NCBI RefSeq assembly: GCF_001956045.1
Contig: NZ_MRTH01000014.1
Location: 1 to 64,000, forward strand
Origin: Paenibacillus sp. FSL H7-0331
GTDB lineage: Bacteria; Bacillota; Bacilli; Paenibacillales; NBRC-103111
Reading direction: 5' to 3'
Length of the DNA stretch: 64,000 nt
Positions within the stretch are counted from its first letter, which is position 1. Each line of letters begins with the position of its first letter. The position numbers and the translations under genes are program-made. The notes under the pieces are model-generated. The model saw nothing but the letters and a program-made list of their open reading frames with translations, was not told where the DNA came from and ran no database searches. This document shows positions 1 through 64,000 of this stretch, piece by piece.

Positions 1-76
1 AACAATCCGCTCGACTTGCATGTATTAGGCACGCCGCCAGCGTTCGTCCTGAGCCAGGATCAAACTCTCCATTAAG
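1..76 (-). rRNA. 16S rRNA gene, 5' end only
   Basis: Read on the minus strand, positions 71-1 give the canonical bacterial 16S start: the AGAGTTTGATCCTGGCTCAG primer region, then GACGAACGCTGGCGG and CATGCAAGTCGAGCG. The gene runs off the left edge of the window, so only about 75 nt of the roughly 1.5 kb gene are present. The mature 5' end is placed at about 76 by analogy with Bacillus and could be off by a few bases. It is the first gene of an rRNA operon transcribed leftward from the promoters at 266-393. Confidence 0.97.
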
Positions 77-183
77 GTACAATATTCACCAAGCGCCGAG
101 GCTCTTGATGCTAGTGTACATATTGTAAGCTTGTCTAAAGCTCAAAAATGCAAAACAACTGGCATTCAATTATCATTTGTTCA

Positions 184-197
184 GTTTTCAAAGAGCT
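184..197 (-). promoter_or_regulatory. rRNA leader boxA-like antitermination site
   Basis: On the minus strand, about 110 nt upstream of the 16S 5' end, the leader reads AGCTCTTTGAAAAC followed by TGAACA. The core matches the boxA consensus (TGCTCTTTGAAAA) bound by NusB/S10 in rRNA antitermination, and the same sequence usually precedes 16S in Bacilli. The assignment rests on sequence match and position. Confidence 0.7.
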
Positions 198-265
198 TTC
201 ATTACTCAAAAAAATAACTATTGAGTAACTATTATTTTGTCATTTGTTTACCGTGACAAGAATTT

Positions 266-294
266 ATCTTATCAGAAACAACCGACGAATGCAA
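266..294 (-). promoter_or_regulatory. rRNA operon proximal promoter
   Basis: On the minus strand TTGCAT (289-294) and TAAGAT (266-271) are separated by 17 bp, a sigma-A type arrangement about 190 bp upstream of 16S. An A/T-rich tract lies just upstream of the -35, as is usual for rRNA UP elements. It is paired with a second promoter with an identical -35 about 100 bp further up. Confidence 0.6.
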
Positions 295-363
295 CTTTTT
301 TTTATTACTTATTTTGCATTCCTTTATCGCTTCAATCACACTAGCCTCGCAGCGACAAAAAGT

Positions 364-393
364 AATGTACCACAAACGCCTTACTAAATGCAA
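364..393 (-). promoter_or_regulatory. rRNA operon distal promoter (tandem)
   Basis: On the minus strand TTGCAT (388-393) and TACATT (364-369) are separated by 18 bp. The -35 hexamer is the same as in the proximal promoter, which supports a tandem P1/P2 rRNA promoter pair. The rest of the gene-free stretch 394-599 shows nothing recognisable. Confidence 0.45.
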
Positions 394-599
394 CTACTTT
401 TTTGAATTTTATTTCTTCACTCTCTGTTGCCGATCACTAATGGTATTCTAGCGCCGAATTCCAGCTATTGCTTATGATGCTGCTTTCGGGAAAAATCATA
501 CCTGTGTTGTATAAATAAAGTGCTTTAGATAGGTCAAACCGCAGCACCCTGATAAACTGCACAGATGACTACCTTAAGAATGCTTCTTATACAAAGAAA

Positions 600-634
600 C
601 GGAGAAAGGTCCTTTCTCAGAAGGACTCCCTCCG
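600..634 (-). terminator. Rho-independent terminator of the ligA operon
   Basis: A G/C-rich stem (CGGAGAAAGGTCCTT pairing with AAGGACTCCCTCCG, with a mismatch/bulge) is followed on the minus strand by TTTCTTTGT. It lies about 30 bp after the ligA stop codon. Confidence 0.65.
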
Positions 635-666
635 CTGTCTTTTTACGGTATTCGCTATCACAAAAA

Positions 667-2703
<2,037 letters not shown>

Positions 2704-2766
2704 TCAAGGTTCGACTATGTAAAAATCGGCGCCTCATTGTTGCGAAGCGCCTTGATGTAGAAACTT

Positions 2767-5136
2767 TTATTCATTATACCTGGTAATTGGTGCAAACTTG
2801 GCAAGGAGACGCTTCAAACCCGTAGGTGCAGGAAAAGCAATCTGCAGTTCTGTATCATCACCTGAACCTTTGATCGTCACGACTGTGCCAATTCCCCATT
2901 TACCATGTGCTACCTTGTCGCCTGTTTTGTAATCAGTCACCTGAGCACCACTGCCCGCTCCCGTTTGATCACCCGGAGTGGCTGAACGAACCGTAACGCC
3001 GGAAGAAGGGCTGCCTGTTCCTGTGCGGAAAGTAACGCTTTTACCTGCTCCAGGGGCGGCCGCTCCGCCACCATAACTGCTGCTTGAGGAACCGAAGCCT
3101 CCGCCAGTGCTTCCATAACGGCCTTCTTTATTCCCCCAGGAGGGACTGCTTGAACGACCACCAATTACACCAGCAGGCGCCGCCATTTCCAGCAATTCCT
3201 CAGGAATCTCTTTGAGAAAACGTGAGGGTGCATTCATATTGGTCCGTCCGAACAATGTACGCATTCTGGCACACGTTAAGAACAGCTCCTGCTCAGCCCG
3301 AGTAATACCCACATAAGCAAGTCTGCGCTCCTCCTCCAGCTCCTCATAATCGTTAGCCGCACGGCTATGAGGGAAGACCCCTTCTTCCATACCAACAATA
3401 AACACAACAGGGAATTCCAGTCCCTTGGCACTGTGCATGGTCATGAGTACGACGGCATTGCCGGAATCGGCTTTTTCCTCCTCAGTTTCGTTCATTGTAT
3501 CGATGTCGGCAATTAAGGCGAGGTCCGTCAGAAAAGCAATCAGGGTTTTATCTTCATTGCGCTTTTCGAATTCCATGGTTACGGATAAAAACTCATCGAT
3601 ATTTTCCAGCCTTGCGGTGGATTCGATTGTTTTTTCACGCTGCAGCTCGATTCGGTACTGAGTCAGTTCGAGCAGCTTTTCTGTAAGCTCAGTCACAGAT
3701 AAATAATCAACCATCCGGTGCATGTTATCTATCATTTCGCGAAAATCGGTTAACGCATGTTTGGCTTTGGCACCTATTTCCATGCCATCAATATCCTCCA
3801 GCTGTGCAAACAAGGAAATCCCCCGGCGAGCTGCTGCTTCCGTCAATCGTTCTACAGTCGTGTCCCCGATACCACGCTTGGGCACATTAACAACACGGAC
3901 AAAGGAAATATCATCATTCGGATTGGAAATTAACCGCAAATAGGCGAGAATATCTTTGATTTCTTTACGATCATAGAACTTGATGCCGCCGATGATCTGA
4001 TAAGGTATATCGGATTTAATCAGTATTTCCTCAATGACCCGCGATTGTGCATTGGTACGGTATAAAATCGCATGATCCTGATATCTTTTGCCCTTATCCA
4101 CACGTTTCTTGACTTCACTTGTAATGAAGTAGCCTTCCTCATGCTCAGAATCAGCCTGATAAAAACGGATTAGGGCACCACCGTCCTTGCTCGTCCACAG
4201 ATTCTTCGCTTTGCGACCTGCATTGTTTGCAATCACTTTATTGGCCGCATTCAGTATGTTCGAGGTGGAACGATAATTTTGCTCAAGCAGAATCGTTGTG
4301 GCATTCGGATAATCGTTCTCAAAGTTCATAATATTGCTAATATCGGCACCACGCCACCGATAAATCGATTGGTCACTGTCACCTACAACACAAATACGCT
4401 TATGCTTGTCCGCCAGCATTAAACAAAGCATATACTGCGCTTTGTTCGTATCCTGATATTCATCCACGTGAATATATTGAAATTTATTTTGATAAAAATC
4501 AAGTACATCCGGCTCTTCCTTGAACAGTTGGATCGTTACCATTATCAAATCGTCGAAATCGAGCGAGTTGTTATGCTTAAGCTTTTTTTGATACAGCTTG
4601 TATACCTTGGCCACGACACCGTCAAAATAATCGCCGATTGCGTTTTCGACCATTTCTGGTGTTTTCAATTCATTTTTGAAAGCTCCCATTGCAGCCTGAA
4701 CCGCTTTGGGCTCGAACTTTTTGGGATCAAAGTTAAGTTCCTTCATGCATGCTTTAATAACAGACAGTTGGTCGCCGGAATCCAGAATCGTGAAATTGGA
4801 CGTAAATCCAATTCGGGAAATATCCTTGCGCAGCATCCGCACACACATCGAGTGGAACGTCGATACCCAAATATCACGACCACCAGGACCTACCAGCTTG
4901 CTGACGCGATCCTGCATTTCACGGGCCGCTTTGTTCGTAAACGTAAGGGCAAGAATGCTCCATGGAGCCGCCTTGCGAGTTGCAATTAAATAAGCAATCC
5001 GGTGCGTCAGCACACGGGTCTTGCCGCTACCGGCTCCAGCCATTATCAGAAGAGGTCCATCAACCGTCTCAACGGCTTGCTTTTGCGGGGGGTTCAAGGT
5101 TTGTATCGAAGCAAAAACATCAATCGTTTCATTCAT
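2767..5136 (-). CDS. pcrA: ATP-dependent DNA helicase PcrA (UvrD/Rep family)
   Basis: Superfamily 1A 3'-5' helicase used in excision repair, plasmid replication and clearing of RecA or RNA polymerase from DNA. The 789 aa protein has Walker [10 protein letters not shown] at about 33-41, the Walker B motif DEYQDTN, motif [16 protein letters not shown], motif IV QNYRS and the C-terminal motif [13 protein letters not shown]. The last 50 residues ([16 protein letters not shown]) form the Tudor-like domain that contacts RNA polymerase in PcrA/UvrD. Between helicase core and Tudor-like domain is a low-complexity Gly/Ser/Thr linker (about 675-740), longer than in B. subtilis. It lies 37 bp downstream of pcrB. 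Confidence 0.97.
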
Positions 5137-5173
5137 TTCGTATCTACTCCTTTATTACGGCTAGCTACTGCTG

Positions 5174-5866
5174 TTAACGGTCTTTAACCGCCTGTACGGT
5201 AGCCAGTGCCTGTTCAAATGCATCATACACCGCGTTGCCTACAACTATGGTATCCGCAGCCTTAGCGGCCTCATGGGCCCGATCCGGGCCATCAATTCCC
5301 CCGCCGTAGAACAACCGTGCATGTTTAATAACCTCACGTGCTTTAGACACAAGCCTCATATCGCCGAACATTCCACTGTACTCCATATATACAATTGGGC
5401 ACCGGAACAGCTGATCTGCCATTCGCGCATAAGCCTCTACATCTTTGACATCCAAATCAGTGTCGGCTTGTGTAACCTGTGCAGCCGTTGATTCCTTATT
5501 CATCATAATGTAGCCTTCCGTCACAACCTGCTTCCAATCCAGCAGTGCACCGTATTCACGCAGAGCCTGATGATGATGCCCAACAATCCAATTCGTATCC
5601 CGGGTATTCAAAACAATAGGAATAAAAAATAAATCAAAGCCAGGTACAATCGCTTCCTGAGTGGAAATTTCCAGTACACAAGGCACTTCGTATCTGCGAA
5701 TTCGCGCCAGTAGATCGACTGTGTTATCAAAGGTAACACCTGAAGAACCGCCTACCAAGATGCCATCTGTTCCGGACAAGCACAAACGATCCAGCTGTTC
5801 GTCCGACAGCTCCCGATCCGGGTCCAGCTTGAAAGTATGCTTCCACTGCTTCATATCTACTAGCAA
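5174..5866 (-). CDS. pcrB: Heptaprenylglyceryl phosphate synthase PcrB
   Basis: TIM-barrel prenyltransferase that joins heptaprenyl diphosphate to glycerol-1-phosphate to make an archaeal-type ether lipid in Bacillales. Recognised motifs: WKHTFKLDP at the N-terminus, SGTDGILVGGSSGVT, PCVLEIS, PGFDLFFIPIVLN, VYMEYSG, LFYGGGI and DTIVVGNAVY (G1P-phosphate-binding loops). The open frame runs up to 5914, but I choose the TTG at 5866. It has AGGGGG nine bases upstream and gives 230 aa starting MLVDMKQWKHTFKLDP, which lines up with the start of B. subtilis PcrB (about 228 aa). An ATG at 5854 is the alternative. First gene of pcrB-pcrA-ligA. Confidence 0.92.
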   Translation of the reverse strand: MLVDMKQWKHTFKLDPDRELSDEQLDRLCLSGTDGILVGGSSGVTFDNTVDLLARIRRYEVPCVLEISTQEAIVPGFDLFFIPIVLNTRDTNWIVGHHHQALREYGALLDWKQVVTEGYIMMNKESTAAQVTQADTDLDVKDVEAYARMADQLFRCPIVYMEYSGMFGDMRLVSKAREVIKHARLFYGGGIDGPDRAHEAAKAADTIVVGNAVYDAFEQALATVQAVKDR

Positions 5867-6148
5867 AAGGCCGTGCCCCCTAAGCATTCGTTCTATAATT
5901 AGCTGCGCTATCATACTCGATTATGACGCTATAAAAATTAGTCTATGCTACACAACCACAGGTGTCAAATGGCTATTACCGGATCACCAACTGATCCCAG
6001 GCCATCCTGAAGACTACTCATGCTGCGATAAAAATTACATTGAGAGGTGAACATGATAGGAAAAGAAATCGAAGCATATACGCAAAAAGAGTAAGCGATA
6101 AGTGTGATATACATTTCATTATACAGGAGCGATCATATGTTCTCAACG
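5867..6148. other. Gene-poor interval upstream of pcrB
   Basis: No supported gene. A 13-codon plus-strand ORF (6053-6094) has a good ribosome site (GAGAGGTGAAC), but it is too short to judge and has no recognisable sequence. The promoter of pcrB must lie here (minus strand) but I could not pick a convincing hexamer pair. Confidence 0.4.
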
Positions 6149-6181
6149 AAAAAAAGACCCCGCTAGCTCATAGCCGGAGTC
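6149..6181 (-). terminator. Terminator after the coat gene pair
   Basis: On the minus strand GACTCCGGC pairs with GCGGGGTC around a short loop, followed by seven Ts. It lies about 20 bp past the stop of the gene at 6201. Confidence 0.75.
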
Positions 6182-6200
6182 TGCCTTGTTATTAAGTAAA

Positions 6201-7064
6201 TTACAATATATATTTGCCGCTCGAATCGTTTGTCCGATTGGCCGTTGGCTGCGACGTTGATCCCTGTGAGGAGCTGTCACCTTCCTGATTATCTGTCCAA
6301 TTAAAGCTATTGCCCCCGCGTGTGGCTTCATGACTCTCAGAGCCTGCAAACTTGGCGCTGGAAGCTCCTGTGACCGAGGAAGCGGTTGAATAAGAAGTCT
6401 GGTTCTGCCCGTAGCCAGACCCGCTGCTTTGCGTTGGGTTCATGCCCGAATTGGAACCCATATTCGAGTACCCGGACGAATAACCTTGTCCATAGCTACT
6501 TGGACCAGAAGAGTTATTCGCCCCCTGAGATCCGTAAGAACCTTGATTCCCTTGATTGCCCGAATATGCGGAATTGGACGGGTACGAGTAGGCCTGCGTC
6601 TGTTGGTAAGGCTGATAGGATTGATAGGCCTGCTGCTCTACTTGATGCTGGTATAAGCCAGCCCCAGAAGTATTTGCTTGCTGCAAGGCTTGCTGTACAT
6701 TGGAGTGCAGCTGCTCAACCTTACTGCTTTGCTGCTGCAGCTGCTGCTGGACTTCTTGCTGCGGGGCCATTTGGACCGATCCATAGCCGTTCATTTGTGA
6801 AAGCACACCGAACAGTTGGGTTTGATCCTGCATCGTTTCATTCGCAAGCTTTTGAAAGGTTTGACATAGAACTGGATTGACCGCTTCCAAAGCCGCTGTC
6901 GTATACTCGCGCGCGCACCGCTTCAGCTCGGATAATAACAGGTTACCCCAATCCAGTTCCTCCAGTACATTACCCTGTTGATTTTGTTGGCCTTGCTGAT
7001 TTTGTTGAGCTTGTTGTCCTTGTTGATTAAATGCCTGTTGGTTCCCATAGTTTGATTGATACAT
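6201..7064 (-). CDS. CotF-family spore coat protein with Gln/Ser/Gly/Tyr-rich tail
   Basis: Predicted spore coat protein. Residues about 35-95 (DWGNLLLSELKRCAREYTT ... VLCQTFQKLANETM) match the helical Coat_F domain with its conserved LLxELK and late helical segment. The remainder is low complexity: a Gln-rich N-terminus and a long Ser/Gly/Tyr/Asn-rich tail (about 140-287) typical of self-assembling coat proteins. The open frame begins at a GTG at 7076, but that codon lies within the ribosome site AGGAGGTG. The ATG at 7064 has AGGAGG at good spacing and is chosen (287 aa). It lies 23 bp after a small partner gene, so the two are probably co-transcribed during sporulation. Confidence 0.8.
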   Translation of the reverse strand: MYQSNYGNQQAFNQQGQQAQQNQQGQQNQQGNVLEELDWGNLLLSELKRCAREYTTAALEAVNPVLCQTFQKLANETMQDQTQLFGVLSQMNGYGSVQMAPQQEVQQQLQQQSSKVEQLHSNVQQALQQANTSGAGLYQHQVEQQAYQSYQPYQQTQAYSYPSNSAYSGNQGNQGSYGSQGANNSSGPSSYGQGYSSGYSNMGSNSGMNPTQSSGSGYGQNQTSYSTASSVTGASSAKFAGSESHEATRGGNSFNWTDNQEGDSSSQGSTSQPTANRTNDSSGKYIL

Positions 7065-7087
7065 TGAGTCTAACACCTCCTATCGGT

Positions 7088-7339
7088 TTAGTGGGTCAAA
7101 TTCGTTTGCTGCTGCAGGGCACTCAGCAATTGGTCGGAATGATTGAGGCGGTCTTGAGCGATCTGCATAAATTGCTGCTTCAGCTGCGGCGTAAAAGCTT
7201 CAGTAGCTGCTTGTGCAGCCAATTTGGCCAGCAAGTCCTCGTTTTTCAAGCAATCTGTTACGTATAGCAGCTCCTTGGTGCTAATCTTTCCAGCCCCGGA
7301 TTGTTGTTGGTTGTTCTGCTGTTGTGTGTACACAGGCAT
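7088..7339 (-). CDS. Small CotF-like spore coat protein
   Basis: An 83 aa protein with a Gln/Asn-rich N-terminus, then a helical segment ISTKELLYVTDCLKNEDLLA and QLKQQFMQIAQDRLNHSDQL. This resembles the first half of Coat_F-type proteins (a four-helix ferritin-like bundle split over two genes is common in Bacillales). It sits directly upstream of the longer coat protein with a strong AAGGAGG. The ATG at 7339 almost touches that site, so translation may start at the GTG two codons later. Function is inferred from neighbour and resemblance. Confidence 0.65.
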   Translation of the reverse strand: MPVYTQQQNNQQQSGAGKISTKELLYVTDCLKNEDLLAKLAAQAATEAFTPQLKQQFMQIAQDRLNHSDQLLSALQQQTNLTH

Positions 7340-7403
7340 TCCCTCCTTTCATAGGTTACAAAAGGTAGGTTGTCCAGTATGTGGAAATGTTATGTATGTC
7401 TAT

Positions 7404-8927
7404 TTAAAAAGTAGTCACCCCCAGCCACTCCTGTAATCGGTACATCCACTCTTTGATCCACACAGTCTTGTCCTTGAAGGCTTCATAGTCCAATGTATAA
7501 GGAGCACCTTCGTTGTTCCACAGTCGATTAAAGTATTGACGAAGCTGAAGGGCCAGCTTGCTGTCTCCAGGAGCGTTAATCCCCAGGTTGGTCTCCAAAT
7601 TCAAATCATCGAGATTACGTTCCGTGAAATTGGCCGAGCCGTTATTGACCATAATTCGATTGGTTTTATCAATAAATAGCAGCTTGGTATGGTACTGCTC
7701 GTTCGTGCCATTATACCAACGAATTTGGATTCGATTGTCTGAAGCGTTCAATAGCTCTTGGGCAACAGGTCGATTGGGTACTCCGATTTTATCTCGACCA
7801 AAAGCATTCTGGTTCGAGTCCAGGATGAGACGAAGCTCAGCTCCGCGTTTGGATGCTTCAATCATTGCCTTGATTACCTGGCGATCTGCCAAATAAAACA
7901 TCCCCATCCATACCTGATCACCAGCTCCCGCTTCAGACAACGACTGTATTACATGCTTGTAAATTTTCCCTTCGGTCAACAACTGAACTTCAATGTCACC
8001 CACCTCCAGGCCATTAGGCTTGTACTGAGGAAAAGGAATCTCTTTCCCCCCGCTCGAAAAAGTGATTACAGCCTGTTCGCTTGCCAAGGCATCCCCGATG
8101 ATATCCCCACGAACTAAAAAGGCAGAGTTGGAATTATAGGCACTGGCATCATGGGCGTTGGCTGATGGAACTATGAGTGCTCGTTCCGTAGCAATTATCT
8201 TTCGGTGGTTTGCTTTGACGTTGATAAGCTTCAAATAGGAACGCAGCGACATGGAAGGTGCTGTATCCACCATTGGGTTCGGCAGCCAGCCCTTGCCAGT
8301 TTGACCAAACCATTGAACGAATGTGCGCCAGACGGCTGAATAGGCAGGGATTGAATCACGCAGCGGATTAACATCACTGATCACAACTTCTATCCCCCCT
8401 GACTTTAATCGTGCCAGCTCTGGAGGCATAGCAGAACCATACATCGTATTGACCTCATCCGTGATAAAAATAATCGGCATCGTAGGATGTCGCTTTTTCT
8501 GCTCAAGCAGCTTCTCGGTCATCAAACCGCTAAGAGGCGTATATAAGGTCCCCTCCTTGTAGTAGCTGTTAAATAAAAACATATCGATCACAATAAACTG
8601 CTCCGCTTCGTCTATAACCTGGAACACCCTATCAAAAATCATCGTTTCCTGCACGGGCAGCACTGGGTTTTTGTAGGTCAGGTCGTAGAGAAACTCCACA
8701 TCCTTGACATAATGCACAGGACCTTCCATAGAAAGGCCCGGAGGAAGCGGTTTATGTGTCTGATAAATCATGACGATGGTTAGCCATAGAATGAGTACAC
8801 AAAGAAGAATAAGATACAACCTTCGTTTATTACGTATTCTCCGGGGTCTTGGTGGAACTGGCTCCGAGGAGGCGATGTTCAGATCATGATGAGTAGTTGA
8901 TTGCTGCTGGCTATTGTCCGCTTCCAT
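7404..8927 (-). CDS. Membrane-anchored phospholipase D-like (HKD) protein
   Basis: A 507 aa protein with a hydrophilic N-terminus, one transmembrane anchor (about 36-56) and two HKD half-sites: NHRKIIATERALIV (about residues 238-251) and YHTKLLFIDKTNRIMVNNGS (about 416-435). The pair makes one PLD-family active site. Family members include cardiolipin synthases, phospholipases and nucleases. The single anchor and large outward domain differ from the two-helix cardiolipin synthases, so a lipid- or wall-associated phosphodiesterase is likely, but the substrate cannot be told. The start has GGAGAG eight bases upstream. It follows no gene closely (360 bp gap upstream). Confidence 0.8.
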   Translation of the reverse strand: MEADNSQQQSTTHHDLNIASSEPVPPRPRRIRNKRRLYLILLCVLILWLTIVMIYQTHKPLPPGLSMEGPVHYVKDVEFLYDLTYKNPVLPVQETMIFDRVFQVIDEAEQFIVIDMFLFNSYYKEGTLYTPLSGLMTEKLLEQKKRHPTMPIIFITDEVNTMYGSAMPPELARLKSGGIEVVISDVNPLRDSIPAYSAVWRTFVQWFGQTGKGWLPNPMVDTAPSMSLRSYLKLINVKANHRKIIATERALIVPSANAHDASAYNSNSAFLVRGDIIGDALASEQAVITFSSGGKEIPFPQYKPNGLEVGDIEVQLLTEGKIYKHVIQSLSEAGAGDQVWMGMFYLADRQVIKAMIEASKRGAELRLILDSNQNAFGRDKIGVPNRPVAQELLNASDNRIQIRWYNGTNEQYHTKLLFIDKTNRIMVNNGSANFTERNLDDLNLETNLGINAPGDSKLALQLRQYFNRLWNNEGAPYTLDYEAFKDKTVWIKEWMYRLQEWLGVTTF

Positions 8928-9102
8928 CGAGCCTCTCTCCTTCAGTTATGATACTTTTCTAAAATATTGAGCTCCACCGATCAGGAGGGCAGTATTCATA
9001 CTTACATACCTTTCTAAGCAGCCTTCTGAAACATACGCAAATCCTTGATAACAAAAGCAAGTCCTCTTTCAGTCGGTCTGCCAGACGCATACAAAAAGCA
9101 AA

Positions 9103-9127
9103 GTTTCATTTCCAGAAGAGCGGGTAA
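9103..9127 (+). promoter_or_regulatory. Possible sigma-B-like promoter of the stress gene
   Basis: In the gene-free stretch 8928-9287, GTTTCA (9103-9108) and GGGTAA (9122-9127) are 13 bp apart, close to the general-stress consensus GTTTAA-N13/14-GGGTAT. They lie 160 bp upstream of a general-stress-type gene. A tandem 10-bp repeat (AAGGTATTCA twice, near 9162-9180) lies between promoter and gene. Whether this organism has a sigma-B-type factor cannot be told from the window; a related sporulation sigma factor could also read such a site. Confidence 0.4.
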
Positions 9128-9287
9128 ATACATAGTGCAACGAGCGTTACAAAGCACAACAAGGTATTCAAAGGTATTCAAATGCAGCGTATTGGATACA
9201 GGCTAGGAGACCCTCTAGTAGGAGCTTAAGCAATGAAGTGAACGGGTTTAACCGATTCAGCAACCATAATCCAGGGAGGTAATAATC

Positions 9288-9827
9288 ATGAATAACGAAA
9301 AGAAAATTGTTGGTGTTTTCAAGTCGGAGCAGGAAGCTGTGAAAGCGATCGAATCTTTGAAACGTCAGGGCTATACATCGGACGATATTTCAATTATTGC
9401 CAGAAATAAGGATGATATTGCTGCTGTAACGGATCAAACCGGAACAAAAGCTCCAGAAGGCCTGGCGACTGGTGCGGCTACTGGAGGTTTGTTAGGCGGA
9501 GCTGCTGGCTTGCTGGCAGGTCTTGGATTGCTGGCTATTCCGGGAATCGGACCGATTCTTGCAGCAGGTCCTATAGCAGCTACACTTACAGGTGCAGCCG
9601 TGGGAGCAGGAGCAGGAGGACTGGTTGGCGGATTAATCGGTTTGGGCATTCCTGAGGATGAGGCTCGACAGTATAACAATTATGTCGATGAGGGCAATAT
9701 CCTCGTGCTGGTCGATTCTGATGCAAATCGTGATAACTATACGTACGACACGTTCCGTGAAAATAATTCATTGAACTCCAATACTTATGATCGATCCATG
9801 AACACGACAGGCAATCGATACAATTAA
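9288..9827 (+). CDS. General stress protein, YflT-like domain with glycine-zipper
   Basis: A 179 aa protein. Residues 1-60 (KIVGVFKSEQEAVKAIESLK ... DDISIIARNKDDI) match the heat-induced YflT/general stress protein 17M domain of Bacillus. Residues about 65-125 are a Gly/Ala-rich hydrophobic stretch with GxxxG spacing (a glycine zipper), probably membrane-associating. The tail is polar and Asn/Tyr-rich. The start is firm: GGGAGG lies nine bases upstream of the ATG. It stands alone on the plus strand between minus-strand blocks, with its own terminator. The biochemical role of the family is unknown. Confidence 0.8.
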   Translation: MNNEKKIVGVFKSEQEAVKAIESLKRQGYTSDDISIIARNKDDIAAVTDQTGTKAPEGLATGAATGGLLGGAAGLLAGLGLLAIPGIGPILAAGPIAATLTGAAVGAGAGGLVGGLIGLGIPEDEARQYNNYVDEGNILVLVDSDANRDNYTYDTFRENNSLNSNTYDRSMNTTGNRYN

Positions 9828-9863
9828 CTGTAAGCCTGAGGTTACTATTCATAGTTTCAACTC

Positions 9864-9897
9864 AAAGACTGTACTCATCTATTGGGTACAGTTTTTG
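9864..9897 (+). terminator. Terminator of the general stress gene
   Basis: ACTGTAC and GTACAGT form a perfect 7-bp stem with an 11-nt loop, followed by TTTTTGGG; 40 bp after the stop codon. Confidence 0.8.
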
Positions 9898-9975
9898 GGT
9901 TGAGCATGTATACACAGCTTGATCCTGTTTCCAGCAGAGTAATTCTTTAATCGAACAAGCTTGAGGTAAGCAGAA

Positions 9976-10013
9976 AGAACCCGTATACGGCCCTGATGGG
10001 CGATACGGGTTCT
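9976..10013 (-). terminator. Terminator of the Gld-like ABC operon
   Basis: A long stem (AGAACCCGTAT..GGCCC, TGAT loop, GGGC.ATACGGGTTCT) followed on the minus strand by TTCTGC. It lies 40 bp beyond the DUF4340 gene. The T-run is poor, so it may work in both directions as a barrier between convergent genes. Confidence 0.65.
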
Positions 10014-10055
10014 ATTCAGGTCTCTATTTGGAATCGTCAGGATTCCTTTCACTGA

Positions 10056-11030
10056 TTATTGGGCCGCTTTGGGCTGCTCTGCCGTTGGCTGCCCCTCTGT
10101 CTGTGCTGGAGGGGCTGGCGGATTGCCTTTGTCTGCGAGCTCCTGAATGGAAGCCGCTGGAATGGCATAAGCCCACTCGCTGCCTTCCTTACTGAACCAT
10201 ACGGTGTCCTGCTGCTGCTTGCCAAGATAGACCTCCGTGGTTTCCTTCTTCGCTGCATCGACCAGCTTGACCTCTACACGAAGCTCAGGCGCATCCAGCT
10301 TGATCTCTGCCGTGCGTTTGGCCGATTGCTCAGTACTGAGCATCTGCAGCTTGTCGATAACCTGGGTCGCATCTGCAGCCTTCAGCGTCTGTTCACCAAG
10401 CTTCCAGTCGGACTCGTACGATTTTTTGTCAGCATCGACCTTGGTCAAGATCCATTTCTGTCCTTTCCAATCCACAGTCATGGCTCGCAGCTGCTCATAA
10501 TCAAGTTTAACCGGATTTTTATCCATAAAGTCGATTTGGCTCAGGGTAAGCGGCTGTGTCTTCGTATCACTGAGCTGGAATACCTCCGGTGAGCCGCTGA
10601 ACATCGCATAATGGAAACCTTGAATGGCTACCGGGTCACCTACACTAAGCGTATGGACAGTACCATTTTGCAGCGTGACTTTGAACTGCTGCGATGGCTT
10701 GGCAAGTCCAAATGGCGCCAAATCGGCCGCATTTGCATCTACTGTTTTATCTTTGCTGAGGGAAATGAAAGATTCAACCCAACCATCCGCGCTAAACTTA
10801 TCGAGTGGCAGAGGGGATGGCTTCGTCATCGTCCAATTCCCGTCTTTACGCTGCATTTCAATCTCGTTATCGCCATTTTTTATTGAATAACTCGCTACTT
10901 CGTCCTTATTAATTGTGGCAAGTGCTACTGATGGTTCCGGCTTCTCCTTGAAAAAATCCTTGCTCTGGGCATACCAGAAGCCACCAATACACAGGATCAC
11001 AAGTATAAGTGTCGGAATGAGTCGCTTCAT
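10056..11030 (-). CDS. DUF4340 lipid-face protein of a Gld-type ABC system
   Basis: A 324 aa protein with an N-terminal signal anchor (LIPTLILVILCIGGFWYA) and an extracytoplasmic body containing the DUF4340 pattern (KDEVASYSIKNGDNEIEMQR, FGLAKPSQQF, HTLSVGDP). A Gln/Pro/Ala-rich tail ends the protein. DUF4340 proteins commonly sit with GldG-like and ABC-2 subunits; their role is unknown. The frame opens at 11051, but the ATG at 11030 has GAGGAGG at correct spacing and overlaps the upstream stop as ATGA, showing translational coupling. It is the last gene of the four-gene operon 14464-10056. Confidence 0.8.
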   Translation of the reverse strand: MKRLIPTLILVILCIGGFWYAQSKDFFKEKPEPSVALATINKDEVASYSIKNGDNEIEMQRKDGNWTMTKPSPLPLDKFSADGWVESFISLSKDKTVDANAADLAPFGLAKPSQQFKVTLQNGTVHTLSVGDPVAIQGFHYAMFSGSPEVFQLSDTKTQPLTLSQIDFMDKNPVKLDYEQLRAMTVDWKGQKWILTKVDADKKSYESDWKLGEQTLKAADATQVIDKLQMLSTEQSAKRTAEIKLDAPELRVEVKLVDAAKKETTEVYLGKQQQDTVWFSKEGSEWAYAIPAASIQELADKGNPPAPPAQTEGQPTAEQPKAAQ

Positions 11031-12415
11031 CCTTTTCTCCTCCTCAACCAAATCGTTCCGCCAACGACCAGGAAGAGTAACGGGAATGCAAATAAAGTAC
11101 CGTACAAAATCGTATTCGCCTGACTTCCTGTAATCAGTGCTTGCTGCAGTGCATCACCTTCACGAGGACGAATCGTTACTTGATCCTTCTGCTCCTGCAG
11201 CCAGCCTACGCTGTTCAGTGCAAAATCACGATTGCCCTGCTGCTGAAGGACCTCATCAACGAAGAACGAGGAACCGCCCAGTACGACAGCTTTAGGCTTC
11301 TGCTCCTTCGTTTCAACAACGTATCCCAGATTAAGCGGGCCCTTAATGTCCTTATCGTCCTTGGCCGTACGGTTGCTCATGAGCTGAACGATATCGGTTT
11401 CCCCATAAGCCGCATCCGTCGTCTTAAGAATCGCCGTAACTGGAAAATCAGCTACAGGTTGGTCCGCATTGATCGATACAGCCAAATTCATCATCGTTAA
11501 CAAATTGTAATCCTGCAGCTTCTTGGTAATTGCATGGAAGCCATATTCAGGTATGATCGTGAGTGGATCGTACAACTGGCTCTGCTTCGGTTCAATCGCT
11601 ATCGCATGCTGATCCTTGATTCCGTATTGGGCTAGCAGGCCATCGATATTTTTCCATTGGGTTGCCATATCTTTATTGAAGCCGAGTGCGATATACAGCT
11701 TGCCCTTGCCCTTCAAGTATTCATTGATAACGCTTGTTTCTTTATCGCTGATATCCGTTGTCGGACCGATAACGAACAGTACCTCGGCGTCGTCAGGAAT
11801 TTTGCCTTCACGCAGTAAATTCAGATCAGCCAGCTCATAATTCTCGCCTTCCAGTCCAGTCTTCCACAAATTCATTTTATTAAGCGGAATTTCATTGTGA
11901 CCTGACAAGAAATAAATTTTGCTTTTGGTTTTGGCGTTCAAATTAACCAGCGCTTGAGTCAGCTTCTCTTCTCCGCTAAATTTATACTCACCCTGCTGCT
12001 GTCCAGGCAGAAACATGTCGGAATAATACAAGATTTTCTTCTGTGTACCGCTTTCCAACACGAGTGTTCCTCCCGGATCAACGTCGTACTGCTTGGCCAT
12101 TGCTGGCTGCTTTACGATATCGTAATCATCGGAGACGATTTTGGCATTGCGTTTCTTGTATTCCTGAATCAGCTCATCCACCTGGCGTTTGATATACGGA
12201 TTGGTCTGGTCACTCGTCAAGGTGATGAAATGAACGTCATTATCAAGTGATTTTAACGTTTCCGTCGTTTTATCGGACAGGGTGAACTTTTTGTTTTGCG
12301 TTAAATCAACCTGCAAATTTTTCGTGGAGTTGAGAAAAATAGTCAGGATGATGAAAATACCAATTACCGCAAGCGATAATACGACGGCATTCGTACCGCG
12401 AATCCACTTATTCAC
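11027..12415 (-). CDS. GldG-family ABC transporter auxiliary membrane protein
   Basis: A 462 aa protein with an N-terminal transmembrane segment (about 11-28), a large outside domain of the ABC_transp_aux / GldG type (SGHNEIPLNK, LNLLREGKIPDDAEVLFVIG, INEYLKGKGKLYIALG) and a C-terminal transmembrane segment (TLFAFPLLFLVVGGTIWLRR). GldG homologues work with an ABC-2 permease and ATPase; in Bacteroidetes they support gliding, and in Firmicutes their substrate is unknown. The start is GTG with AAGGGGG upstream. It overlaps the downstream DUF4340 gene by four bases and is separated from the permease gene by a repeat-bearing 146-bp spacer. Confidence 0.85.
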   Translation of the reverse strand: MNKWIRGTNAVVLSLAVIGIFIILTIFLNSTKNLQVDLTQNKKFTLSDKTTETLKSLDNDVHFITLTSDQTNPYIKRQVDELIQEYKKRNAKIVSDDYDIVKQPAMAKQYDVDPGGTLVLESGTQKKILYYSDMFLPGQQQGEYKFSGEEKLTQALVNLNAKTKSKIYFLSGHNEIPLNKMNLWKTGLEGENYELADLNLLREGKIPDDAEVLFVIGPTTDISDKETSVINEYLKGKGKLYIALGFNKDMATQWKNIDGLLAQYGIKDQHAIAIEPKQSQLYDPLTIIPEYGFHAITKKLQDYNLLTMMNLAVSINADQPVADFPVTAILKTTDAAYGETDIVQLMSNRTAKDDKDIKGPLNLGYVVETKEQKPKAVVLGGSSFFVDEVLQQQGNRDFALNSVGWLQEQKDQVTIRPREGDALQQALITGSQANTILYGTLFAFPLLFLVVGGTIWLRRRKG

Positions 12416-12429
12416 TTAGACTTTCCCCC

Positions 12430-12533
12430 TTCGAGTTTCGCTTTTGCGAAACTGACTTCGTAAGCATGGACTTCGAGTTTCGCTTTAACGAAACTAACTT
12501 CGTAAGCATGAACTGAATTTTGCATAGCAAAAT
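12430..12533. repeat. Two 42-bp tandem hairpin repeats plus a third hairpin
   Basis: Two head-to-tail 42-bp units at 12430-12471 and 12472-12513 differ at only four positions. Each contains an inverted repeat AGTTTCGC / GCGAAACT (perfect in unit 1, imperfect in unit 2 where GC is replaced by AA), then ACTTCGTAAGCATG. A third inverted repeat ATTTTGC-ATA-GCAAAAT follows at 12517-12533. The array fills the spacer between the permease and GldG-like genes, so it would be transcribed within the operon. It may be a REP/MITE-like genomic repeat or an mRNA-stability element. Confidence 0.8.
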
Positions 12534-12561
12534 GATGCATATAGACTGCTTGTTTTACTGA

Positions 12562-13275
12562 TTATCTCCAGCGTTTTCTCTCCAGCACTTGGACGCTGAG
12601 CACGATAAACACGATAATCAAGGTAACATAAAACAAAATATCGGCGAAATTCAGTACACCCTTCTGCAAGTTCATACCACGGCCGATTATGGAAAAGAGA
12701 CCGAGATAGTCCTTAAGCTTACCACCAAGCAAATCACCTAACCATTCCACTGTCCAAAACATCAACAGAATGGCAAAAGCGACAATTCCAGTGACCATCT
12801 GATGAGCAGACAAGGAAGAAGCGAACAGTCCTACGGACATCATAGCCGCTCCAATCAAGAACATGCTCAGGTAAGATAGCCAAAATATAGGCTGATCCAG
12901 CGTTCCGTAAGCGCTCATAATCCAAGGGTAAATCAGGCAGCCTGCCACAAGCATCAATTGGACAACAGCGGCAGCCAAGTACTTACCGATGACAATTTCA
13001 GTGATGCTCGCTGGCGATGTCAGCAGTAGCTCATCCGTGCCTTGACGCAGTTCATCTGACATCAGTCTCATGGTCAGCAGCGGAATAATCAGCAGGAAGA
13101 CGAACGTTACCGTACCAACCACCGGGCGAACATCGACAATATTAGGCGGGTTCAGGAAATTGGCGCTAAAGAAATAGCCTGAAATCAGAAAAAAGAAAGC
13201 AAACGCTGCGTACGCTGTTGGTGAGTAAAAGTATAGCTGCAGCTCTTTTTTGCAAATGGCCCCTATTCTACGCAT
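12562..13275 (-). CDS. ABC-2 type transporter permease (GldF-like)
   Basis: A 237 aa integral membrane protein with six predicted helices: AYAAFAFFFLISGYFF, TFVFLLIIPLLTMRLM, AAAVVQLMLVAGCLIYPWIM, FLIGAAMMSVGLFAS, GIVAFAILLMFW and ILFYVTLIIVFIVLSV. The conserved LRQGTDELLLTSPAS between helices 2 and 3 is typical of GldF/ABC-2 permeases of this subfamily. The open frame extends to 13395, but the ATG at 13275 has AGAGGGGG upstream, begins MRRIGAICKKEL like its relatives, and overlaps the ATPase stop by eight bases. It forms the membrane channel for the ATPase. Confidence 0.9.
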   Translation of the reverse strand: MRRIGAICKKELQLYFYSPTAYAAFAFFFLISGYFFSANFLNPPNIVDVRPVVGTVTFVFLLIIPLLTMRLMSDELRQGTDELLLTSPASITEIVIGKYLAAAVVQLMLVAGCLIYPWIMSAYGTLDQPIFWLSYLSMFLIGAAMMSVGLFASSLSAHQMVTGIVAFAILLMFWTVEWLGDLLGGKLKDYLGLFSIIGRGMNLQKGVLNFADILFYVTLIIVFIVLSVQVLERKRWR

Positions 13276-14464
13276 TTGGATTCCCCCTCTTATCCGAAGA
13301 AACAGTGGTACCACTCTTTTTCGCCAGACGGGATGAATTGTTAGCAAGGCTCCCTGATGCACCATCACCTGACGCATTGAGATCAATCGCTTCATTCGTT
13401 GTGAGCTTGAGGAAGATATCCTCCAGGCTCAAACTTTCCTTGCGCATCGCAAGGATGGGATACCGCCGCTCCGCCATGCGGTAAAAGATCGCTTCGCGAA
13501 CGTCCACACGATCCGTGGCGGACACGAGTACCCGCACGGTCGGCTCCGCCGCGACCGTGGAAAACAATGCCTGCCCTGCCGCAGGCTCGGCTGGCACAGC
13601 TTCCGCACCCACGCCGTGCTCGGGCGCGTCTGGATTCGGCTGCGGGGCAAGCGCAGCCGAATCGGTTGCTGCCGTCCCTGCGGCAGCGAGCACATCCGCC
13701 AGCGGCTTCACGCTGGCGATCTGCGGCAGGCTGCGCAGCTCGGCCAGTACCGCCTCGCGCGGCCCTTTTACTTCAAGCGAGACCTCAAACGTCTCGCCCA
13801 TTGATTGCGCCAGCTGATCAGGATGTCCATCCAGTACGATGCGCCCTTGATTGATAATCAACACCCGATTGCATAACGTATTGATCTCGGGCAGAATATG
13901 AGTACTCAGCAGCACCGTATGATTCTCACCCAGCTCGCGAATGAGCTGACGAATTTCAATAATCTGTTTGGGATCCAATCCCGAGGTTGGTTCATCCAAA
14001 ATCAATAAATCGGGATTATGCAGAATCGCTTGTGCCAGTCCCATCCGCTGTTTATAGCCTTTGGACAAGCTGCGCATAATCTGACGCTCCCGTCCCTGTA
14101 AGCCAAGACGTTCGATGACCTCACCAATCCGGTGTTTTTGCTGCTTCACAGGAATTCCGCGGAGATCGGCAATAAATTGCAAATACGACTGTACCGACAT
14201 CTCAGGATACAGCGGTGGCGTTTCCGGCAAATATCCGATCTTCTGCCGGGCTTTCCGCGGATGATCGGACATCGATAAGCCGTCAATCGCAATGGATCCA
14301 TGGGTCGGATTCAAATAGCCTGTAATCATCCGCATGGTCGTGGTTTTACCCGCCCCGTTTGGTCCCAAAAACCCGACAATTTCACCGCGGCTCATGGAAA
14401 AATCGATGCTCTGGACCCCTCTTTGGTTCTCGTACAATTTGCTGACCTGTTTTACCTCAAGCAC
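13268..14464 (-). CDS. ABC transporter ATPase (GldA-like) with Ala/Pro-rich insert
   Basis: Drives the ABC-2 permease downstream. It has Walker A GPNGAGKTTT, Q-loop GYLPETPPLYPEM, signature LSKGYKQRMGLAQAI, Walker B LLILDEPTSGLDP and the H-loop STHI. After the nucleotide-binding domain the protein carries a C-terminal regulatory region (EVSLEVKGPREAVLAEL ...). That region is interrupted by about 60 Ala/Pro/Glu-rich residues encoded by unusually GC-rich DNA (about 13500-13700). The frame opens with a TTG at 14482; the GTG at 14464 with GGAGG at seven bases is a better start and gives LEVKQVSKLYENQRG at the N-terminus (399 aa). First gene of the operon. Confidence 0.9.
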   Translation of the reverse strand: MLEVKQVSKLYENQRGVQSIDFSMSRGEIVGFLGPNGAGKTTTMRMITGYLNPTHGSIAIDGLSMSDHPRKARQKIGYLPETPPLYPEMSVQSYLQFIADLRGIPVKQQKHRIGEVIERLGLQGRERQIMRSLSKGYKQRMGLAQAILHNPDLLILDEPTSGLDPKQIIEIRQLIRELGENHTVLLSTHILPEINTLCNRVLIINQGRIVLDGHPDQLAQSMGETFEVSLEVKGPREAVLAELRSLPQIASVKPLADVLAAAGTAATDSAALAPQPNPDAPEHGVGAEAVPAEPAAGQALFSTVAAEPTVRVLVSATDRVDVREAIFYRMAERRYPILAMRKESLSLEDIFLKLTTNEAIDLNASGDGASGSLANNSSRLAKKSGTTVSSDKRGNPNA

Positions 14465-14649
14465 CTCAAAACCTCCATTCAAAACGAATTATACCTTCTT
14501 CAAGCCATGTCCACTTTTCTGTCTGCTTAACCAAAGCAACCATAATATACAAGCCCAACAATAAGCCCAGCTTAAACGAATCTGAAAATTCGCTTAAAAA
14601 AATGTGTCTAAAACGTGAACAAAGCAACTTTGATCCCTGAAAACAAATA

Positions 14650-14697
14650 AAAGCCGTGAAATGAGATCCGCTCTACGCAGTCCTCATTTCACAGCTT
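14650..14697 (-). terminator. Terminator of the regulator-STAS operon
   Basis: On the minus strand AAGCTGTGAAATGAG pairs with CTCATTTCACGGCTT around a 17-nt loop and is followed by TTATTTG. It starts about 20 bp after the STAS gene. Confidence 0.75.
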
Positions 14698-14718
14698 TCT
14701 TTAATACTTTATATCCGT

Positions 14719-15096
14719 TCATTCAGCAGCTTCCTTAAGCCTCTGCAAGATGGTATATTCATCAGGGTATACCATCGCATATTGCGTTAAGCCAACGATT
14801 CGGAACAATCGTTCCAGATATGTAGATAAACCGCACATAAACGTGTAGAGATTACCTATTGCCCGTTCGCGAATAAGCCGCAGCAATACGGCTATCCCTC
14901 CGCCAGTGCTGGAGCTAACACGGTAAAAATTCAAAATTAATGCCCGCTTCTCAGTCTCCAAACCTCGTGGGGAATCACGGAACCTTGACAACAATACGTC
15001 AAACTGAATCGTCAAATCCCCATTCAGCTCCAATATTATCACTGAACCTGAATATCTGACCTTCATCGATAAAGTTTCCGCTAACGGAAGTACCAT
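14719..15096 (-). CDS. STAS-domain protein (anti-anti-sigma-like)
   Basis: A small cytoplasmic protein with the STAS fold pattern: SGSVIILELNGDLTI, RALILNFYRVSSSTGGGIAV and LERLFRIVGLTQY. The serine-containing loop VSSSTGG sits where SpoIIAA/RsbV-type proteins are phosphorylated by their partner kinase, although the usual acidic residue before the serine is missing. The frame opens at 15135, but no ribosome site is seen there; the ATG at 15096 follows AGGGGGAAC and gives 125 aa. It lies just after a BTAD/TPR regulator gene, so co-transcription and a shared signalling role are likely. No partner kinase or sigma factor gene is in the window. Confidence 0.75.
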   Translation of the reverse strand: MVLPLAETLSMKVRYSGSVIILELNGDLTIQFDVLLSRFRDSPRGLETEKRALILNFYRVSSSTGGGIAVLLRLIRERAIGNLYTFMCGLSTYLERLFRIVGLTQYAMVYPDEYTILQRLKEAAE

Positions 15097-15149
15097 CTCG
15101 TTCGTTCCCCCTGTCGGATCACTTTGTAAATACATATCGGTAAGGTTAG

Positions 15150-16961
15150 TTAAATCGTTTCATCTTCCACCACACCTGTGGAGCTTCCCCCATAAACCAT
15201 TTTACTCATTTCTGAAAAAGGTACCCAACCCAGCTCTTTGCGGCATACCTGCTCCCATTTACCATACCAACGTCGAGCCTCAGATTCTCGACCAGTTGAA
15301 ATCAAAAACTCGACAAAGGCCTGGTATCCTTCTTCTTCTAGTGGCCGGATCTCTATCCATTGACCATAGTAAACTTCCGCAAGTTCACGCTTATCTTGGG
15401 TACTATAATACAACGCCATTTTCCGCAAAATACCGACCTGTTTGTCAACTAAAGATTCCCGGTAAGCCTCAAGCCAATCTACATAGTGCAGCTCGGGAAT
15501 CAAATCTCCATACAACTGCTTTGCTTGATTGTAGAAATCGACTGCAAGCTCATAATCCGTTCCCCAGGCCTGATCCCCCATTCGTGTCAGGTTGTGATAA
15601 TTGACTAAATCGACCTGTCCCAGCAATTGTTTATTAAAGCTGAGTGTCCCATCCTTGATGACAATAGCCGACTCCATCCGCAGCTCTTGTTTCAAGGTTT
15701 GCTTAAGCTGATGAATGATTACATACAGTTGATTATTCATTTTATCTGCGTCGACTTGCTGCAGCAGCACTTCCATCGCCCGTTCCTTTGGCGCTGACAG
15801 ATCGGGCTGTATGAGCAAATAAACAAAAAGCTCCAGCGCCTTTTTCCGCTTCCATTTCACATTTTTAACTTCTATATCGGCATTGATGAATGTCAATGTT
15901 CCAAAGCAGCTAATATTCCAGCTTCGGTCTGTATTAGGCTTAGTTACGTTCTGTGCCCGCAGCCGCGACTCCCACTGCGTTATCCAAGCCGAATAAGAAG
16001 AGTTATTGACCAGTTCCAGCCATGCCTGGAGCTTAATATGCAAGCGATCTGCGTCTATGCGGCTTCCCCGCCATTTGGCTTGCAAGTACCGAATACCACA
16101 TACTTGAAGCTGAATAGGCATATCACTGCTCAAAGCAGCCTCCAGACGATTCAGTTGGTTCCACAAGGTATCATCGATCTCACGCTCAGTCAGCAGTTCC
16201 GCTTCTATTCTCCGAATCCAATACAATGCAGCGTATTCATACGACAGCTCATCGCTTTTCACGGTAGAGAATGCAGTAATCGCTTGCTCCCATTGCTCAC
16301 GTCGGCTATGTATAAGGCCTTTAATGAATTGTCCCCATGTATACAGCGTTGGATCGAGCCTCGATTTCTGCTCTGCATTTATACCAATTCGCTCCAGCTC
16401 CAATTCGCTTATATCAGATATCGGATCCAACAGGCGGTCAGCATATAGCTGCATACAGCACAGGTTCGCACCTGCTTGTATAAAAAGTCCCTCTGCCTCC
16501 TTGTATGCAGAGTCTTCGCCCTTTAGTGTATCGATTAAATATGAACCTCGAGCCAGTACATGAAGAACCTTCCCCCCCACGAAAGACTCTTTCCTTTCCC
16601 ACTCCATATGTAAAAATTTCAGTAATGTCTGGGCATCCTGCCATTCTCCAATCCGTAAACAAACAGCAGCCAACTGCGCCATCGAATCCAACATCATGAG
16701 CTGTAAACCCATCCTAGCAAAGCCTTGAACAGCCTGTTTCAATAAAGCATAGGCTTCAGCCAGCTCACCCTTGTATGCACAATGCCCACCCTGAAGCTGC
16801 AGCAGCAACGCAGATTTGCAGACCCATGTGTTTGGTAGCTGATCGACCAGTTCCAAGCTTACGCTACCACCATCCATAAGAATCCTTTCCATACTCCAAA
16901 CCGTTTCCTCATACCGCTGCTCATTCATGAGTTGAACCATAGTTTGAGCTGTCGTAATCAA
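15150..16961 (-). CDS. Transcription regulator with N-terminal TPR-like region and C-terminal winged-helix/BTAD
   Basis: A 603 aa protein. Residues 1-330 are helical and TPR-like (repeats around EAYALLKQAVQGFARMGL and EWQDAQTLLKFLHM). Residues about 345-450 form a winged-helix OmpR/SARP-type DNA-binding region (FGTLTFINADIEVKNVKWKR ... KKALELFVYLLIQP). Residues about 455-590 match the bacterial transcriptional activator domain (DYELAVDFYNQAKQLYGDL, YYGQWIEIRPLEEEGYQAF). The order, with DNA binding in the second half, is unlike classical SARPs. The start is a TTG with GAGGGT at good spacing; an ATG seven codons later lacks a ribosome site. Followed after 53 bp by the STAS gene. Target genes are unknown. 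Confidence 0.8.
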   Translation of the reverse strand: MITTAQTMVQLMNEQRYEETVWSMERILMDGGSVSLELVDQLPNTWVCKSALLLQLQGGHCAYKGELAEAYALLKQAVQGFARMGLQLMMLDSMAQLAAVCLRIGEWQDAQTLLKFLHMEWERKESFVGGKVLHVLARGSYLIDTLKGEDSAYKEAEGLFIQAGANLCCMQLYADRLLDPISDISELELERIGINAEQKSRLDPTLYTWGQFIKGLIHSRREQWEQAITAFSTVKSDELSYEYAALYWIRRIEAELLTEREIDDTLWNQLNRLEAALSSDMPIQLQVCGIRYLQAKWRGSRIDADRLHIKLQAWLELVNNSSYSAWITQWESRLRAQNVTKPNTDRSWNISCFGTLTFINADIEVKNVKWKRKKALELFVYLLIQPDLSAPKERAMEVLLQQVDADKMNNQLYVIIHQLKQTLKQELRMESAIVIKDGTLSFNKQLLGQVDLVNYHNLTRMGDQAWGTDYELAVDFYNQAKQLYGDLIPELHYVDWLEAYRESLVDKQVGILRKMALYYSTQDKRELAEVYYGQWIEIRPLEEEGYQAFVEFLISTGRESEARRWYGKWEQVCRKELGWVPFSEMSKMVYGGSSTGVVEDETI

Positions 16962-17080
16962 TTATTCACCCTCTTACTGGCTATTTTTCAAAATTCTGAA
17001 TGAGCATTTCTATAAACCTGTGAGGTTGCTTCTATACCATCAAAACCTGATTAAAAAGAATTAATTAGTGCATTAAGCGT

Positions 17081-17755
17081 TTATTTTATTGATGACACTT
17101 GAGTTTGCATGACAGCTACCACTTGTTCGACTTCAGCACGGCCCTTCGAAGTCTGCGGTGTTTTTTGCAAATATACTTGTAGTTGTTCGACCGCTTGATC
17201 ATACTTTTGCTGCTCCCGAAGACATAGCCCCACAAATCGATAGGCTTCAACATAATTGGGGTCACTGCTCAGCGGCTGTAAAACCACAATCGCCTGCGCG
17301 TAATCCTTCTTTACATAAAGTAGCTGCCCTTTTTTGAATAGCAGATCTTGAAATGCAGGATTATGTTGAAGTCCCGACTCAATAGTCGTGAACGCCCCAT
17401 CCGGTTTATTTTGCAGCATCAAAATTCCGGCTTTGTTGTTATAGGCTTCTATTGTCCCAGGCGTCTTTTGAATGGTTTGATCATATTGAGACAACGCTTC
17501 TTCCAGCTTATTTTGCTGCCGGGCAATGTTGCCAAGTGCGAAATGGTATTTGCCTTCCCCAGGTTCTTTGTTGATTCCTTTCATTAACATCGGCTTGGCC
17601 TCTTCCAGCTTGCCTTCTTTGATCAGCTTCGTCGCCTGTTCATATTCCTGACTCGTACTTTCCACCTGCTTCGGAAAAAGAATCGGATATATATACCAGA
17701 TCGCCGCTGCTAGAATGATGCCGATTAGACCCAGGACCCATTTGTTTTCTTTCAT
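17081..17755 (-). CDS. Membrane-anchored TPR protein
   Basis: A 224 aa protein with an N-terminal membrane anchor (LGLIGIILAAAIWYIYPIL) followed by about four tetratricopeptide repeats (KLIKEGKLEEAKPML, HFALGNIARQQNKLEEALSQ, EAYNNKAGILMLQNKPDGAF, EAYRFVGLCLREQQKYDQAV). It is likely a scaffold for protein-protein contacts at the outer or inner membrane face; no enzymatic motif is seen. The frame continues to 17845, but that extension runs through the terminator of the upstream SLH gene. The ATG at 17755 has TTGGAGG at six bases and is the clear start. Confidence 0.8.
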   Translation of the reverse strand: MKENKWVLGLIGIILAAAIWYIYPILFPKQVESTSQEYEQATKLIKEGKLEEAKPMLMKGINKEPGEGKYHFALGNIARQQNKLEEALSQYDQTIQKTPGTIEAYNNKAGILMLQNKPDGAFTTIESGLQHNPAFQDLLFKKGQLLYVKKDYAQAIVVLQPLSSDPNYVEAYRFVGLCLREQQKYDQAVEQLQVYLQKTPQTSKGRAEVEQVVAVMQTQVSSIK

Positions 17756-17803
17756 CTCCAGCCTCCAATCGACAATATCTTCCTTTATTTTCGCCGCAAA
17801 TAG

Positions 17804-17836
17804 AAAAAGAGTCAACCCGAAGGTTGACTCTTTTTT
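17804..17836 (-). terminator. Terminator of the SLH surface protein gene
   Basis: A 14-bp perfect stem (AAAAAGAGTCAACC / GGTTGACTCTTTTT) with a 4-nt loop flanked by A- and T-runs on both sides. It lies 10 bp after the stop of the SLH gene and works for minus-strand transcription. Confidence 0.9.
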
Positions 17837-17845
17837 GAGGTACAT

Positions 17846-20551
17846 CTAATCCTGATACACATAGAATGTAACGGTGTTATATAATGAGCCATTTGCTTTG
17901 TTCTTCAATCCATTAATTTCCAGTTTGTATTCGCCCGGAATTCTTGTAGCGCTGTACTTAAATGCTGCATATGTCGTATCAATAACTGTGTAGGTTGCAG
18001 TTACAACCGTTCCATTACTTGTAAATGTAGCACCGCTAAAATCAAGCGTTGTCGACAAGTTTTCGCTAAATCCTACAATTAAGTAATCCGCAGCGTTACC
18101 TGCTGCAATATGGAATGCGCTAACACCACCAACATTATTCAATCCGCTATTTCCACTATATACCGAACCAGAAACAGTAGCAGTAGTGTTGTAAGTTAGA
18201 TAAGTTACCGTAGTTACTGAATTTGAAGCTTTAACAGTAACTTGGAATTCTTTAGTACCAGAATTGCTGCCGCTGCTAACAGTAGCTGTTAATGTTACTA
18301 CTGTGTCAGCTGCTTGCCGCACTACAACACCTGTGTTGCTAACCACAGCCGTGTTCGAGGAAGACCATGTAATGGTTGTTCCATTTGCTGCGTCTGTTGT
18401 TGCGAGAGTAAGGTTTTGTGTAACCGAAGTAGCTGAATCACCAGAAGTATAACCAATTACTAGCGCATTAATACTTGCAGCCACAGCTGTTTCTGAATTT
18501 CCAGTAGCTTTAACAAGAACAGTGAAAGCTTTAGTTGCAGTAATCGAACCCTTACTAATTGTCGCCGTCAAAGTTACAGATGTGTCAGCTGTCGGACGCG
18601 TAATAGTACCGTCGTTGCCAACTACAGCCGTGTTCGAAGATGACCATGTAACGGTTGTTCCATTAACACCTGTTGTTGGCAAGTTAAGATTGCTTTTAAC
18701 GGATGTAGCTGAATCACCATTTGCATAACCAATTGCCAATGCGTCTTTAGTTGCATTTACATCAGCATTATCAGGTGATACTTCAACCTTACCGCCACCC
18801 ACACTGATGATTATAGAGATAGCCGCAACTTTATCTGTATCACCAGTCAATATGATCGTGATAGTTACTGTAAATGCTACAATATTGACAGTTGAAGACA
18901 CATTCAAGGCAAAGCTTGGTACTGTGGAACTTGCGGATACCTTAGAAATAGTCCCCGCGCCATCCAACGATACCTTGATATTTGCTGTAACTACCAAAGA
19001 TTTTAATGTAGAGCCTGTCTGCGTTTTTACATTCGTGTTTGCACCCAGGTTCAATGCTGCCACGGAAGTGCTGCCACCTCCAGTTGTTGGAGCATTTACA
19101 TTAATATTTACATTAACTGCCAGACTAGTCACGTAGACGGCATCTGTAATCGTACCTCTAAGTTGAACTTCTTTGCCTGCAGCTCCCGCTCCGATATTGA
19201 TATTACCAAAGCTACCTTTAGTTGCTTCAATAATGGCACCGGAACCTACATAAGTGCTAGCTATTACTGTAGTTCCCTCTGTTACAACACGAACCAATGC
19301 TGTTTGGGACGCGTTAGTATCAATTTTCAATTCTACTACAATAACAATATTAACTAATTTAATAGAATTAGGGCTACCCGAAGCAACGACGATATTGTCC
19401 GCTTCAATGTTTCTGAGCGTAATTTCGCCTGTCTCACCAGGATCAAGGGTCAAAGTTCCTTTAACTATGGTCTTGGAACCATCAGCAGGACCATAAGTAT
19501 CACTTGCAGTTAATCTGATATTTTTATACGTAATACCGCCGTTTGCGAGCAACTGCTTATCTGCTACTGAATTATTGGAGCTACCACTGCTGCTGCTGCT
19601 TCCGCTTCCGCCAGTTGCTGCACCAGTTACCGTAATGCCTGTGTCTTTGCCTAAGTAGCTAAGCTTATATACAGTTCCGCCTGTTTGCAAACTAGTTGTT
19701 AAAACAACTACCGTTGTGCTTCCGGATTTCAACTCTGCTTTGGTAACTGTCAAGCTGTTATCAAATGTGAAATCGGATGCAGACACTGTACCTACTGCTT
19801 GATTGAAGGTCACTTCTACTGTTGTATTGTTCGTTACGACAGCGGAGCTGACAGCTAATGTTCCAACAGCAAGCGCTTTTGCCTTAGTGATGATAGAGTC
19901 CTTGTTGTTCTTGAACTCATAGGCCAGACGAGCAACCGCTTGTCTTTCCGAGTTGTCTTTAGGACTGAATTTGACAGAGCCTGCTCCATCGTCAATCCCT
20001 TGCAAGAAGCCTACTTTGAAAGCAAGCGATACATGAGCTTTAGCCCAATCGGAAATGGTATTCAGATCGGATACCTTGGCATCAACAGCTACCTTGGTTG
20101 CTGTTTCCTCAAGACCTAGAGCGCGTATAAAGAATACAGCCAGCTCTTCTCTTGTTACTTTAGCATCAGGAGCAAATGTTGTTGCTGAATTACCTTGTGT
20201 AATATTGGATTGAACCAAAGCTCCGACAAAACCTCTGTACCAGCTGTTTTTGTCTACGTCTGTGAAGGCAGCCGCTTGGTCCGGATTTTCTTTCAATCCA
20301 AGGGACAACACGAGGATTTTGGCCAATTCGGCACGGGTGATCGATTTACGGGGTTGAAAGCTTCCATCCTCGTAACCACTGATTATCCCACTATCGACCA
20401 AGCTTTGAATTTCCTTTTGCGCGTAGGAATCCGCGATGTCCTTCAATGGCACTGCTGCAGCGCCCCAAGCTAATGCAGGCAATAGCAAACTGAACAACAG
20501 CGTGAACACAAGAACAGAGCTGATCTTACTGCGTGCTTCTTTCAAAAACAT
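17846..20551 (-). CDS. Secreted SLH-domain surface protein with bacterial Ig-like repeats
   Basis: A 901 aa exported cell-surface protein. A signal peptide (VLVFTLLFSLLLPALAWGAA) is followed by three SLH repeats at about 35-220 (DIADSYAQKEIQSLVDSGII, FTDVDKNSWYRGFVGALVQS, VSDLNTISDWAKAHVSLAF) that anchor to pyruvylated secondary wall polymer. The middle (about 300-600) is Ser/Gly- and Thr/Val-rich and predicted beta-solenoid-like. Two Ig-like (BIG2-type) repeats follow at about 610-790, sharing VTWSSSNTAVV and TITWSSSNTAVV. The frame opens at 20587, but the ATG at 20551 has AGGAGGAG at ideal spacing. No enzymatic domain is visible; an S-layer, adhesion or scaffold role is inferred. Confidence 0.88.
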   Translation of the reverse strand: MFLKEARSKISSVLVFTLLFSLLLPALAWGAAAVPLKDIADSYAQKEIQSLVDSGIISGYEDGSFQPRKSITRAELAKILVLSLGLKENPDQAAAFTDVDKNSWYRGFVGALVQSNITQGNSATTFAPDAKVTREELAVFFIRALGLEETATKVAVDAKVSDLNTISDWAKAHVSLAFKVGFLQGIDDGAGSVKFSPKDNSERQAVARLAYEFKNNKDSIITKAKALAVGTLAVSSAVVTNNTTVEVTFNQAVGTVSASDFTFDNSLTVTKAELKSGSTTVVVLTTSLQTGGTVYKLSYLGKDTGITVTGAATGGSGSSSSSGSSNNSVADKQLLANGGITYKNIRLTASDTYGPADGSKTIVKGTLTLDPGETGEITLRNIEADNIVVASGSPNSIKLVNIVIVVELKIDTNASQTALVRVVTEGTTVIASTYVGSGAIIEATKGSFGNINIGAGAAGKEVQLRGTITDAVYVTSLAVNVNINVNAPTTGGGSTSVAALNLGANTNVKTQTGSTLKSLVVTANIKVSLDGAGTISKVSASSTVPSFALNVSSTVNIVAFTVTITIILTGDTDKVAAISIIISVGGGKVEVSPDNADVNATKDALAIGYANGDSATSVKSNLNLPTTGVNGTTVTWSSSNTAVVGNDGTITRPTADTSVTLTATISKGSITATKAFTVLVKATGNSETAVAASINALVIGYTSGDSATSVTQNLTLATTDAANGTTITWSSSNTAVVSNTGVVVRQAADTVVTLTATVSSGSNSGTKEFQVTVKASNSVTTVTYLTYNTTATVSGSVYSGNSGLNNVGGVSAFHIAAGNAADYLIVGFSENLSTTLDFSGATFTSNGTVVTATYTVIDTTYAAFKYSATRIPGEYKLEINGLKNKANGSLYNTVTFYVYQD

Positions 20552-20704
20552 TGTTTCTCCTCCTCTTATTCTTTTGTCAATGAACATGGATCATCCAGTA
20601 AATGTGCAGCCTCCGAACAGAAAAGGGTTTACACATATTTACATGAATACATACATCATCTGTATCATACAATATCGGACCTTACAAAATTCTTACAAAA
20701 ATCA

Positions 20705-20749
20705 ACAAAAAAGCAGTCAGGACCTGATACAAAGGACCTAAACTGCTTC
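20705..20749 (-). terminator. Terminator of the U32 peptidase gene
   Basis: On the minus strand AAGCAGTTTAGG pairs with CCTGACTGCTT around a 19-nt loop, followed by TTTTTTG; 20 bp past the U32 stop codon. Confidence 0.8.
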
Positions 20750-20767
20750 ATATTCAACGAAATTCGA

Positions 20768-23293
20768 TTATTTATTATTTAAAAGCTGTCCTCTTGTGAC
20801 ACCCAGTTGATTGGTTGCCTTCAATGTTTTCCATACTTGAGTCCCACTGATTTCGCCGCTCAACGCACGCTCGTACAAGGAAATAACCTCTTTGACCTTA
20901 TCCCCTGTCTCCTCTAAAAACTCAATACGGAAGGAGGAGATACCCAGATCCATGAAGTTCCGTACATATTCAGCTCCAGATTGATCTACCGCATTATACA
21001 CCGTATTCCGACAGCCTTCGTCAACTCGTACAGGATGTGACATGCCGACACGATCCTGAAGTGAAATACTGTGGTCCTCGCAAGGACGTCCGCAGTTCGT
21101 ATAATCTGTTCCTTCACTGAGGAATGTACAATATACACAATGCTCAGTATGGAACATCGGCATATGCTGGTGAATAACGACCTCCAGCTTCGAGGTATCT
21201 GTCGCATGCAGCAGATCGACCATTTGCTGAATATTCAAATCATAAGATGGTGTAACTTTGTTCAAACCGGCTTCAAGAAACAGTGCTGCTGTTTTATGAT
21301 TGGAGACATTCAGGGAAAAATCTCCGATCAGCTCAGGATGCTGCTCATTCGGCTGTTCGAGCCGCTGCTTTAAATAGAAATAAACAGCTCCTGTATTGCG
21401 AACCAGAATCGCATCCGGCTTCAGCTTCGAAATATTACGGAAATATCCGGTTTCCCCCGGCATATGAATGCGCGGTGTAGCAAGCGCAATACGCTTACCG
21501 GCGCGACGAGCTGCTTCTACAGCTGCGGGAAATTGCTTAATAAACTCGAAATCGGCGATCACCATATCGACATTGGTAGCAAGCGCCGCCTCAACCTGCT
21601 CCAGACTGCGGCATAAAGCGGTCATACGTACCTGCGGAGCGGCGGTAGCAAGTTGCTTCTGCGGAGCAGCTTGCGCAGGAACGTCTGCATAAGCATCGAC
21701 ACTGCGCTTCACGTATGCCCGCGGACGCTGACGTTCAGTCTCCAGCAGCTCTACAGCACTGCGGCGCATGCTGTTAAGCTCGCGCATCGGTACGATGAGT
21801 TCCCCTTCCAGCTGCACATCAAGTTCTCCGAGCTCTAGAATCGTGCCGCCCAATCGACCCAACTGCTCTGCGAATAACGCTTCATCCATCGGCCGCTTTT
21901 GTGCTTGTACCAGCGGTAGCTCCGACTCTACGTAGGCAGTATGCCCGGTTCGCGTATCGGTCCACCAGCTGCGAAGCGGTTCGCCCAGCGTTCCAGTTAC
22001 TTTAATATTCACCGGAAAGGTACGGTAAGGCCGATCATTTTCGAATGATTGGCGCAGCCTTTTGTCCAGATGCGGATCATTCGTTTTCCATATCCGGTCC
22101 CCCACATGCAGGCACTTCAAGTCAACATCGTTGCGTCCGGCAATAATTTCGATCAATCCACCTGCCGCTTCACCCTCCAGCTTCACACCTCTACGGCGGA
22201 TGTCGTATACACGACCGCCTTCTTCTTTTTTGGTCGGATCCCCCGCGTCAAAGCAGATGCCATCACCGCGTTTAACAGGAGCTTCAAGCTCACAGACCAC
22301 GCCATCACGCAAAATTTGCTTCACACGACCCAGATAAATACCACGGCTTTTCGGATAGGTGCCTTCTACGAGCTGCTTGTTATTTGTACCCTTTAGAAAT
22401 CCGTACGTAAACCCGCGGGAAAAGCTTTGCTCCAATTCACGCAGCTCCTCCTTGCTCGGTCTTACATCGCCACCGTCAAAATAGCGATCGATCGCTAGCC
22501 GATACTTGCTAACTACGTTTGCCACATACTCAGGGCTTTTTAAACGGCCTTCAATTTTAAAGGAAGTCACACCCGCTTCGATCAGCTCCGGAACCAGCTC
22601 AAGCGCCGCCAAGTCCTTTGGTGACAGCAGGTAGGCGATATCGCCCATCGGCTTTTGCACCCCATCCACCATTAAATCATACGGTAAACGGCAAGCCTGC
22701 GCACATTCTCCACGATTGGCTGAACGGCCTCCCCACATTTCCGAGGTCAGGCACTGTCCCGAATACGATACGCATAAAGCGCCATGCACGAACACTTCCA
22801 TCGGCAGCTTTGCCTGATCACCGATTTGCTTGATCTGCTTAAGGTTGTTTTCACGCCCCAATACGACCCGTTCGATATCCCATGTCTTCGTAAACTCGAC
22901 AGCCTCTGGCGAGGTGATCGTCATTTGCGTCGAACCGTGAATAGGGAAATCCGGTGAAATATCACGGATCATCTTCACGAGACCAAGGTCCTGCACGATA
23001 ACCGCATCTACTCCCGCCTCGATACAGGCTTCAATCAGCTTTTGCGCTTCTCTCAACTCTTCTTCAAATACCAATATATTAAATGTCAAAAATCCCTTCA
23101 CCCCATACAAATGAAGAAAGGACATAATATCCGGCAAATCATCCATTAAAAAATTGTTCGCTCTTGCCCGCGCATTGAATTTCTCCACACCGAAAAATAC
23201 AGCATCAGCCCCATTGGCTACTGCTGCCCGTAAACAATCCCAGTCTCCGGCGGGTGCCAGTAATTCAATATCCGATCGTTTAATTGTTGTCAT
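20768..23293 (-). CDS. Long-form U32 family peptidase (RlhA-like, DUF3656)
   Basis: An 841 aa protein. The N-terminal U32 domain (about 5-300) starts IELLAPAGDWDCLRAAVANG and holds the family signature (VHGALCVSYSGQCLTSEMWG ... NRGECAQACRLPYDL) with cysteines used for an iron-sulfur cluster. The middle matches DUF3656, and the C-terminal part repeats U32-like elements with a second Cys cluster (HCVYCTFLS, NCGRPCEDHS, DEGCRN). In E. coli RlhA, U32 proteins of this type hydroxylate 23S rRNA; others modify tRNA. An RNA-modifying role is more likely than proteolysis but is not shown here. The frame opens at 23389; the ATG at 23293 with CGGAGG upstream is the better start. Transcribed divergently from the 23.6-30.8 kb operon. 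Confidence 0.88.
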   Translation of the reverse strand: MTTIKRSDIELLAPAGDWDCLRAAVANGADAVFFGVEKFNARARANNFLMDDLPDIMSFLHLYGVKGFLTFNILVFEEELREAQKLIEACIEAGVDAVIVQDLGLVKMIRDISPDFPIHGSTQMTITSPEAVEFTKTWDIERVVLGRENNLKQIKQIGDQAKLPMEVFVHGALCVSYSGQCLTSEMWGGRSANRGECAQACRLPYDLMVDGVQKPMGDIAYLLSPKDLAALELVPELIEAGVTSFKIEGRLKSPEYVANVVSKYRLAIDRYFDGGDVRPSKEELRELEQSFSRGFTYGFLKGTNNKQLVEGTYPKSRGIYLGRVKQILRDGVVCELEAPVKRGDGICFDAGDPTKKEEGGRVYDIRRRGVKLEGEAAGGLIEIIAGRNDVDLKCLHVGDRIWKTNDPHLDKRLRQSFENDRPYRTFPVNIKVTGTLGEPLRSWWTDTRTGHTAYVESELPLVQAQKRPMDEALFAEQLGRLGGTILELGELDVQLEGELIVPMRELNSMRRSAVELLETERQRPRAYVKRSVDAYADVPAQAAPQKQLATAAPQVRMTALCRSLEQVEAALATNVDMVIADFEFIKQFPAAVEAARRAGKRIALATPRIHMPGETGYFRNISKLKPDAILVRNTGAVYFYLKQRLEQPNEQHPELIGDFSLNVSNHKTAALFLEAGLNKVTPSYDLNIQQMVDLLHATDTSKLEVVIHQHMPMFHTEHCVYCTFLSEGTDYTNCGRPCEDHSISLQDRVGMSHPVRVDEGCRNTVYNAVDQSGAEYVRNFMDLGISSFRIEFLEETGDKVKEVISLYERALSGEISGTQVWKTLKATNQLGVTRGQLLNNK

Positions 23294-23543
23294 GCTTATA
23301 TGCCTCCGAATGTTGTTCCATTTGCAAGTACCCGTAAAGGGAGTACCCGCAGTGATCTTTCTAAAATGAACGTGTTCCCATATGTTCACAGCTCAATACG
23401 AGCTTCTATATATACAGTGTAACAGAATTGTCAAGTCTAAAGCCACTGGAATTGCCTTCAAAAAAGGCAAAACTCATATAAAAATGTTGTGAAATTAGTC
23501 TTTTGTACAACTTTGACGTCTCTTCGCCCAAGTCTCTCATAAG

Positions 23544-23572
23544 TTAACAAAGGTCTGCATCCATGATATACT
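23544..23572 (+). promoter_or_regulatory. Promoter of the Dlt-like aminoacylation operon
   Basis: TTAACA (23544-23549) and TATACT (23567-23572) are spaced by exactly 17 bp, with an extended -10 (TGA before TATACT). It lies 40 bp upstream of the TTG start at 23612. No other strong promoter was found before the terminator at 30862, so the whole block 23612-30771 is likely one transcript. No operator or riboswitch-like structure was recognised in 23294-23543. Confidence 0.65.
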
Positions 23573-23611
23573 ATTTGAGTAGTTTAACCGAGTGAAAATT
23601 GAGGGGTTTTT

Positions 23612-26600
23612 TTGAAGTTAACCAAAGTCCGGATTACAGGTGCCGCTGTCGGTCTCCTGCTAATCCTTATCGCGTTTGTATGGCTTTTTGTTTCCAATAA
23701 GGATTTGTCGATTCACATGGTCTATGTCACAAAGGGCGACAGCTTCGATACCGCGGCATTCGGACAGCTGAACCAGTCATTAGTTGCCAATTTACAGCTG
23801 GAACGACAGCCCCTCGATAAGCTAAGCTTACGGCAATTAAAAGCTTTTCATACCGTATACGTAGATCCTTCTCTACATGGAGCTTTATCCGTACAGCAGG
23901 TCGATATGCTGCAAAGCTATGTATCCCAAGGCGGACATTTGTTCCTTGAAAATGGTTTGGCATCTGATTTTCCATTAGATTTTATTGGCGCTAAACAATT
24001 GGTGGGACTCGCTCCACCAGATAAGATGAAGGCAAGTACACAGCCTCAAGAGGCGGGCTGGTCATCCTTCCAGTATCCCGAGGTCGAGCTGAATTTGCAG
24101 GCTATCCAGCAGTTATTCCGTCAGTTTACTGATAATTACCTGCAGCATGACGGGTTGGCTGATCTAGGTCGTTTTTCATGGGGACAAGGCTTGCTCGTAT
24201 CTACGGCTGAACCGATCGTTACACTGAACGATACGACATTGTTTGCTTTGAACCGATATGGACAAGGGACCGTGTTTGTCAGCAGTGCCCTGCTGCCTAA
24301 TCGCTATTATATTACAGGCTATGATTTGGCTGGCGGTATGGACGCAGCGCTGGGCTTCACCAAGCTTGCCGAGACGATGAACAGCAGCAATAAGCCTGCC
24401 TCTGGCGCCTTATATTTTGATCGCAGCCAACTGCCCTTGGCGCCTTATTTTCATTTCACCTTCTCTACAGGCAGCGCGCTGCTTCGCAGTGAATATGCTG
24501 CGTTTGTGTCCAAGGAGACGTTCGGCTACAGTGTAAAAAAAGTGCTTGGACCTTATGGCCGGCCTGCGATGGCCCATCAAAATCATTTTGAAGCAATTGA
24601 AGCGATTCGGGATGGTGAAGGCATTCAATGGGCGGAATTATTGAAGAAATACAATCAGCTTCCGTCGTTTTCACTCGTTCGCTCCTCTTTCCATTGGGGG
24701 CTGTGGCAGGAATCCGTTGCCGTTCACCTAAATACAGGTACGAACGAAAAACCTGCTTTTGTTGGTGAAACGGTGAATTCGTTTTATTCCAGCGGCACTC
24801 GTCTCATCAGCGAGGGACGTCCCATTCAGCTGGCACGTGATCCCAACTATCACTCACTGGGAGATGCCTTCCAGGAACCGTATCGTGCCTACCCGACCCT
24901 GGCGGATCTTAATGGCGATGGGCTGCCAGAGCTGATTGTCGGGTCATCTGACGGATCGGTCTATGTCTACCCTAACTTAGGCTCACAGCCTGAGGCTTAT
25001 GCCGGGCAGGTGCTGCCGGAAAGCGCGGGCGCAGGTGAAGTGCGTAAGGGCACCAGCATCGCGGCGCCAGATGTCTTCGGGAAGCGGGAGCCACTTCGGC
25101 TGCTAAATGGGCAGCCGCTGCAGACTGGGTCATACGCAAGTGTAACCGCGTATGACCTGAATGCCGACGGTAGGCCGGATCTGATCCTCGGCCTATCGGA
25201 CGGCACGCTTGCCGTCGCCTATGGCGCAGCCGGCGGCGCGTTTACACCGCCTGCCCCGCTGCTTGCGGGCGGGCAGGTCATTCGTGCCGCAGCACCTGTG
25301 GCTGCGGCTGTCGGTGACACCACCGGCGACGGTGTACCCGACCTCATTGTCGGGGATGCCGCAGGCGGTGTAATGCTCTATCACGGCCATCGCGAAGCGG
25401 GCCGCGAGGGCGCCGCAGGCGCAGGCGGCGTTAACTCCGGCGCAGCCGGGCAGCCGCTTGCCTTTGAACCGGGCAGCCTGCTGTTCAGGCTGCCTGCGGC
25501 TTACGCCGCGCCATCGCTGCGCGATGTCAATGGCGATGGCCGACTCGAGCTTGTGGTCGGCAGCTCGGAAGGCGATCTGCGTGTGTATACGCAGCAAGCA
25601 AACGGTCAATGGCAGGCTGACGGCGTGCTGGAAGGCTCTACGCTGAACCAGCTCGGCAATCATGCGCTCGTCGGAGGGCATAATTCCGTGCCGCTATGGT
25701 ATGATCTGAATCACGACGGTAAAGATGATCTGATCGTCGGACAGCTCGAATTCGGGATGCCGACAACGGTAGATGATCCCAAGTTCCCTTACGCGGAGCA
25801 GCTGCAAGCTTTTATTCAATATAGTAAGGATCATTATCTCGAACTGTACCCGCATCTATTTGTCCATAATTTCACAAGCGATGCGCAGGAGAAAGAAGAG
25901 CTCGCACTGCATCGGCAGGCCTTTGATCGACTCGGTATTCCCTGGAAGATGCCGGGAACCAACCAACATACTTGGCGGATCAATAACCCTGATCCTACAC
26001 AGACGCTGCGTAACGAAAGGGATGCCGGAATATGGTTTAACTTCGGCTTTAGACCTGCCAACATCCCTAATGAGCCGCGGCTGGGCGTGCAGTACAATTG
26101 GGGAATGCCTTTCCTGATGACAGATTCCACATCCGGTCTGCCAAGTCAGCCACCTATGCTGCTGAGCACACCTGCACCTGTACTTCGTCTTGATCCGCAG
26201 TATACGACGGAGGATTTGTTCGATTCCTATATTACCCAGGATATGCCGATTGATTATTTCGAGCATATCGAATATCATTTTCCAAGCCGAGTTGGCGAGC
26301 TGCTCGAATTTGTGAAATTTTTGGATCAAATTCGCAATCAGCACAGCTACAACTTTATGTCAGAGACGCAAATGGCGCGTTCAGTCCTTAATACCTTGAC
26401 AACACAGGTAACCGTTTATCGTCCTTGGAGTGAAGTCGTTTTCGATCGAATCAAGCATTTGTTCGGTATGCGTACAGAACCTACGATTCGCATCAAACCG
26501 CTAACGCAAGGCGTGCCTGAACAGGCGGCCGAATACAAAGGAACACTTGGTGTTTCCATTGAGCGTGGTCAAGCCTATGCAGATCGTCCATTGTCAACAG

Positions 26601-26956
26601 AATCGGATATTTCCGATTGGCGCAATGATAAGCTGTATGTAGGTGTTCCGTTAACTACACTCGTTCGCTTTGAGAATTCGAAGCCATCTAGTGACAATGC
26701 CGTCCCTATTGCTGACTATTCATTATCGACTTCCGGTCCGCATTTATTGCGCAGCAATGTGCCGTATACACTGCACAAGGCACCCAATGAGTGGAAGCTT
26801 GAGCTTCAATCGGACGGTATGCAGCAAATACAGCTGAGAAGCGCAGTTCCCCTGAATATCGAAGGAGATCAGCTTCAGGTCGTGCAGCAGGATGGTAGCG
26901 ATCTGTATACCGTAACCCATTTTGGCGCAGCAACGACGATTCTTATTCATTATTAA
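23612..26956 (+). CDS. Membrane-anchored protein with FG-GAP repeat propeller, head of Dlt-like operon
   Basis: An 1114 aa protein of unrecognised overall family. The N-terminus has one membrane anchor (AVGLLLILIAFVWLFVS, about 12-29). About 30-260 looks like a GATase/Rossmann-type domain (YVSQGGHLFLENGLASDF). Five FG-GAP/VCBS calcium-loop repeats follow with DxNxDG motifs near residues 431 (DLNGDGLPEL), 515 (DLNADGRPDL), 570 (DTTGDGVPDL), 638 (DVNGDGRLEL) and 700 (DLNHDGKDDL), forming a beta-propeller on the outer face. The flanks (about 265-420 and 720-960) have TIM-barrel or polysaccharide-deacetylase-like features, so the propeller may be inserted into an enzyme domain; that is a guess. 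The propeller DNA is GC-rich, with a Gly/Ala-rich loop near 25400. Start TTG with GAGGGG upstream. First gene of the operon, 60 bp before the carrier gene. Confidence 0.75.
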   Translation: MKLTKVRITGAAVGLLLILIAFVWLFVSNKDLSIHMVYVTKGDSFDTAAFGQLNQSLVANLQLERQPLDKLSLRQLKAFHTVYVDPSLHGALSVQQVDMLQSYVSQGGHLFLENGLASDFPLDFIGAKQLVGLAPPDKMKASTQPQEAGWSSFQYPEVELNLQAIQQLFRQFTDNYLQHDGLADLGRFSWGQGLLVSTAEPIVTLNDTTLFALNRYGQGTVFVSSALLPNRYYITGYDLAGGMDAALGFTKLAETMNSSNKPASGALYFDRSQLPLAPYFHFTFSTGSALLRSEYAAFVSKETFGYSVKKVLGPYGRPAMAHQNHFEAIEAIRDGEGIQWAELLKKYNQLPSFSLVRSSFHWGLWQESVAVHLNTGTNEKPAFVGETVNSFYSSGTRLISEGRPIQLARDPNYHSLGDAFQEPYRAYPTLADLNGDGLPELIVGSSDGSVYVYPNLGSQPEAYAGQVLPESAGAGEVRKGTSIAAPDVFGKREPLRLLNGQPLQTGSYASVTAYDLNADGRPDLILGLSDGTLAVAYGAAGGAFTPPAPLLAGGQVIRAAAPVAAAVGDTTGDGVPDLIVGDAAGGVMLYHGHREAGREGAAGAGGVNSGAAGQPLAFEPGSLLFRLPAAYAAPSLRDVNGDGRLELVVGSSEGDLRVYTQQANGQWQADGVLEGSTLNQLGNHALVGGHNSVPLWYDLNHDGKDDLIVGQLEFGMPTTVDDPKFPYAEQLQAFIQYSKDHYLELYPHLFVHNFTSDAQEKEELALHRQAFDRLGIPWKMPGTNQHTWRINNPDPTQTLRNERDAGIWFNFGFRPANIPNEPRLGVQYNWGMPFLMTDSTSGLPSQPPMLLSTPAPVLRLDPQYTTEDLFDSYITQDMPIDYFEHIEYHFPSRVGELLEFVKFLDQIRNQHSYNFMSETQMARSVLNTLTTQVTVYRPWSEVVFDRIKHLFGMRTEPTIRIKPLTQGVPEQAAEYKGTLGVSIERGQAYADRPLSTESDISDWRNDKLYVGVPLTTLVRFENSKPSSDNAVPIADYSLSTSGPHLLRSNVPYTLHKAPNEWKLELQSDGMQQIQLRSAVPLNIEGDQLQVVQQDGSDLYTVTHFGAATTILIHY

Positions 26957-27016
26957 TCGGTGCCAGCCGCCTTTATACTTAGTTATCAGAACTGCCCAAA
27001 CAAGGAGGAAACCCAC

Positions 27017-27268
27017 ATGCAAGACCTGCTTTCCCAGTTAGAATCGCATATCCGCAATCGCTACGAAATAGAAGCCGATGACGATGAGTTTACCCCAGAT
27101 GTCCATCTGTTCGATTACGGCTATGTGGACTCCATCGGCGCTACGGCGTTAATTGCCCATATCGAGCAAACGTATGGCATTCAGGTGACGAATCAGGACC
27201 TGATGCTGTATTCTATGAATACCGTGCGTGAAATCGCCGACTTCATCCAAAAAAAGACTGCGAGGTAA
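27017..27268 (+). CDS. Acyl carrier protein, DltC-like (partner of aminoacyl-CP ligase)
   Basis: An 83 aa acidic four-helix carrier protein. The phosphopantetheine-binding serine is S39 in YVDSIGA (motif DSx at the start of helix II). The rest (LIAHIEQTYGIQVTNQDLML, VREIADFI) follows the carrier fold. By context it carries an activated amino acid as a thioester. The frame opens at 26960, but AAGGAGG at ideal spacing marks the ATG at 27017. Six bases separate its stop from the ligase gene, which fits a dedicated carrier-ligase pair. Confidence 0.9.
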   Translation: MQDLLSQLESHIRNRYEIEADDDEFTPDVHLFDYGYVDSIGATALIAHIEQTYGIQVTNQDLMLYSMNTVREIADFIQKKTAR

Positions 27269-27274
27269 TGACCT

Positions 27275-28471
27275 ATGGAATGCGTCGTTTCTCTCGAAGG
27301 GCTGGCACTAAGCCAGCATGGCCAGCTGAAATACGCGGCCGCCTTCATCGACGAGCAAATTCGCGATATCCGGCTTGAAAATAATCATATTCATATTGTC
27401 CATGAATCACCCAAAGGCGATGCTGCGATTGAAGCACAAGTACGCCGCTTGATCGAACGTTTTTCACATGGTGATTTTGGCTTCAAAGAAAATATTTTGT
27501 TCGAGCAAAAGGTGAACACGCCCTATGAAGGCGATATTATTGCCGAGCTCGTAGACCGCAAAATCATCAAGGTTCTGGAGGAAGGCCTGTTCATTTTCCG
27601 TGAACCGTTTTCCAGTCTGATGCGCTTTTTTGACTATTCGTTCGTCTCTAAGGTCGGCAATCGCTTCGAAGGCATCAAAGAAGAGTCCTATCCCGCCGTT
27701 ATTCATTGCGAAACACTGAATAAAACGAACCATTTTACTTCGTTTCCCGAGCATATCCATTTCTTGACACACCTGCGTGAGGATTTGGACATTATTGAAG
27801 CCTTTTCACAATCCATTCGGGAGTCCGGTGGCTGGAAGTCAGATGCTCCGCTCGATATGAACACTACGATGCCATCACCAAAGTTCACGATGAACCCTTC
27901 GACCTGCTATCACTGTTATGAGGGCTTGCAAAATGAAACGCTGGAGGGTGACGGTCTTATCGTTTCCGCTATTTCCAAATGCCATCGCTTTGAATCTCGT
28001 AACCACAGCGATTTTGGACGTTTGCTGGATTTCAGCATGCGCGAAATTATTTTTGTCGGTAAACCTGAGTTTGTTAAGGAAAACCGCCTGCGCGCTATCG
28101 AGTATATGAAAGAATTAGCTGTCGAGTGGAATGTTGACTGTATGCTTGAAATTGCCAATGATCCTTTTTTTACCAATGATTTTCAAACAAAGGCTTCTTT
28201 TCAACGCAATCAGGAGATGAAATATGAGCTGCGTCTGACGATACCCCACATTAAAAAATCGATTGCCTGCGGATCGATTAATTTCCACAGCAACACGTTC
28301 GGCAATGCCTTTCAAATTAAAATGGGTAAACGTCCCGCTGTTACCGGCTGTGTAGGCTTCGGGATTGAACGCTGGACTTTTGCCTTCCTGGCACAGTTTG
28401 GGTTGGATGAAGCCGATTGGCCGGCAACGTTCCGCGAACAGTATCACGCTTGGCAGCAAAAGTCTCTGTAA
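27275..28471 (+). CDS. Class II aminoacyl-tRNA-synthetase-like amino acid:[carrier protein] ligase
   Basis: A 398 aa protein whose C-terminal 190 residues carry class II synthetase motifs. Motif 2 is at 236-262 (KCHRFESRNH ... FSMREIIFVG) and motif 3 at 358-368 (GCVGFGIERWT, with Glu365-Arg366). A C-x2-C segment (PSTCYHCYEGL, C211/C214), the MRE glutamate (E257) and C332 (SIACGSINF) resemble the Cys/Glu/Cys zinc ligands of atypical SerRS and of the Bradyrhizobium-type amino acid:[carrier protein] ligases, which activate glycine or alanine with ATP and load it on a carrier phosphopantetheine. It has no tRNA-binding domain, so tRNA charging is unlikely. The N-terminal 190 residues have no recognised motif. 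GAGGT precedes the ATG. It stands where DltA would be expected; the amino acid specificity is unknown. Confidence 0.82.
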   Translation: MECVVSLEGLALSQHGQLKYAAAFIDEQIRDIRLENNHIHIVHESPKGDAAIEAQVRRLIERFSHGDFGFKENILFEQKVNTPYEGDIIAELVDRKIIKVLEEGLFIFREPFSSLMRFFDYSFVSKVGNRFEGIKEESYPAVIHCETLNKTNHFTSFPEHIHFLTHLREDLDIIEAFSQSIRESGGWKSDAPLDMNTTMPSPKFTMNPSTCYHCYEGLQNETLEGDGLIVSAISKCHRFESRNHSDFGRLLDFSMREIIFVGKPEFVKENRLRAIEYMKELAVEWNVDCMLEIANDPFFTNDFQTKASFQRNQEMKYELRLTIPHIKKSIACGSINFHSNTFGNAFQIKMGKRPAVTGCVGFGIERWTFAFLAQFGLDEADWPATFREQYHAWQQKSL

Positions 28472-28574
28472 ATTCTCACTCGTTATGCATTATGATGCAC
28501 AAGCTCGCTGACGTAATCACTAATCAATTACGTACTATAAATTCTTTATCACTAAACAAAGATGTGGGTTCCTT

Positions 28575-29498
28575 ATGAAACTGATCGCCTTTTTCCGTAA
28601 AAACAGCTTCGTGCTGCTGCTGCTCGCCGCTTTTGTGCTATCGGACGTTCTGATCTCGATGTGGGACCCGATGGTCACCTCGCGGCGTTTTTACAAAAAT
28701 GACTTTACCAAAACCTTATATCATCACGGCTGGCTGGATCATGGACCGGTTTTCTTCGGAAATTCCTCCGTCACAGGTGCCTATATCGAAGAGCAATCCA
28801 AATCGGGGCTCATTGAGCTGGGACTGTCCTACGGGAAGCTAACCGACCTGCAGGCGCTGCTGGAGCGGCAGCTTTTTCATGTCAAGGATCAGCTTGTTAT
28901 AGCCATTGACGTACATACGATGATCGACAGTCTGGAAACGGACCCGACCTATCAGTGGTTCAAGCCCTGGTACCAGCCCTATGTGTATACTTATCGCGAC
29001 TATTTTCGGGATTCCGGCAGTGAAGCCGTTCGGCAGCTGTATGAGGGCACACTGGAGCTGAACCGCTCCAAGCTGTTCGCTTACGTGCCTCGTTGGATTG
29101 ATAAGGAGCTTTATTATGGCAAAAAAGCCGATGATGAGCTGAAGACCAAATGGGATGATTACGAGCGCCGCTTCGGCTGGATGTCACAGCCTGACTACAA
29201 AGATAATTTACAGGCACTCGATTCTATTTTGCGATATGCCGATGATCACAAGCTGCCTGTACGTGTGATCTGGATGCCCTGGAATCCGGCGTATCCGGTT
29301 CCCAAATATATGGCAGGCATACAAACCACAGTGAATCAAAAGCTCGCTCAGCATCAGGTTCCTGTGCTGGATCTGCTAAGTACCTACAAGCCTGCGCAGT
29401 TTCATGATCTCGTCCATTTGAGCCGTGAAGTCGGGGCTCCCGTATTCACCAAGGAGGTTGACGCATGGCTCCAATCCCTCGCAAAATCGTCGAAGTAA
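28575..29498 (+). CDS. DltD/SGNH-like membrane-anchored acyltransferase
   Basis: A 307 aa protein with an N-terminal signal anchor (VLLLLAAFVLSDVLIS, about 13-29) and an outside domain with SGNH-hydrolase features. Block I is FGNSSVTGAY (serines 64 and 65), and the C-terminal DxxH pair is HDLVHLS (D278, H281), as in DltD and AlgJ/AlgX-type proteins. DltD takes the acyl group relayed by DltX and transfers it to the wall polymer, so the same role is inferred here. The carboxy-terminal 34 nt overlap the next small gene in another frame, a sign of coupling. A 103-bp gap separates it from the ligase gene. The ribosome site before the ATG is weak (GATGTGGG). The target polymer is unknown. Confidence 0.82.
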   Translation: MKLIAFFRKNSFVLLLLAAFVLSDVLISMWDPMVTSRRFYKNDFTKTLYHHGWLDHGPVFFGNSSVTGAYIEEQSKSGLIELGLSYGKLTDLQALLERQLFHVKDQLVIAIDVHTMIDSLETDPTYQWFKPWYQPYVYTYRDYFRDSGSEAVRQLYEGTLELNRSKLFAYVPRWIDKELYYGKKADDELKTKWDDYERRFGWMSQPDYKDNLQALDSILRYADDHKLPVRVIWMPWNPAYPVPKYMAGIQTTVNQKLAQHQVPVLDLLSTYKPAQFHDLVHLSREVGAPVFTKEVDAWLQSLAKSSK

Positions 29499-29575
29499 TT
29501 GTGTATACGGTGATGCTCATTATTGTTTTGATCTATTTTACAGGTAAAGGATTGTTTATATACGAGGGGTTCTGA
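29465..29575 (+). CDS. DltX-like microprotein, 36 aa, nested at the end of the dltD-like gene
   Basis: A 36-codon ORF starting at ATG 29465, inside the end of the dltD-like gene and in a different frame. A perfect AAGGAGG lies seven bases upstream. It encodes one transmembrane helix (VIVYTVMLIIVLIYF, about residues 11-25) and ends GKGLFIYEGF. The last six residues fit the F-x-Y-x-x-F tail that defines DltX (family PF12459). In the Dlt pathway the tail tyrosine accepts D-alanine from the MBOAT protein before transfer by DltD; here Tyr33 would play that part. Its place directly before the MBOAT gene is as expected for a DltX partner. It is shorter than usual DltX (about 50 aa). Confidence 0.85.
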   Translation: MAPIPRKIVEVIVYTVMLIIVLIYFTGKGLFIYEGF

Positions 29576-29619
29576 GCCTCTTCAAGGCTCGGCCATCTTT
29601 CATTCAAGGGAGTCAGGTT

Positions 29620-30771
29620 ATGTGGTATTTGAACATGAACGCAGTCATGGCCATGTGTGGAATGATTCTCATTCTGGCGCTTACCCGCTGGTGGCCCCAC
29701 AATAAACGCATATTACTGCTGGCGTTCAACCTCAGCTTCCTGCTGGTGTTCAGCAAGAAGCTTTTTGTCTTTTACATCATCTATACGATTGTGAATTATA
29801 TCGCATTTCGATTCTTGTGTCAGACCACCTCCTGGCGCAGAGGCTGGTTCATTACTCTGATCACACTGAACATAGCTGGCGTTTGCGGAATGCGTATGTA
29901 CGGAATGCAAATATTTGAAAACCCGTTGTTCGATACGGTGATGCTGCTTGGTTTGATCTACAACGTGCTGAAGGTTATCGATGCGCATTATTTTGCTTAT
30001 TTTATCGGTAAAGATGCTCGTGCCGGGCTGATTGATTACGCTAACTATATTCTTTTCGTGCCGACCTTTACTTCAGGGCCTATTCTTAAATTCCGTGATT
30101 TTATGGCGGATACGAAACAGCCCTACAAGCTGACTTCATCGCAGGTTGAGGACAATGTCAAACGAATTATTATAGGGTTATTCAAAAAAATCGTAATCGT
30201 CACCTGGATGACCGACGTATTCAACCATATGCAGCAGGGTGAGCTCCATACGCATCAATCACTATTTCTGATGGTCTGGTTCTACGCGCTCATTTTTTTC
30301 GATTTCTCAGGTTATTCCGATATCGCCATCGGCTTTGGCCGCTTAATGGGCTATAATATTCCGGAAAATTTCAAAAAACCGTTCCAGTCGCCGACCTTGA
30401 CTCAATTTTGGCGCAATTGGCATGCAACACTAGGGGATTGGTTTCGCGAGCATATTTTCATGTTTTTTTCACGTCAAGCTCCAAGCAAAATGACAGCAGC
30501 AGGCTTGTCCATCCTCATTATGGTGCTGATTGGTCTCTGGCATGGCTTTAGCTGGCTCTACTTTTTCTACGGGCTTTATCACGGAATCGTCATCGCATTG
30601 GAAAATTTGCTTGGCAAATCGACAGTCAATAAGAAAAAGGTATCACGCACCTATTTTCTCGCCCGCTGCGCGCTCACCCAAGCCATTGTAACCTTCTCCG
30701 TCATTATCTACAGTGGTAACACCGAAACCGTATGGAAAATTTACCGCGGACTGTTTAATTGGCCTTTTTAA
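29620..30771 (+). CDS. MBOAT acyltransferase, DltB/AlgI-like
   Basis: A 383 aa polytopic membrane protein of the MBOAT family. Family hallmarks are FFDFSGYSDIAIGFGRLMGY (about 227-244), the conserved FWRNWHATLGDWFREHIF (H268, about 263-280) and the catalytic-histidine motif LIGLWHGFSWLYF (H308). These correspond to the two conserved histidine segments of DltB. DltB hands an acyl group from a carrier-protein thioester on the inner face across the membrane to DltX. Here the carrier at 27017 and the microprotein at 29465 supply both partners. GGGAG precedes the ATG. Last gene of the operon, followed by a terminator. The AlgI branch transfers acetyl groups, so acetylation is possible, but the aminoacyl-carrier genes argue for an amino acid. 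Confidence 0.88.
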   Translation: MWYLNMNAVMAMCGMILILALTRWWPHNKRILLLAFNLSFLLVFSKKLFVFYIIYTIVNYIAFRFLCQTTSWRRGWFITLITLNIAGVCGMRMYGMQIFENPLFDTVMLLGLIYNVLKVIDAHYFAYFIGKDARAGLIDYANYILFVPTFTSGPILKFRDFMADTKQPYKLTSSQVEDNVKRIIIGLFKKIVIVTWMTDVFNHMQQGELHTHQSLFLMVWFYALIFFDFSGYSDIAIGFGRLMGYNIPENFKKPFQSPTLTQFWRNWHATLGDWFREHIFMFFSRQAPSKMTAAGLSILIMVLIGLWHGFSWLYFFYGLYHGIVIALENLLGKSTVNKKKVSRTYFLARCALTQAIVTFSVIIYSGNTETVWKIYRGLFNWPF

Positions 30772-30861
30772 CCGAATGCGAATAAAACTGACAGTCCGCT
30801 TGCTTGTTTTCAACCGGAAGAGATCCTTGATCCGGCTGTACTCCATTCTTTCCAAGTACCC

Positions 30862-30900
30862 AGAGTCTCTATCCGGTTATCCCGGATAAGAGACTCTTTT
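30862..30900 (+). terminator. Terminator of the Dlt-like operon
   Basis: AGAGTCTCTATCCGG and CCGGATAAGAGACTCT form a 15-bp stem with one bulge and a 4-nt loop, followed by TTTT; 90 bp after the MBOAT stop codon. Confidence 0.9.
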
Positions 30901-31027
30901 CATGAGACGCTGAGCTCGACCTTCTGCAAGCTGTAGGTACTCCATTTAGATAAAAAGAGTGAACCGGCTATGTTATATCATGGGTTTGAGTTTACCATCA
31001 CTTGAATGCCTGAAGGAGGATCACTGA

Positions 31028-31297
31028 TTACTTTTTCAGCTTGGTACGCGATACCTTTGCTCTGGCACCGCCTGCGTCCCGTTTCTTCATACTACGGCTG
31101 CTAACTGTACATACTTCATCTTTGACAGTGCAGGATACAAAATGATGTGGAACTGGAACACAATGATGCCGATTGATAACTTCAACAGGATGAATAACCG
31201 GTACCGGTTGTGGATAGTAATAATTGCGGATCACCTGCGTTGGATCTGTAAAAACCGGGTCAGCCGGCGGACATTGGAAATTGTTATTGTAAGCCAA
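31028..31297 (-). CDS. CotD-like spore coat protein
   Basis: An 89 aa His/Pro/Val-rich protein with Cys residues (FQCPPADPVFTDPTQVIRNY, NRHHCVPVPHHFVSCTVKD) and a basic Lys/Arg-rich tail. The composition and the P-V-x-HPVEVINRHH pattern resemble CotD-family inner coat proteins of Bacillales. The frame opens with an ATG at 31306, but AAGGAG touches that codon directly. The TTG at 31297 has the site at normal spacing and may be the real start. Single gene between the plus-strand Dlt-like operon and the plus-strand sugar isomerase gene; a mother-cell sporulation promoter would be expected. Confidence 0.65.
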   Translation of the reverse strand: MAYNNNFQCPPADPVFTDPTQVIRNYYYPQPVPVIHPVEVINRHHCVPVPHHFVSCTVKDEVCTVSSRSMKKRDAGGARAKVSRTKLKK

Positions 31298-31421
31298 ATG
31301 GATCATCTCCTTCTCTGTGAATGGTACAGTATATGTGGGTCTTTCATTCGCGCTTGTTCATTCGCCTAGTAAGCAAGTAAATGTATACCCATTGCAGATA
31401 TGAATGTCCTCATCTTGCACT

Positions 31422-31450
31422 TTGAGTTAACAAGCAAACAATGTTATAAT
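31422..31450 (+). promoter_or_regulatory. Sigma-A promoter of the sugar isomerase gene
   Basis: TTGAGT (31422-31427) and a perfect TATAAT (31445-31450) are spaced by 17 bp, 50 bp upstream of the chosen ATG. Confidence 0.8.
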
Positions 31451-31500
31451 TTGCTATAGTGCGTACACGCGTACATTTCTTATTTTTCCGGAGGTGTCTT

Positions 31501-32469
31501 ATGAAGTTAGGCGTATTTGCCGTATTATTTGCCCAGAAATCTCTTGAAGAAACCCTCGATTACATTGCTGCTAAAGGCTTGGAAGCGATTGAAATTGGTA
31601 CAGGTGGCTACCCAGGAAATGCTCATTGCAATCCGGAAGTATTATTGGCTGATGAAGGAAAGCTGAAAGCTTTTAAAAAGGCGGTAGAATCCCGCGGGCT
31701 CACTATTAGCGCACTTAGCTGCCATGGTAATCCACTTCACCCGCAGCATCCTATTGCATCAGATCATCATAATACGATCCTCAAAACGATAGAGCTGGCT
31801 GAAAAGCTGGAGGTTCCTGTCGTCAATACATTCTCTGGCTGCCCGGGTGATCATGAAGGTGCCAAATACCCGAACTGGCCGGTAGCACCATGGCCTAATG
31901 ATTATCAGGAAATTCTGGACTGGCAGTGGACGAACAAAGTTATTCCTTACTGGACTGAAACTGGTAAATTCGCTTCTGACCGCAATGTAAAAATCGGTCT
32001 TGAGCTGCATGGCGGTTTCTCTGTACATACCCCAGCTACGCTGTTGCGTCTTCGTGAAGCTGCAGGTGACGTTATCGGTGCTAACCTCGATCCAAGTCAT
32101 ATGTGGTGGCAGGGAATTGATCCAGTACAAGCGGTTCAAATATTAGGCCGCGCCAACGCTATCCATCATTTTCATGCCAAGGATACGACTATTGATCCGA
32201 TTAATGTTAATAAGCATGGTGTTACCGACATGCAATCCTACACCTTGATGCTGGATCGCGCATGGCAGTTCCGTACTGTCGGCTACGGTCACGACTTGAA
32301 AACATGGGCTGATATCATCAGCGCTCTTCGTCTTGTCGGCTATGACTATGTGGTTAGTATTGAGCACGAGGATGGCTTGATGTCTGTAGACGAAGGCTTT
32401 ACCAAAGCCGTACAAAACCTGCAGCAAATTTTGATTAAAGATCCCGTTGGTGAGATGTGGTGGGTATAA
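31501..32469 (+). CDS. Sugar phosphate isomerase/epimerase (xylose-isomerase-like TIM barrel)
   Basis: A 322 aa AP-endonuclease-2/xylose-isomerase-like TIM barrel. Conserved metal- and substrate-binding positions are visible in GLEAIEIGTGGYPG, NTFSGCPGD, IGLELHGGFSVH, IGANLDPSHMWWQGIDP, IHHFHAKDT and VVSIEHED, giving the Glu/Asp/His/Glu set of the family. Such proteins convert keto-sugars, inositols or sugar acids; the exact substrate cannot be read from sequence. The frame opens at 31459, but GGAGGTG seven bases before the ATG at 31501 makes that the start. It has its own promoter and terminator and no sugar transporter or dehydrogenase neighbours. Confidence 0.85.
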   Translation: MKLGVFAVLFAQKSLEETLDYIAAKGLEAIEIGTGGYPGNAHCNPEVLLADEGKLKAFKKAVESRGLTISALSCHGNPLHPQHPIASDHHNTILKTIELAEKLEVPVVNTFSGCPGDHEGAKYPNWPVAPWPNDYQEILDWQWTNKVIPYWTETGKFASDRNVKIGLELHGGFSVHTPATLLRLREAAGDVIGANLDPSHMWWQGIDPVQAVQILGRANAIHHFHAKDTTIDPINVNKHGVTDMQSYTLMLDRAWQFRTVGYGHDLKTWADIISALRLVGYDYVVSIEHEDGLMSVDEGFTKAVQNLQQILIKDPVGEMWWV

Positions 32470-32534
32470 TCACAGTGTAAGGCTCTGCTTTGACAGAGGG
32501 CTTGACTGATGATTATTGAAGAATATGTGTTTTG

Positions 32535-32566
32535 AAAAGCTGAGGGTTCATATTCCTCGGCTTTTT
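32535..32566 (+). terminator. Terminator of the sugar isomerase gene
   Basis: AAAAGCTGAGG and CCTCGGCTTTTT form an 11-bp stem with a 9-nt loop and a T-run. Confidence 0.85.
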
Positions 32567-32622
32567 CAAGTCATATCTGAATATGCAGTCCTGCCATAGA
32601 TTGGTTTAACTGATAGACATAC

Positions 32623-32653
32623 AAAAAGCCCTTGGACTCGGGTCCAAGGGCTT
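32623..32653 (-). terminator. Terminator of the small membrane protein gene
   Basis: AAGCCCTTGGAC and GTCCAAGGGCTT form a perfect 12-bp stem with a short loop. On the minus strand it is followed by TTTTTG. Confidence 0.85.
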
Positions 32654-32702
32654 CTCTTCGTTATAGGGAAAACTCATAGTAGGTGAAGCCTGTGTGAAAT
32701 AC

Positions 32703-32927
32703 CTAGATTTTACCCATCCAACTCATAACCATTACAGCATCCATCACTAAAAAAACGACCAAGCTAATTCCACCGAACCCGATGGCAAAAATATTTTTTT
32801 TAGGAGATGCCAGTAAACGTACAACACCAATAGCGATTACAATCGTAAACAAGATCACGAATACGTCAAACCCGTTAAAAGTTGATGCGGCTTGCGCTGC
32901 TTTTGCTGCCTCTTCGGCCAAAAACAT
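32703..32927 (-). CDS. Small two-helix membrane protein (DUF2759-like)
   Basis: A 74 aa protein with two predicted helices (FDVFVILFTIVIAIGVVRLL and IGFGGISLVVFLVMDAVMVM) joined by a basic loop (ASPKKN). It resembles the DUF2759/YqgW-type small membrane proteins of Bacillales, but the match is weak and no function is known. A GAGAGACC-type site stands upstream (GGAGGTCTCTCG just before the ATG), and a strong terminator follows. Confidence 0.6.
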   Translation of the reverse strand: MFLAEEAAKAAQAASTFNGFDVFVILFTIVIAIGVVRLLASPKKNIFAIGFGGISLVVFLVMDAVMVMSWMGKI

Positions 32928-33124
32928 CGAGAGACCTCCTCATGGTTACAAAATTGCTTATATTCTATCTTAGCTTGACTAGCTGCGAAGTGCAAGTGAT
33001 TTGCTGAAGTGTAACAACTTTGTCAACATTTCTTGCCTTTGCGTCGATGCTTTTTCAAAAACAACTGTGTATCTATACAGTGTCCATTGCTTCTAACATT
33101 TATAACTCCCGATTTGATAAAATG

Positions 33125-35992
33125 TTAGGCCAACTGCTCTATATATTCAGCGGATCTCGCTTTATCTCGCTCCAGAATGGGCTTAAGATACTTCCCTGTA
33201 TAGGAGCCTTTTACTTTGACGACCTCCTCAGGTGTTCCCGTAGCCACAATCGTACCGCCTTTGCTGCCGCCCTCGGGACCGAGATCAATCATATAATCCG
33301 CTGTCTTGATGACATCCAGATTGTGCTCGATGACAAGAACACTATCCCCATTATCTACCAGCTTGTGCAGCACCTTAAGCAATCGATCAATATCGTGAAT
33401 ATGCAATCCTGTTGTTGGCTCATCGAGAATATAGATCGTTTTGCCTGTGCTTCTGCGATACAGCTCAGCTGCAAGCTTCACACGCTGCGCCTCTCCACCC
33501 GACAAGGTTGTCGCTGGTTGTCCCAGGTCCATATAACCGAGACCTACCTCAAGAAGTGTATGCAGCTTACGATGAATCCGAGGCACATTTTTGAAAAATT
33601 CGCATGAATCCTCGATCGTCATACCCAGCACATCGGAAATGCTTTTACCTTTGTAATGAATTTCTAATGTTTCCCGGTTGTACCGTTTGCCTTTGCAAAT
33701 CTCACAAGGTACGTACACATCCGGTAAGAAATGCATCTCGATCTTGATGATTCCGTCCCCGCTGCAGGCTTCACAGCGTCCACCCTTCACATTAAAGCTG
33801 AAGCGCCCTTTCTTGTAGCCGCGAACTTTAGCCTCATTCGTAGTAGCAAACAAATCGCGTATATCGTCAAATACCCCTGTATAGGTGGCTGGATTGGAGC
33901 GTGGTGTTCGTCCAATTGGCGATTGGTCGATCTCGATCACCTTGTCCACGTGCTCAAGTCCGATAAATTCTTTATGCTCACCTGGGCGTACCTTGGCTCT
34001 ATTTAATTCCTTGGCTAAGGTTTTGTACAAGATTTCATTAATTAAAGTACTTTTGCCTGATCCGGAGACACCCGTTACACAGGTGAACACACCTAACGGC
34101 AGCTTAACGTTCACATTACGCAGGTTATTTTCCTTAGCTCCCTTGATTTCCAGCCATTTCCCATTCGGTTCCCGTCGGGAGGCAGCTATCGGGATAAATT
34201 TCTTGCCGCTTAAATATTGGCCTGTTAGCGAATGGGGATCATCCATAATCTCCTGTGGTGTTCCCTGGGACACAACCATTCCGCCATGCACACCAGCGCC
34301 AGGACCGATATCGATAATGTAGTCAGCTGCCATCATCGTGTCTTCATCATGTTCTACTACGATCAGGGTGTTGCCGAGATCGCGCATATGCTCAAGCGTC
34401 TGTATTAACCGCTCATTATCACGCTGATGCAGACCGATGCTGGGCTCATCCAAAATGTAGAGTACGCCCATCAGGCTAGACCCGATCTGTGTTGCTAATC
34501 GAATCCGCTGCGCCTCACCACCGGAAAGGGTTCCCGCTGCGCGATGCATTGTGAGGTAATCCAGCCCTACATTAACAAGAAAGCCTAGGCGTGCCTTGAT
34601 TTCTTTGAGAATCAATTGGGCGATCTGCATCTCTCTGTCCGTCAACGACAAGGAATCAAACCATACCGCTGAGTCACCGATGGACAACGAAGTGACATAA
34701 GCAATATTTTTCTCATTGATGGTGACAGCCAGCGATTCAGCCTTCAAGCGCTGACCTTTACATTTGCCGCACGGCTTCGAGCTCATATAGCTCTCGATAT
34801 GCTCACGAATGCCTTCCGAGAACGTATCCCGATAACGACGCTCCAGATTATGAATAATTCCCTCGAACGGAACCATCGCTTCTTTCCTGAGACCCATATC
34901 ATTCTCGTAACGGAACCGTACCTTCTCACCGCCTGTACCCAGCAGCAGCTTCTTCATCTGCTCGGGGGTTAAGTCGGCCACAGGAGTCGTCCGTGATATC
35001 CCATAATGCTCACATACGGCTGCCAGGAACTGCGGATAATAGTTCGATGTACTGCCCGCCCAAGCTTCAAAAGCTCCCTGCTCGATCGATAGCTGTGGGT
35101 TCGGTACAAGCAGATCTGGATCTATAACCATTTTACTGCCTAATCCATCGCAATCGGGACATGCTCCGAAAGGACTGTTGAAGGAAAACATTCTGGGAGC
35201 CAGCTCTTCAATGCTGAATCCGCATACCGGACATGCCAAATTTTGGCTGAACAACAGCTCTTCCTGATCGATAATATCAACGAGAACTCTGCCCTCACCG
35301 AGCTTAAGAGCCGTTTCCAACGAATCGGCCAACCGACTCTGCACATCGTCCTTAACGACGATACGGTCAACGACCACTTCGATATTGTGCTTTTTATTTT
35401 TATCGAGCTCGATCTTCTCGGACAAATCCATCGTTTCGCCATTCACGCGCACGCGCACAAAGCCCTGCTTGTGAATATCAGCCAACAGCTTGGTGTGCTC
35501 GCCCTTGCGACCCGAGATGATCGGAGCCAATATCTGCAGACGTGTTCTCTCGGGATATTCCATAATCCGGTCTACCATCTGCTCAATGGTCTGGGAGGTA
35601 ATCTCGATCTTATGATCGGGACAATGCGGACGCCCGATACGAGCGAACAACAAACGAAGATAATCGTAAATCTCGGTGACCGTTCCAACGGTAGAACGCG
35701 GGTTACGGCTTGTCGTTTTCTGGTCAATGGAAATCGCCGGAGACAGTCCCTCAATGGAATCCACATCCGGTTTGTCCATTTGCCCTAAAAATTGCCGCGC
35801 ATAAGCAGACAACGACTCTACATAACGGCGCTGCCCTTCAGCATAAATGGTATCAAAAGCAAGCGACGATTTGCCTGATCCGCTTAAGCCTGTAAGTACA
35901 ACAAAACGATCCCGTGGAATCGTAACATCTATATTTTTCAAATTATGCGCTCGCGCGCCCTTGATCACAATATTGTCTCTGATCACGTGCAT
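33125..35992 (-). CDS. uvrA: UvrABC excinuclease subunit A
   Basis: A 955 aa DNA damage-recognition ATPase of nucleotide excision repair. It has two ABC-type ATPase modules: Walker [15 protein letters not shown] near residue 32 and [14 protein letters not shown] near 640; signatures [16 protein letters not shown] and [16 protein letters not shown]; Walker [11 protein letters not shown] and [10 protein letters not shown]. Zinc-binding CxxC pairs lie in CPVC ... CPDC and CEAC ... CEIC. It forms the UvrA2 dimer that loads UvrB. It lies 84 bp downstream of uvrB, the normal uvrBA order. The length matches the family. Confidence 0.98.
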
Positions 35993-36076
35993 AACACCAT
36001 CCTTTTGATTTCAACGGATTGTCAAGCGTCTGCCATCTTATCCATTATAAACGATTCAGCCGATTACTCCTATCCA

Positions 36077-38074
36077 CTACAAATCGGCTTTTAATTCCAT
36101 GACGGCATCTCGAAGCTCAGCCGCTCGTTCAAATTGCAGGTTTTTGGCGGCATCCTTCATTTCTTTTTCCAACCGTTCGATCAAGGACATTTTATCCTTT
36201 TTGGACATTTTGGCGCCCTTAATATCGGTCAAATAGTCAGCCTTCTGCTCGGCTACCTTGACGGCCTCGATCACATCACGGACTTTTTTCTGAATCGTTT
36301 GTGGTGTTATACCGTGCTGCTCATTATGGGCGAGCTGAATTTCACGACGGCGGCTCGTTTCTCCCATAGCTTTAGCCATCGAATCCGTAATTTTATCCCC
36401 ATACATGATGACACGTCCGTTGGAGTTCCGGGCTGCCCGGCCAATTGTTTGAATCAACGAACGCTCAGAGCGCAGGAACCCTTCCTTATCGGCATCCAGG
36501 ATGGCAACAAGCGATACCTCCGGCAAATCAAGACCTTCCCGCAGCAGGTTAATACCGACGAGTACATGAAACACACCGAGCCGCAGATCACGTAAAATTT
36601 GCATCCGCTCCAATGTCTTGATATCGGAATGCAGATAACGCACTTTAATGCCGATTTCCTTGAAATAATCCGTCAAGTCCTCCGACATTTTCTTTGTTAA
36701 CGTAGTAACAAGCACACGCTCATCCTTACGGATACGTTCATTGATTTCTCCCAGCAAGTCATCAATCTGACCCTTGGTCTTCCGCACTTCTATAATCGGA
36801 TCAATCAAACCGGTAGGTCTAATAATCTGCTCCACCATGACCGGACAATGCTCCAATTCATACGGTCCCGGAGTAGCCGATATAAACACAGCCTGGGTGA
36901 CCTTATCCTCAAATTCCTCAAACCGCAGTGGTCGGTTATCCATTGCCGATGGCAGCCGAAAGCCATGCTCCACAAGCACTTCCTTCCGTGCACGGTCGCC
37001 GTTGTACATCCCGCGAATCTGCGGCAGCGTCACATGAGATTCATCGACCATGATCAGCATATCATCCGGAAAGTAGTCGAACAGCGTATAAGGTGTTGCA
37101 CCTGACTCACGAAAGGTTAACGGTCCCGAGTAGTTCTCGATCCCTGAGCAAAAACCCATTTCCTGCATCATCTCGATATCGTAGCGAGTCCGCTGCTCCA
37201 GCCGCTGAGCTTCAAGCAGTTTGCCTTTGGCATTGAGCTCCGCCAGTCGTTCCTCCAGCTCCCGTTCGATATTGACAAGGGCCCGTTTCATCGTATCCTC
37301 ATGGGTTACGAAGTGGGAAGCCGGGAAGATCGCGATATGGTCCCTCTCACCCAAGATTTCTCCCGTTAATACATCAATTTCTGTAATACGTTCAATCTCA
37401 TCCCCGAACAGCTCCACCCGAACCGCATGCTCACTATGGGAAGCCGGGAAGATTTCCACAACATCACCGCGAACACGAAACGTGCCGCGCACAAAATTCA
37501 TATCGTTACGCTGATACTGGATGTCGATTAAACGATGCAGCAGCTCGTTACGGGAGCGCTCCATACCTACTCGCAGCGAAAGAACCAAATTGCGGTATTC
37601 AACTGGTGAACCCAAACCGTAAATACACGATACGCTGGCAACGACTATCACATCACGCCGTTCAAATAAGGAACTGGTCGCGGAGTGCCGCAGCTTGTCG
37701 ATTTCTTCGTTAATACTGGAGTCTTTTTCAATAAAAGTATCTGAAGAAGCAATATAAGCCTCTGGTTGGTAGTAGTCATAGTAGCTGACAAAATAAGAAA
37801 CTGCGTTGTTAGGAAAAAATTCTTTCAGCTCACTGCATAGCTGAGCGGCGAGCGTTTTATTATGAGCAATCAACAGCGTTGGCCGATTGAGCTTGGCAAT
37901 GACTTGGGCTGCCGTGAACGTTTTACCTGTACCTGTCGCACCGAGCAGCGTTTGATGCTTTTGTCCGGATTGGATACTTTGCAGCAGCTGTTCTATAGCT
38001 CGTGGCTGATCGCCCTGAGGCGTATAATCCGAAATCAATTCAAAGGGTTTGTTGCTCATCGTCACTTCGTTCAT
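36077..38074 (-). CDS. uvrB: UvrABC excinuclease subunit B
   Basis: DNA-opening helicase-like subunit of excision repair that verifies damage and recruits UvrC. It has Walker [15 protein letters not shown], the beta-hairpin region [26 protein letters not shown], helicase motif V/VI ([29 protein letters not shown]) and a C-terminal UVR coiled-coil motif ([19 protein letters not shown]) that binds UvrC or UvrA. The frame runs on to 38203, but the extra 43 residues are unlike UvrB. The ATG at 38074 ([13 protein letters not shown]) fits, with another ATG five codons later; neither has a strong ribosome site. Size about 665 aa. Confidence 0.95.
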
Positions 38075-38334
38075 TCCATCACCGTCCATCGAATGATCAA
38101 TTTTTCTAAACTTTTGACCGCTTGCTTCCGATAAATAATATGCAACTCTCGACGAAGTCTTACATCCATCGACAATGAGCTGCATAGGAATACCTGTTCC
38201 CATGTATTATACCTTTTTTCATCTTTTGTTGCAAACTGAGAATGCTTCCAACTTTAACAAGTTGACCCTGGAGGCAAGACATAATTGATCCATAGAAGGC
38301 CAGCATTTTACTCATTGTAAGGGTGGTAGGAAAA

Positions 38335-39123
38335 GTGGATTTAACAACGATTTTAGGTCTTATTATCGGTTTGGGTGCTTTGATAGGGGGATATATGTGG
38401 GATGGTGGTCATCTCGATGCGCTTATCGTCCCCAGCGCCATGCTCATCATTTTTGGAGGTACGGCGGGAGCCGTTGCTATCAGCTTTCCGATGTCGCGTT
38501 TGAAAGAAATTCCGAAGGCGCTTGGCATGGCTTTCAAGGAAAAGAAACGTGATCCCAACCTGATTATTGAAGAGCTTGTTGATATGGCTACTGTAGCCAG
38601 ACGGGAAGGTGTTCTCGCGCTGGAGCAGCGGGCTCAGGAAAACCCGAACGATTTTTTGCGTGATGGACTGATGATGGTTGTTGATGGTACTGATCCTGAA
38701 TTAACCAGACAAATCCTGGAGCTGGAAATGGACGCCCTGGAGCATCATCATGAGGGCTGGGCCAAAATCTTTGAAACTGCGGGTGGATATGCACCAGCTA
38801 TGGGGATTATCGGAACCGTTATGGGTTTGATTCATGTCTTGGGCAACCTTTCTGATCCAGGCACATTAGGACCTGCCATCGCAGTAGCGTTTACCGCTAC
38901 TTTGTACGGGGTTTCCTCAGCCAACGTGATATATCTCCCACTCGCCACTAAGATCAAGATTCGCAGTAAGGAACAAATTTCCGAAATGGAATTGATGCTG
39001 GAAGGCATACTGGCTCTGCAAGCCGGTGAAAATCCACAATTGATTAAGAAAAAGCTGAAATCGTTCCAGCATCAGAGCCATAAGAAAGCTGAAGGCGCAG
39101 GTGATCCAGGTGGCGAGGAATAA
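38335..39123 (+). CDS. motA: Flagellar stator protein MotA
   Basis: A four-helix inner membrane proton/ion-channel subunit of the flagellar motor. Characteristic segments are GAVAISFPMSRLKEIPKAL, EGVLALEQRAQENPNDFLRD (the cytoplasmic loop contacting FliG), ETAGGYAPAMGIIGTVMGL and AIAVAFTATLYGVSSANVIY. A GTG at 38323 opens the frame, but the GTG at 38335 has GGTAGG upstream and matches homologue N-termini. It overlaps motB by 23 bp. Genes for flagellar structure are not in the window. The 3' end is Lys/Gly-rich as in other stators. Confidence 0.93.
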   Translation: MDLTTILGLIIGLGALIGGYMWDGGHLDALIVPSAMLIIFGGTAGAVAISFPMSRLKEIPKALGMAFKEKKRDPNLIIEELVDMATVARREGVLALEQRAQENPNDFLRDGLMMVVDGTDPELTRQILELEMDALEHHHEGWAKIFETAGGYAPAMGIIGTVMGLIHVLGNLSDPGTLGPAIAVAFTATLYGVSSANVIYLPLATKIKIRSKEQISEMELMLEGILALQAGENPQLIKKKLKSFQHQSHKKAEGAGDPGGEE

Positions 39124-39889
39124 GAAGAAGCATCCTGAACATGAAAATCATGAACGTTGGTTAATCACATATGCGGACTTGATTACACTGCTCTTAATCT
39201 TCTTTGTGATCATGTATGCGATGAGTAAAATCGATACTGATAAATACTCCGTGCTTGCCCAATCCCTGAATTTCCAATACACCAAAGCGGAGTCGGTGAT
39301 GCCTGGCGGTGATGGAGTGCTTGGTCGTGTCAATGTATCCAAGGCGGACGAAGGTAATAAGAACCAAAGTGCCGACAAGGATAAGAAGGATAAAGAAGAT
39401 AAGGAACAAAAAGAGCTTCGTGAAAAACAGCTTCAGGATCTGATGGAAAAAATACAGCAATACATACAGCAGCAAAACCTGCAATCCCAAGTATTTGTCG
39501 CTAATACACCGAGAGGCATTACCGTAACCTTGAACGATCTGTTTGTATTTGACTTGGGTAAAGCCGATTTGAAGAAAGAAGCTTATCCGATTCTGAATCA
39601 ATTAACGAGTTTGTTCCCTACCTTGGACTCAACCATCAGTATCGAGGGTCATACGGATGATCTGCCGTTAGCTACCGGATCGCTGTTCAAGGATAACTGG
39701 AGACTTTCTTCCGAGCGTTCGCTTTCTGTACTTCGCTATTTTACAGATACGATGGGTCTGGATTCCAAAAAATTTATGTCCAGTGCGTTTGCGGATACGC
39801 ATCCGGTTGTCAATAATGATTCCCCTGAGAATCGTTCAAAAAACCGCCGGGTTGAAATCATTGTGTTGCGTGAGCCTACAAAGCCTTAA
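39101..39889 (+). CDS. motB: Flagellar stator protein MotB
   Basis: A 262 aa partner of MotA: one transmembrane helix with the conserved ion-carrying aspartate (YADLITLLLIFFVIMYAMS, Asp at about 27), a plug/linker region with a Lys/Asp/Glu-rich charged segment (about 85-115), then an OmpA-like peptidoglycan-binding domain (SIEGHTDDLPLATGSLF, RSKNRRVEIIV). It starts at the GTG at 39101 with GAAGG upstream, 23 bp inside motA, so the two are translationally coupled. The tract of alternating Lys and Glu/Asp is longer than in B. subtilis MotB. Confidence 0.93.
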   Translation: MIQVARNKKKHPEHENHERWLITYADLITLLLIFFVIMYAMSKIDTDKYSVLAQSLNFQYTKAESVMPGGDGVLGRVNVSKADEGNKNQSADKDKKDKEDKEQKELREKQLQDLMEKIQQYIQQQNLQSQVFVANTPRGITVTLNDLFVFDLGKADLKKEAYPILNQLTSLFPTLDSTISIEGHTDDLPLATGSLFKDNWRLSSERSLSVLRYFTDTMGLDSKKFMSSAFADTHPVVNNDSPENRSKNRRVEIIVLREPTKP

Positions 39890-40010
39890 CACCCATCTGT
39901 TGAGTGTATCAGTTAATCTGCCTTCAATCCATAATCATGAGCCATCCTGCATGGCCATGGTTCAAATCAGAGCTTGTACGTTGTATAGCCAGCTCTCAGT
40001 ATGGATAGTA

Positions 40011-40047
40011 AAAAAAGCTATCGGAATTAATTTCCGGTAGCTTTTTT
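40011..40047 (+). terminator. motAB terminator (bidirectional)
   Basis: AAAAAAGCTATCGGAA and TTTCCGGTAGCTTTTTT form a stem with a TTAA loop and T-run on both sides. It serves motB (plus) and could also serve the facing minJ-like gene. Confidence 0.85.
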
Positions 40048-40126
40048 GTTCCTTGTGGAACAATTTTTATTTTATATGTTCTACATAATCGAATGAATCT
40101 TTAAAAAGGAGTCCTATTTGTTCCCA

Positions 40127-41392
40127 TCATTTGCTTATCGTACCCGGGAGCTTTCTACGTAAATATCTCCAAAAATGTACCGGTCTCTCCTCTACATAGT
40201 AAGGTGCATCCTGATCGGGAACGAGAAGAATACCCAACTGATGATGCTCTCCAGAGAACATAGGTCGCTTCAAAAATTTACTCTCTCCAGCCAGGTTCAG
40301 TACCTCCAGCTTGCAAAAGGCCGAATTCAACTGCATCGCATGGTGCAATTCATGTTTGGACCTAATCGGCAGGCCGTTGACTTTATGGATAATCTCACCT
40401 GCTTGTATACCCATCTCATCCCCTGCACTTCCAGGCAAGACTCCCAATATTTTTAATCCGCGTGGGTCTTCCACAAAATACGGCTTTCGATTCGATTCGT
40501 CCCAACGGCTGTACATTCTTAATCCTTCGTGAAGCAATATGCAGCCCAGACATGCAATCAGGGTCGCAACAGGCCCTAAGTAAGCGAGAGCCGCCAGCAG
40601 CAGCACCGCACCCGCATACATGAACAACAGATTAGAGCTAAGCTTGGCTTTCTCTTCCGGCAGCCGGGATAGCGTGATATCAGCAAACCCGATCATCATC
40701 GGAAAACCGATAATTGTCCAGCCTCCGCTCCATAGTCCTGCACCCAGCAGTGGTGTCCAGGGCAGCAATGTGCCTCCACCTTGAAAAGGGACCACAAGGA
40801 ATAACACAACCGGCCAAAATCCCTGCAGCTGATAGCCTCCGACGATTTTCCCGCGTTTGCTCTCGTAGAACATGGGTGTCCCTGTACGAGCCCCCCTCGT
40901 GCGAACCAGTAAGGCTTCCACTACGTGCAAGATCGCAATCAATGCCAGTAAGGAGGGCATATTTAATGCAAGCAAAGGCTCCGTCAACCAAGATAGACCG
41001 GTTACTGTATGTAGGGTGGGGATGAATATCCATATCGATTGCAGGATGCCGATAAGCCCAATCGCGTAAGCCCAGCATAAAAATCGCACCCGAATAAAGA
41101 GCAGCAGCAGAGCGATAACCCATAATATAAGTACAGCCTCGACTTGTATCGTTGCGCCAATGAACGCCATCACAATAGAAGCTGCAATACCCCCGATCAA
41201 GCCCCACAGCAGCGTCTGCCACGTTTGCGACAGTATCGAATGCAGCTTGGTATGAAACAATTTACGCTCCAGACTTATTTGTCTGCGGTATTGTAAAATG
41301 ACAAAACATATACCAACATAATAAAAAGGATTGATCAGTAATTGAAGCAGGGCCTGCAGCCCTTTAAGTGCGATCTCCATAAACACGTTCAT
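40127..41392 (-). CDS. minJ: MinJ-like PDZ membrane protein
   Basis: A 421 aa multi-helix membrane protein with about seven hydrophobic segments in the first 290 residues and a C-terminal PDZ domain (RGLKILGVLPGSAGDEMGIQ, HKVNGLPIRSKHELHHAM). MinJ bridges DivIVA and MinD in division-site choice of Bacillales and lies near ctpB and ftsEX in B. subtilis, as here. The gene name is assigned by domain layout and synteny, not by motif identity, so a generic PDZ membrane protein is the alternative. The ATG at 41392 and another four codons in are both possible starts. Confidence 0.75.
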   Translation of the reverse strand: MNVFMEIALKGLQALLQLLINPFYYVGICFVILQYRRQISLERKLFHTKLHSILSQTWQTLLWGLIGGIAASIVMAFIGATIQVEAVLILWVIALLLLFIRVRFLCWAYAIGLIGILQSIWIFIPTLHTVTGLSWLTEPLLALNMPSLLALIAILHVVEALLVRTRGARTGTPMFYESKRGKIVGGYQLQGFWPVVLFLVVPFQGGGTLLPWTPLLGAGLWSGGWTIIGFPMMIGFADITLSRLPEEKAKLSSNLLFMYAGAVLLLAALAYLGPVATLIACLGCILLHEGLRMYSRWDESNRKPYFVEDPRGLKILGVLPGSAGDEMGIQAGEIIHKVNGLPIRSKHELHHAMQLNSAFCKLEVLNLAGESKFLKRPMFSGEHHQLGILLVPDQDAPYYVEERPVHFWRYLRRKLPGTISK

Positions 41393-41549
41393 GTGGAAAG
41401 CTCCCTCTGCAACAATAAAATAGGAAGGCGGACGTATCCACCCTCCTCACTATGATTCGACGCAGAGCAGGCCGATTCCTGCCCACCTCTTCATATAAAC
41501 CTTACGCACTCAACGGATCAAGATTCCTGATGCTGTTACATTTGAATTG

Positions 41550-43001
41550 TTATTTGGTCATAATGGACTGCAAATGCTGCGTTGCTGCCTTGAGCTGCAG
41601 ATCATTTTTGGGATCTTTAATTTCTGCCAAAATCATCTTCTCCAGACGTGTCGCTGTTTCAGTATCGACTTCACCGGTAATCGGTAGATTTTGCATCCGC
41701 TGGAATGCTTTGACCGCCAGAGCTGTTTTTTCACTAAAATAGCCATCCGCACGTTCCGGATTCAAGCCAAGTCCCTTTAGCATCGTTTGCAGATTTTTAA
41801 CATCTTCACTGCTCGAATCCTGCACCAGAGTTGTCTTCTTCGTTAACGGAGCTACTTTAAAATAAGCAGGCTGATCAATGGCAATATCAGGCGCGATCCC
41901 TTTTTTATGAATCCAGGTACCGTTTGGTGTGAGCCATTTATATACCGTCATTTTGATATTGCTGCCATCGCCCATTTCTTTTTCAAATGTAACCTGCACG
42001 GTACCTTTACCGTATGTGGTTTCCCCTATCAGCTTGCTGCCGGAGGAATCATGCAGGGCTCCCGCCAATATTTCCGATGCGCTGGCACTGCCTTTATTGA
42101 TCAGTACCGTCACGGGATAATTTTTACCTGTGCCCTGGGAGGTGGTGTCCTCCTGCTCACCCTTGCGGTTCTCAATCTTCACAATGGGTTTCCCCTTAGG
42201 TACAAACGGTTCGACAATTTCAACAACTGCCGATAACAGACCACCCGGGTCGTTCCGAACATCAATAACCAAGCCCTTCATCCCTTTGGCTTCAAGCCCT
42301 GCTAACTCATCCTTGAACCTTTTGGATGTATTGCTGGAAAACTGACGAATTTCAATTTTACCGATATTGTTCGGAAGCATCTCCGCATACACCGTTTCAA
42401 CGTCGATATCATCCCGCACAACCGTCATTTGAATCGGGTCGGAAGAACCGGAACGCACAATTTCCAGCTTAGCTTGTGTGCCCTTGGGTCCGCGAATTTT
42501 CATAATCGCCTGATTCAGCGTTAAGCCATCCAGCTTCTCGCCATTGACCGACAAAATAACATCATTGGCATGCAATCCCGCCTTTTCCGCTGGTGAGCCC
42601 TTGATTGGAGAAACGATCGTCACCTTGCCTTCCTCGGAGGATACCTCTGCACCAATTCCCTGAAAGGAGGAAGTGATGCTCTCATCGAATTGCTTGGCTT
42701 CCTTTTGATCCATATAGACAGTGAAAGGGTCCTCCAACGAGGAAAGCATGCCATTGATCGCACCCGTCATGACCTTATCATGATCGACCTGGGACAAAAA
42801 TTTGCCTTCAATCAGTTGATAGGTAGTTGACAGCTTATTCATGTCTTTCGTGCTTAGTCCGGACGTCACCGTGGAGCCTACAGCCCCACCCTTCAACCCT
42901 GCCGCCAATGTCGAAGGGTTCACGATCATGAGCGTCATGATGCTGCTGGCGAACATGGCCAGCAAAACAAATAATATAACCGTACGTCCCTTGAAGTTCA
43001 T
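41550..43001 (-). CDS. ctpB: S41 C-terminal processing peptidase CtpB-like
   Basis: A 483 aa exported serine protease. N-terminal membrane anchor (VILFVLLAMFASSIMTLMI), PDZ domain at about 105-180 (GSPAEKAGLHANDVILSVNG), S41 catalytic core at about 190-375 with Ser in NKGSASASEILAGALHD and Lys in TTYGKGTVQV (the Ser-Lys dyad), and a C-terminal peptidoglycan-binding domain (LQTMLKGLGL ... YFSEKTALAVKAFQRMQN). In B. subtilis CtpB cleaves SpoIVFA during sporulation; the same substrate here is inference. Located between the M23 hydrolase gene and minJ, as in other Bacillales. Confidence 0.93.
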   Translation of the reverse strand: MNFKGRTVILFVLLAMFASSIMTLMIVNPSTLAAGLKGGAVGSTVTSGLSTKDMNKLSTTYQLIEGKFLSQVDHDKVMTGAINGMLSSLEDPFTVYMDQKEAKQFDESITSSFQGIGAEVSSEEGKVTIVSPIKGSPAEKAGLHANDVILSVNGEKLDGLTLNQAIMKIRGPKGTQAKLEIVRSGSSDPIQMTVVRDDIDVETVYAEMLPNNIGKIEIRQFSSNTSKRFKDELAGLEAKGMKGLVIDVRNDPGGLLSAVVEIVEPFVPKGKPIVKIENRKGEQEDTTSQGTGKNYPVTVLINKGSASASEILAGALHDSSGSKLIGETTYGKGTVQVTFEKEMGDGSNIKMTVYKWLTPNGTWIHKKGIAPDIAIDQPAYFKVAPLTKKTTLVQDSSSEDVKNLQTMLKGLGLNPERADGYFSEKTALAVKAFQRMQNLPITGEVDTETATRLEKMILAEIKDPKNDLQLKAATQHLQSIMTK

Positions 43002-43088
43002 ACTTTTAAATACACCGCCTTTATGACTACCTTTATTGGACTCGTCTTTGTAGTGTATGACAAGCCTCTAGAAATTATTAACAGCGGT

Positions 43089-44369
43089 TTAGCGAAGATA
43101 TGGCTTAGGATCTACAGGATCCTCGTTAATACGAACCTCAAAGTGAAGATGATTGCCCGTTGATTCCCCGGTTGACCCCACCTCAGCTACCTTTTGGCCT
43201 CGTTTGACGTTATCTCCCTTCTCCACAACCGTCCCCCCGTTACGGATATGTCCATACAACGTCCAATAACCATTTCCATGATCTATAATAACCGTATTTC
43301 CGTATCCGCTCCACCAGGAAGCGACAATCACGACACCATCGCCAGCAGCCAAAATGCTCGTTCCATTGGGAGCTCCGAGGTCGATGCCCTTATGCATCGT
43401 TTTTTTCCCATTAAACGGATCGGAGCGATAGCCAAAATCTGAGGTCATTGTAGCTACTTTTGCTAATGGATAAGCAAATTTACCTCCTGTGAATGGTGCT
43501 GCCGGAGCAGGAGTAGTGCTGTTGCCAGGGGTGGCGCTATTGCCTGCCTTTGCTTTGGCTTTAGCCGCCGCGGCTGCCGCAGCAGCCTCAGCATCTTTGC
43601 GCTTCGCTTCAGCGAGCGCCGACTGCTTGCGTGCCTCTTCAACCAGTTTTTTTTCCGAGTCTTCACTAATATCCTCGAGCGTATGTTTCTCTTCCTTTTC
43701 CTTTTGCGAGAGGCTGGCGATCATGACTTGCTTTTCTTTCTCTTTATTATCCAGATCGGATTTGTGAACAGCCTGCTGGGTATACAAATCCCCAACCTGA
43801 CTCAGCTCCTGTTTAATCTGCTTTTCTTTGCCCTCTTTCTCCGTTCTGTCCTTGCGATTGTCCTCCAATATATGCTTATCTTGATTGACTATAGCATTTA
43901 AAGCGTTCAAACGATCCAGAAAATCACCGAAGCTCGTAGAGCTCAGCAGCACATCCGCATACGAAACCACACCGTTCATATACATCAATCGAAGACGCGA
44001 CTTCAACAGCTTGTCCCGAGAATCAATACGCTCCTCAACCTCTTCCAGCTCTTTGCCGTTAACAGCCAGCTTTTCCTTGCCCGCACTAATCTGATTATTC
44101 AGATCGTTCAGCTTCAGATTGGCCGTTACGATCTCGGCTAACAGCGTATTCAGATCCTTAGTGACAGCCTGCTTCTCCTGCGCGATTTTATCAATTGCAG
44201 ATTTTGACTCAGCGGCCTTTTTCTGATTATCAGCAAGTCCTTTTCTTAGCTGGTTAAGCTCCTGCTCAATTCGCTGAGTAGCAGAGCTAGCTGCCCCTGC
44301 AAGCTGTGGCACGATTAACGTACTGACCAATCCTGCTGATATGATGAAAGTTAACACATTTTTCTTCAA
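43089..44369 (-). CDS. M23 peptidase / EnvC-like murein hydrolase under FtsEX
   Basis: A 426 aa secreted protein: signal peptide (VLTFIISAGLVSTLIVPQLAG), long coiled coil (about 30-255; heptads around LNQLRKGLADNQKKAAESK and NGKELEEVEERIDSRDK), an Ala/Lys-rich linker (about 260-300), then an M23 LytM-type metalloendopeptidase domain (HKGIDLGAPNGTSILAAGDG, GYGNTVIIDHGNGYWTLYGH, TGNHLHFEVRI) with His/Asp/His zinc ligands intact. The layout is that of PcsB/EnvC-type hydrolases activated by FtsEX at the membrane, and the gene lies two genes below ftsE. The protein can cut the wall itself because the metal ligands are present. Confidence 0.92.
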   Translation of the reverse strand: MKKNVLTFIISAGLVSTLIVPQLAGAASSATQRIEQELNQLRKGLADNQKKAAESKSAIDKIAQEKQAVTKDLNTLLAEIVTANLKLNDLNNQISAGKEKLAVNGKELEEVEERIDSRDKLLKSRLRLMYMNGVVSYADVLLSSTSFGDFLDRLNALNAIVNQDKHILEDNRKDRTEKEGKEKQIKQELSQVGDLYTQQAVHKSDLDNKEKEKQVMIASLSQKEKEEKHTLEDISEDSEKKLVEEARKQSALAEAKRKDAEAAAAAAAAKAKAKAGNSATPGNSTTPAPAAPFTGGKFAYPLAKVATMTSDFGYRSDPFNGKKTMHKGIDLGAPNGTSILAAGDGVVIVASWWSGYGNTVIIDHGNGYWTLYGHIRNGGTVVEKGDNVKRGQKVAEVGSTGESTGNHLHFEVRINEDPVDPKPYLR

Positions 44370-44433
44370 ACTGCGGTTCCCCCCATAATTAGACTAGACT
44401 GGTATGGACGTTAAACAATTACCAGCAACCGGT

Positions 44434-45351
44434 TTAGACCCGTAAAAATTTGCGAACGGACAACGTACTTCCCCAAATGCCTATTAAGATTCCAATCCCC
44501 AACAATAAGCATGACATCGTCATGTAGATCTGTTGAAATGGCAGCAATTTAATCATCAATAAATTTAAATCCAATTGGGTAGACTCCATCATTTGCCAAT
44601 AGCCGTACAGCAGGACACCAACCGGTATGACTGAACCTACCACGCCAAGCAATGCGCCCTCTATGAAAAATGGCCAGCGAATAAACGAATTAGTCGCTCC
44701 CACCAGCTTCATAATAGCAATTTCACGCCGCCGCGCGATAATCGTCAGCTTAATCGTATTCGCGATCAGGAACATCGCCGTGAGCGCCAGTCCTGCAACC
44801 ATAGCAAGACCTACATAACGGACAATTTTCGTGACCTTGAACATCGTTTCTACCGTTCCTTGCCCGTAGCTGACACGATATATCGGTTTAGTCGGCTTTT
44901 TATTATTGATTTCCGTAATCATTTGGGCTACGTTCGCCACTTCACGCGGTGCCAGAACCTCGACGGTAAACGAATCGTTCAGCGGATTGTTCTCACCTTC
45001 AAAGCCTTCCAGCAGCTGTTTACCGCTTTCACCAAGCTTTTCGCGTAAATATACAATGCCTTCTTCTTTAGAAACAAATTTCACCTTGTCGACCTGAGGA
45101 ATCGCACTAATTTCGTTTTGCAGAGGCTGTATTTGATCTTTAGGAATTTCTACATCCAGATATACACGAATTTCAACCTGTGATTCAATTTGCTCTGCCA
45201 AATAGTTGACATTCAAGGTCAGCAGCAAAAAGACACCGAGAATAAACAACGAAATCGAAATCGAGCTGATCGAAGCAAATGACATCCAGCCATTGCGGAT
45301 CACATTTTTACCGCCCTCGCGAATATGGCGGAACCCTGTGCTAATCCTCAT
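44434..45351 (-). CDS. ftsX: Cell-division ABC transporter-like permease FtsX
   Basis: A 305 aa membrane protein with four helices and a large extracellular domain between helices 1 and 2. It has the FtsX hallmark MSFASISSISISLFILG (helix 1) and LTIIARRREIAIMKLVGATN before helix 3. It forms FtsEX with FtsE and transmits ATP-driven conformational change to the murein hydrolase encoded next. The frame opens at 45411, but the real start is the ATG at 45351 ([14 protein letters not shown]), which overlaps the ftsE stop by 11 bp and has a GGGGTGAA site. Confidence 0.96.
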   Translation of the reverse strand: MRISTGFRHIREGGKNVIRNGWMSFASISSISISLFILGVFLLLTLNVNYLAEQIESQVEIRVYLDVEIPKDQIQPLQNEISAIPQVDKVKFVSKEEGIVYLREKLGESGKQLLEGFEGENNPLNDSFTVEVLAPREVANVAQMITEINNKKPTKPIYRVSYGQGTVETMFKVTKIVRYVGLAMVAGLALTAMFLIANTIKLTIIARRREIAIMKLVGATNSFIRWPFFIEGALLGVVGSVIPVGVLLYGYWQMMESTQLDLNLLMIKLLPFQQIYMTMSCLLLGIGILIGIWGSTLSVRKFLRV

Positions 45352-46027
45352 AGCCGTATTCACCCCTGACCTGATCGCGGGCAATTTGACCATCTTCAAT
45401 CGCAAGCACACGTTTACGCATCGTATTCACAATTTCTTTATTATGGGTTGCCATAATGATGGTCGTACCACGAAAATTAATTTCTTCCATTAGCTTCATA
45501 ATTCCCCACGAGGTATCGGGATCAAGGTTACCTGTTGGCTCATCCGCGATAATAACCGTCGGGTTGTTCACAATAGCCCGGGCAATCGCGATCCGCTGCT
45601 GCTCGCCACCGGACATTTGAGTCGGCAATGAGCTCGCCTTATCCCGCAGCTTGACCAATTCCAGCACCTCAAGCACACGCTTCTTGATGATCTTCTTCGG
45701 CGCTTCGATAACCTCCATCGCAAAAGCGATATTCTCAAAAGCGGTCAGCTTGGGCAGCAGCCGATAATCCTGGAAAATAACGCCGATATTGCGCCTCACG
45801 TATGGGATTTTGCGCTGCTTAAGCTTTTCCAGGTTAAAACCGTTTACGAAAATACTCCCCTTGGTTGGCCGTTCTTCTCTATAAATCAATTTCATAAATG
45901 TCGATTTTCCTGCGCCGGACGGTCCAACGACATACAGAAATTCGTTGCGATTCACTTTGACGGTGATCCCTTTCAATGCTTGACTGCCGTCTGGGTACGT
46001 TTTCCACACATCTTGCATTTCTATCAC
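45341..46027 (-). CDS. ftsE: Cell-division ATP-binding protein FtsE
   Basis: A 228 aa ABC ATPase: Walker [17 protein letters not shown]-loop [19 protein letters not shown], signature [15 protein letters not shown], Walker [18 protein letters not shown]-loop [12 protein letters not shown]. Works with FtsX at the septum or lateral wall to activate murein hydrolases. First gene of the ftsE-ftsX-M23-ctpB cluster and translationally coupled to ftsX. Confidence 0.97.
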
Positions 46028-46330
46028 GGTATCACATCCTGATTGTTTAAGTAGATAAGAACGTATAAATTTTCTTATACGTGCCCGCTACCTGAGTAAA
46101 CGATAGCCATCCTGTTCGAATCATCACGCTGATTAACCTCGCTAGCTTATATGGTTTCGACACTAACAGCCAAATTCCTTCGTATGGAAATGATTTTCAG
46201 CATTTTTTCAGTTTTCTTGCTGGAACAGAGAACTAGTCAAGTTCCCCAAGAGGATCGCATATACATCAAGTGTACGAGCAGAACCTCTTGAACGGCCAAG
46301 GTACTTTCAAAAAAGGGAGTGCATCCTATA
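46028..46330. other. Divergent intergenic region between ftsE and the VanW-like gene
   Basis: About 300 bp without a gene. It holds a perfect inverted repeat ACGTATAA-N6-TTATACGT (46061-46082), close upstream of ftsE, that could be an operator or a stable hairpin. No firm promoter was picked. Nothing else recognised. Confidence 0.5.
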
Positions 46331-47812
46331 GTGAAATACCGGAACCCTTATATACGCCTGTTTGTTTATATCTTGATGATAACTGCCATCGCTTGTCTGG
46401 GGATTGCTCTATACGGCCTGCAGAATCGAATGCCTGCTGGATATACAATAGATGAATGGCATGTGGGCGGAATTACCTACATGGAATTTGAGCAGCAGCT
46501 TACCGAACACACACAGCTTGTGCGGCAGCAGCCCATTCGTTTGGTCAGTACGCTGCCCGATTTGAAGCTGCCAGCCTTCACTGCAACGATGGAGCAGTTG
46601 GGTCTTCGTGTGTCCGTAGAAGATGCACTTGTGCCATTGGCACAGCTCCGTACGGGGTCACCCTGGACTCGTGCGGTATCCCGTTGGCAACTGCGTGAGC
46701 GGCATCAGGCACTCCGTTACGAATTTGATCCCGCTGTCCTTCATGGAGCACTTCTCCTGCAATTGTCCACTCTGTATGGACAACAACCAAGCCCTGCTCA
46801 GCGCGTTGTGGGGCCTACCGATGAGATCAGCTATATCCCTGATAGGCCAGTAAACCGTGTAGACGAGACCGCTTTACTACAGCAATTACAAAAGGAGATC
46901 CGTCCACTGGGGACTAGGGATCGGATATCTTCCCAATCAGAGGAAAGCGTGGTACCCATCGATATTCCTCTCTCCTTTGTGACCCAAAAGCCAGACCTCA
47001 CGCTTTCCGTTCTCCAAGCTCAGGGGGTAGATCGCAAAATCAGCGAGTTCTCTACACCACTCATGCAAACAAGCGAAGGTCGCCTGCACAACGTCCGCTC
47101 AACGGCATCGACGATCCATGACCTGTTGATGAAACCGGGGGATACCTTTGATTATGCAACCTATATTGCACAGACAGAGGCTCGGTTCGGCTTTCAGGAG
47201 GCGCCTGTTATCGTAAATGGCAAGCTTGTCCCTGGGATCGGCGGCGGCATCTGCCAGGTATCCTCCACCCTTTACAATGCCGTACTGCGTGCTGGACTTA
47301 CGATTGTCGAAAGACGCCATCATTCCTTGCCAGTCAGCTATGTTCCACTTGGACAAGATGCGACCTTTGCTGCTGGGCACATTAATTTCCAATTTCGCAA
47401 TAGTACAGACAAGTACTTGCTCATCCGAACGTCGGTAGATGATCGGCAAATGACTGTTAAACTATTCGGTCAAATTCCCATCGATACGACGTATACTATC
47501 GAATCCCATACGATTCGCACGCTTCAGCCCGAAATCCGCTATGTGGCTAATCCTACTTTATCACCTGGCAAGAAGCAGCTTATTAGTGAAGGTAAACCAG
47601 GTTATGTGGTGGATACTATACGCTATAAGAAACAAGCAGACCGGATCATTTCCCAAGAGCGTATCTCGCTAGATACTTATGCCGCACAGCCGACGATTAT
47701 CGCGGTATACCCGACCACTCCCTCGGGTCAGCCTGATCCCAAGCTTCAACCAGCCAAGCCTTATGAAGCACCCTTGGTCGAGGATGGGATTAAGGGACCT
47801 GTGTACAGATAA
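46331..47812 (+). CDS. VanW family protein with G5-type domain
   Basis: A 493 aa protein with an N-terminal membrane anchor (LFVYILMITAIACLGIALYG), a peptidoglycan-binding PG4-like region (about 60-220), the VanW domain (about 230-370; PGDTFDYATYIAQTEARFG, GIGGGICQVSSTLYNAVLRA, ERRHHSLPVSYVPLGQDATF) and a C-terminal G5-like segment (EGKPGYVVDTIRYKK). The family is common in Bacillales cell-surface proteins; VanW takes its name from vancomycin-resistance clusters but has no proven enzyme activity. A GTG at 46319 opens the frame with a crowded ribosome site; the GTG at 46331 has AAAGGGAG at 11 bases and gives MKYRNPYIRL. Confidence 0.82.
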   Translation: MKYRNPYIRLFVYILMITAIACLGIALYGLQNRMPAGYTIDEWHVGGITYMEFEQQLTEHTQLVRQQPIRLVSTLPDLKLPAFTATMEQLGLRVSVEDALVPLAQLRTGSPWTRAVSRWQLRERHQALRYEFDPAVLHGALLLQLSTLYGQQPSPAQRVVGPTDEISYIPDRPVNRVDETALLQQLQKEIRPLGTRDRISSQSEESVVPIDIPLSFVTQKPDLTLSVLQAQGVDRKISEFSTPLMQTSEGRLHNVRSTASTIHDLLMKPGDTFDYATYIAQTEARFGFQEAPVIVNGKLVPGIGGGICQVSSTLYNAVLRAGLTIVERRHHSLPVSYVPLGQDATFAAGHINFQFRNSTDKYLLIRTSVDDRQMTVKLFGQIPIDTTYTIESHTIRTLQPEIRYVANPTLSPGKKQLISEGKPGYVVDTIRYKKQADRIISQERISLDTYAAQPTIIAVYPTTPSGQPDPKLQPAKPYEAPLVEDGIKGPVYR

Positions 47813-47865
47813 AAAGCTCCAATCCAAACAGTCGTCTAAGTACGGCCGGATTGGAGTTCACTTTT
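47811..47865 (+). terminator. Terminator of the VanW-like gene
   Basis: CTCCAATCC (47817-47825) and GGATTGGAG (47848-47856) form a 9-bp stem with a 22-nt loop, followed by TTCACTTTT; begins at the VanW stop. The rest of 47866-48140 is gene-free and AT-rich, with no recognised element. Confidence 0.65.
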
Positions 47866-48143
47866 GCAAATAGCTTTGCACCCTCGATCATAGGTGAATC
47901 TTCCTCCAACAAGAAAGAGTTGATTTCTCCATCAACTCCTAGTCTTTCAAAACGGGACAAGTTCCTCTCTAAACTCCTCCTGCTCTTTTCCTTTTTGACC
48001 CTTTAGCAAAAGACATTCAACCAAACAGCGTTCCATATTTTTTTTTTGGGATTGATTGTCTCTTCGCTTCTTTCACTTGACAGTCTCTTCTTGTGAGTTC
48101 AAGACGGAATTGATCACCGTATCGACAATGTATTCAATTCTTA

Positions 48144-48174
48144 TTGACAATTATTTATCCTAATGTTAGGATAA
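48144..48174 (+). promoter_or_regulatory. MarR-type operator overlapping the promoter of the marR-doxX pair
   Basis: TTGACA (48144-48149) and TAGGAT (48167-48172) are 17 bp apart. A perfect 9-bp-arm palindrome TTATCCTAA-TG-TTAGGATAA (48155-48174) covers the spacer and -10. A second copy of its right half, AATGTTAGGATAA, lies at 48199-48211 beside a TATAAT. This is the expected layout for repression by the MarR-type product of the next gene, with the operator 160 bp upstream. Confidence 0.7.
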
Positions 48175-48332
48175 ATAAGAACTAATTATAGGATATATAA
48201 TGTTAGGATAATGTAGTGGATGAGGTGCGTCTTTTCTTAATCAAACTGCCAACTGATGTGTTAATTACTGATAGTACCCGGAATCTCATAAAATGTACCA
48301 CAAATTTTATTTCTTGAAAGGAAGAGGAATCA

Positions 48333-48782
48333 ATGTTTCAAGAGGATGAACAAAGTCAGCTTGATCTAAGGTTAATTCGAGTATGGGGAAAGGCTTCGAG
48401 GACCGTATTCGAAAATGTTAAAAAAGATATTGTAAGTCACGGGTTAGACCCAGTTAACTTTATGATTCTTGAGCTTCTTTATAGTAAAGGACCTCATCCA
48501 GTCCAGAAGATTAGTGAAACCTTTTCGATCCCAAGTGGGAGTATCACCTACGTAGTAGATAAACTTGAAACAAAAGCATTGGTAAAAAGAGAAGCTAGTC
48601 CAACGGACCGCAGAACATCAAATGTCGTCCTTACTGAGAAAGGAAAATTATTCTTTGACGAGATTTTCCCAAAACATGTTGAAACGATATCTCACAATTT
48701 ATCCTTTATCAGTAATGAAGAGAAAGAGCAGTTGATTCATTTGATGAAAAAAATCGGACTTGGGGCTAAGGAATTAGGATAA
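48333..48782 (+). CDS. MarR family transcriptional regulator
   Basis: A 149 aa winged-helix dimeric regulator. The DNA-recognition part is VQKISETFSIPSGSITYVVD with wing EASPTDRRTSNVVLTEKG; the dimerisation helices are at both ends (LRLIRVWGKASRTVFENV; NEEKEQLIHLMKKIGLG). It likely represses itself and the DoxX gene through the palindrome upstream, and MarR members of this group often sense oxidants or quinone-like compounds; the ligand is unknown. AGGAAGAGGAATCA precedes the ATG. The region is more AT-rich than its surroundings, which may mean it was acquired. Confidence 0.85.
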   Translation: MFQEDEQSQLDLRLIRVWGKASRTVFENVKKDIVSHGLDPVNFMILELLYSKGPHPVQKISETFSIPSGSITYVVDKLETKALVKREASPTDRRTSNVVLTEKGKLFFDEIFPKHVETISHNLSFISNEEKEQLIHLMKKIGLGAKELG

Positions 48783-48804
48783 CTACTAAAAGGAGAATGC
48801 GTAT

Positions 48805-49176
48805 ATGAAGTGGATAATTCGTATCTTTCAAGGATTGCTGGTCGTTGCTTTTATTCTTACTGGTGTCATGAAGTTAACTGGAAATGCAGAACAAAGCCAG
48901 CTCTTTACAGAAGCTTTTGGATATTCCCTCGGATTTATGTACTTTGTCGGTGCATGTGAGGTTTTGGGAGCCATTGGTCTCTTGGTTGGGTTTTGGAAGC
49001 CTCGAATCGCCTTACTTGTCTCAGGAGGGCTAGTGTTGCTTATGGCAGGCGCAGTCTTTTCACATTTACAGGCTGGTCAAGGTATTGGAACTGCAATACC
49101 TTCATTCATCCTATTAATTATAGGACTAGTCATTTTTATTGGAAAGCGAAATAAGAGTCTGAAAAAATTGGGATAG
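48805..49176 (+). CDS. DoxX family membrane protein
   Basis: A 123 aa protein with four predicted helices (IIRIFQGLLVVAFILTGVMK, GFMYFVGACEVLGAIGLLVG, IALLVSGGLVLLMAGAVFSH, AIPSFILLIIGLVIFIG), as in DoxX/DoxD-type proteins. Many bacterial members are linked with thiol/quinone redox stress and are found in MarR-controlled pairs. It lies 22 bp after the MarR gene with AAGGAGAA upstream, so both form one operon. Confidence 0.82.
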   Translation: MKWIIRIFQGLLVVAFILTGVMKLTGNAEQSQLFTEAFGYSLGFMYFVGACEVLGAIGLLVGFWKPRIALLVSGGLVLLMAGAVFSHLQAGQGIGTAIPSFILLIIGLVIFIGKRNKSLKKLG

Positions 49177-49225
49177 CAAGCAATTTAACATGAAGCCCCG
49201 TTTTTGCTTTTAAACATAAAGTGAC

Positions 49226-49330
49226 AAAAAACTGTCTCCAAAAGTCGGGTATCTTGACCTGGAGGCAGTCTCATTGTCTAATAAAAAGCCGAAAACCATA
49301 AACACGCCCAAACAGCGTTCTTATGGTTTT
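49226..49330 (-). terminator. Double terminator after argH
   Basis: Two stems follow argH on the minus strand. The first (49292-49330) is AAAACCATAA pairing with TTATGGTTTT, with a second GAACGC/GCGT pair inside, and CGGCTTTTTATT after it. The second (49231-49269) is ACTGCCTCCA pairing with TGGAGACAGT, followed by TTTTTTG. Either also shields the convergent doxX gene. Confidence 0.8.
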
Positions 49331-49355
49331 TAGTTAATTTTATTAAATTAACGGC

Positions 49356-50771
49356 CTACTTGCTTTTATTATAAAACTGCTCGAACCACTCATCCGTCTG
49401 CTGCTTCACAGCCTCAGCACGGCTAATGGCAGCACTAACCTGTCCGGTTGCCGTTCCACCGTACACATTACGTGCATTCACGACTTGCTCTGGCTGCAGC
49501 ACTGCATAAATATCGGATTCGAACAGATCGGAAAATTGATGGTATTCCTCAATCTTCAAGTCGAGTAAAAACTTCCCGTTTTGGATGCAATACAGCACCG
49601 TTTTGCCAATCACTTCATGCGCTTGACGGAAAGGCAGCCCTTTATTCACGAGATAATCAGCAATATCGGTCGCATTCGAGAAGTCCTGATTGACCGCTTG
49701 ACGCATCCGTTCCTTATTTACCTTCATCGTACTAACCATTGGAGCGTACAATTGAAGCGCGCCCTGAAGTGTCCGTACCGTGTCGAACATACCTTCCTTG
49801 TCTTCCTGCATATCTTTGTTATAAGCCAGTGGCAATGATTTCAGCACCGTAAGCAGACCAAACAAATTACCGTACACACGGCCCGTTTTGCCGCGAACCA
49901 GCTCAGGCACATCAGGATTTTTCTTCTGAGGCATGATACTGCTGCCCGTACAGAATGCGTCGTCCAGCTCGACAAATCGGAACTCCGTTGACGACCACAA
50001 GATCATTTCCTCAGATAAGCGTGACAAATGCATCATGATCATCGAAGCATTGGACAGAAACTCGATAATAAAGTCACGATCACTCACCGCATCCAGCGAA
50101 TTTTCGTACACACCGTCAAAGCCCAACTGCTGAGCTACAAAATGACGGTCAATTGGAAAGGTTGTTCCTGCCAATGCACCTGCACCAAGCGGCAGCACAT
50201 TAATCCGCTTGTAACTATCCTGCAGGCGCTCGATATCACGTTGGAACATCGACACATAAGCCATCAGATGATGAGCAAACAGAATCGGTTGGGCACGCTG
50301 CAAATGTGTGTACCCCGGCACAATCGTATCCAGGTTTTGACTGGCTTGTCCCAGAAGTGCCTCTTGTAATTTGTTCAACAGCCCGACAAACTCAACAACG
50401 CGCTTACGCAAATACAAATGCATATCGGTTGCGACCTGATCGTTACGACTGCGTCCGGTGTGCAGCTTCCCGCCTACGGGACCAACTTCCTCGATCAGCG
50501 CTTTCTCGATATTCATATGAATATCCTCGTCGCCTACCGTGAACTTTATTTCCCCTTGACGGATCTTGCTTTGTACCTTGAGCAAGCCGTTTTTGATCTT
50601 GTCGACATCCTCCAGAGGAAGAATTCCGCAGGTTCCCAGCATGGTCACATGCGCCAAACTGCCCTGTATATCTTCTTCTGCCAACTCTTTATCGAACAAA
50701 ATGGAAGCCGTATATTCCTCTACCAATTGATCGGTTTTTTTCGTAAAACGTCCACCCCACAGCTTTGACAC
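49356..50771 (-). CDS. argH: Argininosuccinate lyase
   Basis: Last step of arginine synthesis: cleaves argininosuccinate to arginine and fumarate. The 471 aa protein has the fumarase/aspartase-superfamily signature [18 protein letters not shown], with the conserved [16 protein letters not shown] and HTGRSRND segments. Last gene of the seven-gene arg operon. Starts at a GTG with GAGAGGGG upstream. The gap to argG (176 bp) is the largest inside the operon besides argJ-argB. Confidence 0.97.
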
Positions 50772-50947
50772 CGTTACAGCCCCTCTCTTACAGCTTTCTT
50801 CATGAAAGCCGTGTGTTCATAGTTGATTCTATCTTGAGTCTCTTATACACAATGCAAGGCTTTCCCAAGCTGCTTATGCGACAGCTCAGAAAAGCCTATG
50901 CCTTCTATTTGCTCACAACTCGGATTTTGCTTTCCTTGATATGTTAC

Positions 50948-52186
50948 TTACGACTTCGCATTTTGCTCCACACCGGAGGAAACCTTCAAGCGTAAAGCGT
51001 TCAAACGAATAAAGCCGGTCGCATCGCCTTGATTATAAGCCTGAGTCGGATCAGCTTCCATCGTTGCAATGTTCGGGTTGTACAAGCTGACAGGGCTTTG
51101 AACACCCGCTCCGATGACATTGCCTTTGTACAGCTTCAAGCGCACCGTACCTGTTACATTCTTCTGGCTCTCATCCACTAAAGCCTGAACGGCCAACCGC
51201 TCCGGCGCAAACCAGAAGCCGTTATACACAAGTATGCTATAGCGGGAAATCAACGAATCACGCAGGCTCATAACCTCACGATCCATCGTCAGCGACTCCA
51301 TCTTGCGGTGTGCAGCGAACAGGATCGTACCACCCGGTGTTTCATATACGCCGCGGCTCTTCATTCCTACAAAACGATTCTCTACCATATCGACACGGCC
51401 CACTCCATGCTTGCCGCCCAATTCATTCAAATACTCCATCACGTGCAGCGGAGTCATCAGATCACCATTAACCCCTACACAGTTACCCTTTTCAAAATTC
51501 AATTCTACGTATTCTGCCTGATCCGGCGCATCCTCAGGGTCAACGCTCAAAACGAACATGTCTTTGTTCGAGGTTGCGCTTGGATCAAACCAAGGATCCT
51601 CCAGCATCCCGCTCTCAAAGCTGATATGCAGCAGGTTACGGTCAGTGGAATAAGGCTTGGAGGCCGAAGCCGTTACCGGAATGTTATGTTTCTCGGCGTA
51701 TGCGATCATTTCCGCACGGCCCGGGAAGGTTTCACGGAACGAATCCAGACGCCATGGGGCAATAACCTCCAGCTCAGGCGCCAGGGCTGCCGCTGTAAGC
51801 TCGAAGCGCACCTGGTCATTACCTTTACCTGTTGCGCCGTGGGCAATCGCTGTAGCGCCTTCTTGACGGGCGATTTCAACCATCCGCTTGGCGATCAAGG
51901 GACGCGCAATGCTTGTTCCAAGCAAATATTGTCCTTCATACAAGGCGCCTGCCTGAAACATCGGATAAATGAAGTCTTTGGCAAATTCATCGCGAAGATC
52001 ATCGATATAAATTTTGGATGCCCCTGTTGCAAGCGCCTTTTCTTCCAGACCGTCCAGCTCATCCTTTTGCCCGATATCTGCTGTAAAAGCGATAATTTCA
52101 GCATCGTACGTTTCTTTTAACCATTTTAAAATAACCGAAGTGTCCAAACCGCCTGAATAGGCGAGAACTATTTTTTGTTTAGCCAT
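50948..52186 (-). CDS. argG: Argininosuccinate synthase
   Basis: Joins citrulline and aspartate with ATP to form argininosuccinate. The 412 aa length is normal. ATP-pyrophosphatase P-loop at the N-terminus ([17 protein letters not shown]) and the conserved segments [36 protein letters not shown]. It follows argF by 61 bp. Confidence 0.97.
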
Positions 52187-52247
52187 GTTTGATTCCGCGC
52201 TCCTTTGATAATTACATAATTACAATTAAAATGAACATATAAGTTCT

Positions 52248-53201
52248 TTACATAATCGCTGCCATGATCGCTTTTTGGGCGTGCAGCCGGTTTTCGGCTT
52301 GATCAAAAATGATCGAGTTCGGTCCATCGATAACACCCTCACTGACTTCTTCGCCACGGTGGGCAGGCAAGCAGTGCATGAACAGGTAATCCTTTTTCGC
52401 CAGACTGGCAAGCGCCTCGTTCACCTGAAATTGTTTAAAGGCGATTTCACGTTCTTTTTGCTCTTCCTCAAAGCCCATGCTCGCCCACACATCGGTATAA
52501 ATAACATCGGCATCCGCTACTGCCTCTTTGACGTCATTGCCAACGTAAAGCTTGGCTCCTGTCTGGTTCGCTACATCTACTGCTGAGGTTACGATCTTCT
52601 CATTAGGCTCATAGCCCTTAGGCGAAGCTACCGCAAAATCGATTCCGAGCTTCGCTGCACCCATGATCAAGGAATGCACCATGTTGTTGCCATCCCCGAT
52701 ATAAGCGACCTTCAAACCGCGCAGTTGCCCTTTGTGCTCCAATATCGTCTGATAATCGGCCAATGCCTGACACGGATGCGACCGGTCGGTCAGTCCGTTA
52801 ATAACGGGAATCGTTGCGCCGCGAGCCAAATCAATAACCTTGCGGTGGGCATGAGTACGGATCATAATGCCGTCCAGGTAGCGTGACATCGTTTGTGCTG
52901 TATCGGAGATCGTCTCGCCGCGTCCCAGTTGCAAATCGTTACTGCTCAAAAATAAGGCATGACCGCCTAATTGATACATCCCGACTTCAAAAGAAACCCT
53001 TGTGCGAGTGGATGACTTTTCAAAAATCATTCCCAGCGTCTTGCCTTTCAAGGGATGGAATACTTCCCCTGCGTTACGTTTCTTTTTCAAATCTATCGCC
53101 ATATCCAGCAAATATTGAATTTCCTCGGTTGTAAAGTCAGATAGACCCAAAAAATCTCTGCCTTTTAAATCCACGGCTAGTTGTTGCTCTGTGATTGTCA
53201 A
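52248..53201 (-). CDS. argF: Ornithine carbamoyltransferase
   Basis: Transfers carbamoyl from carbamoyl phosphate to ornithine to give citrulline. The 317 aa protein has the carbamoyl-phosphate loop FEKSSTRTRVSFEVGMYQLG, the ornithine-binding segment HPCQALADYQTI and HCLPAHRGEEVSEGVI. Starts at a TTG with GAGGGGC about 10 bases upstream; an alternative is not apparent. It follows argD by 34 bp. No carAB carbamoyl-phosphate synthase genes are in this operon, unlike in B. subtilis. Confidence 0.97.
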   Translation of the reverse strand: MTITEQQLAVDLKGRDFLGLSDFTTEEIQYLLDMAIDLKKKRNAGEVFHPLKGKTLGMIFEKSSTRTRVSFEVGMYQLGGHALFLSSNDLQLGRGETISDTAQTMSRYLDGIMIRTHAHRKVIDLARGATIPVINGLTDRSHPCQALADYQTILEHKGQLRGLKVAYIGDGNNMVHSLIMGAAKLGIDFAVASPKGYEPNEKIVTSAVDVANQTGAKLYVGNDVKEAVADADVIYTDVWASMGFEEEQKEREIAFKQFQVNEALASLAKKDYLFMHCLPAHRGEEVSEGVIDGPNSIIFDQAENRLHAQKAIMAAIM

Positions 53202-53235
53202 GGTTCTCTGCCCCTCTCAAAAATAAATTCAGCTT

Positions 53236-54432
53236 TTATTGTACCGCAGCGGCCGCTTGTTTGCTAAGTACCGAACGGATTACGGATATGCCCCGATCCA
53301 CATCTTCCTTCGTGATCAACAGACTCGGTGCCAATCGGATTACGTTTGGACCTGCCGAGATTACGAGAACAGCCTGCTCCTGCAGTGCGGTGACCAAGTC
53401 GGCAACCGGTTGCGTGCATTCGATCCCGATCAGCAATCCTAAACCACGTACTTCCTTAACCAATGGGTTATCGGCTAATTGCTTCGACAATTCATTAACG
53501 ATATATTCGCCCATTTCTGCCGCCCGCTCGGACAGCTTTTCATTCAAAATCGTCTCCAGTGTTGCCACACCCGCCGTTGTAGACAAATAATTACCGCCGA
53601 ATGTAGAGCCGTGACTGCCTGCAGAGAATGCCTCACGAAGCTTCTCTTTACCGACCATGGCACCAATCGGCATTCCACTGCCTAGACCTTTGGCCAATGT
53701 AAATATATCCGGCTGAATGCCATAATGCTCATAGGCGAACAGCTTACCGGTACGACCGATTCCGGTCTGGATTTCGTCAATAATTAATAGCAGCCCATGC
53801 TGCTCACAAAGAGCAGTCACTCGCTTAATGAACTCCGGCTCAGCGCGGTTCACACCACCCTCACCTTGAACCATCTCCAGCATAATCGCGCAGGTTTTGG
53901 GACCGATTAGCTGCTTCAGTGCCTCTGCATCATTATAAGGCGCAAACACAAAGCCCTCCGGCAATGGGGCAAAGCCGTCTTTTACCTTATCCTGTCCAGT
54001 TGCTGTCAGTGTCGCTAATGTACGCCCATGAAAAGATTGCTGAAACGTAATAATCTCGTACTGCTCCGGCTTGCCCAGTACTTTATTAAAATAGCGACGG
54101 GCCAGCTTGATCGCCGCTTCATTGGCCTCGGCACCACTGTTGCAAAAAAACACAGCATCGCCACAACTGTTGTCAGTCAGTAACTGAGCCAGTTTTTCCT
54201 GATTCGGTATATGAAATAAATTGCTGGTATGCCAAAGCTGGTCGATTTGCGCTTTCAGACGCTCGGTAACCTGTTTAGGGACGTGCCCCAGATTCGTAAC
54301 AGCAATTCCGCTCATCAAGTCGAGGTATTCCTTGCCCTGCTCATCCCACAGTCGACTGCCTTCACCCTTCACAAACGTCAACCCGTACCTGCTGCCGTAA
54401 TTCGGAAATAAAGAATTGGCTCCTTCTCCCAT
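53236..54432 (-). CDS. argD: Acetylornithine aminotransferase
   Basis: PLP-dependent class III aminotransferase that makes N-acetylornithine from N-acetylglutamate semialdehyde and glutamate. The 398 aa length is normal. PLP region: FCNSGAEANEAAIKLAR, IIDEIQTGIGRTGKLFAYEH and the Schiff-base lysine in DIFTLAKGLGSGMPIGA. Follows argB by 78 bp. Confidence 0.96.
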   Translation of the reverse strand: MGEGANSLFPNYGSRYGLTFVKGEGSRLWDEQGKEYLDLMSGIAVTNLGHVPKQVTERLKAQIDQLWHTSNLFHIPNQEKLAQLLTDNSCGDAVFFCNSGAEANEAAIKLARRYFNKVLGKPEQYEIITFQQSFHGRTLATLTATGQDKVKDGFAPLPEGFVFAPYNDAEALKQLIGPKTCAIMLEMVQGEGGVNRAEPEFIKRVTALCEQHGLLLIIDEIQTGIGRTGKLFAYEHYGIQPDIFTLAKGLGSGMPIGAMVGKEKLREAFSAGSHGSTFGGNYLSTTAGVATLETILNEKLSERAAEMGEYIVNELSKQLADNPLVKEVRGLGLLIGIECTQPVADLVTALQEQAVLVISAGPNVIRLAPSLLITKEDVDRGISVIRSVLSKQAAAAVQ

Positions 54433-54510
54433 GCCAGCTCACTCCTTTTCCTGATTCATTGGTTTGTTGCATTACGCTTGCTTGCTGCTTGAGGAACTCA
54501 TGGTCATCGG

Positions 54511-55290
54511 CTATCTGACGATTCGTGTACCGATCTCTGCACCTTTAATGACTCTGCTCAATACTTCCGGCTCGGCTCCGTTCACGATAACAACTTCACT
54601 CACCTTGCCTTGGATGCATTGGATCGCTGCACGCACCTTCGGAATCATGCCTCCATAAATATCGCCGCTTGTAATCATTTCGTTGATTTCCTGCACGGTA
54701 ACGAGCGGAAGCACCTTTTTCTCGCCGTTGATCGTTTTCATTATGCCTGGCACATCGGTCACGACAATCATTCTCTCCACGCCCAGATGTGAAGCTACAG
54801 CACCCGCCGCTGTATCGGCATTAATATTGTAGCGCTGACCTCCGTCTGCTCCCAGGCCAACCGGAGCGATGACCGGCATATAGCCTAGCTTGATGATGCC
54901 TTGCAGCAGCTCTGCGTTCACATGGGTCACATCACCAACCAAGCCAACCTCATTGGCATTATCTACCGGCTCTGCCTGAATCAAATGACCATCCACACCA
55001 GAGATGCCGATTGCTTTTGCGCCCGCCAGCTGAATCTTGCGGACGATCTCTTTATTAATCTGCCCTGATAAAACCATCTCGACAACGTCGAGTACGGCTT
55101 CGTTCGTTTTGCGCAGCCCATTGACAAATTCGGTTTCGATGCCCAGCTTGCTGAGCGTATCCGAGATTGCAGGTCCGCCTCCGTGTACAATTACCGGAAT
55201 GATCTGCTCATCCTGCAGTCGTTTCATATCTTCAAAAAAAGAATTCGGCAGCGCCGCCAGCGTACTACCGCCGCATTTCATGACAAACAT
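54511..55290 (-). CDS. argB: Acetylglutamate kinase
   Basis: Phosphorylates N-acetylglutamate; the second committed step of arginine synthesis. The amino acid kinase fold shows KCGGS, VIVHGGGPAISDTL, GQINKEIVRKIQLAGAKAIG and MIVVTDVPGIM. The open frame runs to 55632, but the extra 114 residues lie over hairpin repeats and look non-coding. The ATG at 55290 (MFVMKCGGSTLAAL) gives 260 aa, as expected, with GGAGGG about 12 bases upstream. Confidence 0.95.
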   Translation of the reverse strand: MFVMKCGGSTLAALPNSFFEDMKRLQDEQIIPVIVHGGGPAISDTLSKLGIETEFVNGLRKTNEAVLDVVEMVLSGQINKEIVRKIQLAGAKAIGISGVDGHLIQAEPVDNANEVGLVGDVTHVNAELLQGIIKLGYMPVIAPVGLGADGGQRYNINADTAAGAVASHLGVERMIVVTDVPGIMKTINGEKKVLPLVTVQEINEMITSGDIYGGMIPKVRAAIQCIQGKVSEVVIVNGAEPEVLSRVIKGAEIGTRIVR

Positions 55291-55311
55291 AATGGTGATT
55301 ACCCTCCCAAA

Positions 55312-55605
55312 CCCTCCCTGATAGGGAGGGCCCCAGAGGGCTGTGCCCTCTGGACTCCCCCTATAAGCCGAGGAATACTGATGCTGTTGGTGCTTTGTTG
55401 ATGGATACAACGTGGTTACAACGCTTTCGTCCCTTAAGGGACACGCTTTACTTGTGGCCGCGGAACGTTTGCGAACCTTTGTGATGTTATCAGCGCTTTT
55501 CGTCCCTGCGGGACACGCTTTATTTGGGTGCTTGGAGTTGGTTTTAGTGATGGGTGCAATTGCTTCGCTCTGCACACGCTGTAACGATTCGTACATCGTT
55601 ACAGC
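55312..55605. repeat. Hairpin-rich spacer between argJ and argB
   Basis: The 450-bp argJ-argB gap has four strong inverted repeats. They are CCCTCCC-TGATA-GGGAGGG (55312-55330), CCAGAGGGC-TGT-GCCCTCTGG (55333-55353), two related units CGCTTTCGTCCCTTAAGGGACACGCTT-like (55421-55450 and 55494-55521, each with a GTCCC/GGGAC core), and GCTGTAACGAT-N6-ATCGTTACAGC (55578-55605). No gene is supported. The elements lie inside the arg transcript and may be genomic repeats, processing sites or attenuators. Confidence 0.75.
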
Positions 55606-55740
55606 AAGGGAAAAGTGACTAAGGATTGACAATGGTCGTTTTCTTAACTCTTATGATGTTTAACATAGTTATTATGGCTGTTTACTATTAAGATAAAATT
55701 CCGCTTTAGCTCGTTGAGTTCAATTAAATTGTTCGGTTCC

Positions 55741-56973
55741 CTATGTCCGGTAAGCGGCGTTAATTCTTACATAATCATAAGTAAGGTCGCAGCCCCAAGC
55801 GGTGGCAGTTTCATTACCCATGTGCAGGTTGACATGGATGACAACCAGATCACCTTTTAAATATTCAGCGGCGCGTTCTTCATCGAATTTAACCGGACGG
55901 GATTGCTCCAACACGACAATATCGCCCAAGCTGATATCGACAGTTTCCGTGTGAACCGGTTGACCGGCGCGGCCGACAGCAGCAATAATACGTCCCCAGT
56001 TGGCGTCAGCGCCAAAGCAAGCGGATTTCACGAGACTTGAGCCGATGACGGTTTTGGCGATCGCACGTGCAGCTTCTTGTGTTGCAGCTCCGGCAACTGT
56101 GACCTCGATCAGCTTCGTTGCGCCTTCTCCGTCACGAGCAATCGCTTTGGCTAAATACTCGCCAACATATTTAAAGCCCGCTTCGAATGCAGCCCAGTCC
56201 GGATGTTCCGGTGTTAACGTATCGTTACCAGCCAGACCACTCGCCATCACGACAACCATGTCGTTCGTGCTCGTATCACCGTCTACCGTTATCATATTGA
56301 AAGTGGAATCCGTTACGGCGTTCAACAGCTTTTGCAGCTGTGCGCTTTCAATATTGGCGTCTGTCGTCATAAATCCAAGCATCGTTGCCATATTCGGATG
56401 AATCATACCCGATCCTTTGGCCGATCCCGCGATATGTATCGTCTTATCGCCAACGGTCAGCTGTACGCAGGTCATCTTTTGCACGAGATCCGTCGTCAGA
56501 ATCGCCTGGCAAAAATCTTCTCCACCATCTGCTTTCACTTGTGCAGGCAGCTTTTCGATACCGCTAAGCACCTTCGGCATAGGAAGCAGCTCGCCAATAA
56601 CGCCTGTTGATGTGACGCCTACCAAATGCTCCGCTACACCAAATGCTTCAGCCGCAGCTGAACGCATTCCGCGTGCATCCGTATCTCCCTGCTTGCCTGT
56701 GCAAGCATTCGCGTTGCCGCTATTAACCAGCATCACCTGTAGCTTGCCTTCCACGGCTACGCTCTCACGGGTTACATGCAGCGGCGCCGCTTGAAACGCA
56801 TTCAGTGTATATACACCTGCAGCCTGTGCGGGAACCTCGCAGACAATAACACCAAGATCAAAACGGCTCGTTTTTTTCAAACCGCAATGCAGACCACCAG
56901 CACGAAATCCTTGAGGCATCGTAATCGAACCCTCGGGCACGACCGAATATAGTTCCTTTGTTTGCTTGCTCAC
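55741..56973 (-). CDS. argJ: Bifunctional ornithine acetyltransferase / N-acetylglutamate synthase
   Basis: Recycles the acetyl group from acetylornithine to glutamate and can also use acetyl-CoA. The 410 aa precursor is self-cleaved before the threonine in SGMIHPNMATMLGFMTTDAN, which is present. Other family segments: VCEVPAQAAGVYTLNAFQAA and SGNANACTGKQGDTDARGM. Start is a GTG with AAGGAG about 12 bases upstream. It makes the cyclic acetyl pathway, so a dedicated argA/argE is not required. Confidence 0.96.
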   Translation of the reverse strand: MSKQTKELYSVVPEGSITMPQGFRAGGLHCGLKKTSRFDLGVIVCEVPAQAAGVYTLNAFQAAPLHVTRESVAVEGKLQVMLVNSGNANACTGKQGDTDARGMRSAAAEAFGVAEHLVGVTSTGVIGELLPMPKVLSGIEKLPAQVKADGGEDFCQAILTTDLVQKMTCVQLTVGDKTIHIAGSAKGSGMIHPNMATMLGFMTTDANIESAQLQKLLNAVTDSTFNMITVDGDTSTNDMVVVMASGLAGNDTLTPEHPDWAAFEAGFKYVGEYLAKAIARDGEGATKLIEVTVAGAATQEAARAIAKTVIGSSLVKSACFGADANWGRIIAAVGRAGQPVHTETVDISLGDIVVLEQSRPVKFDEERAAEYLKGDLVVIHVNLHMGNETATAWGCDLTYDYVRINAAYRT

Positions 56974-57001
56974 CTGTTCATCTACTCCTTAATTTTACGA
57001 G

Positions 57002-58051
57002 TTACGGGTATACAGGAGTGAACGCCAAACCAGTCGCCTCGTCCCAGCCCATCATCAAATTCAAGTTTTGAACCGCTTGACCGCCGGCCCCTTTTACAAT
57101 ATTGTCAATGACTGAAATGATCGTCAACCGACCCGTCCGCTCATCCAGAGACAGTCCGATATCACAATAATTCGAGCCCCATATTTCTTTGGTTGCAGGC
57201 CATTTGCCCTTCTCGCGAATACGTACAAAACGACGTCCTTCATAATACTGACGATAAAGATCGATAATTTCATCTTCCGTATGCTTCTGTTTCAGATTAA
57301 CATAAATAGTCGATAAAATCCCGCGTGTCATCGGCACCAAATGTGTGGTAAAGGTAATGACAACTTCTTCCCCAGCAACACGACCAAGCACCTGTTCAAT
57401 TTCCGGAGTATGCTGATGCTTATTCACTTTATAAGCCAGGAAATTTTCATTCATTTCCGAAAAATGCGCTGTTAAACCCAAGCCTCGACCCGCTCCGGAC
57501 ACACCGGATTTGGCATCAACTATAATGGAAGACGTGTCTGCCCAGCCCTGTTTCACGATCGGCACTAATCCGAGCAAGGTAGCGGTTGGATAGCAGCCTG
57601 GATTGGAAATGAATGTAGATCCTTTTACCTCTTCGCCAAATACCTCGGCCAGTCCGTAGATTGCCTTTGCCAAATAAGCAGGATCAGCTGGCTTGTGCTT
57701 ATACCATCGCTCGTAGGTTTCTCCTGATTGCAGTCTGAAATCCCCTGATACATCAATAACTTTCAGTCCAACGTCGATCAGCTGCGGTGCCAATTCACTT
57801 GCAACTCCATGAGGTGCCGCCAGAAAGACAACATCGGATTTTTGTTTAATAAGCTCCACATCAATAGCATCCAATTTATCAAGTACAATCTGGTTCAAAT
57901 GCGGGTATCCGTCGGCAAGTGGCGCACCGGCGTTGGATGAAGAAATAACCGATGTTATTTCCACATGCGGATGCGTTAGCAGCAGTCGAATTAATTCAAC
58001 CCCACCGTATCCTGTTGCCCCGATTATAGCAGCTCTTAATTTCATAGACAT
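57002..58051 (-). CDS. argC: N-acetyl-gamma-glutamyl-phosphate reductase
   Basis: NADPH-dependent reduction of acetylglutamyl phosphate. N-terminal Rossmann motif GATGYGGVELIRLL; active-site cysteine in SNPGCYPTATLLGL; catalytic His region HFSEMNENFLAYKVNKHQHT. The frame opens at 58195, but the ATG at 58051 with GGAGG eight bases upstream gives a normal 349 aa. First gene of argCJBDFGH. Confidence 0.96.
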   Translation of the reverse strand: MSMKLRAAIIGATGYGGVELIRLLLTHPHVEITSVISSSNAGAPLADGYPHLNQIVLDKLDAIDVELIKQKSDVVFLAAPHGVASELAPQLIDVGLKVIDVSGDFRLQSGETYERWYKHKPADPAYLAKAIYGLAEVFGEEVKGSTFISNPGCYPTATLLGLVPIVKQGWADTSSIIVDAKSGVSGAGRGLGLTAHFSEMNENFLAYKVNKHQHTPEIEQVLGRVAGEEVVITFTTHLVPMTRGILSTIYVNLKQKHTEDEIIDLYRQYYEGRRFVRIREKGKWPATKEIWGSNYCDIGLSLDERTGRLTIISVIDNIVKGAGGQAVQNLNLMMGWDEATGLAFTPVYP

Positions 58052-58076
58052 AGCCGTATCCTCCAAACATAAAGTA

Positions 58077-58111
58077 TGTATTATTATACATTTAAAAGAA
58101 TAATAATTCAA
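58077..58111 (-). promoter_or_regulatory. arg operon promoter with two ARG boxes (ArgR/AhrC sites)
   Basis: On the minus strand TTGAAT (58106-58111) and TATAAT (58083-58088) are spaced by 17 bp. Two 14-bp ARG-box-like sequences cover them: TGAATTATTATTCT (58097-58110, over the -35; 9 of 10 consensus arm positions) and the palindrome TGTATAATAATACA (58077-58090, over the -10). They are exactly 20 bp apart, the spacing expected of two ArgR half-hexamer sites on one DNA face. Repression by ArgR/AhrC bound to arginine is inferred; the regulator gene is not in the window. Confidence 0.8.
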
Positions 58112-58325
58112 TGAATTATTCAAACTTAATCCACTGCAAATAATCCTCAACTGCAGGATCGTATATATAAATCTTGCTTCCCTGAAGATAGACAACAGCG
58201 ATTCAGATGTTATAGGCCCCTATGAATTTTACCATGTTACACTGTGCTCGTATATATTCAGCTTCTTACGATTATGTTACGTTTATGGCGTCATCCTGTT
58301 GCTTCTTTCCTCATATCCCCTTCAT

Positions 58326-59216
58326 TTATACATGACCATTGAATTTGAAGCCTTCCCCAAGTACTTCATGTGTATCGCTCAATATGACAAAAGCTGTTGG
58401 GTCTGTCTTCTGTACTAATTCTTTCAGACGGTTGACCTCGGTTTGCCCAACTACCACCATCAATACCATTCGATTCTGTCCCGTATATCCTCCTGTAGCT
58501 TGCAGCTGTGTCAACCCGCGATCCATTTCCAATAAAATTTGCTGACGAATTTCCTCTGATTTATCCGAAATGATAAAGGCAACCTTGGAGTAGCTGAGTC
58601 CAATCTGCACAATATTAATGGTCTTGCTCGTCACGAACAGACCGATGAGTGCATACAGAGCTTTTTCTGGCGACAACACTATTCCCGCAGTCAATATGAC
58701 AAAGCCATCCAGCAGCGCCATAGCCAACCCAAGACTCAGTCCTGTATACTTATGCAATATTTGTGCAGCCAAATCCAATCCACCCGTAGATCCTTTACCA
58801 CGAAAAACAAGACCCACTCCGATCCCGAGCAAAATACCTCCATAGATGCTGGCCAGCAGTAGGTTATTAGTCAAAGCAGGCAAATTTCGGGTTAGCAAAA
58901 TAATCAGCGGCAGCAGTACAGCACCAATTACTGTTTTGACCCCGTGTTGACGACCCAGCAGATACGTTCCTAACATCACCAAAGGGATATTCAAAACCCA
59001 TTGGGTTATTGCCGGCTCGAAGCCAAAAACTGACTGTACAATAATACTGATACCCGAAGTCCCTCCGGATGCAACCTGATTCGGACTCAGAAACATATTA
59101 AATCCGGCTGCTATGATCATGGACCCCAACAACAGCAGTCCATACTCAACCACGATATCACGCCTGCTCTTGCGCCTGAGCTTCTCCACTCTCCGCTCCC
59201 GCCGCTGCACTCTCAT
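58326..59216 (-). CDS. yvjA: YitT/YvjA family membrane protein (DUF161-DUF2179)
   Basis: A 296 aa protein with a basic N-terminus, five or six predicted helices (YGLLLLGSMIIAAGFNMFLS, WVLNIPLVMLGTYLLG, VIGAVLLPLIILL, LLASIYGGILLGIGVGLVFR, LAMALLDGFVILTAGIVL) and a C-terminal soluble DUF2179 domain (GYTGQNRMVLMVVVGQTEVN ... TAFVILSDTHEVLGEGF). YitT-type proteins have no firm biochemical function. The position between prfB and the division genes mirrors yvjA in B. subtilis. Confidence 0.88.
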   Translation of the reverse strand: MRVQRRERRVEKLRRKSRRDIVVEYGLLLLGSMIIAAGFNMFLSPNQVASGGTSGISIIVQSVFGFEPAITQWVLNIPLVMLGTYLLGRQHGVKTVIGAVLLPLIILLTRNLPALTNNLLLASIYGGILLGIGVGLVFRGKGSTGGLDLAAQILHKYTGLSLGLAMALLDGFVILTAGIVLSPEKALYALIGLFVTSKTINIVQIGLSYSKVAFIISDKSEEIRQQILLEMDRGLTQLQATGGYTGQNRMVLMVVVGQTEVNRLKELVQKTDPTAFVILSDTHEVLGEGFKFNGHV

Positions 59217-59492
59217 CGCTCACACCCCTGTCTGTCTTCATCTGAATGACACAATCGAACCTTTGACCATTTCAGCTGAAAGCACAAAAAATCCACACAC
59301 TTCCCATACCTATTCATCAAGCCTTGTATTAGGCATAAGTTCCAGCTCTTAGTCAGCTGCACTGCCCTCAACCCTGCTTTCAAGTTTTGGTATGGGTTAT
59401 GTGTAGGATTTACTGAACATACATGAATTATGAACCCTGTCAGTCACTTACACGACAAGTTGCTCTGTTTATCCAAACTTCGATTACTGATT

Positions 59493-60612
59493 TTACTGTT
59501 CTGCTGCCTTCGGCTTAATCTGCTGACGCAAATACGCATCGATAAAGGCATCCAAATCGCCATCCATCACCGCACCTATATTGCCAGACTCCTCCAAAGT
59601 GCGATGATCCTTGACCATGCTGTAAGGATGAAACACATAGGAGCGGATTTGGCTGCCCCAGGCAATATCGGACACCTCACCGCGAATCTCGGCCAGATGT
59701 TTCAACTGCTCTTCGATTTTTCTTTCGTACAATTTGGAACGGAGCATCTTCATGGCTTTCTCGCGGTTTTTAATTTGCGAGCGTTCCTGCTGACAACTCA
59801 CTACAACTCCGGTTGGCATATGCGTAATCCGTACTGCCGAATCCGTCGTATTAATATGCTGTCCGCCCGCGCCGCTCGCTCGATACGTATCAATTTTCAG
59901 ATCCTCGGTACGAATCGTAATTTCCACATCGTCATCGATTTCCGGCATAATATCACAGGATACAAAAGAGGTATGGCGGCGTCCCGACGCATCGAATGGT
60001 GAAATCCGCACCAATCGGTGAACACCCTTTTCAGCCTTCAGATAGCCATAGGCATTGTGCCCACTGATCAATAGAGTCACGCTTTTGACACCTGCTTCAT
60101 CGCCAGGCAAATAATCGAGCACTTCGACCTTGAAGTTACGCTTCTCCGCCCAACGCCGATACATACGCAGCAGCATTTCAGCCCAGTCCTGCGATTCTGT
60201 ACCCCCTGCTCCCGGGTGGAGCTCAAGAATCGCATTTAGCCTATCATACGGCTGGCTTAACAGCAGCTGCAGCTGAAAGCTGTCCAGTTCCTTAACGAGT
60301 GAAGTGATTCCCTTCACGATATCAGCTGCCATGCTGTCATCCTGCTCTTCCTGAAGCAGCTCTACCAGCATTTCCAGATCCTCAAACTCAGCGGCCATCC
60401 GCAGGAAATGATCCGTATCGCCTTTAATAGCATTCATCTCGGCAATCAGCTTCTGTGCCTGCTCATTATCATCCCAAAAATCAGGAGCCGACATTTTTTC
60501 CTCATAGTTGGCGATTTGCTCCAGCTTCAGATCTAAGTCAAAGAGACCCCCTAAGCTCAGCCAAACGCACCGCTGTTTCTCGTAAATCCTGCTTTATTTC
60601 TGGTTCCAACAT
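59493..60612 (-). CDS. prfB: Peptide chain release factor 2, programmed +1 frameshift
   Basis: Recognises UGA and UAA stop codons and triggers peptide release. The product is about 372 aa: 24 codons from the ATG at 60612 up to an in-frame TGA, then a +1 shift into the long frame. The main frame holds the SPF-type tripeptide region ([15 protein letters not shown]) and the GGQ peptidyl-transferase motif ([20 protein letters not shown]). AAAGGAG precedes the ATG. Reading only the long frame would miss the true N-terminus; the shift is controlled by RF2 itself (see next feature). Confidence 0.96.
60537..60552 (-). promoter_or_regulatory. prfB programmed +1 frameshift site
   Basis: On the minus strand AGGGGGTCTCTTTGAC: an internal Shine-Dalgarno-like AGGGGG (60547-60552) a few bases upstream of the slippery CTT-TGA-C (60537-60543). 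This is the classic autoregulatory RF2 recoding signal: low RF2 stalls at TGA (60538-60540) and promotes the shift. Confidence 0.95.
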
Positions 60613-60723
60613 AGGGTTGTCTCCTTTATAATTGTGATCATTTCAAAAAAAGGAGCCGGGTTCATTCCACCGGCATCCCTTTCCTGCACCTTGTAGCTTA
60701 TTGTAGCTGTTACTAAACTGTGC

Positions 60724-63234
60724 TTACGAAGCACCGTGACATTGTTTATATTTTTTGCCGCTGCCGCAAGGACAAAGATCATTCCGACCAATCCTGTCAG
60801 CGTCATTAACGACCGGTTTTTTTAGGGAAATCTCTCCGTCCGTCGGTACCGCCTGAATTTCTACGACCTGCTGACGCTCCAGATTCATTTCCACATGCGC
60901 CTTCATGATGTAGGTAGCAACCTCTTCCTGAATGCTTTGAATCATCTCCTGGAACATTGCAAAGCCTTCAAACTGGTACTCACGCAATGGATCGGTACCG
61001 CCATAGGCACGCAAATGAATCCCTTGGCGCAGCTGGTCCATCGCATCGATATGATCCATCCACTTCGAATCCACCGCACGCAGCACAACCACTTTTTCAA
61101 ACTCACGCATAAATTCTTCACCAATCATCTGCTCGCGCTCTTCATAAATACGTTGAACGAGATCCTTGATGTACTGCGTGATCTCATCTTGTTCCTTGCC
61201 CCACAGCTCTTCAGCTGTCAGTTGACCTTCCTGAAGGAAGGTTCCGTTTCCGTAGTCAACAATAGCCTGCAAATCCCACTCCTCCGGCACCAGGTCCGAA
61301 GGGCAATGCGCTTCTACAATACGTTCCACAACCGGCAAAATCATCCCAAGCGCGATATCACGAATGTTTTCCGATTCAAGTACCTCGCGGCGCTGCTTAT
61401 AAATAATTTCCCGTTGTTGATTCATCACATCATCGTACTGGAGGACGACCTTCCGCACGTCAAAGTTGTTACCCTCGACACGCTTCTGTGCCGATTCAAC
61501 CGCACGGGAGATCAGCTTGCTCTCAATCGGCTGGTCCTCTTCAAAACCAAGCTTATCCATCATGCCCATGATGTTCTCCGCACCGAAACGGCGCATTAGC
61601 TCATCTTCCATCGATAGATAGAACTGTGAAGAGCCCGGATCGCCCTGACGACCTGCACGACCGCGCAACTGGTTGTCAATCCGACGGCTTTCATGACGCT
61701 CCGTACCTATAATATGCAATCCGCCCGCTTCTGGTACGCCGTCGCCCAACATGATGTCCGTACCGCGTCCCGCCATATTGGTGGCGATTGTCACCGAACC
61801 CGGCTGACCCGCACGAGCAACGATTTCCGCTTCCTCTGCATGGAATTTGGCATTCAGTACCTTATGCTGAATTCCCTTACGCTTCAACATCTCGGATAAG
61901 CGCTCGGAATTCTCAATAGATACCGTACCTACGAGCATCGGCTGATTGTTCTGATGCCTCTTCACAATTTCTTCTACAACGGCACGGAACTTGCTGTTCA
62001 CTGATTTATATACAATATCCGCGTTGTCCTGACGAATCATCGGACGGTTCGTAGGAACGATAATAACATCCAATCCGTAAATCTTTTTGAACTCTTCTTC
62101 CTCTGTCTTCGCCGTTCCTGTCATCCCGGACAGCTTGCGATACATCCGGAAATAATTCTGGAACGTAATTGTAGCCAATGTCATAGATTCATTCTGAACC
62201 TTCAGCTGTTCCTTTGCCTCAATCGCTTGGTGCAAACCTTCGCTGTAGCGGCGTCCAGTCATCATACGACCTGTAAATTCATCAACGATCACGACTTCTT
62301 CTTCTTGAACCACGTAATCGACATCACGTTTCATAATGACACGAGCTTTCAAGGCTTGCGTAATATGGTGATTAATCGTCACATTCGCATGATCGAATAA
62401 ATTTTCGATGTTAAAGGTTTGTTCGGCCTTGGTAACACCCGCTTCCGTTAAGGTTACAGAGCGCATTTTTACATCGATAATATAATCATCTTCATCCTTT
62501 AACCGACTCACGAAGCGGTCCGCCATATAATACATGTCTGTCGATTTGGCAGCTTGTCCCGAAATAATTAACGGCGTTCTCGCTTCATCGACCAGAATTG
62601 AATCCACTTCATCAATAACCGCAAAATATAATGGCCGCTGTACCATTTGTTCTTTATACAGCACCATGTTGTCACGCAGGTAATCGAAGCCAAACTCATT
62701 ATTCGTTCCATAGGTAATGTCCTGAGCATACGAAGCCTGCTTTTCATCATGCTCCAGGGTATTCAGGTTTACACCTACCGTCATACCGAGGAATTCGTAA
62801 ATTCTACCCATTTCCGAGCTATCCCGTTGGGCAAGGTAATCATTTACCGTCACCACGTGGACGCCTTTGCCTAATAGAGCGTTCAAATACACCGGAAGGG
62901 TCCCAACAAGGGTTTTCCCTTCTCCGGTTCTCATTTCCGCAATACGGCCCTCATGGAGCACCATACCCCCGATTAATTGGACGTCATAGTGACGCTTGTT
63001 CAATACACGCTTGGACGCTTCACGCACGACGGCAAAAGCTTCCGGCAGCAAATCATCCAGAGTTTCGTCCTTTTCCAGACGCTCCCTGAACTCCACAGTT
63101 TTATTTCTCAGCTCTTCATCGCTTAATACTTCGATACTCGGCTCCAGCTTGTTGATGACTTCGACAGTTTTCCACAGCCGCTTAACTTCGCGCTCGTTGG
63201 AATCGCCGAATATTTTTTTAACGAGTCCTAACAT
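60724..63234 (-). CDS. secA: Preprotein translocase ATPase SecA
   Basis: An 836 aa motor of the Sec export pathway. Walker [11 protein letters not shown], Walker [21 protein letters not shown], motif [15 protein letters not shown], and a C-terminal zinc motif [16 protein letters not shown] that binds SecB or lipids. Length matches Firmicutes SecA. AAGGGAG precedes the ATG. It lies between hpf and prfB, as in B. subtilis. Confidence 0.98.
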
Positions 63235-63415
63235 GGGCCCATCTCCCTTTTTATAAAACGGTTTGCCTTAAATTGTAGCAGTTTGCAGCGCGAGTCGCAA
63301 GGAAGCTTGAAAATTGTCATCGTCCTCTACGCAAAAAGGACCGCCAGAAGCTCTCCCTGACCATCCTTGGCAATATATGCTGGCATTCATCTATTCAAGC
63401 TCTATCAATCTAATA

Positions 63416-63442
63416 GGAGCCTGCCCTATTCAGGCAAGCTCC
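63416..63442 (-). terminator. Possible terminator of hpf
   Basis: On the minus strand GGAGCTTGCCT pairs with AGGGCAGGCTCC around a GAAT loop. The T-run after it (TATTAG) is poor, so it may be a weak terminator or an mRNA hairpin. Confidence 0.5.
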
Positions 63443-63454
63443 CGGTTCATTGTC

Positions 63455-64000
63455 TTATCTTGCCGGCTCAATCAAGCCGTATTTACCGTCATCCCGTTTG
63501 TAGACGACGTTCACTTGTTCAGTTTCCATATTGGAAAATACGAAGAAGCTATGTCCCACCATATTCATTTGCAGAATGGCTTCATCAATATCCATCGGTT
63601 TCATTAAAAAGCTCTTGGTCTTCACCAATTCGTAATCTTCGTCTTCTTCATCAACCAGTACAGGTGAATCTACCCGTAATGCATCCTGGAGGCCGCCCTC
63701 TTGACGGATCTTGCGGTTCACTCTGGTTTTGTGCTTGCGAATTTGTCTTTCCAGCTTGTCCGTTACCAGATCAATGGAAGCATACATATCGGCGTTTTTC
63801 ACTTCTGCCCGCAGTACGACACCCGTTAATGGAATGGTCACCTCTACGGTTTGTAATCCTTTAATTACATTTAACGTTACTTTTACTTCTGAAGCAGGGG
63901 GAGTTTCAAAGTACCTTTCGAGCTTGGTCAGCTTTTTCTCAACATAGTCTTTCAGCGCTTCGGTTACCTCGATGTTTTGTCCACGGATGTTGAATTTCAT
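63455..64000 (-). CDS. hpf: Ribosome hibernation promoting factor, long form
   Basis: A 181 aa protein that dimerises ribosomes (100S particles) in stationary phase. The N-terminal S30AE/HPF domain (FNIRGQNIEVTEALKDYVEK, VEVTIPLTGVVLRAEV, DMYASIDLVTDKLERQIRKH) is joined by an acidic linker to the C-terminal dimerisation domain (VKTKSFLMKPMDIDEAILQM, GLIEPAR). The long form is typical of Bacillales (YvyD). The start codon is the last three bases of the window, so its promoter is outside. Confidence 0.95.
   Translation of the reverse strand: MKFNIRGQNIEVTEALKDYVEKKLTKLERYFETPPASEVKVTLNVIKGLQTVEVTIPLTGVVLRAEVKNADMYASIDLVTDKLERQIRKHKTRVNRKIRQEGGLQDALRVDSPVLVDEEDEDYELVKTKSFLMKPMDIDEAILQMNMVGHSFFVFSNMETEQVNVVYKRDDGKYGLIEPAR

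Follow-up and report, generated by a model that had tools for sequence, protein, structure and literature searches.

A conserved Paenibacillus operon combines a class II synthetase-like carrier ligase with a predicted Dlt-type membrane relay

Results

Six genes at the locus

The window analyzed here is a stretch of 64,000 nucleotides from Paenibacillus sp. FSL H7-0331 (contig NZ_MRTH01000014.1), and the operon that it holds comprises six genes (Table 1). Five of these, encoding a carrier protein, a ligase, an SGNH-like protein, a microprotein and an MBOAT, had been put forward as one system in an earlier note, and all five were confirmed in place on the plus strand. The sixth gene, missing from that system, encodes an anchored FG-GAP protein; it lies ahead of the other five on that strand and shares their conservation. 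The operon had also been described as having one promoter and one terminator, of which the terminator held up and the promoter is a weak consensus match. The hairpin is absent from the list of a simple scan and was found by a separate folding test, in which none of 200 shuffles was equally stable. A consensus scan returned 17 promoter-like sites in the region against 10.1 expected, and the site upstream of the FG-GAP gene was thus dropped as support for the operon.

Table 1. Genes and putative regulatory features of the operon in the window
Feature	Position	Strand	Description
Promoter-like site	23544-23572	+	TTAACA-17-TATACT, TG before the second hexamer (-10); consensus match only, 10 of 12
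FG-GAP beta-propeller protein gene	23612-26956	+	1114 aa, translated from a TTG codon; single hydrophobic stretch near the N-terminus (residues 8-26)
Carrier protein gene	27017-27268	+	83 aa; phosphopantetheine site D38-S39-I40-G41; PF00550 4e-13
Ligase gene	27275-28471	+	Class II aminoacyl-tRNA-synthetase-like amino acid:[carrier protein] ligase, 398 aa
SGNH-hydrolase-like protein gene	28575-29498	+	307 aa, hydrophobic stretch at N-terminus
DltX-like membrane microprotein gene	29465-29575	+	36 aa, C-terminus FIYEGF; overlaps SGNH gene end; AAGGAGG upstream
DltB-like MBOAT gene	29620-30771	+	383 aa; TIGR04091 5.9e-53
Intrinsic-terminator-like hairpin	about 30862-30897	+	Short T run; -23.2 kcal/mol, z -5.4

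In all 80 loci compared, a relative of the FG-GAP gene precedes the carrier gene. Pfam comparisons of the FG-GAP protein hint weakly at ThuA/DUF4159/DUF4350-like and DUF2194 parts. A reading of its C-terminal part as DUF2194/deacetylase-like was dropped, the match being present in 3 of 35 members (best E 0.036) and in none of 10 C-terminal pieces scanned, which possibly did not include those three.

The cassette is conserved in Paenibacillus and its order

A total of 93 relatives were found, of which 80 were used, and whole-genome tests were made on genomes of relatives. The five-gene neighborhood recurs across genomes: of 82 loci, all from Paenibacillus or elsewhere in its order, 76 have the six genes one after another in the same sequence and on the same strand, with gaps under 1 kb. 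This six-gene arrangement is beyond chance. Among the exceptions, about 5 kb separates the microprotein from the MBOAT at locus L062, the best FG-GAP match is split or displaced at L034 and L067, and no MBOAT match was found before the contig end at L064 or at L068 and L076, where the contig ends within 650 and 20 bases, respectively. Furthermore, the cassette occupies a conserved chromosomal place, adjoining a U32 peptidase gene in 70 of 82 loci and uvrA in 72 of 82; the widely shared neighbors among the window's own flanking genes encode the U32 peptidase, a TIM-barrel isomerase-like protein, UvrA and UvrB. The family to which genome G001 belongs has the ligase in 96 of 104 genomes. The block is vertically inherited within one lineage, and the linkage of its genes therefore counts as one evolutionary observation rather than many.

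Carrier protein and ligase

In each of 80 loci a carrier gene lies near the ligase gene, and all 80 carriers have DS followed by a hydrophobic residue and G. The two genes are neighbors, a median of 11 bases apart. Residues given below were read from alignments in which the window is one of the rows and genes that are broken or short are omitted; they cover 81 of 82 loci for the carrier, microprotein and ligase, 80 for the SGNH-like protein and 78 for the MBOAT. Carrier residues D38, S39 and G41 are invariant (82 rows).

The best solved relatives of the ligase are amino acid--[ACP] ligase 1 chains (3mey, 1.6e-27), and it matches NF005479 at 150.6 bits (E 4.8e-44), missing the curated cut-off of 357 bits. 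The cassette ligases form one group. Positions C211, E257 and C359, aligned with 3mey residues that we take to be zinc ligands, are kept in 82, 82 and 81 of 82 rows, and the catalytic positions are conserved across the alignment. Known kin of the ligase select glycine or alanine. Residue 361, presumably a determinant of pocket size, is G in 80 of 82 rows versus A in the aligned ligase sequence, which suggests a somewhat larger pocket than that of the solved glycine ligase; an assignment of amino acid specificity from this position was dropped.

Microprotein, MBOAT and SGNH-like protein

The FXYXXF motif is the acyl shuttle of DltX in the account given by PMC12148441. A search for FxYxxF followed by a stop yielded 85 matches in 1.68 Mb (both strands), of which 81 lie at the end of the SGNH gene (81 of 82 loci), each with GGAGG within 16 bases upstream. 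The same pattern recovered DltX in all four canonical dlt operons examined. Residues F31, Y33 and F36 of the microprotein are invariant (82 rows), and its pN/pS is 0.24; the Pfam DltX model barely matches the family (1 of 22 members, E 0.069).

The solved-structure matches of the MBOAT (up to E 1) are DltB chains only, with a best E of 3e-37. Its histidines H268 and H308 are invariant (79 rows), and its C-terminus reads FNWPF, without a shuttle motif. In the SGNH-like protein, previously described as DltD/SGNH-like, S64, D278 and H281 are invariant, as are the GNS and D-x-V-H blocks (81 rows); likeness to DltD is weak. An hhalign comparison aligned D-x-V-H to the D-x-x-H of DltD with a probability of 30% (E 5.5e-4). 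Pfam DltD was matched in 3 of 33 members (best E 0.0014) and not in the window's own protein, Pfam GDSL was matched in 6 of 33 (best E 0.00095), and no DltD chain appears among the solved-structure matches up to E 10.

The curated models for DltB, DltC and DltD match the cassette proteins only below their cut-offs, with 180.4 bits for the MBOAT against TIGR04091 (cut-off 375), 23.4 bits for the carrier against TIGR01688 (cut-off 52.35 bits) and 13.2 bits (E 0.041) for the SGNH-like protein against TIGR04092 (cut-off 150 bits). The cassette is thus Dlt-like in its predicted working and lies outside Dlt by these models.

DltA in cassette-bearing genomes

No DltA gene was found in the cassette. 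Moreover, ligase and MBOAT co-occur without DltA, which was not found in 78 of 81 cassette-bearing genomes. In the other three, DltA (TIGR01734, over or near cut-off) sits beside its own DltB in a separate dlt operon, so that no linked canonical dltA was seen that would feed the cassette MBOAT. The absence of DltA is not specific to genomes with the cassette, lack of the Dlt system being the norm in the order: canonical DltB was found in just 4 of 344 genomes sampled, all four also cassette-bearing. Absence of DltA is therefore no proof of replacement, and the statement in the earlier note that the ligase "replaces DltA" is not demonstrable as an evolutionary event.

Discussion

Proposed route and its alternatives

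The six-gene operon, which lacks dltA, probably serves to carry an amino acid out of the cytoplasm and attach it to an extracytoplasmic polymer. The idea that it joins two halves, a carrier-loading ligase and a Dlt-type relay, stands as far as the genes go: they do occur together, their combination is conserved irrespective of DltA, and the relay residues are kept. In the route that we propose, a small amino acid, by analogy with studied kin either glycine or an L-amino acid, would be adenylated by the ligase and loaded onto the phosphopantetheine arm of the carrier. From there the MBOAT would hand it on to Tyr33 of the FIYEGF peptide, and the SGNH-like protein would then accept it on Ser64 and esterify the acceptor.

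One could instead suppose that the ligase and carrier make a soluble peptide-like metabolite, while the MBOAT, microprotein and SGNH-like protein act as an independent acyl-CoA O-acyltransferase like PatA/PatB and share the operon for co-regulation only. Acyl-CoA is indeed used by PatA-type MBOATs according to PMC12148441, one Streptomyces ligase sits in a non-ribosomal peptide cluster, and among 18 ligase loci chosen from the order search, 16, with distant ligases, gave no cassette MBOAT match (the other two, L117 and L118, are cassettes), with dehydrogenase, transketolase, ATP-grasp, ABC transporter and kinase genes, among others, as neighbors at the four of these 16 that were scanned. We nonetheless consider this unlikely, because the only solved relatives of the MBOAT are DltB, a separate shuttle peptide is present that PMC12148441 presents only with the carrier-fed Dlt pathway, the closely spaced carrier and ligase genes share a block with the relay genes in the 76 ordered loci, and no peptide synthesis genes occur among the window's own widely shared neighbors, a test limited to genes present in the window. 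It is highly improbable that the neighbors form a degenerate dlt operon around a ligase that is either a tRNA synthetase or a remnant without activity. The ligase does match the archaeal-type seryl-tRNA synthetase model PRK00960 at 144.3 bits, a score far below the cut-off of 611 bits, and its alignment to the synthetase 3w3s begins only at ligase residue 83 and synthetase residue 191. In addition, residue 316 is K in 82 of 82 rows and in the aligned carrier-ligase sequence but S in 3w3s, the catalytic positions are conserved, and a standard seryl-tRNA synthetase was found in 17 of 17 genomes tested.

The nature of the acceptor leaves more room. A TagB/TagF-type polymerase was not found in 15 of 17 cassette-bearing genomes tested, and one of the two matches was weak and partial, which makes classical wall teichoic acid a less likely acceptor. 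Phosphoglycerol-transferase/LtaS-like proteins were present in both cassette-bearing genomes checked for them, so a glycerol-phosphate polymer is possible. A tentative but tenable variant, which overlaps the route proposed above, keeps the relay but places the amino acid on an exported polysaccharide, or on the FG-GAP protein that the operon itself encodes, rather than on a teichoic-acid-like polymer. The scarcity of TagB/TagF agrees with it, as do the constant place of the FG-GAP gene upstream of the carrier and the weak Pfam hints in its product; the LtaS-like proteins and the lack of the DUF2194 hint in the C-terminal pieces scanned speak against it.

With regard to the route from ligase to acceptor, we lean toward a second, independent form of envelope aminoacylation, in which a class II synthetase relative feeds a Dlt-type MBOAT/shuttle/SGNH relay and a glycyl or L-aminoacyl ester, rather than a D-alanyl ester, is formed on a Paenibacillus surface polymer. 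This would be the first mechanistically specified destination for carrier-loading synthetase relatives. The operon ties a synthetase-like ligase to a membrane relay of known mechanism and would give this class of ligases a likely job. The destination that the earlier note offered to such ligases in general applies to the cassette clade and not to the others, namely, the 16 order loci without the cassette MBOAT and three proteobacterial plasmid ligases that sit with acyl-CoA dehydrogenase, DUF1839 and glycosidase genes. If the proposal is true, the Dlt relay is modular and can be fed by exchangeable sources of amino acid, and an envelope modification for which we found no report in the open-licence literature is shared among a group of Paenibacillus species. 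Full-text searches of that literature likewise returned no description of a ligase and carrier combined with a Dlt-type relay, as the earlier note had supposed, which is no proof of absence.

Relation to known systems

The cassette shares with the Dlt pathway (DltX, DltA, DltB, DltC and DltD; D-alanylation of teichoic acids) a carrier, an MBOAT with both histidines kept, an FXYXXF microprotein and an SGNH-like protein in one operon. It differs in its loader, which is a class II synthetase-like enzyme instead of the adenylating enzyme DltA, in the extra FG-GAP gene, in the size of the SGNH-like protein (307 aa, against the 393 and 412 aa of two DltD proteins from the same order) and in the place of the microprotein gene, which follows the SGNH gene, whereas dltX precedes dltA.

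The amino acid:[carrier protein] ligases of Bradyrhizobium and Agrobacterium (Mocibob et al. 2010, 2013, as cited in PMC9437257 and PMC5370406) have in common with the cassette ligase the class II core, the three zinc-ligand positions, a neighboring carrier gene and the lack of the archaeal-type tRNA-binding part. In contrast, identity is 25-34% among the 30 plasmid-borne relatives listed, and the cassette ligase has about 85 residues before the aligned core and other neighbors. The nearest prior idea is the prediction in PMC2922099 that a cluster of the ligase/DUF1839/glycosidase type joins an amino acid to a cell-surface sugar. Such proteobacterial clusters resemble the cassette in pairing a synthetase-like ligase with a carrier and in their proposed surface destination; they differ in that an amide ligase is proposed and that no MBOAT, microprotein or SGNH genes are found among the annotated genes of three clusters.

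Finally, PatA/PatB, with its MBOAT and SGNH acyl relay and its FXYXXF-like shuttle motif, resembles the relay predicted for the cassette. In PatA/PatB the motif is fused to the MBOAT C-terminus, whereas the cassette encodes it in a separate 36-aa gene and adds a carrier protein and its likely loader.

A six-gene operon predicted to encode a Dlt-type relay

The earlier note had placed genes for a carrier, a ligase, an SGNH-like protein, a microprotein and an MBOAT in one plus-strand operon, and all five were found in that order, preceded by an FG-GAP protein gene that belongs to the block. Of its single promoter and terminator, the terminator was upheld as a strong hairpin at the operon end; the promoter matches the consensus and has no further support. 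Scores of the ligase against NF005479 (150.6 bits; cut-off, 357) and of the MBOAT against TIGR04091 (180 bits; cut-off, 375) lay under the family cut-offs, and the SGNH-like protein reached only 13 bits with DltD.

Genes of the operon, with positions in the window
Feature	Position	Strand	Remark
FG-GAP protein	23612-26956	+	first gene of operon
Carrier protein	27017-27268	+	PF00550, 4e-13
Class II synthetase-like ligase	27275-28471	+	NF005479 amino acid--[ACP] ligase, 4.8e-44
SGNH-like protein	28575-29498	+	no Pfam match up to E 1
Microprotein, 36 residues, MAPIPRKIVEVIVYTVMLIIVLIYFTGKGLFIYEGF	29465-29575	+	after SGNH-like gene
MBOAT	29620-30771	+	PF03062, 1.4e-17; TIGR04091 DltB, 5.9e-53

Together, these genes form a predicted Dlt-type relay whose loader is of another class, a class II synthetase-like ligase where the Dlt pathway has DltA. 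The earlier note knew of no description of this combination, and a search of the open-licence literature likewise found none. For the ligase cluster that includes dehydrogenase and glycosidase genes, a note in PMC2922099 had proposed attachment of the amino acid to a sugar of the cell surface, by proteins other than those of the cassette.

The block is conserved in Paenibacillus and its relatives

Relatives were sought with the ligase alignment in one genome per species (84,980 species), and 80 of 93 were used, titled Paenibacillus (78), Paenibacillaceae bacterium (one) and Gordonibacillus (one); L117 and L118, from genomes of the order, brought the set to 82 loci. The genome search proposed for the five-gene neighbourhood recovered the block, with all six genes collinear on the same strand and less than 1 kb between matches in 76/82 loci. 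In those 76, carrier and ligase genes lay a median of 11 bases apart, and the median gap from SGNH gene to microprotein was -31 bases. In the six exceptions, about 5 kb separates the microprotein from the MBOAT gene in L062 (12211-17666), no MBOAT match occurs as far as the contig end in L064, L068 and L076, and the best FG-GAP match is split or displaced in L034 and L067. The block keeps a constant place beside genes for a U32 peptidase (70/82), a TIM-barrel isomerase-like protein (73/82), uvrA (72/82) and uvrB (63/82), and is thus inherited vertically. The ligase was present in 96/104 genomes of the family of genome G001, in 126/344 of the order (E 1e-10; distant types included) and in 2/398 of a phylum sample, namely, G001 itself and one distant type. 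The C-terminal part of the FG-GAP protein had 160 matching proteins, and the 120 listed carried Paenibacillus or Paenibacillaceae names or none.

A large gene for an S-layer-homology (SLH) domain protein lies two genes upstream of the operon (17846-20587, minus strand), with relatives in 9/82 loci, and the 5′ end of a 16S rRNA gene stands at the window start (1-75, minus strand).

The microprotein is a gene

The microprotein, a predicted DltX-like shuttle, is a gene. Searched on both strands of the 82 loci (1,679,431 bases), the pattern F-x-Y-x-x-F-stop gave 85 matches, 81 of which sit at the SGNH gene end in a 36-codon open frame. All 81 have GGAGG within 16 bases upstream, and 79 start 24 to 48 bases ahead of the end of the SGNH stop codon; the two outliers, L067 and L079, have broken or longer SGNH frames. 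At the Gordonibacillus locus L068, the motif lies further on and ends a longer, 234-residue frame (4176-4880) with a low-complexity, Gly/Ser-rich front. The last 24 codons gave a pN/pS of 0.24 (14 loci, synonymous sites near saturation), and all 82 rows share Y14, G27, F31, Y33, E34 and F36. In 4/4 canonical operons examined, the same pattern recovered the DltX gene ahead of dltA, yet the Pfam DltX model hardly recognised the microprotein (1/22 members, E 0.069).

Residues, topology and candidate acceptors of the relay

In the Dlt pathway, the MBOAT hands the carrier-bound amino acid on to the shuttle tyrosine, and the SGNH protein then accepts it on its serine (PMC12148441). The cassette residues for these steps are invariant: the carrier serine, MBOAT H268 and H308 (aligned to the NRWH and FWHG histidines of DltB), shuttle Tyr33, and SGNH Ser64, Asp278 and His281. 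In a Dlt-like relay, the amino acid would pass from the carrier, by way of the MBOAT, to Tyr33 and on to Ser64. We infer the SGNH-DltD link from scattered Pfam matches and from the D-x-x-H block, for which a profile alignment gave E 5.5e-4 but a probability of 30%. By hydropathy, the microprotein has a single hydrophobic stretch, and the SGNH and FG-GAP proteins each have one near the N-terminus; the MBOAT has several, the ligase and carrier none. This pattern fits the predicted passage from cytoplasm to outside. As regards a possible acceptor, 2 of the 17 carrier genomes tested had TagB/TagF-type enzymes, with a weak partial match in one of the two, as did 1 of 8 genomes lacking the ligase. 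LtaS/GacH-like phosphoglycerol transferases occur in both carriers whose protein was inspected, with an NCBIfam LtaS match in one of the two (71 bits; cut-off, 970).

The cassette is separate from canonical Dlt

A search of 81 carrier genomes (L071 left out; 40 at E 0.001, 41 at 1e-120) found DltA in three: G011 (596 bits), G042 (588 bits) and G018, whose 545 bits fall slightly short of the TIGR01734 cut-off but exceed that of PRK04813. None of the next best matches listed in the E 0.001 search exceeded 330 bits, and most lay in very long frames of the kind found in multidomain synthetases. In these three and in one further carrier, G089, which was outside the DltA search, a DltB over its cut-off is located away from the cassette. 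All four have a canonical dlt operon besides the cassette (L127-L130; family names tested for L127 and L128), comprising DltX at the dltA front, a DltA-sized frame adjoining DltB, a small LLDSFG frame, as in DltC, and DltD. A genome can thus carry both systems, as separate units, and in each of the three DltA genomes DltA lies beside a DltB of its own. The claim that the ligase replaces DltA is supported only in part: no DltA was found in 78/81 carriers, but canonical DltB was found in only 4/344 genomes of the order (at most five candidates per genome scored), all four cassette carriers, and this scarcity counts against a simple replacement story.

Cassette ligases form their own group

Among solved structures, the ligase is closest to amino acid--[acyl-carrier-protein] ligase 1 chains (3mey, 1.6e-27), followed by archaeal-type seryl-tRNA synthetases (3w3s, 1.1e-21); a standard seryl-tRNA synthetase was found in 17/17 genomes tested. 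At the positions aligned with the zinc ligands and the other inspected active-site residues of the solved enzyme, conservation reaches 81 or 82 of the 82 rows; only residue 361 varies more, with G in 80 rows and A in 2. A single branch (98/96) sets the 23 cassette ligases apart from all other rows in a 43-ligase tree, the program warning of long branches among the 20 non-cassette ligases. The MBOAT relay had been offered as a plausible destination for such ligases generally; this proposed destination applies to the cassette ligases and not to the 20 others, none of which adjoins a cassette MBOAT (16 by tblastn in the examined stretch, four by annotation). Ten neighbours scanned at four of the 16 loci comprise acyl-CoA dehydrogenase, E1 dehydrogenase, transketolase, FtsX-like, glycosyl hydrolase 88, CitG, ATP-grasp, ABC transporter and kinase-like proteins, and one without a match.

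Distant ligases of the order (L109-L116, L119-L126) are about 26-35% identical and lie amid varied metabolic genes where scanned. L123 has two divergent ligase genes, and L112 an acyl-CoA dehydrogenase gene immediately 5′ of the ligase, like the proteobacterial cluster. Azospirillum and Caballeronia plasmid ligases (L133, L135, L136) lie in a constant cluster of carrier, acyl-CoA dehydrogenase, ligase, DUF1839 and glycoside hydrolase family 2 genes.
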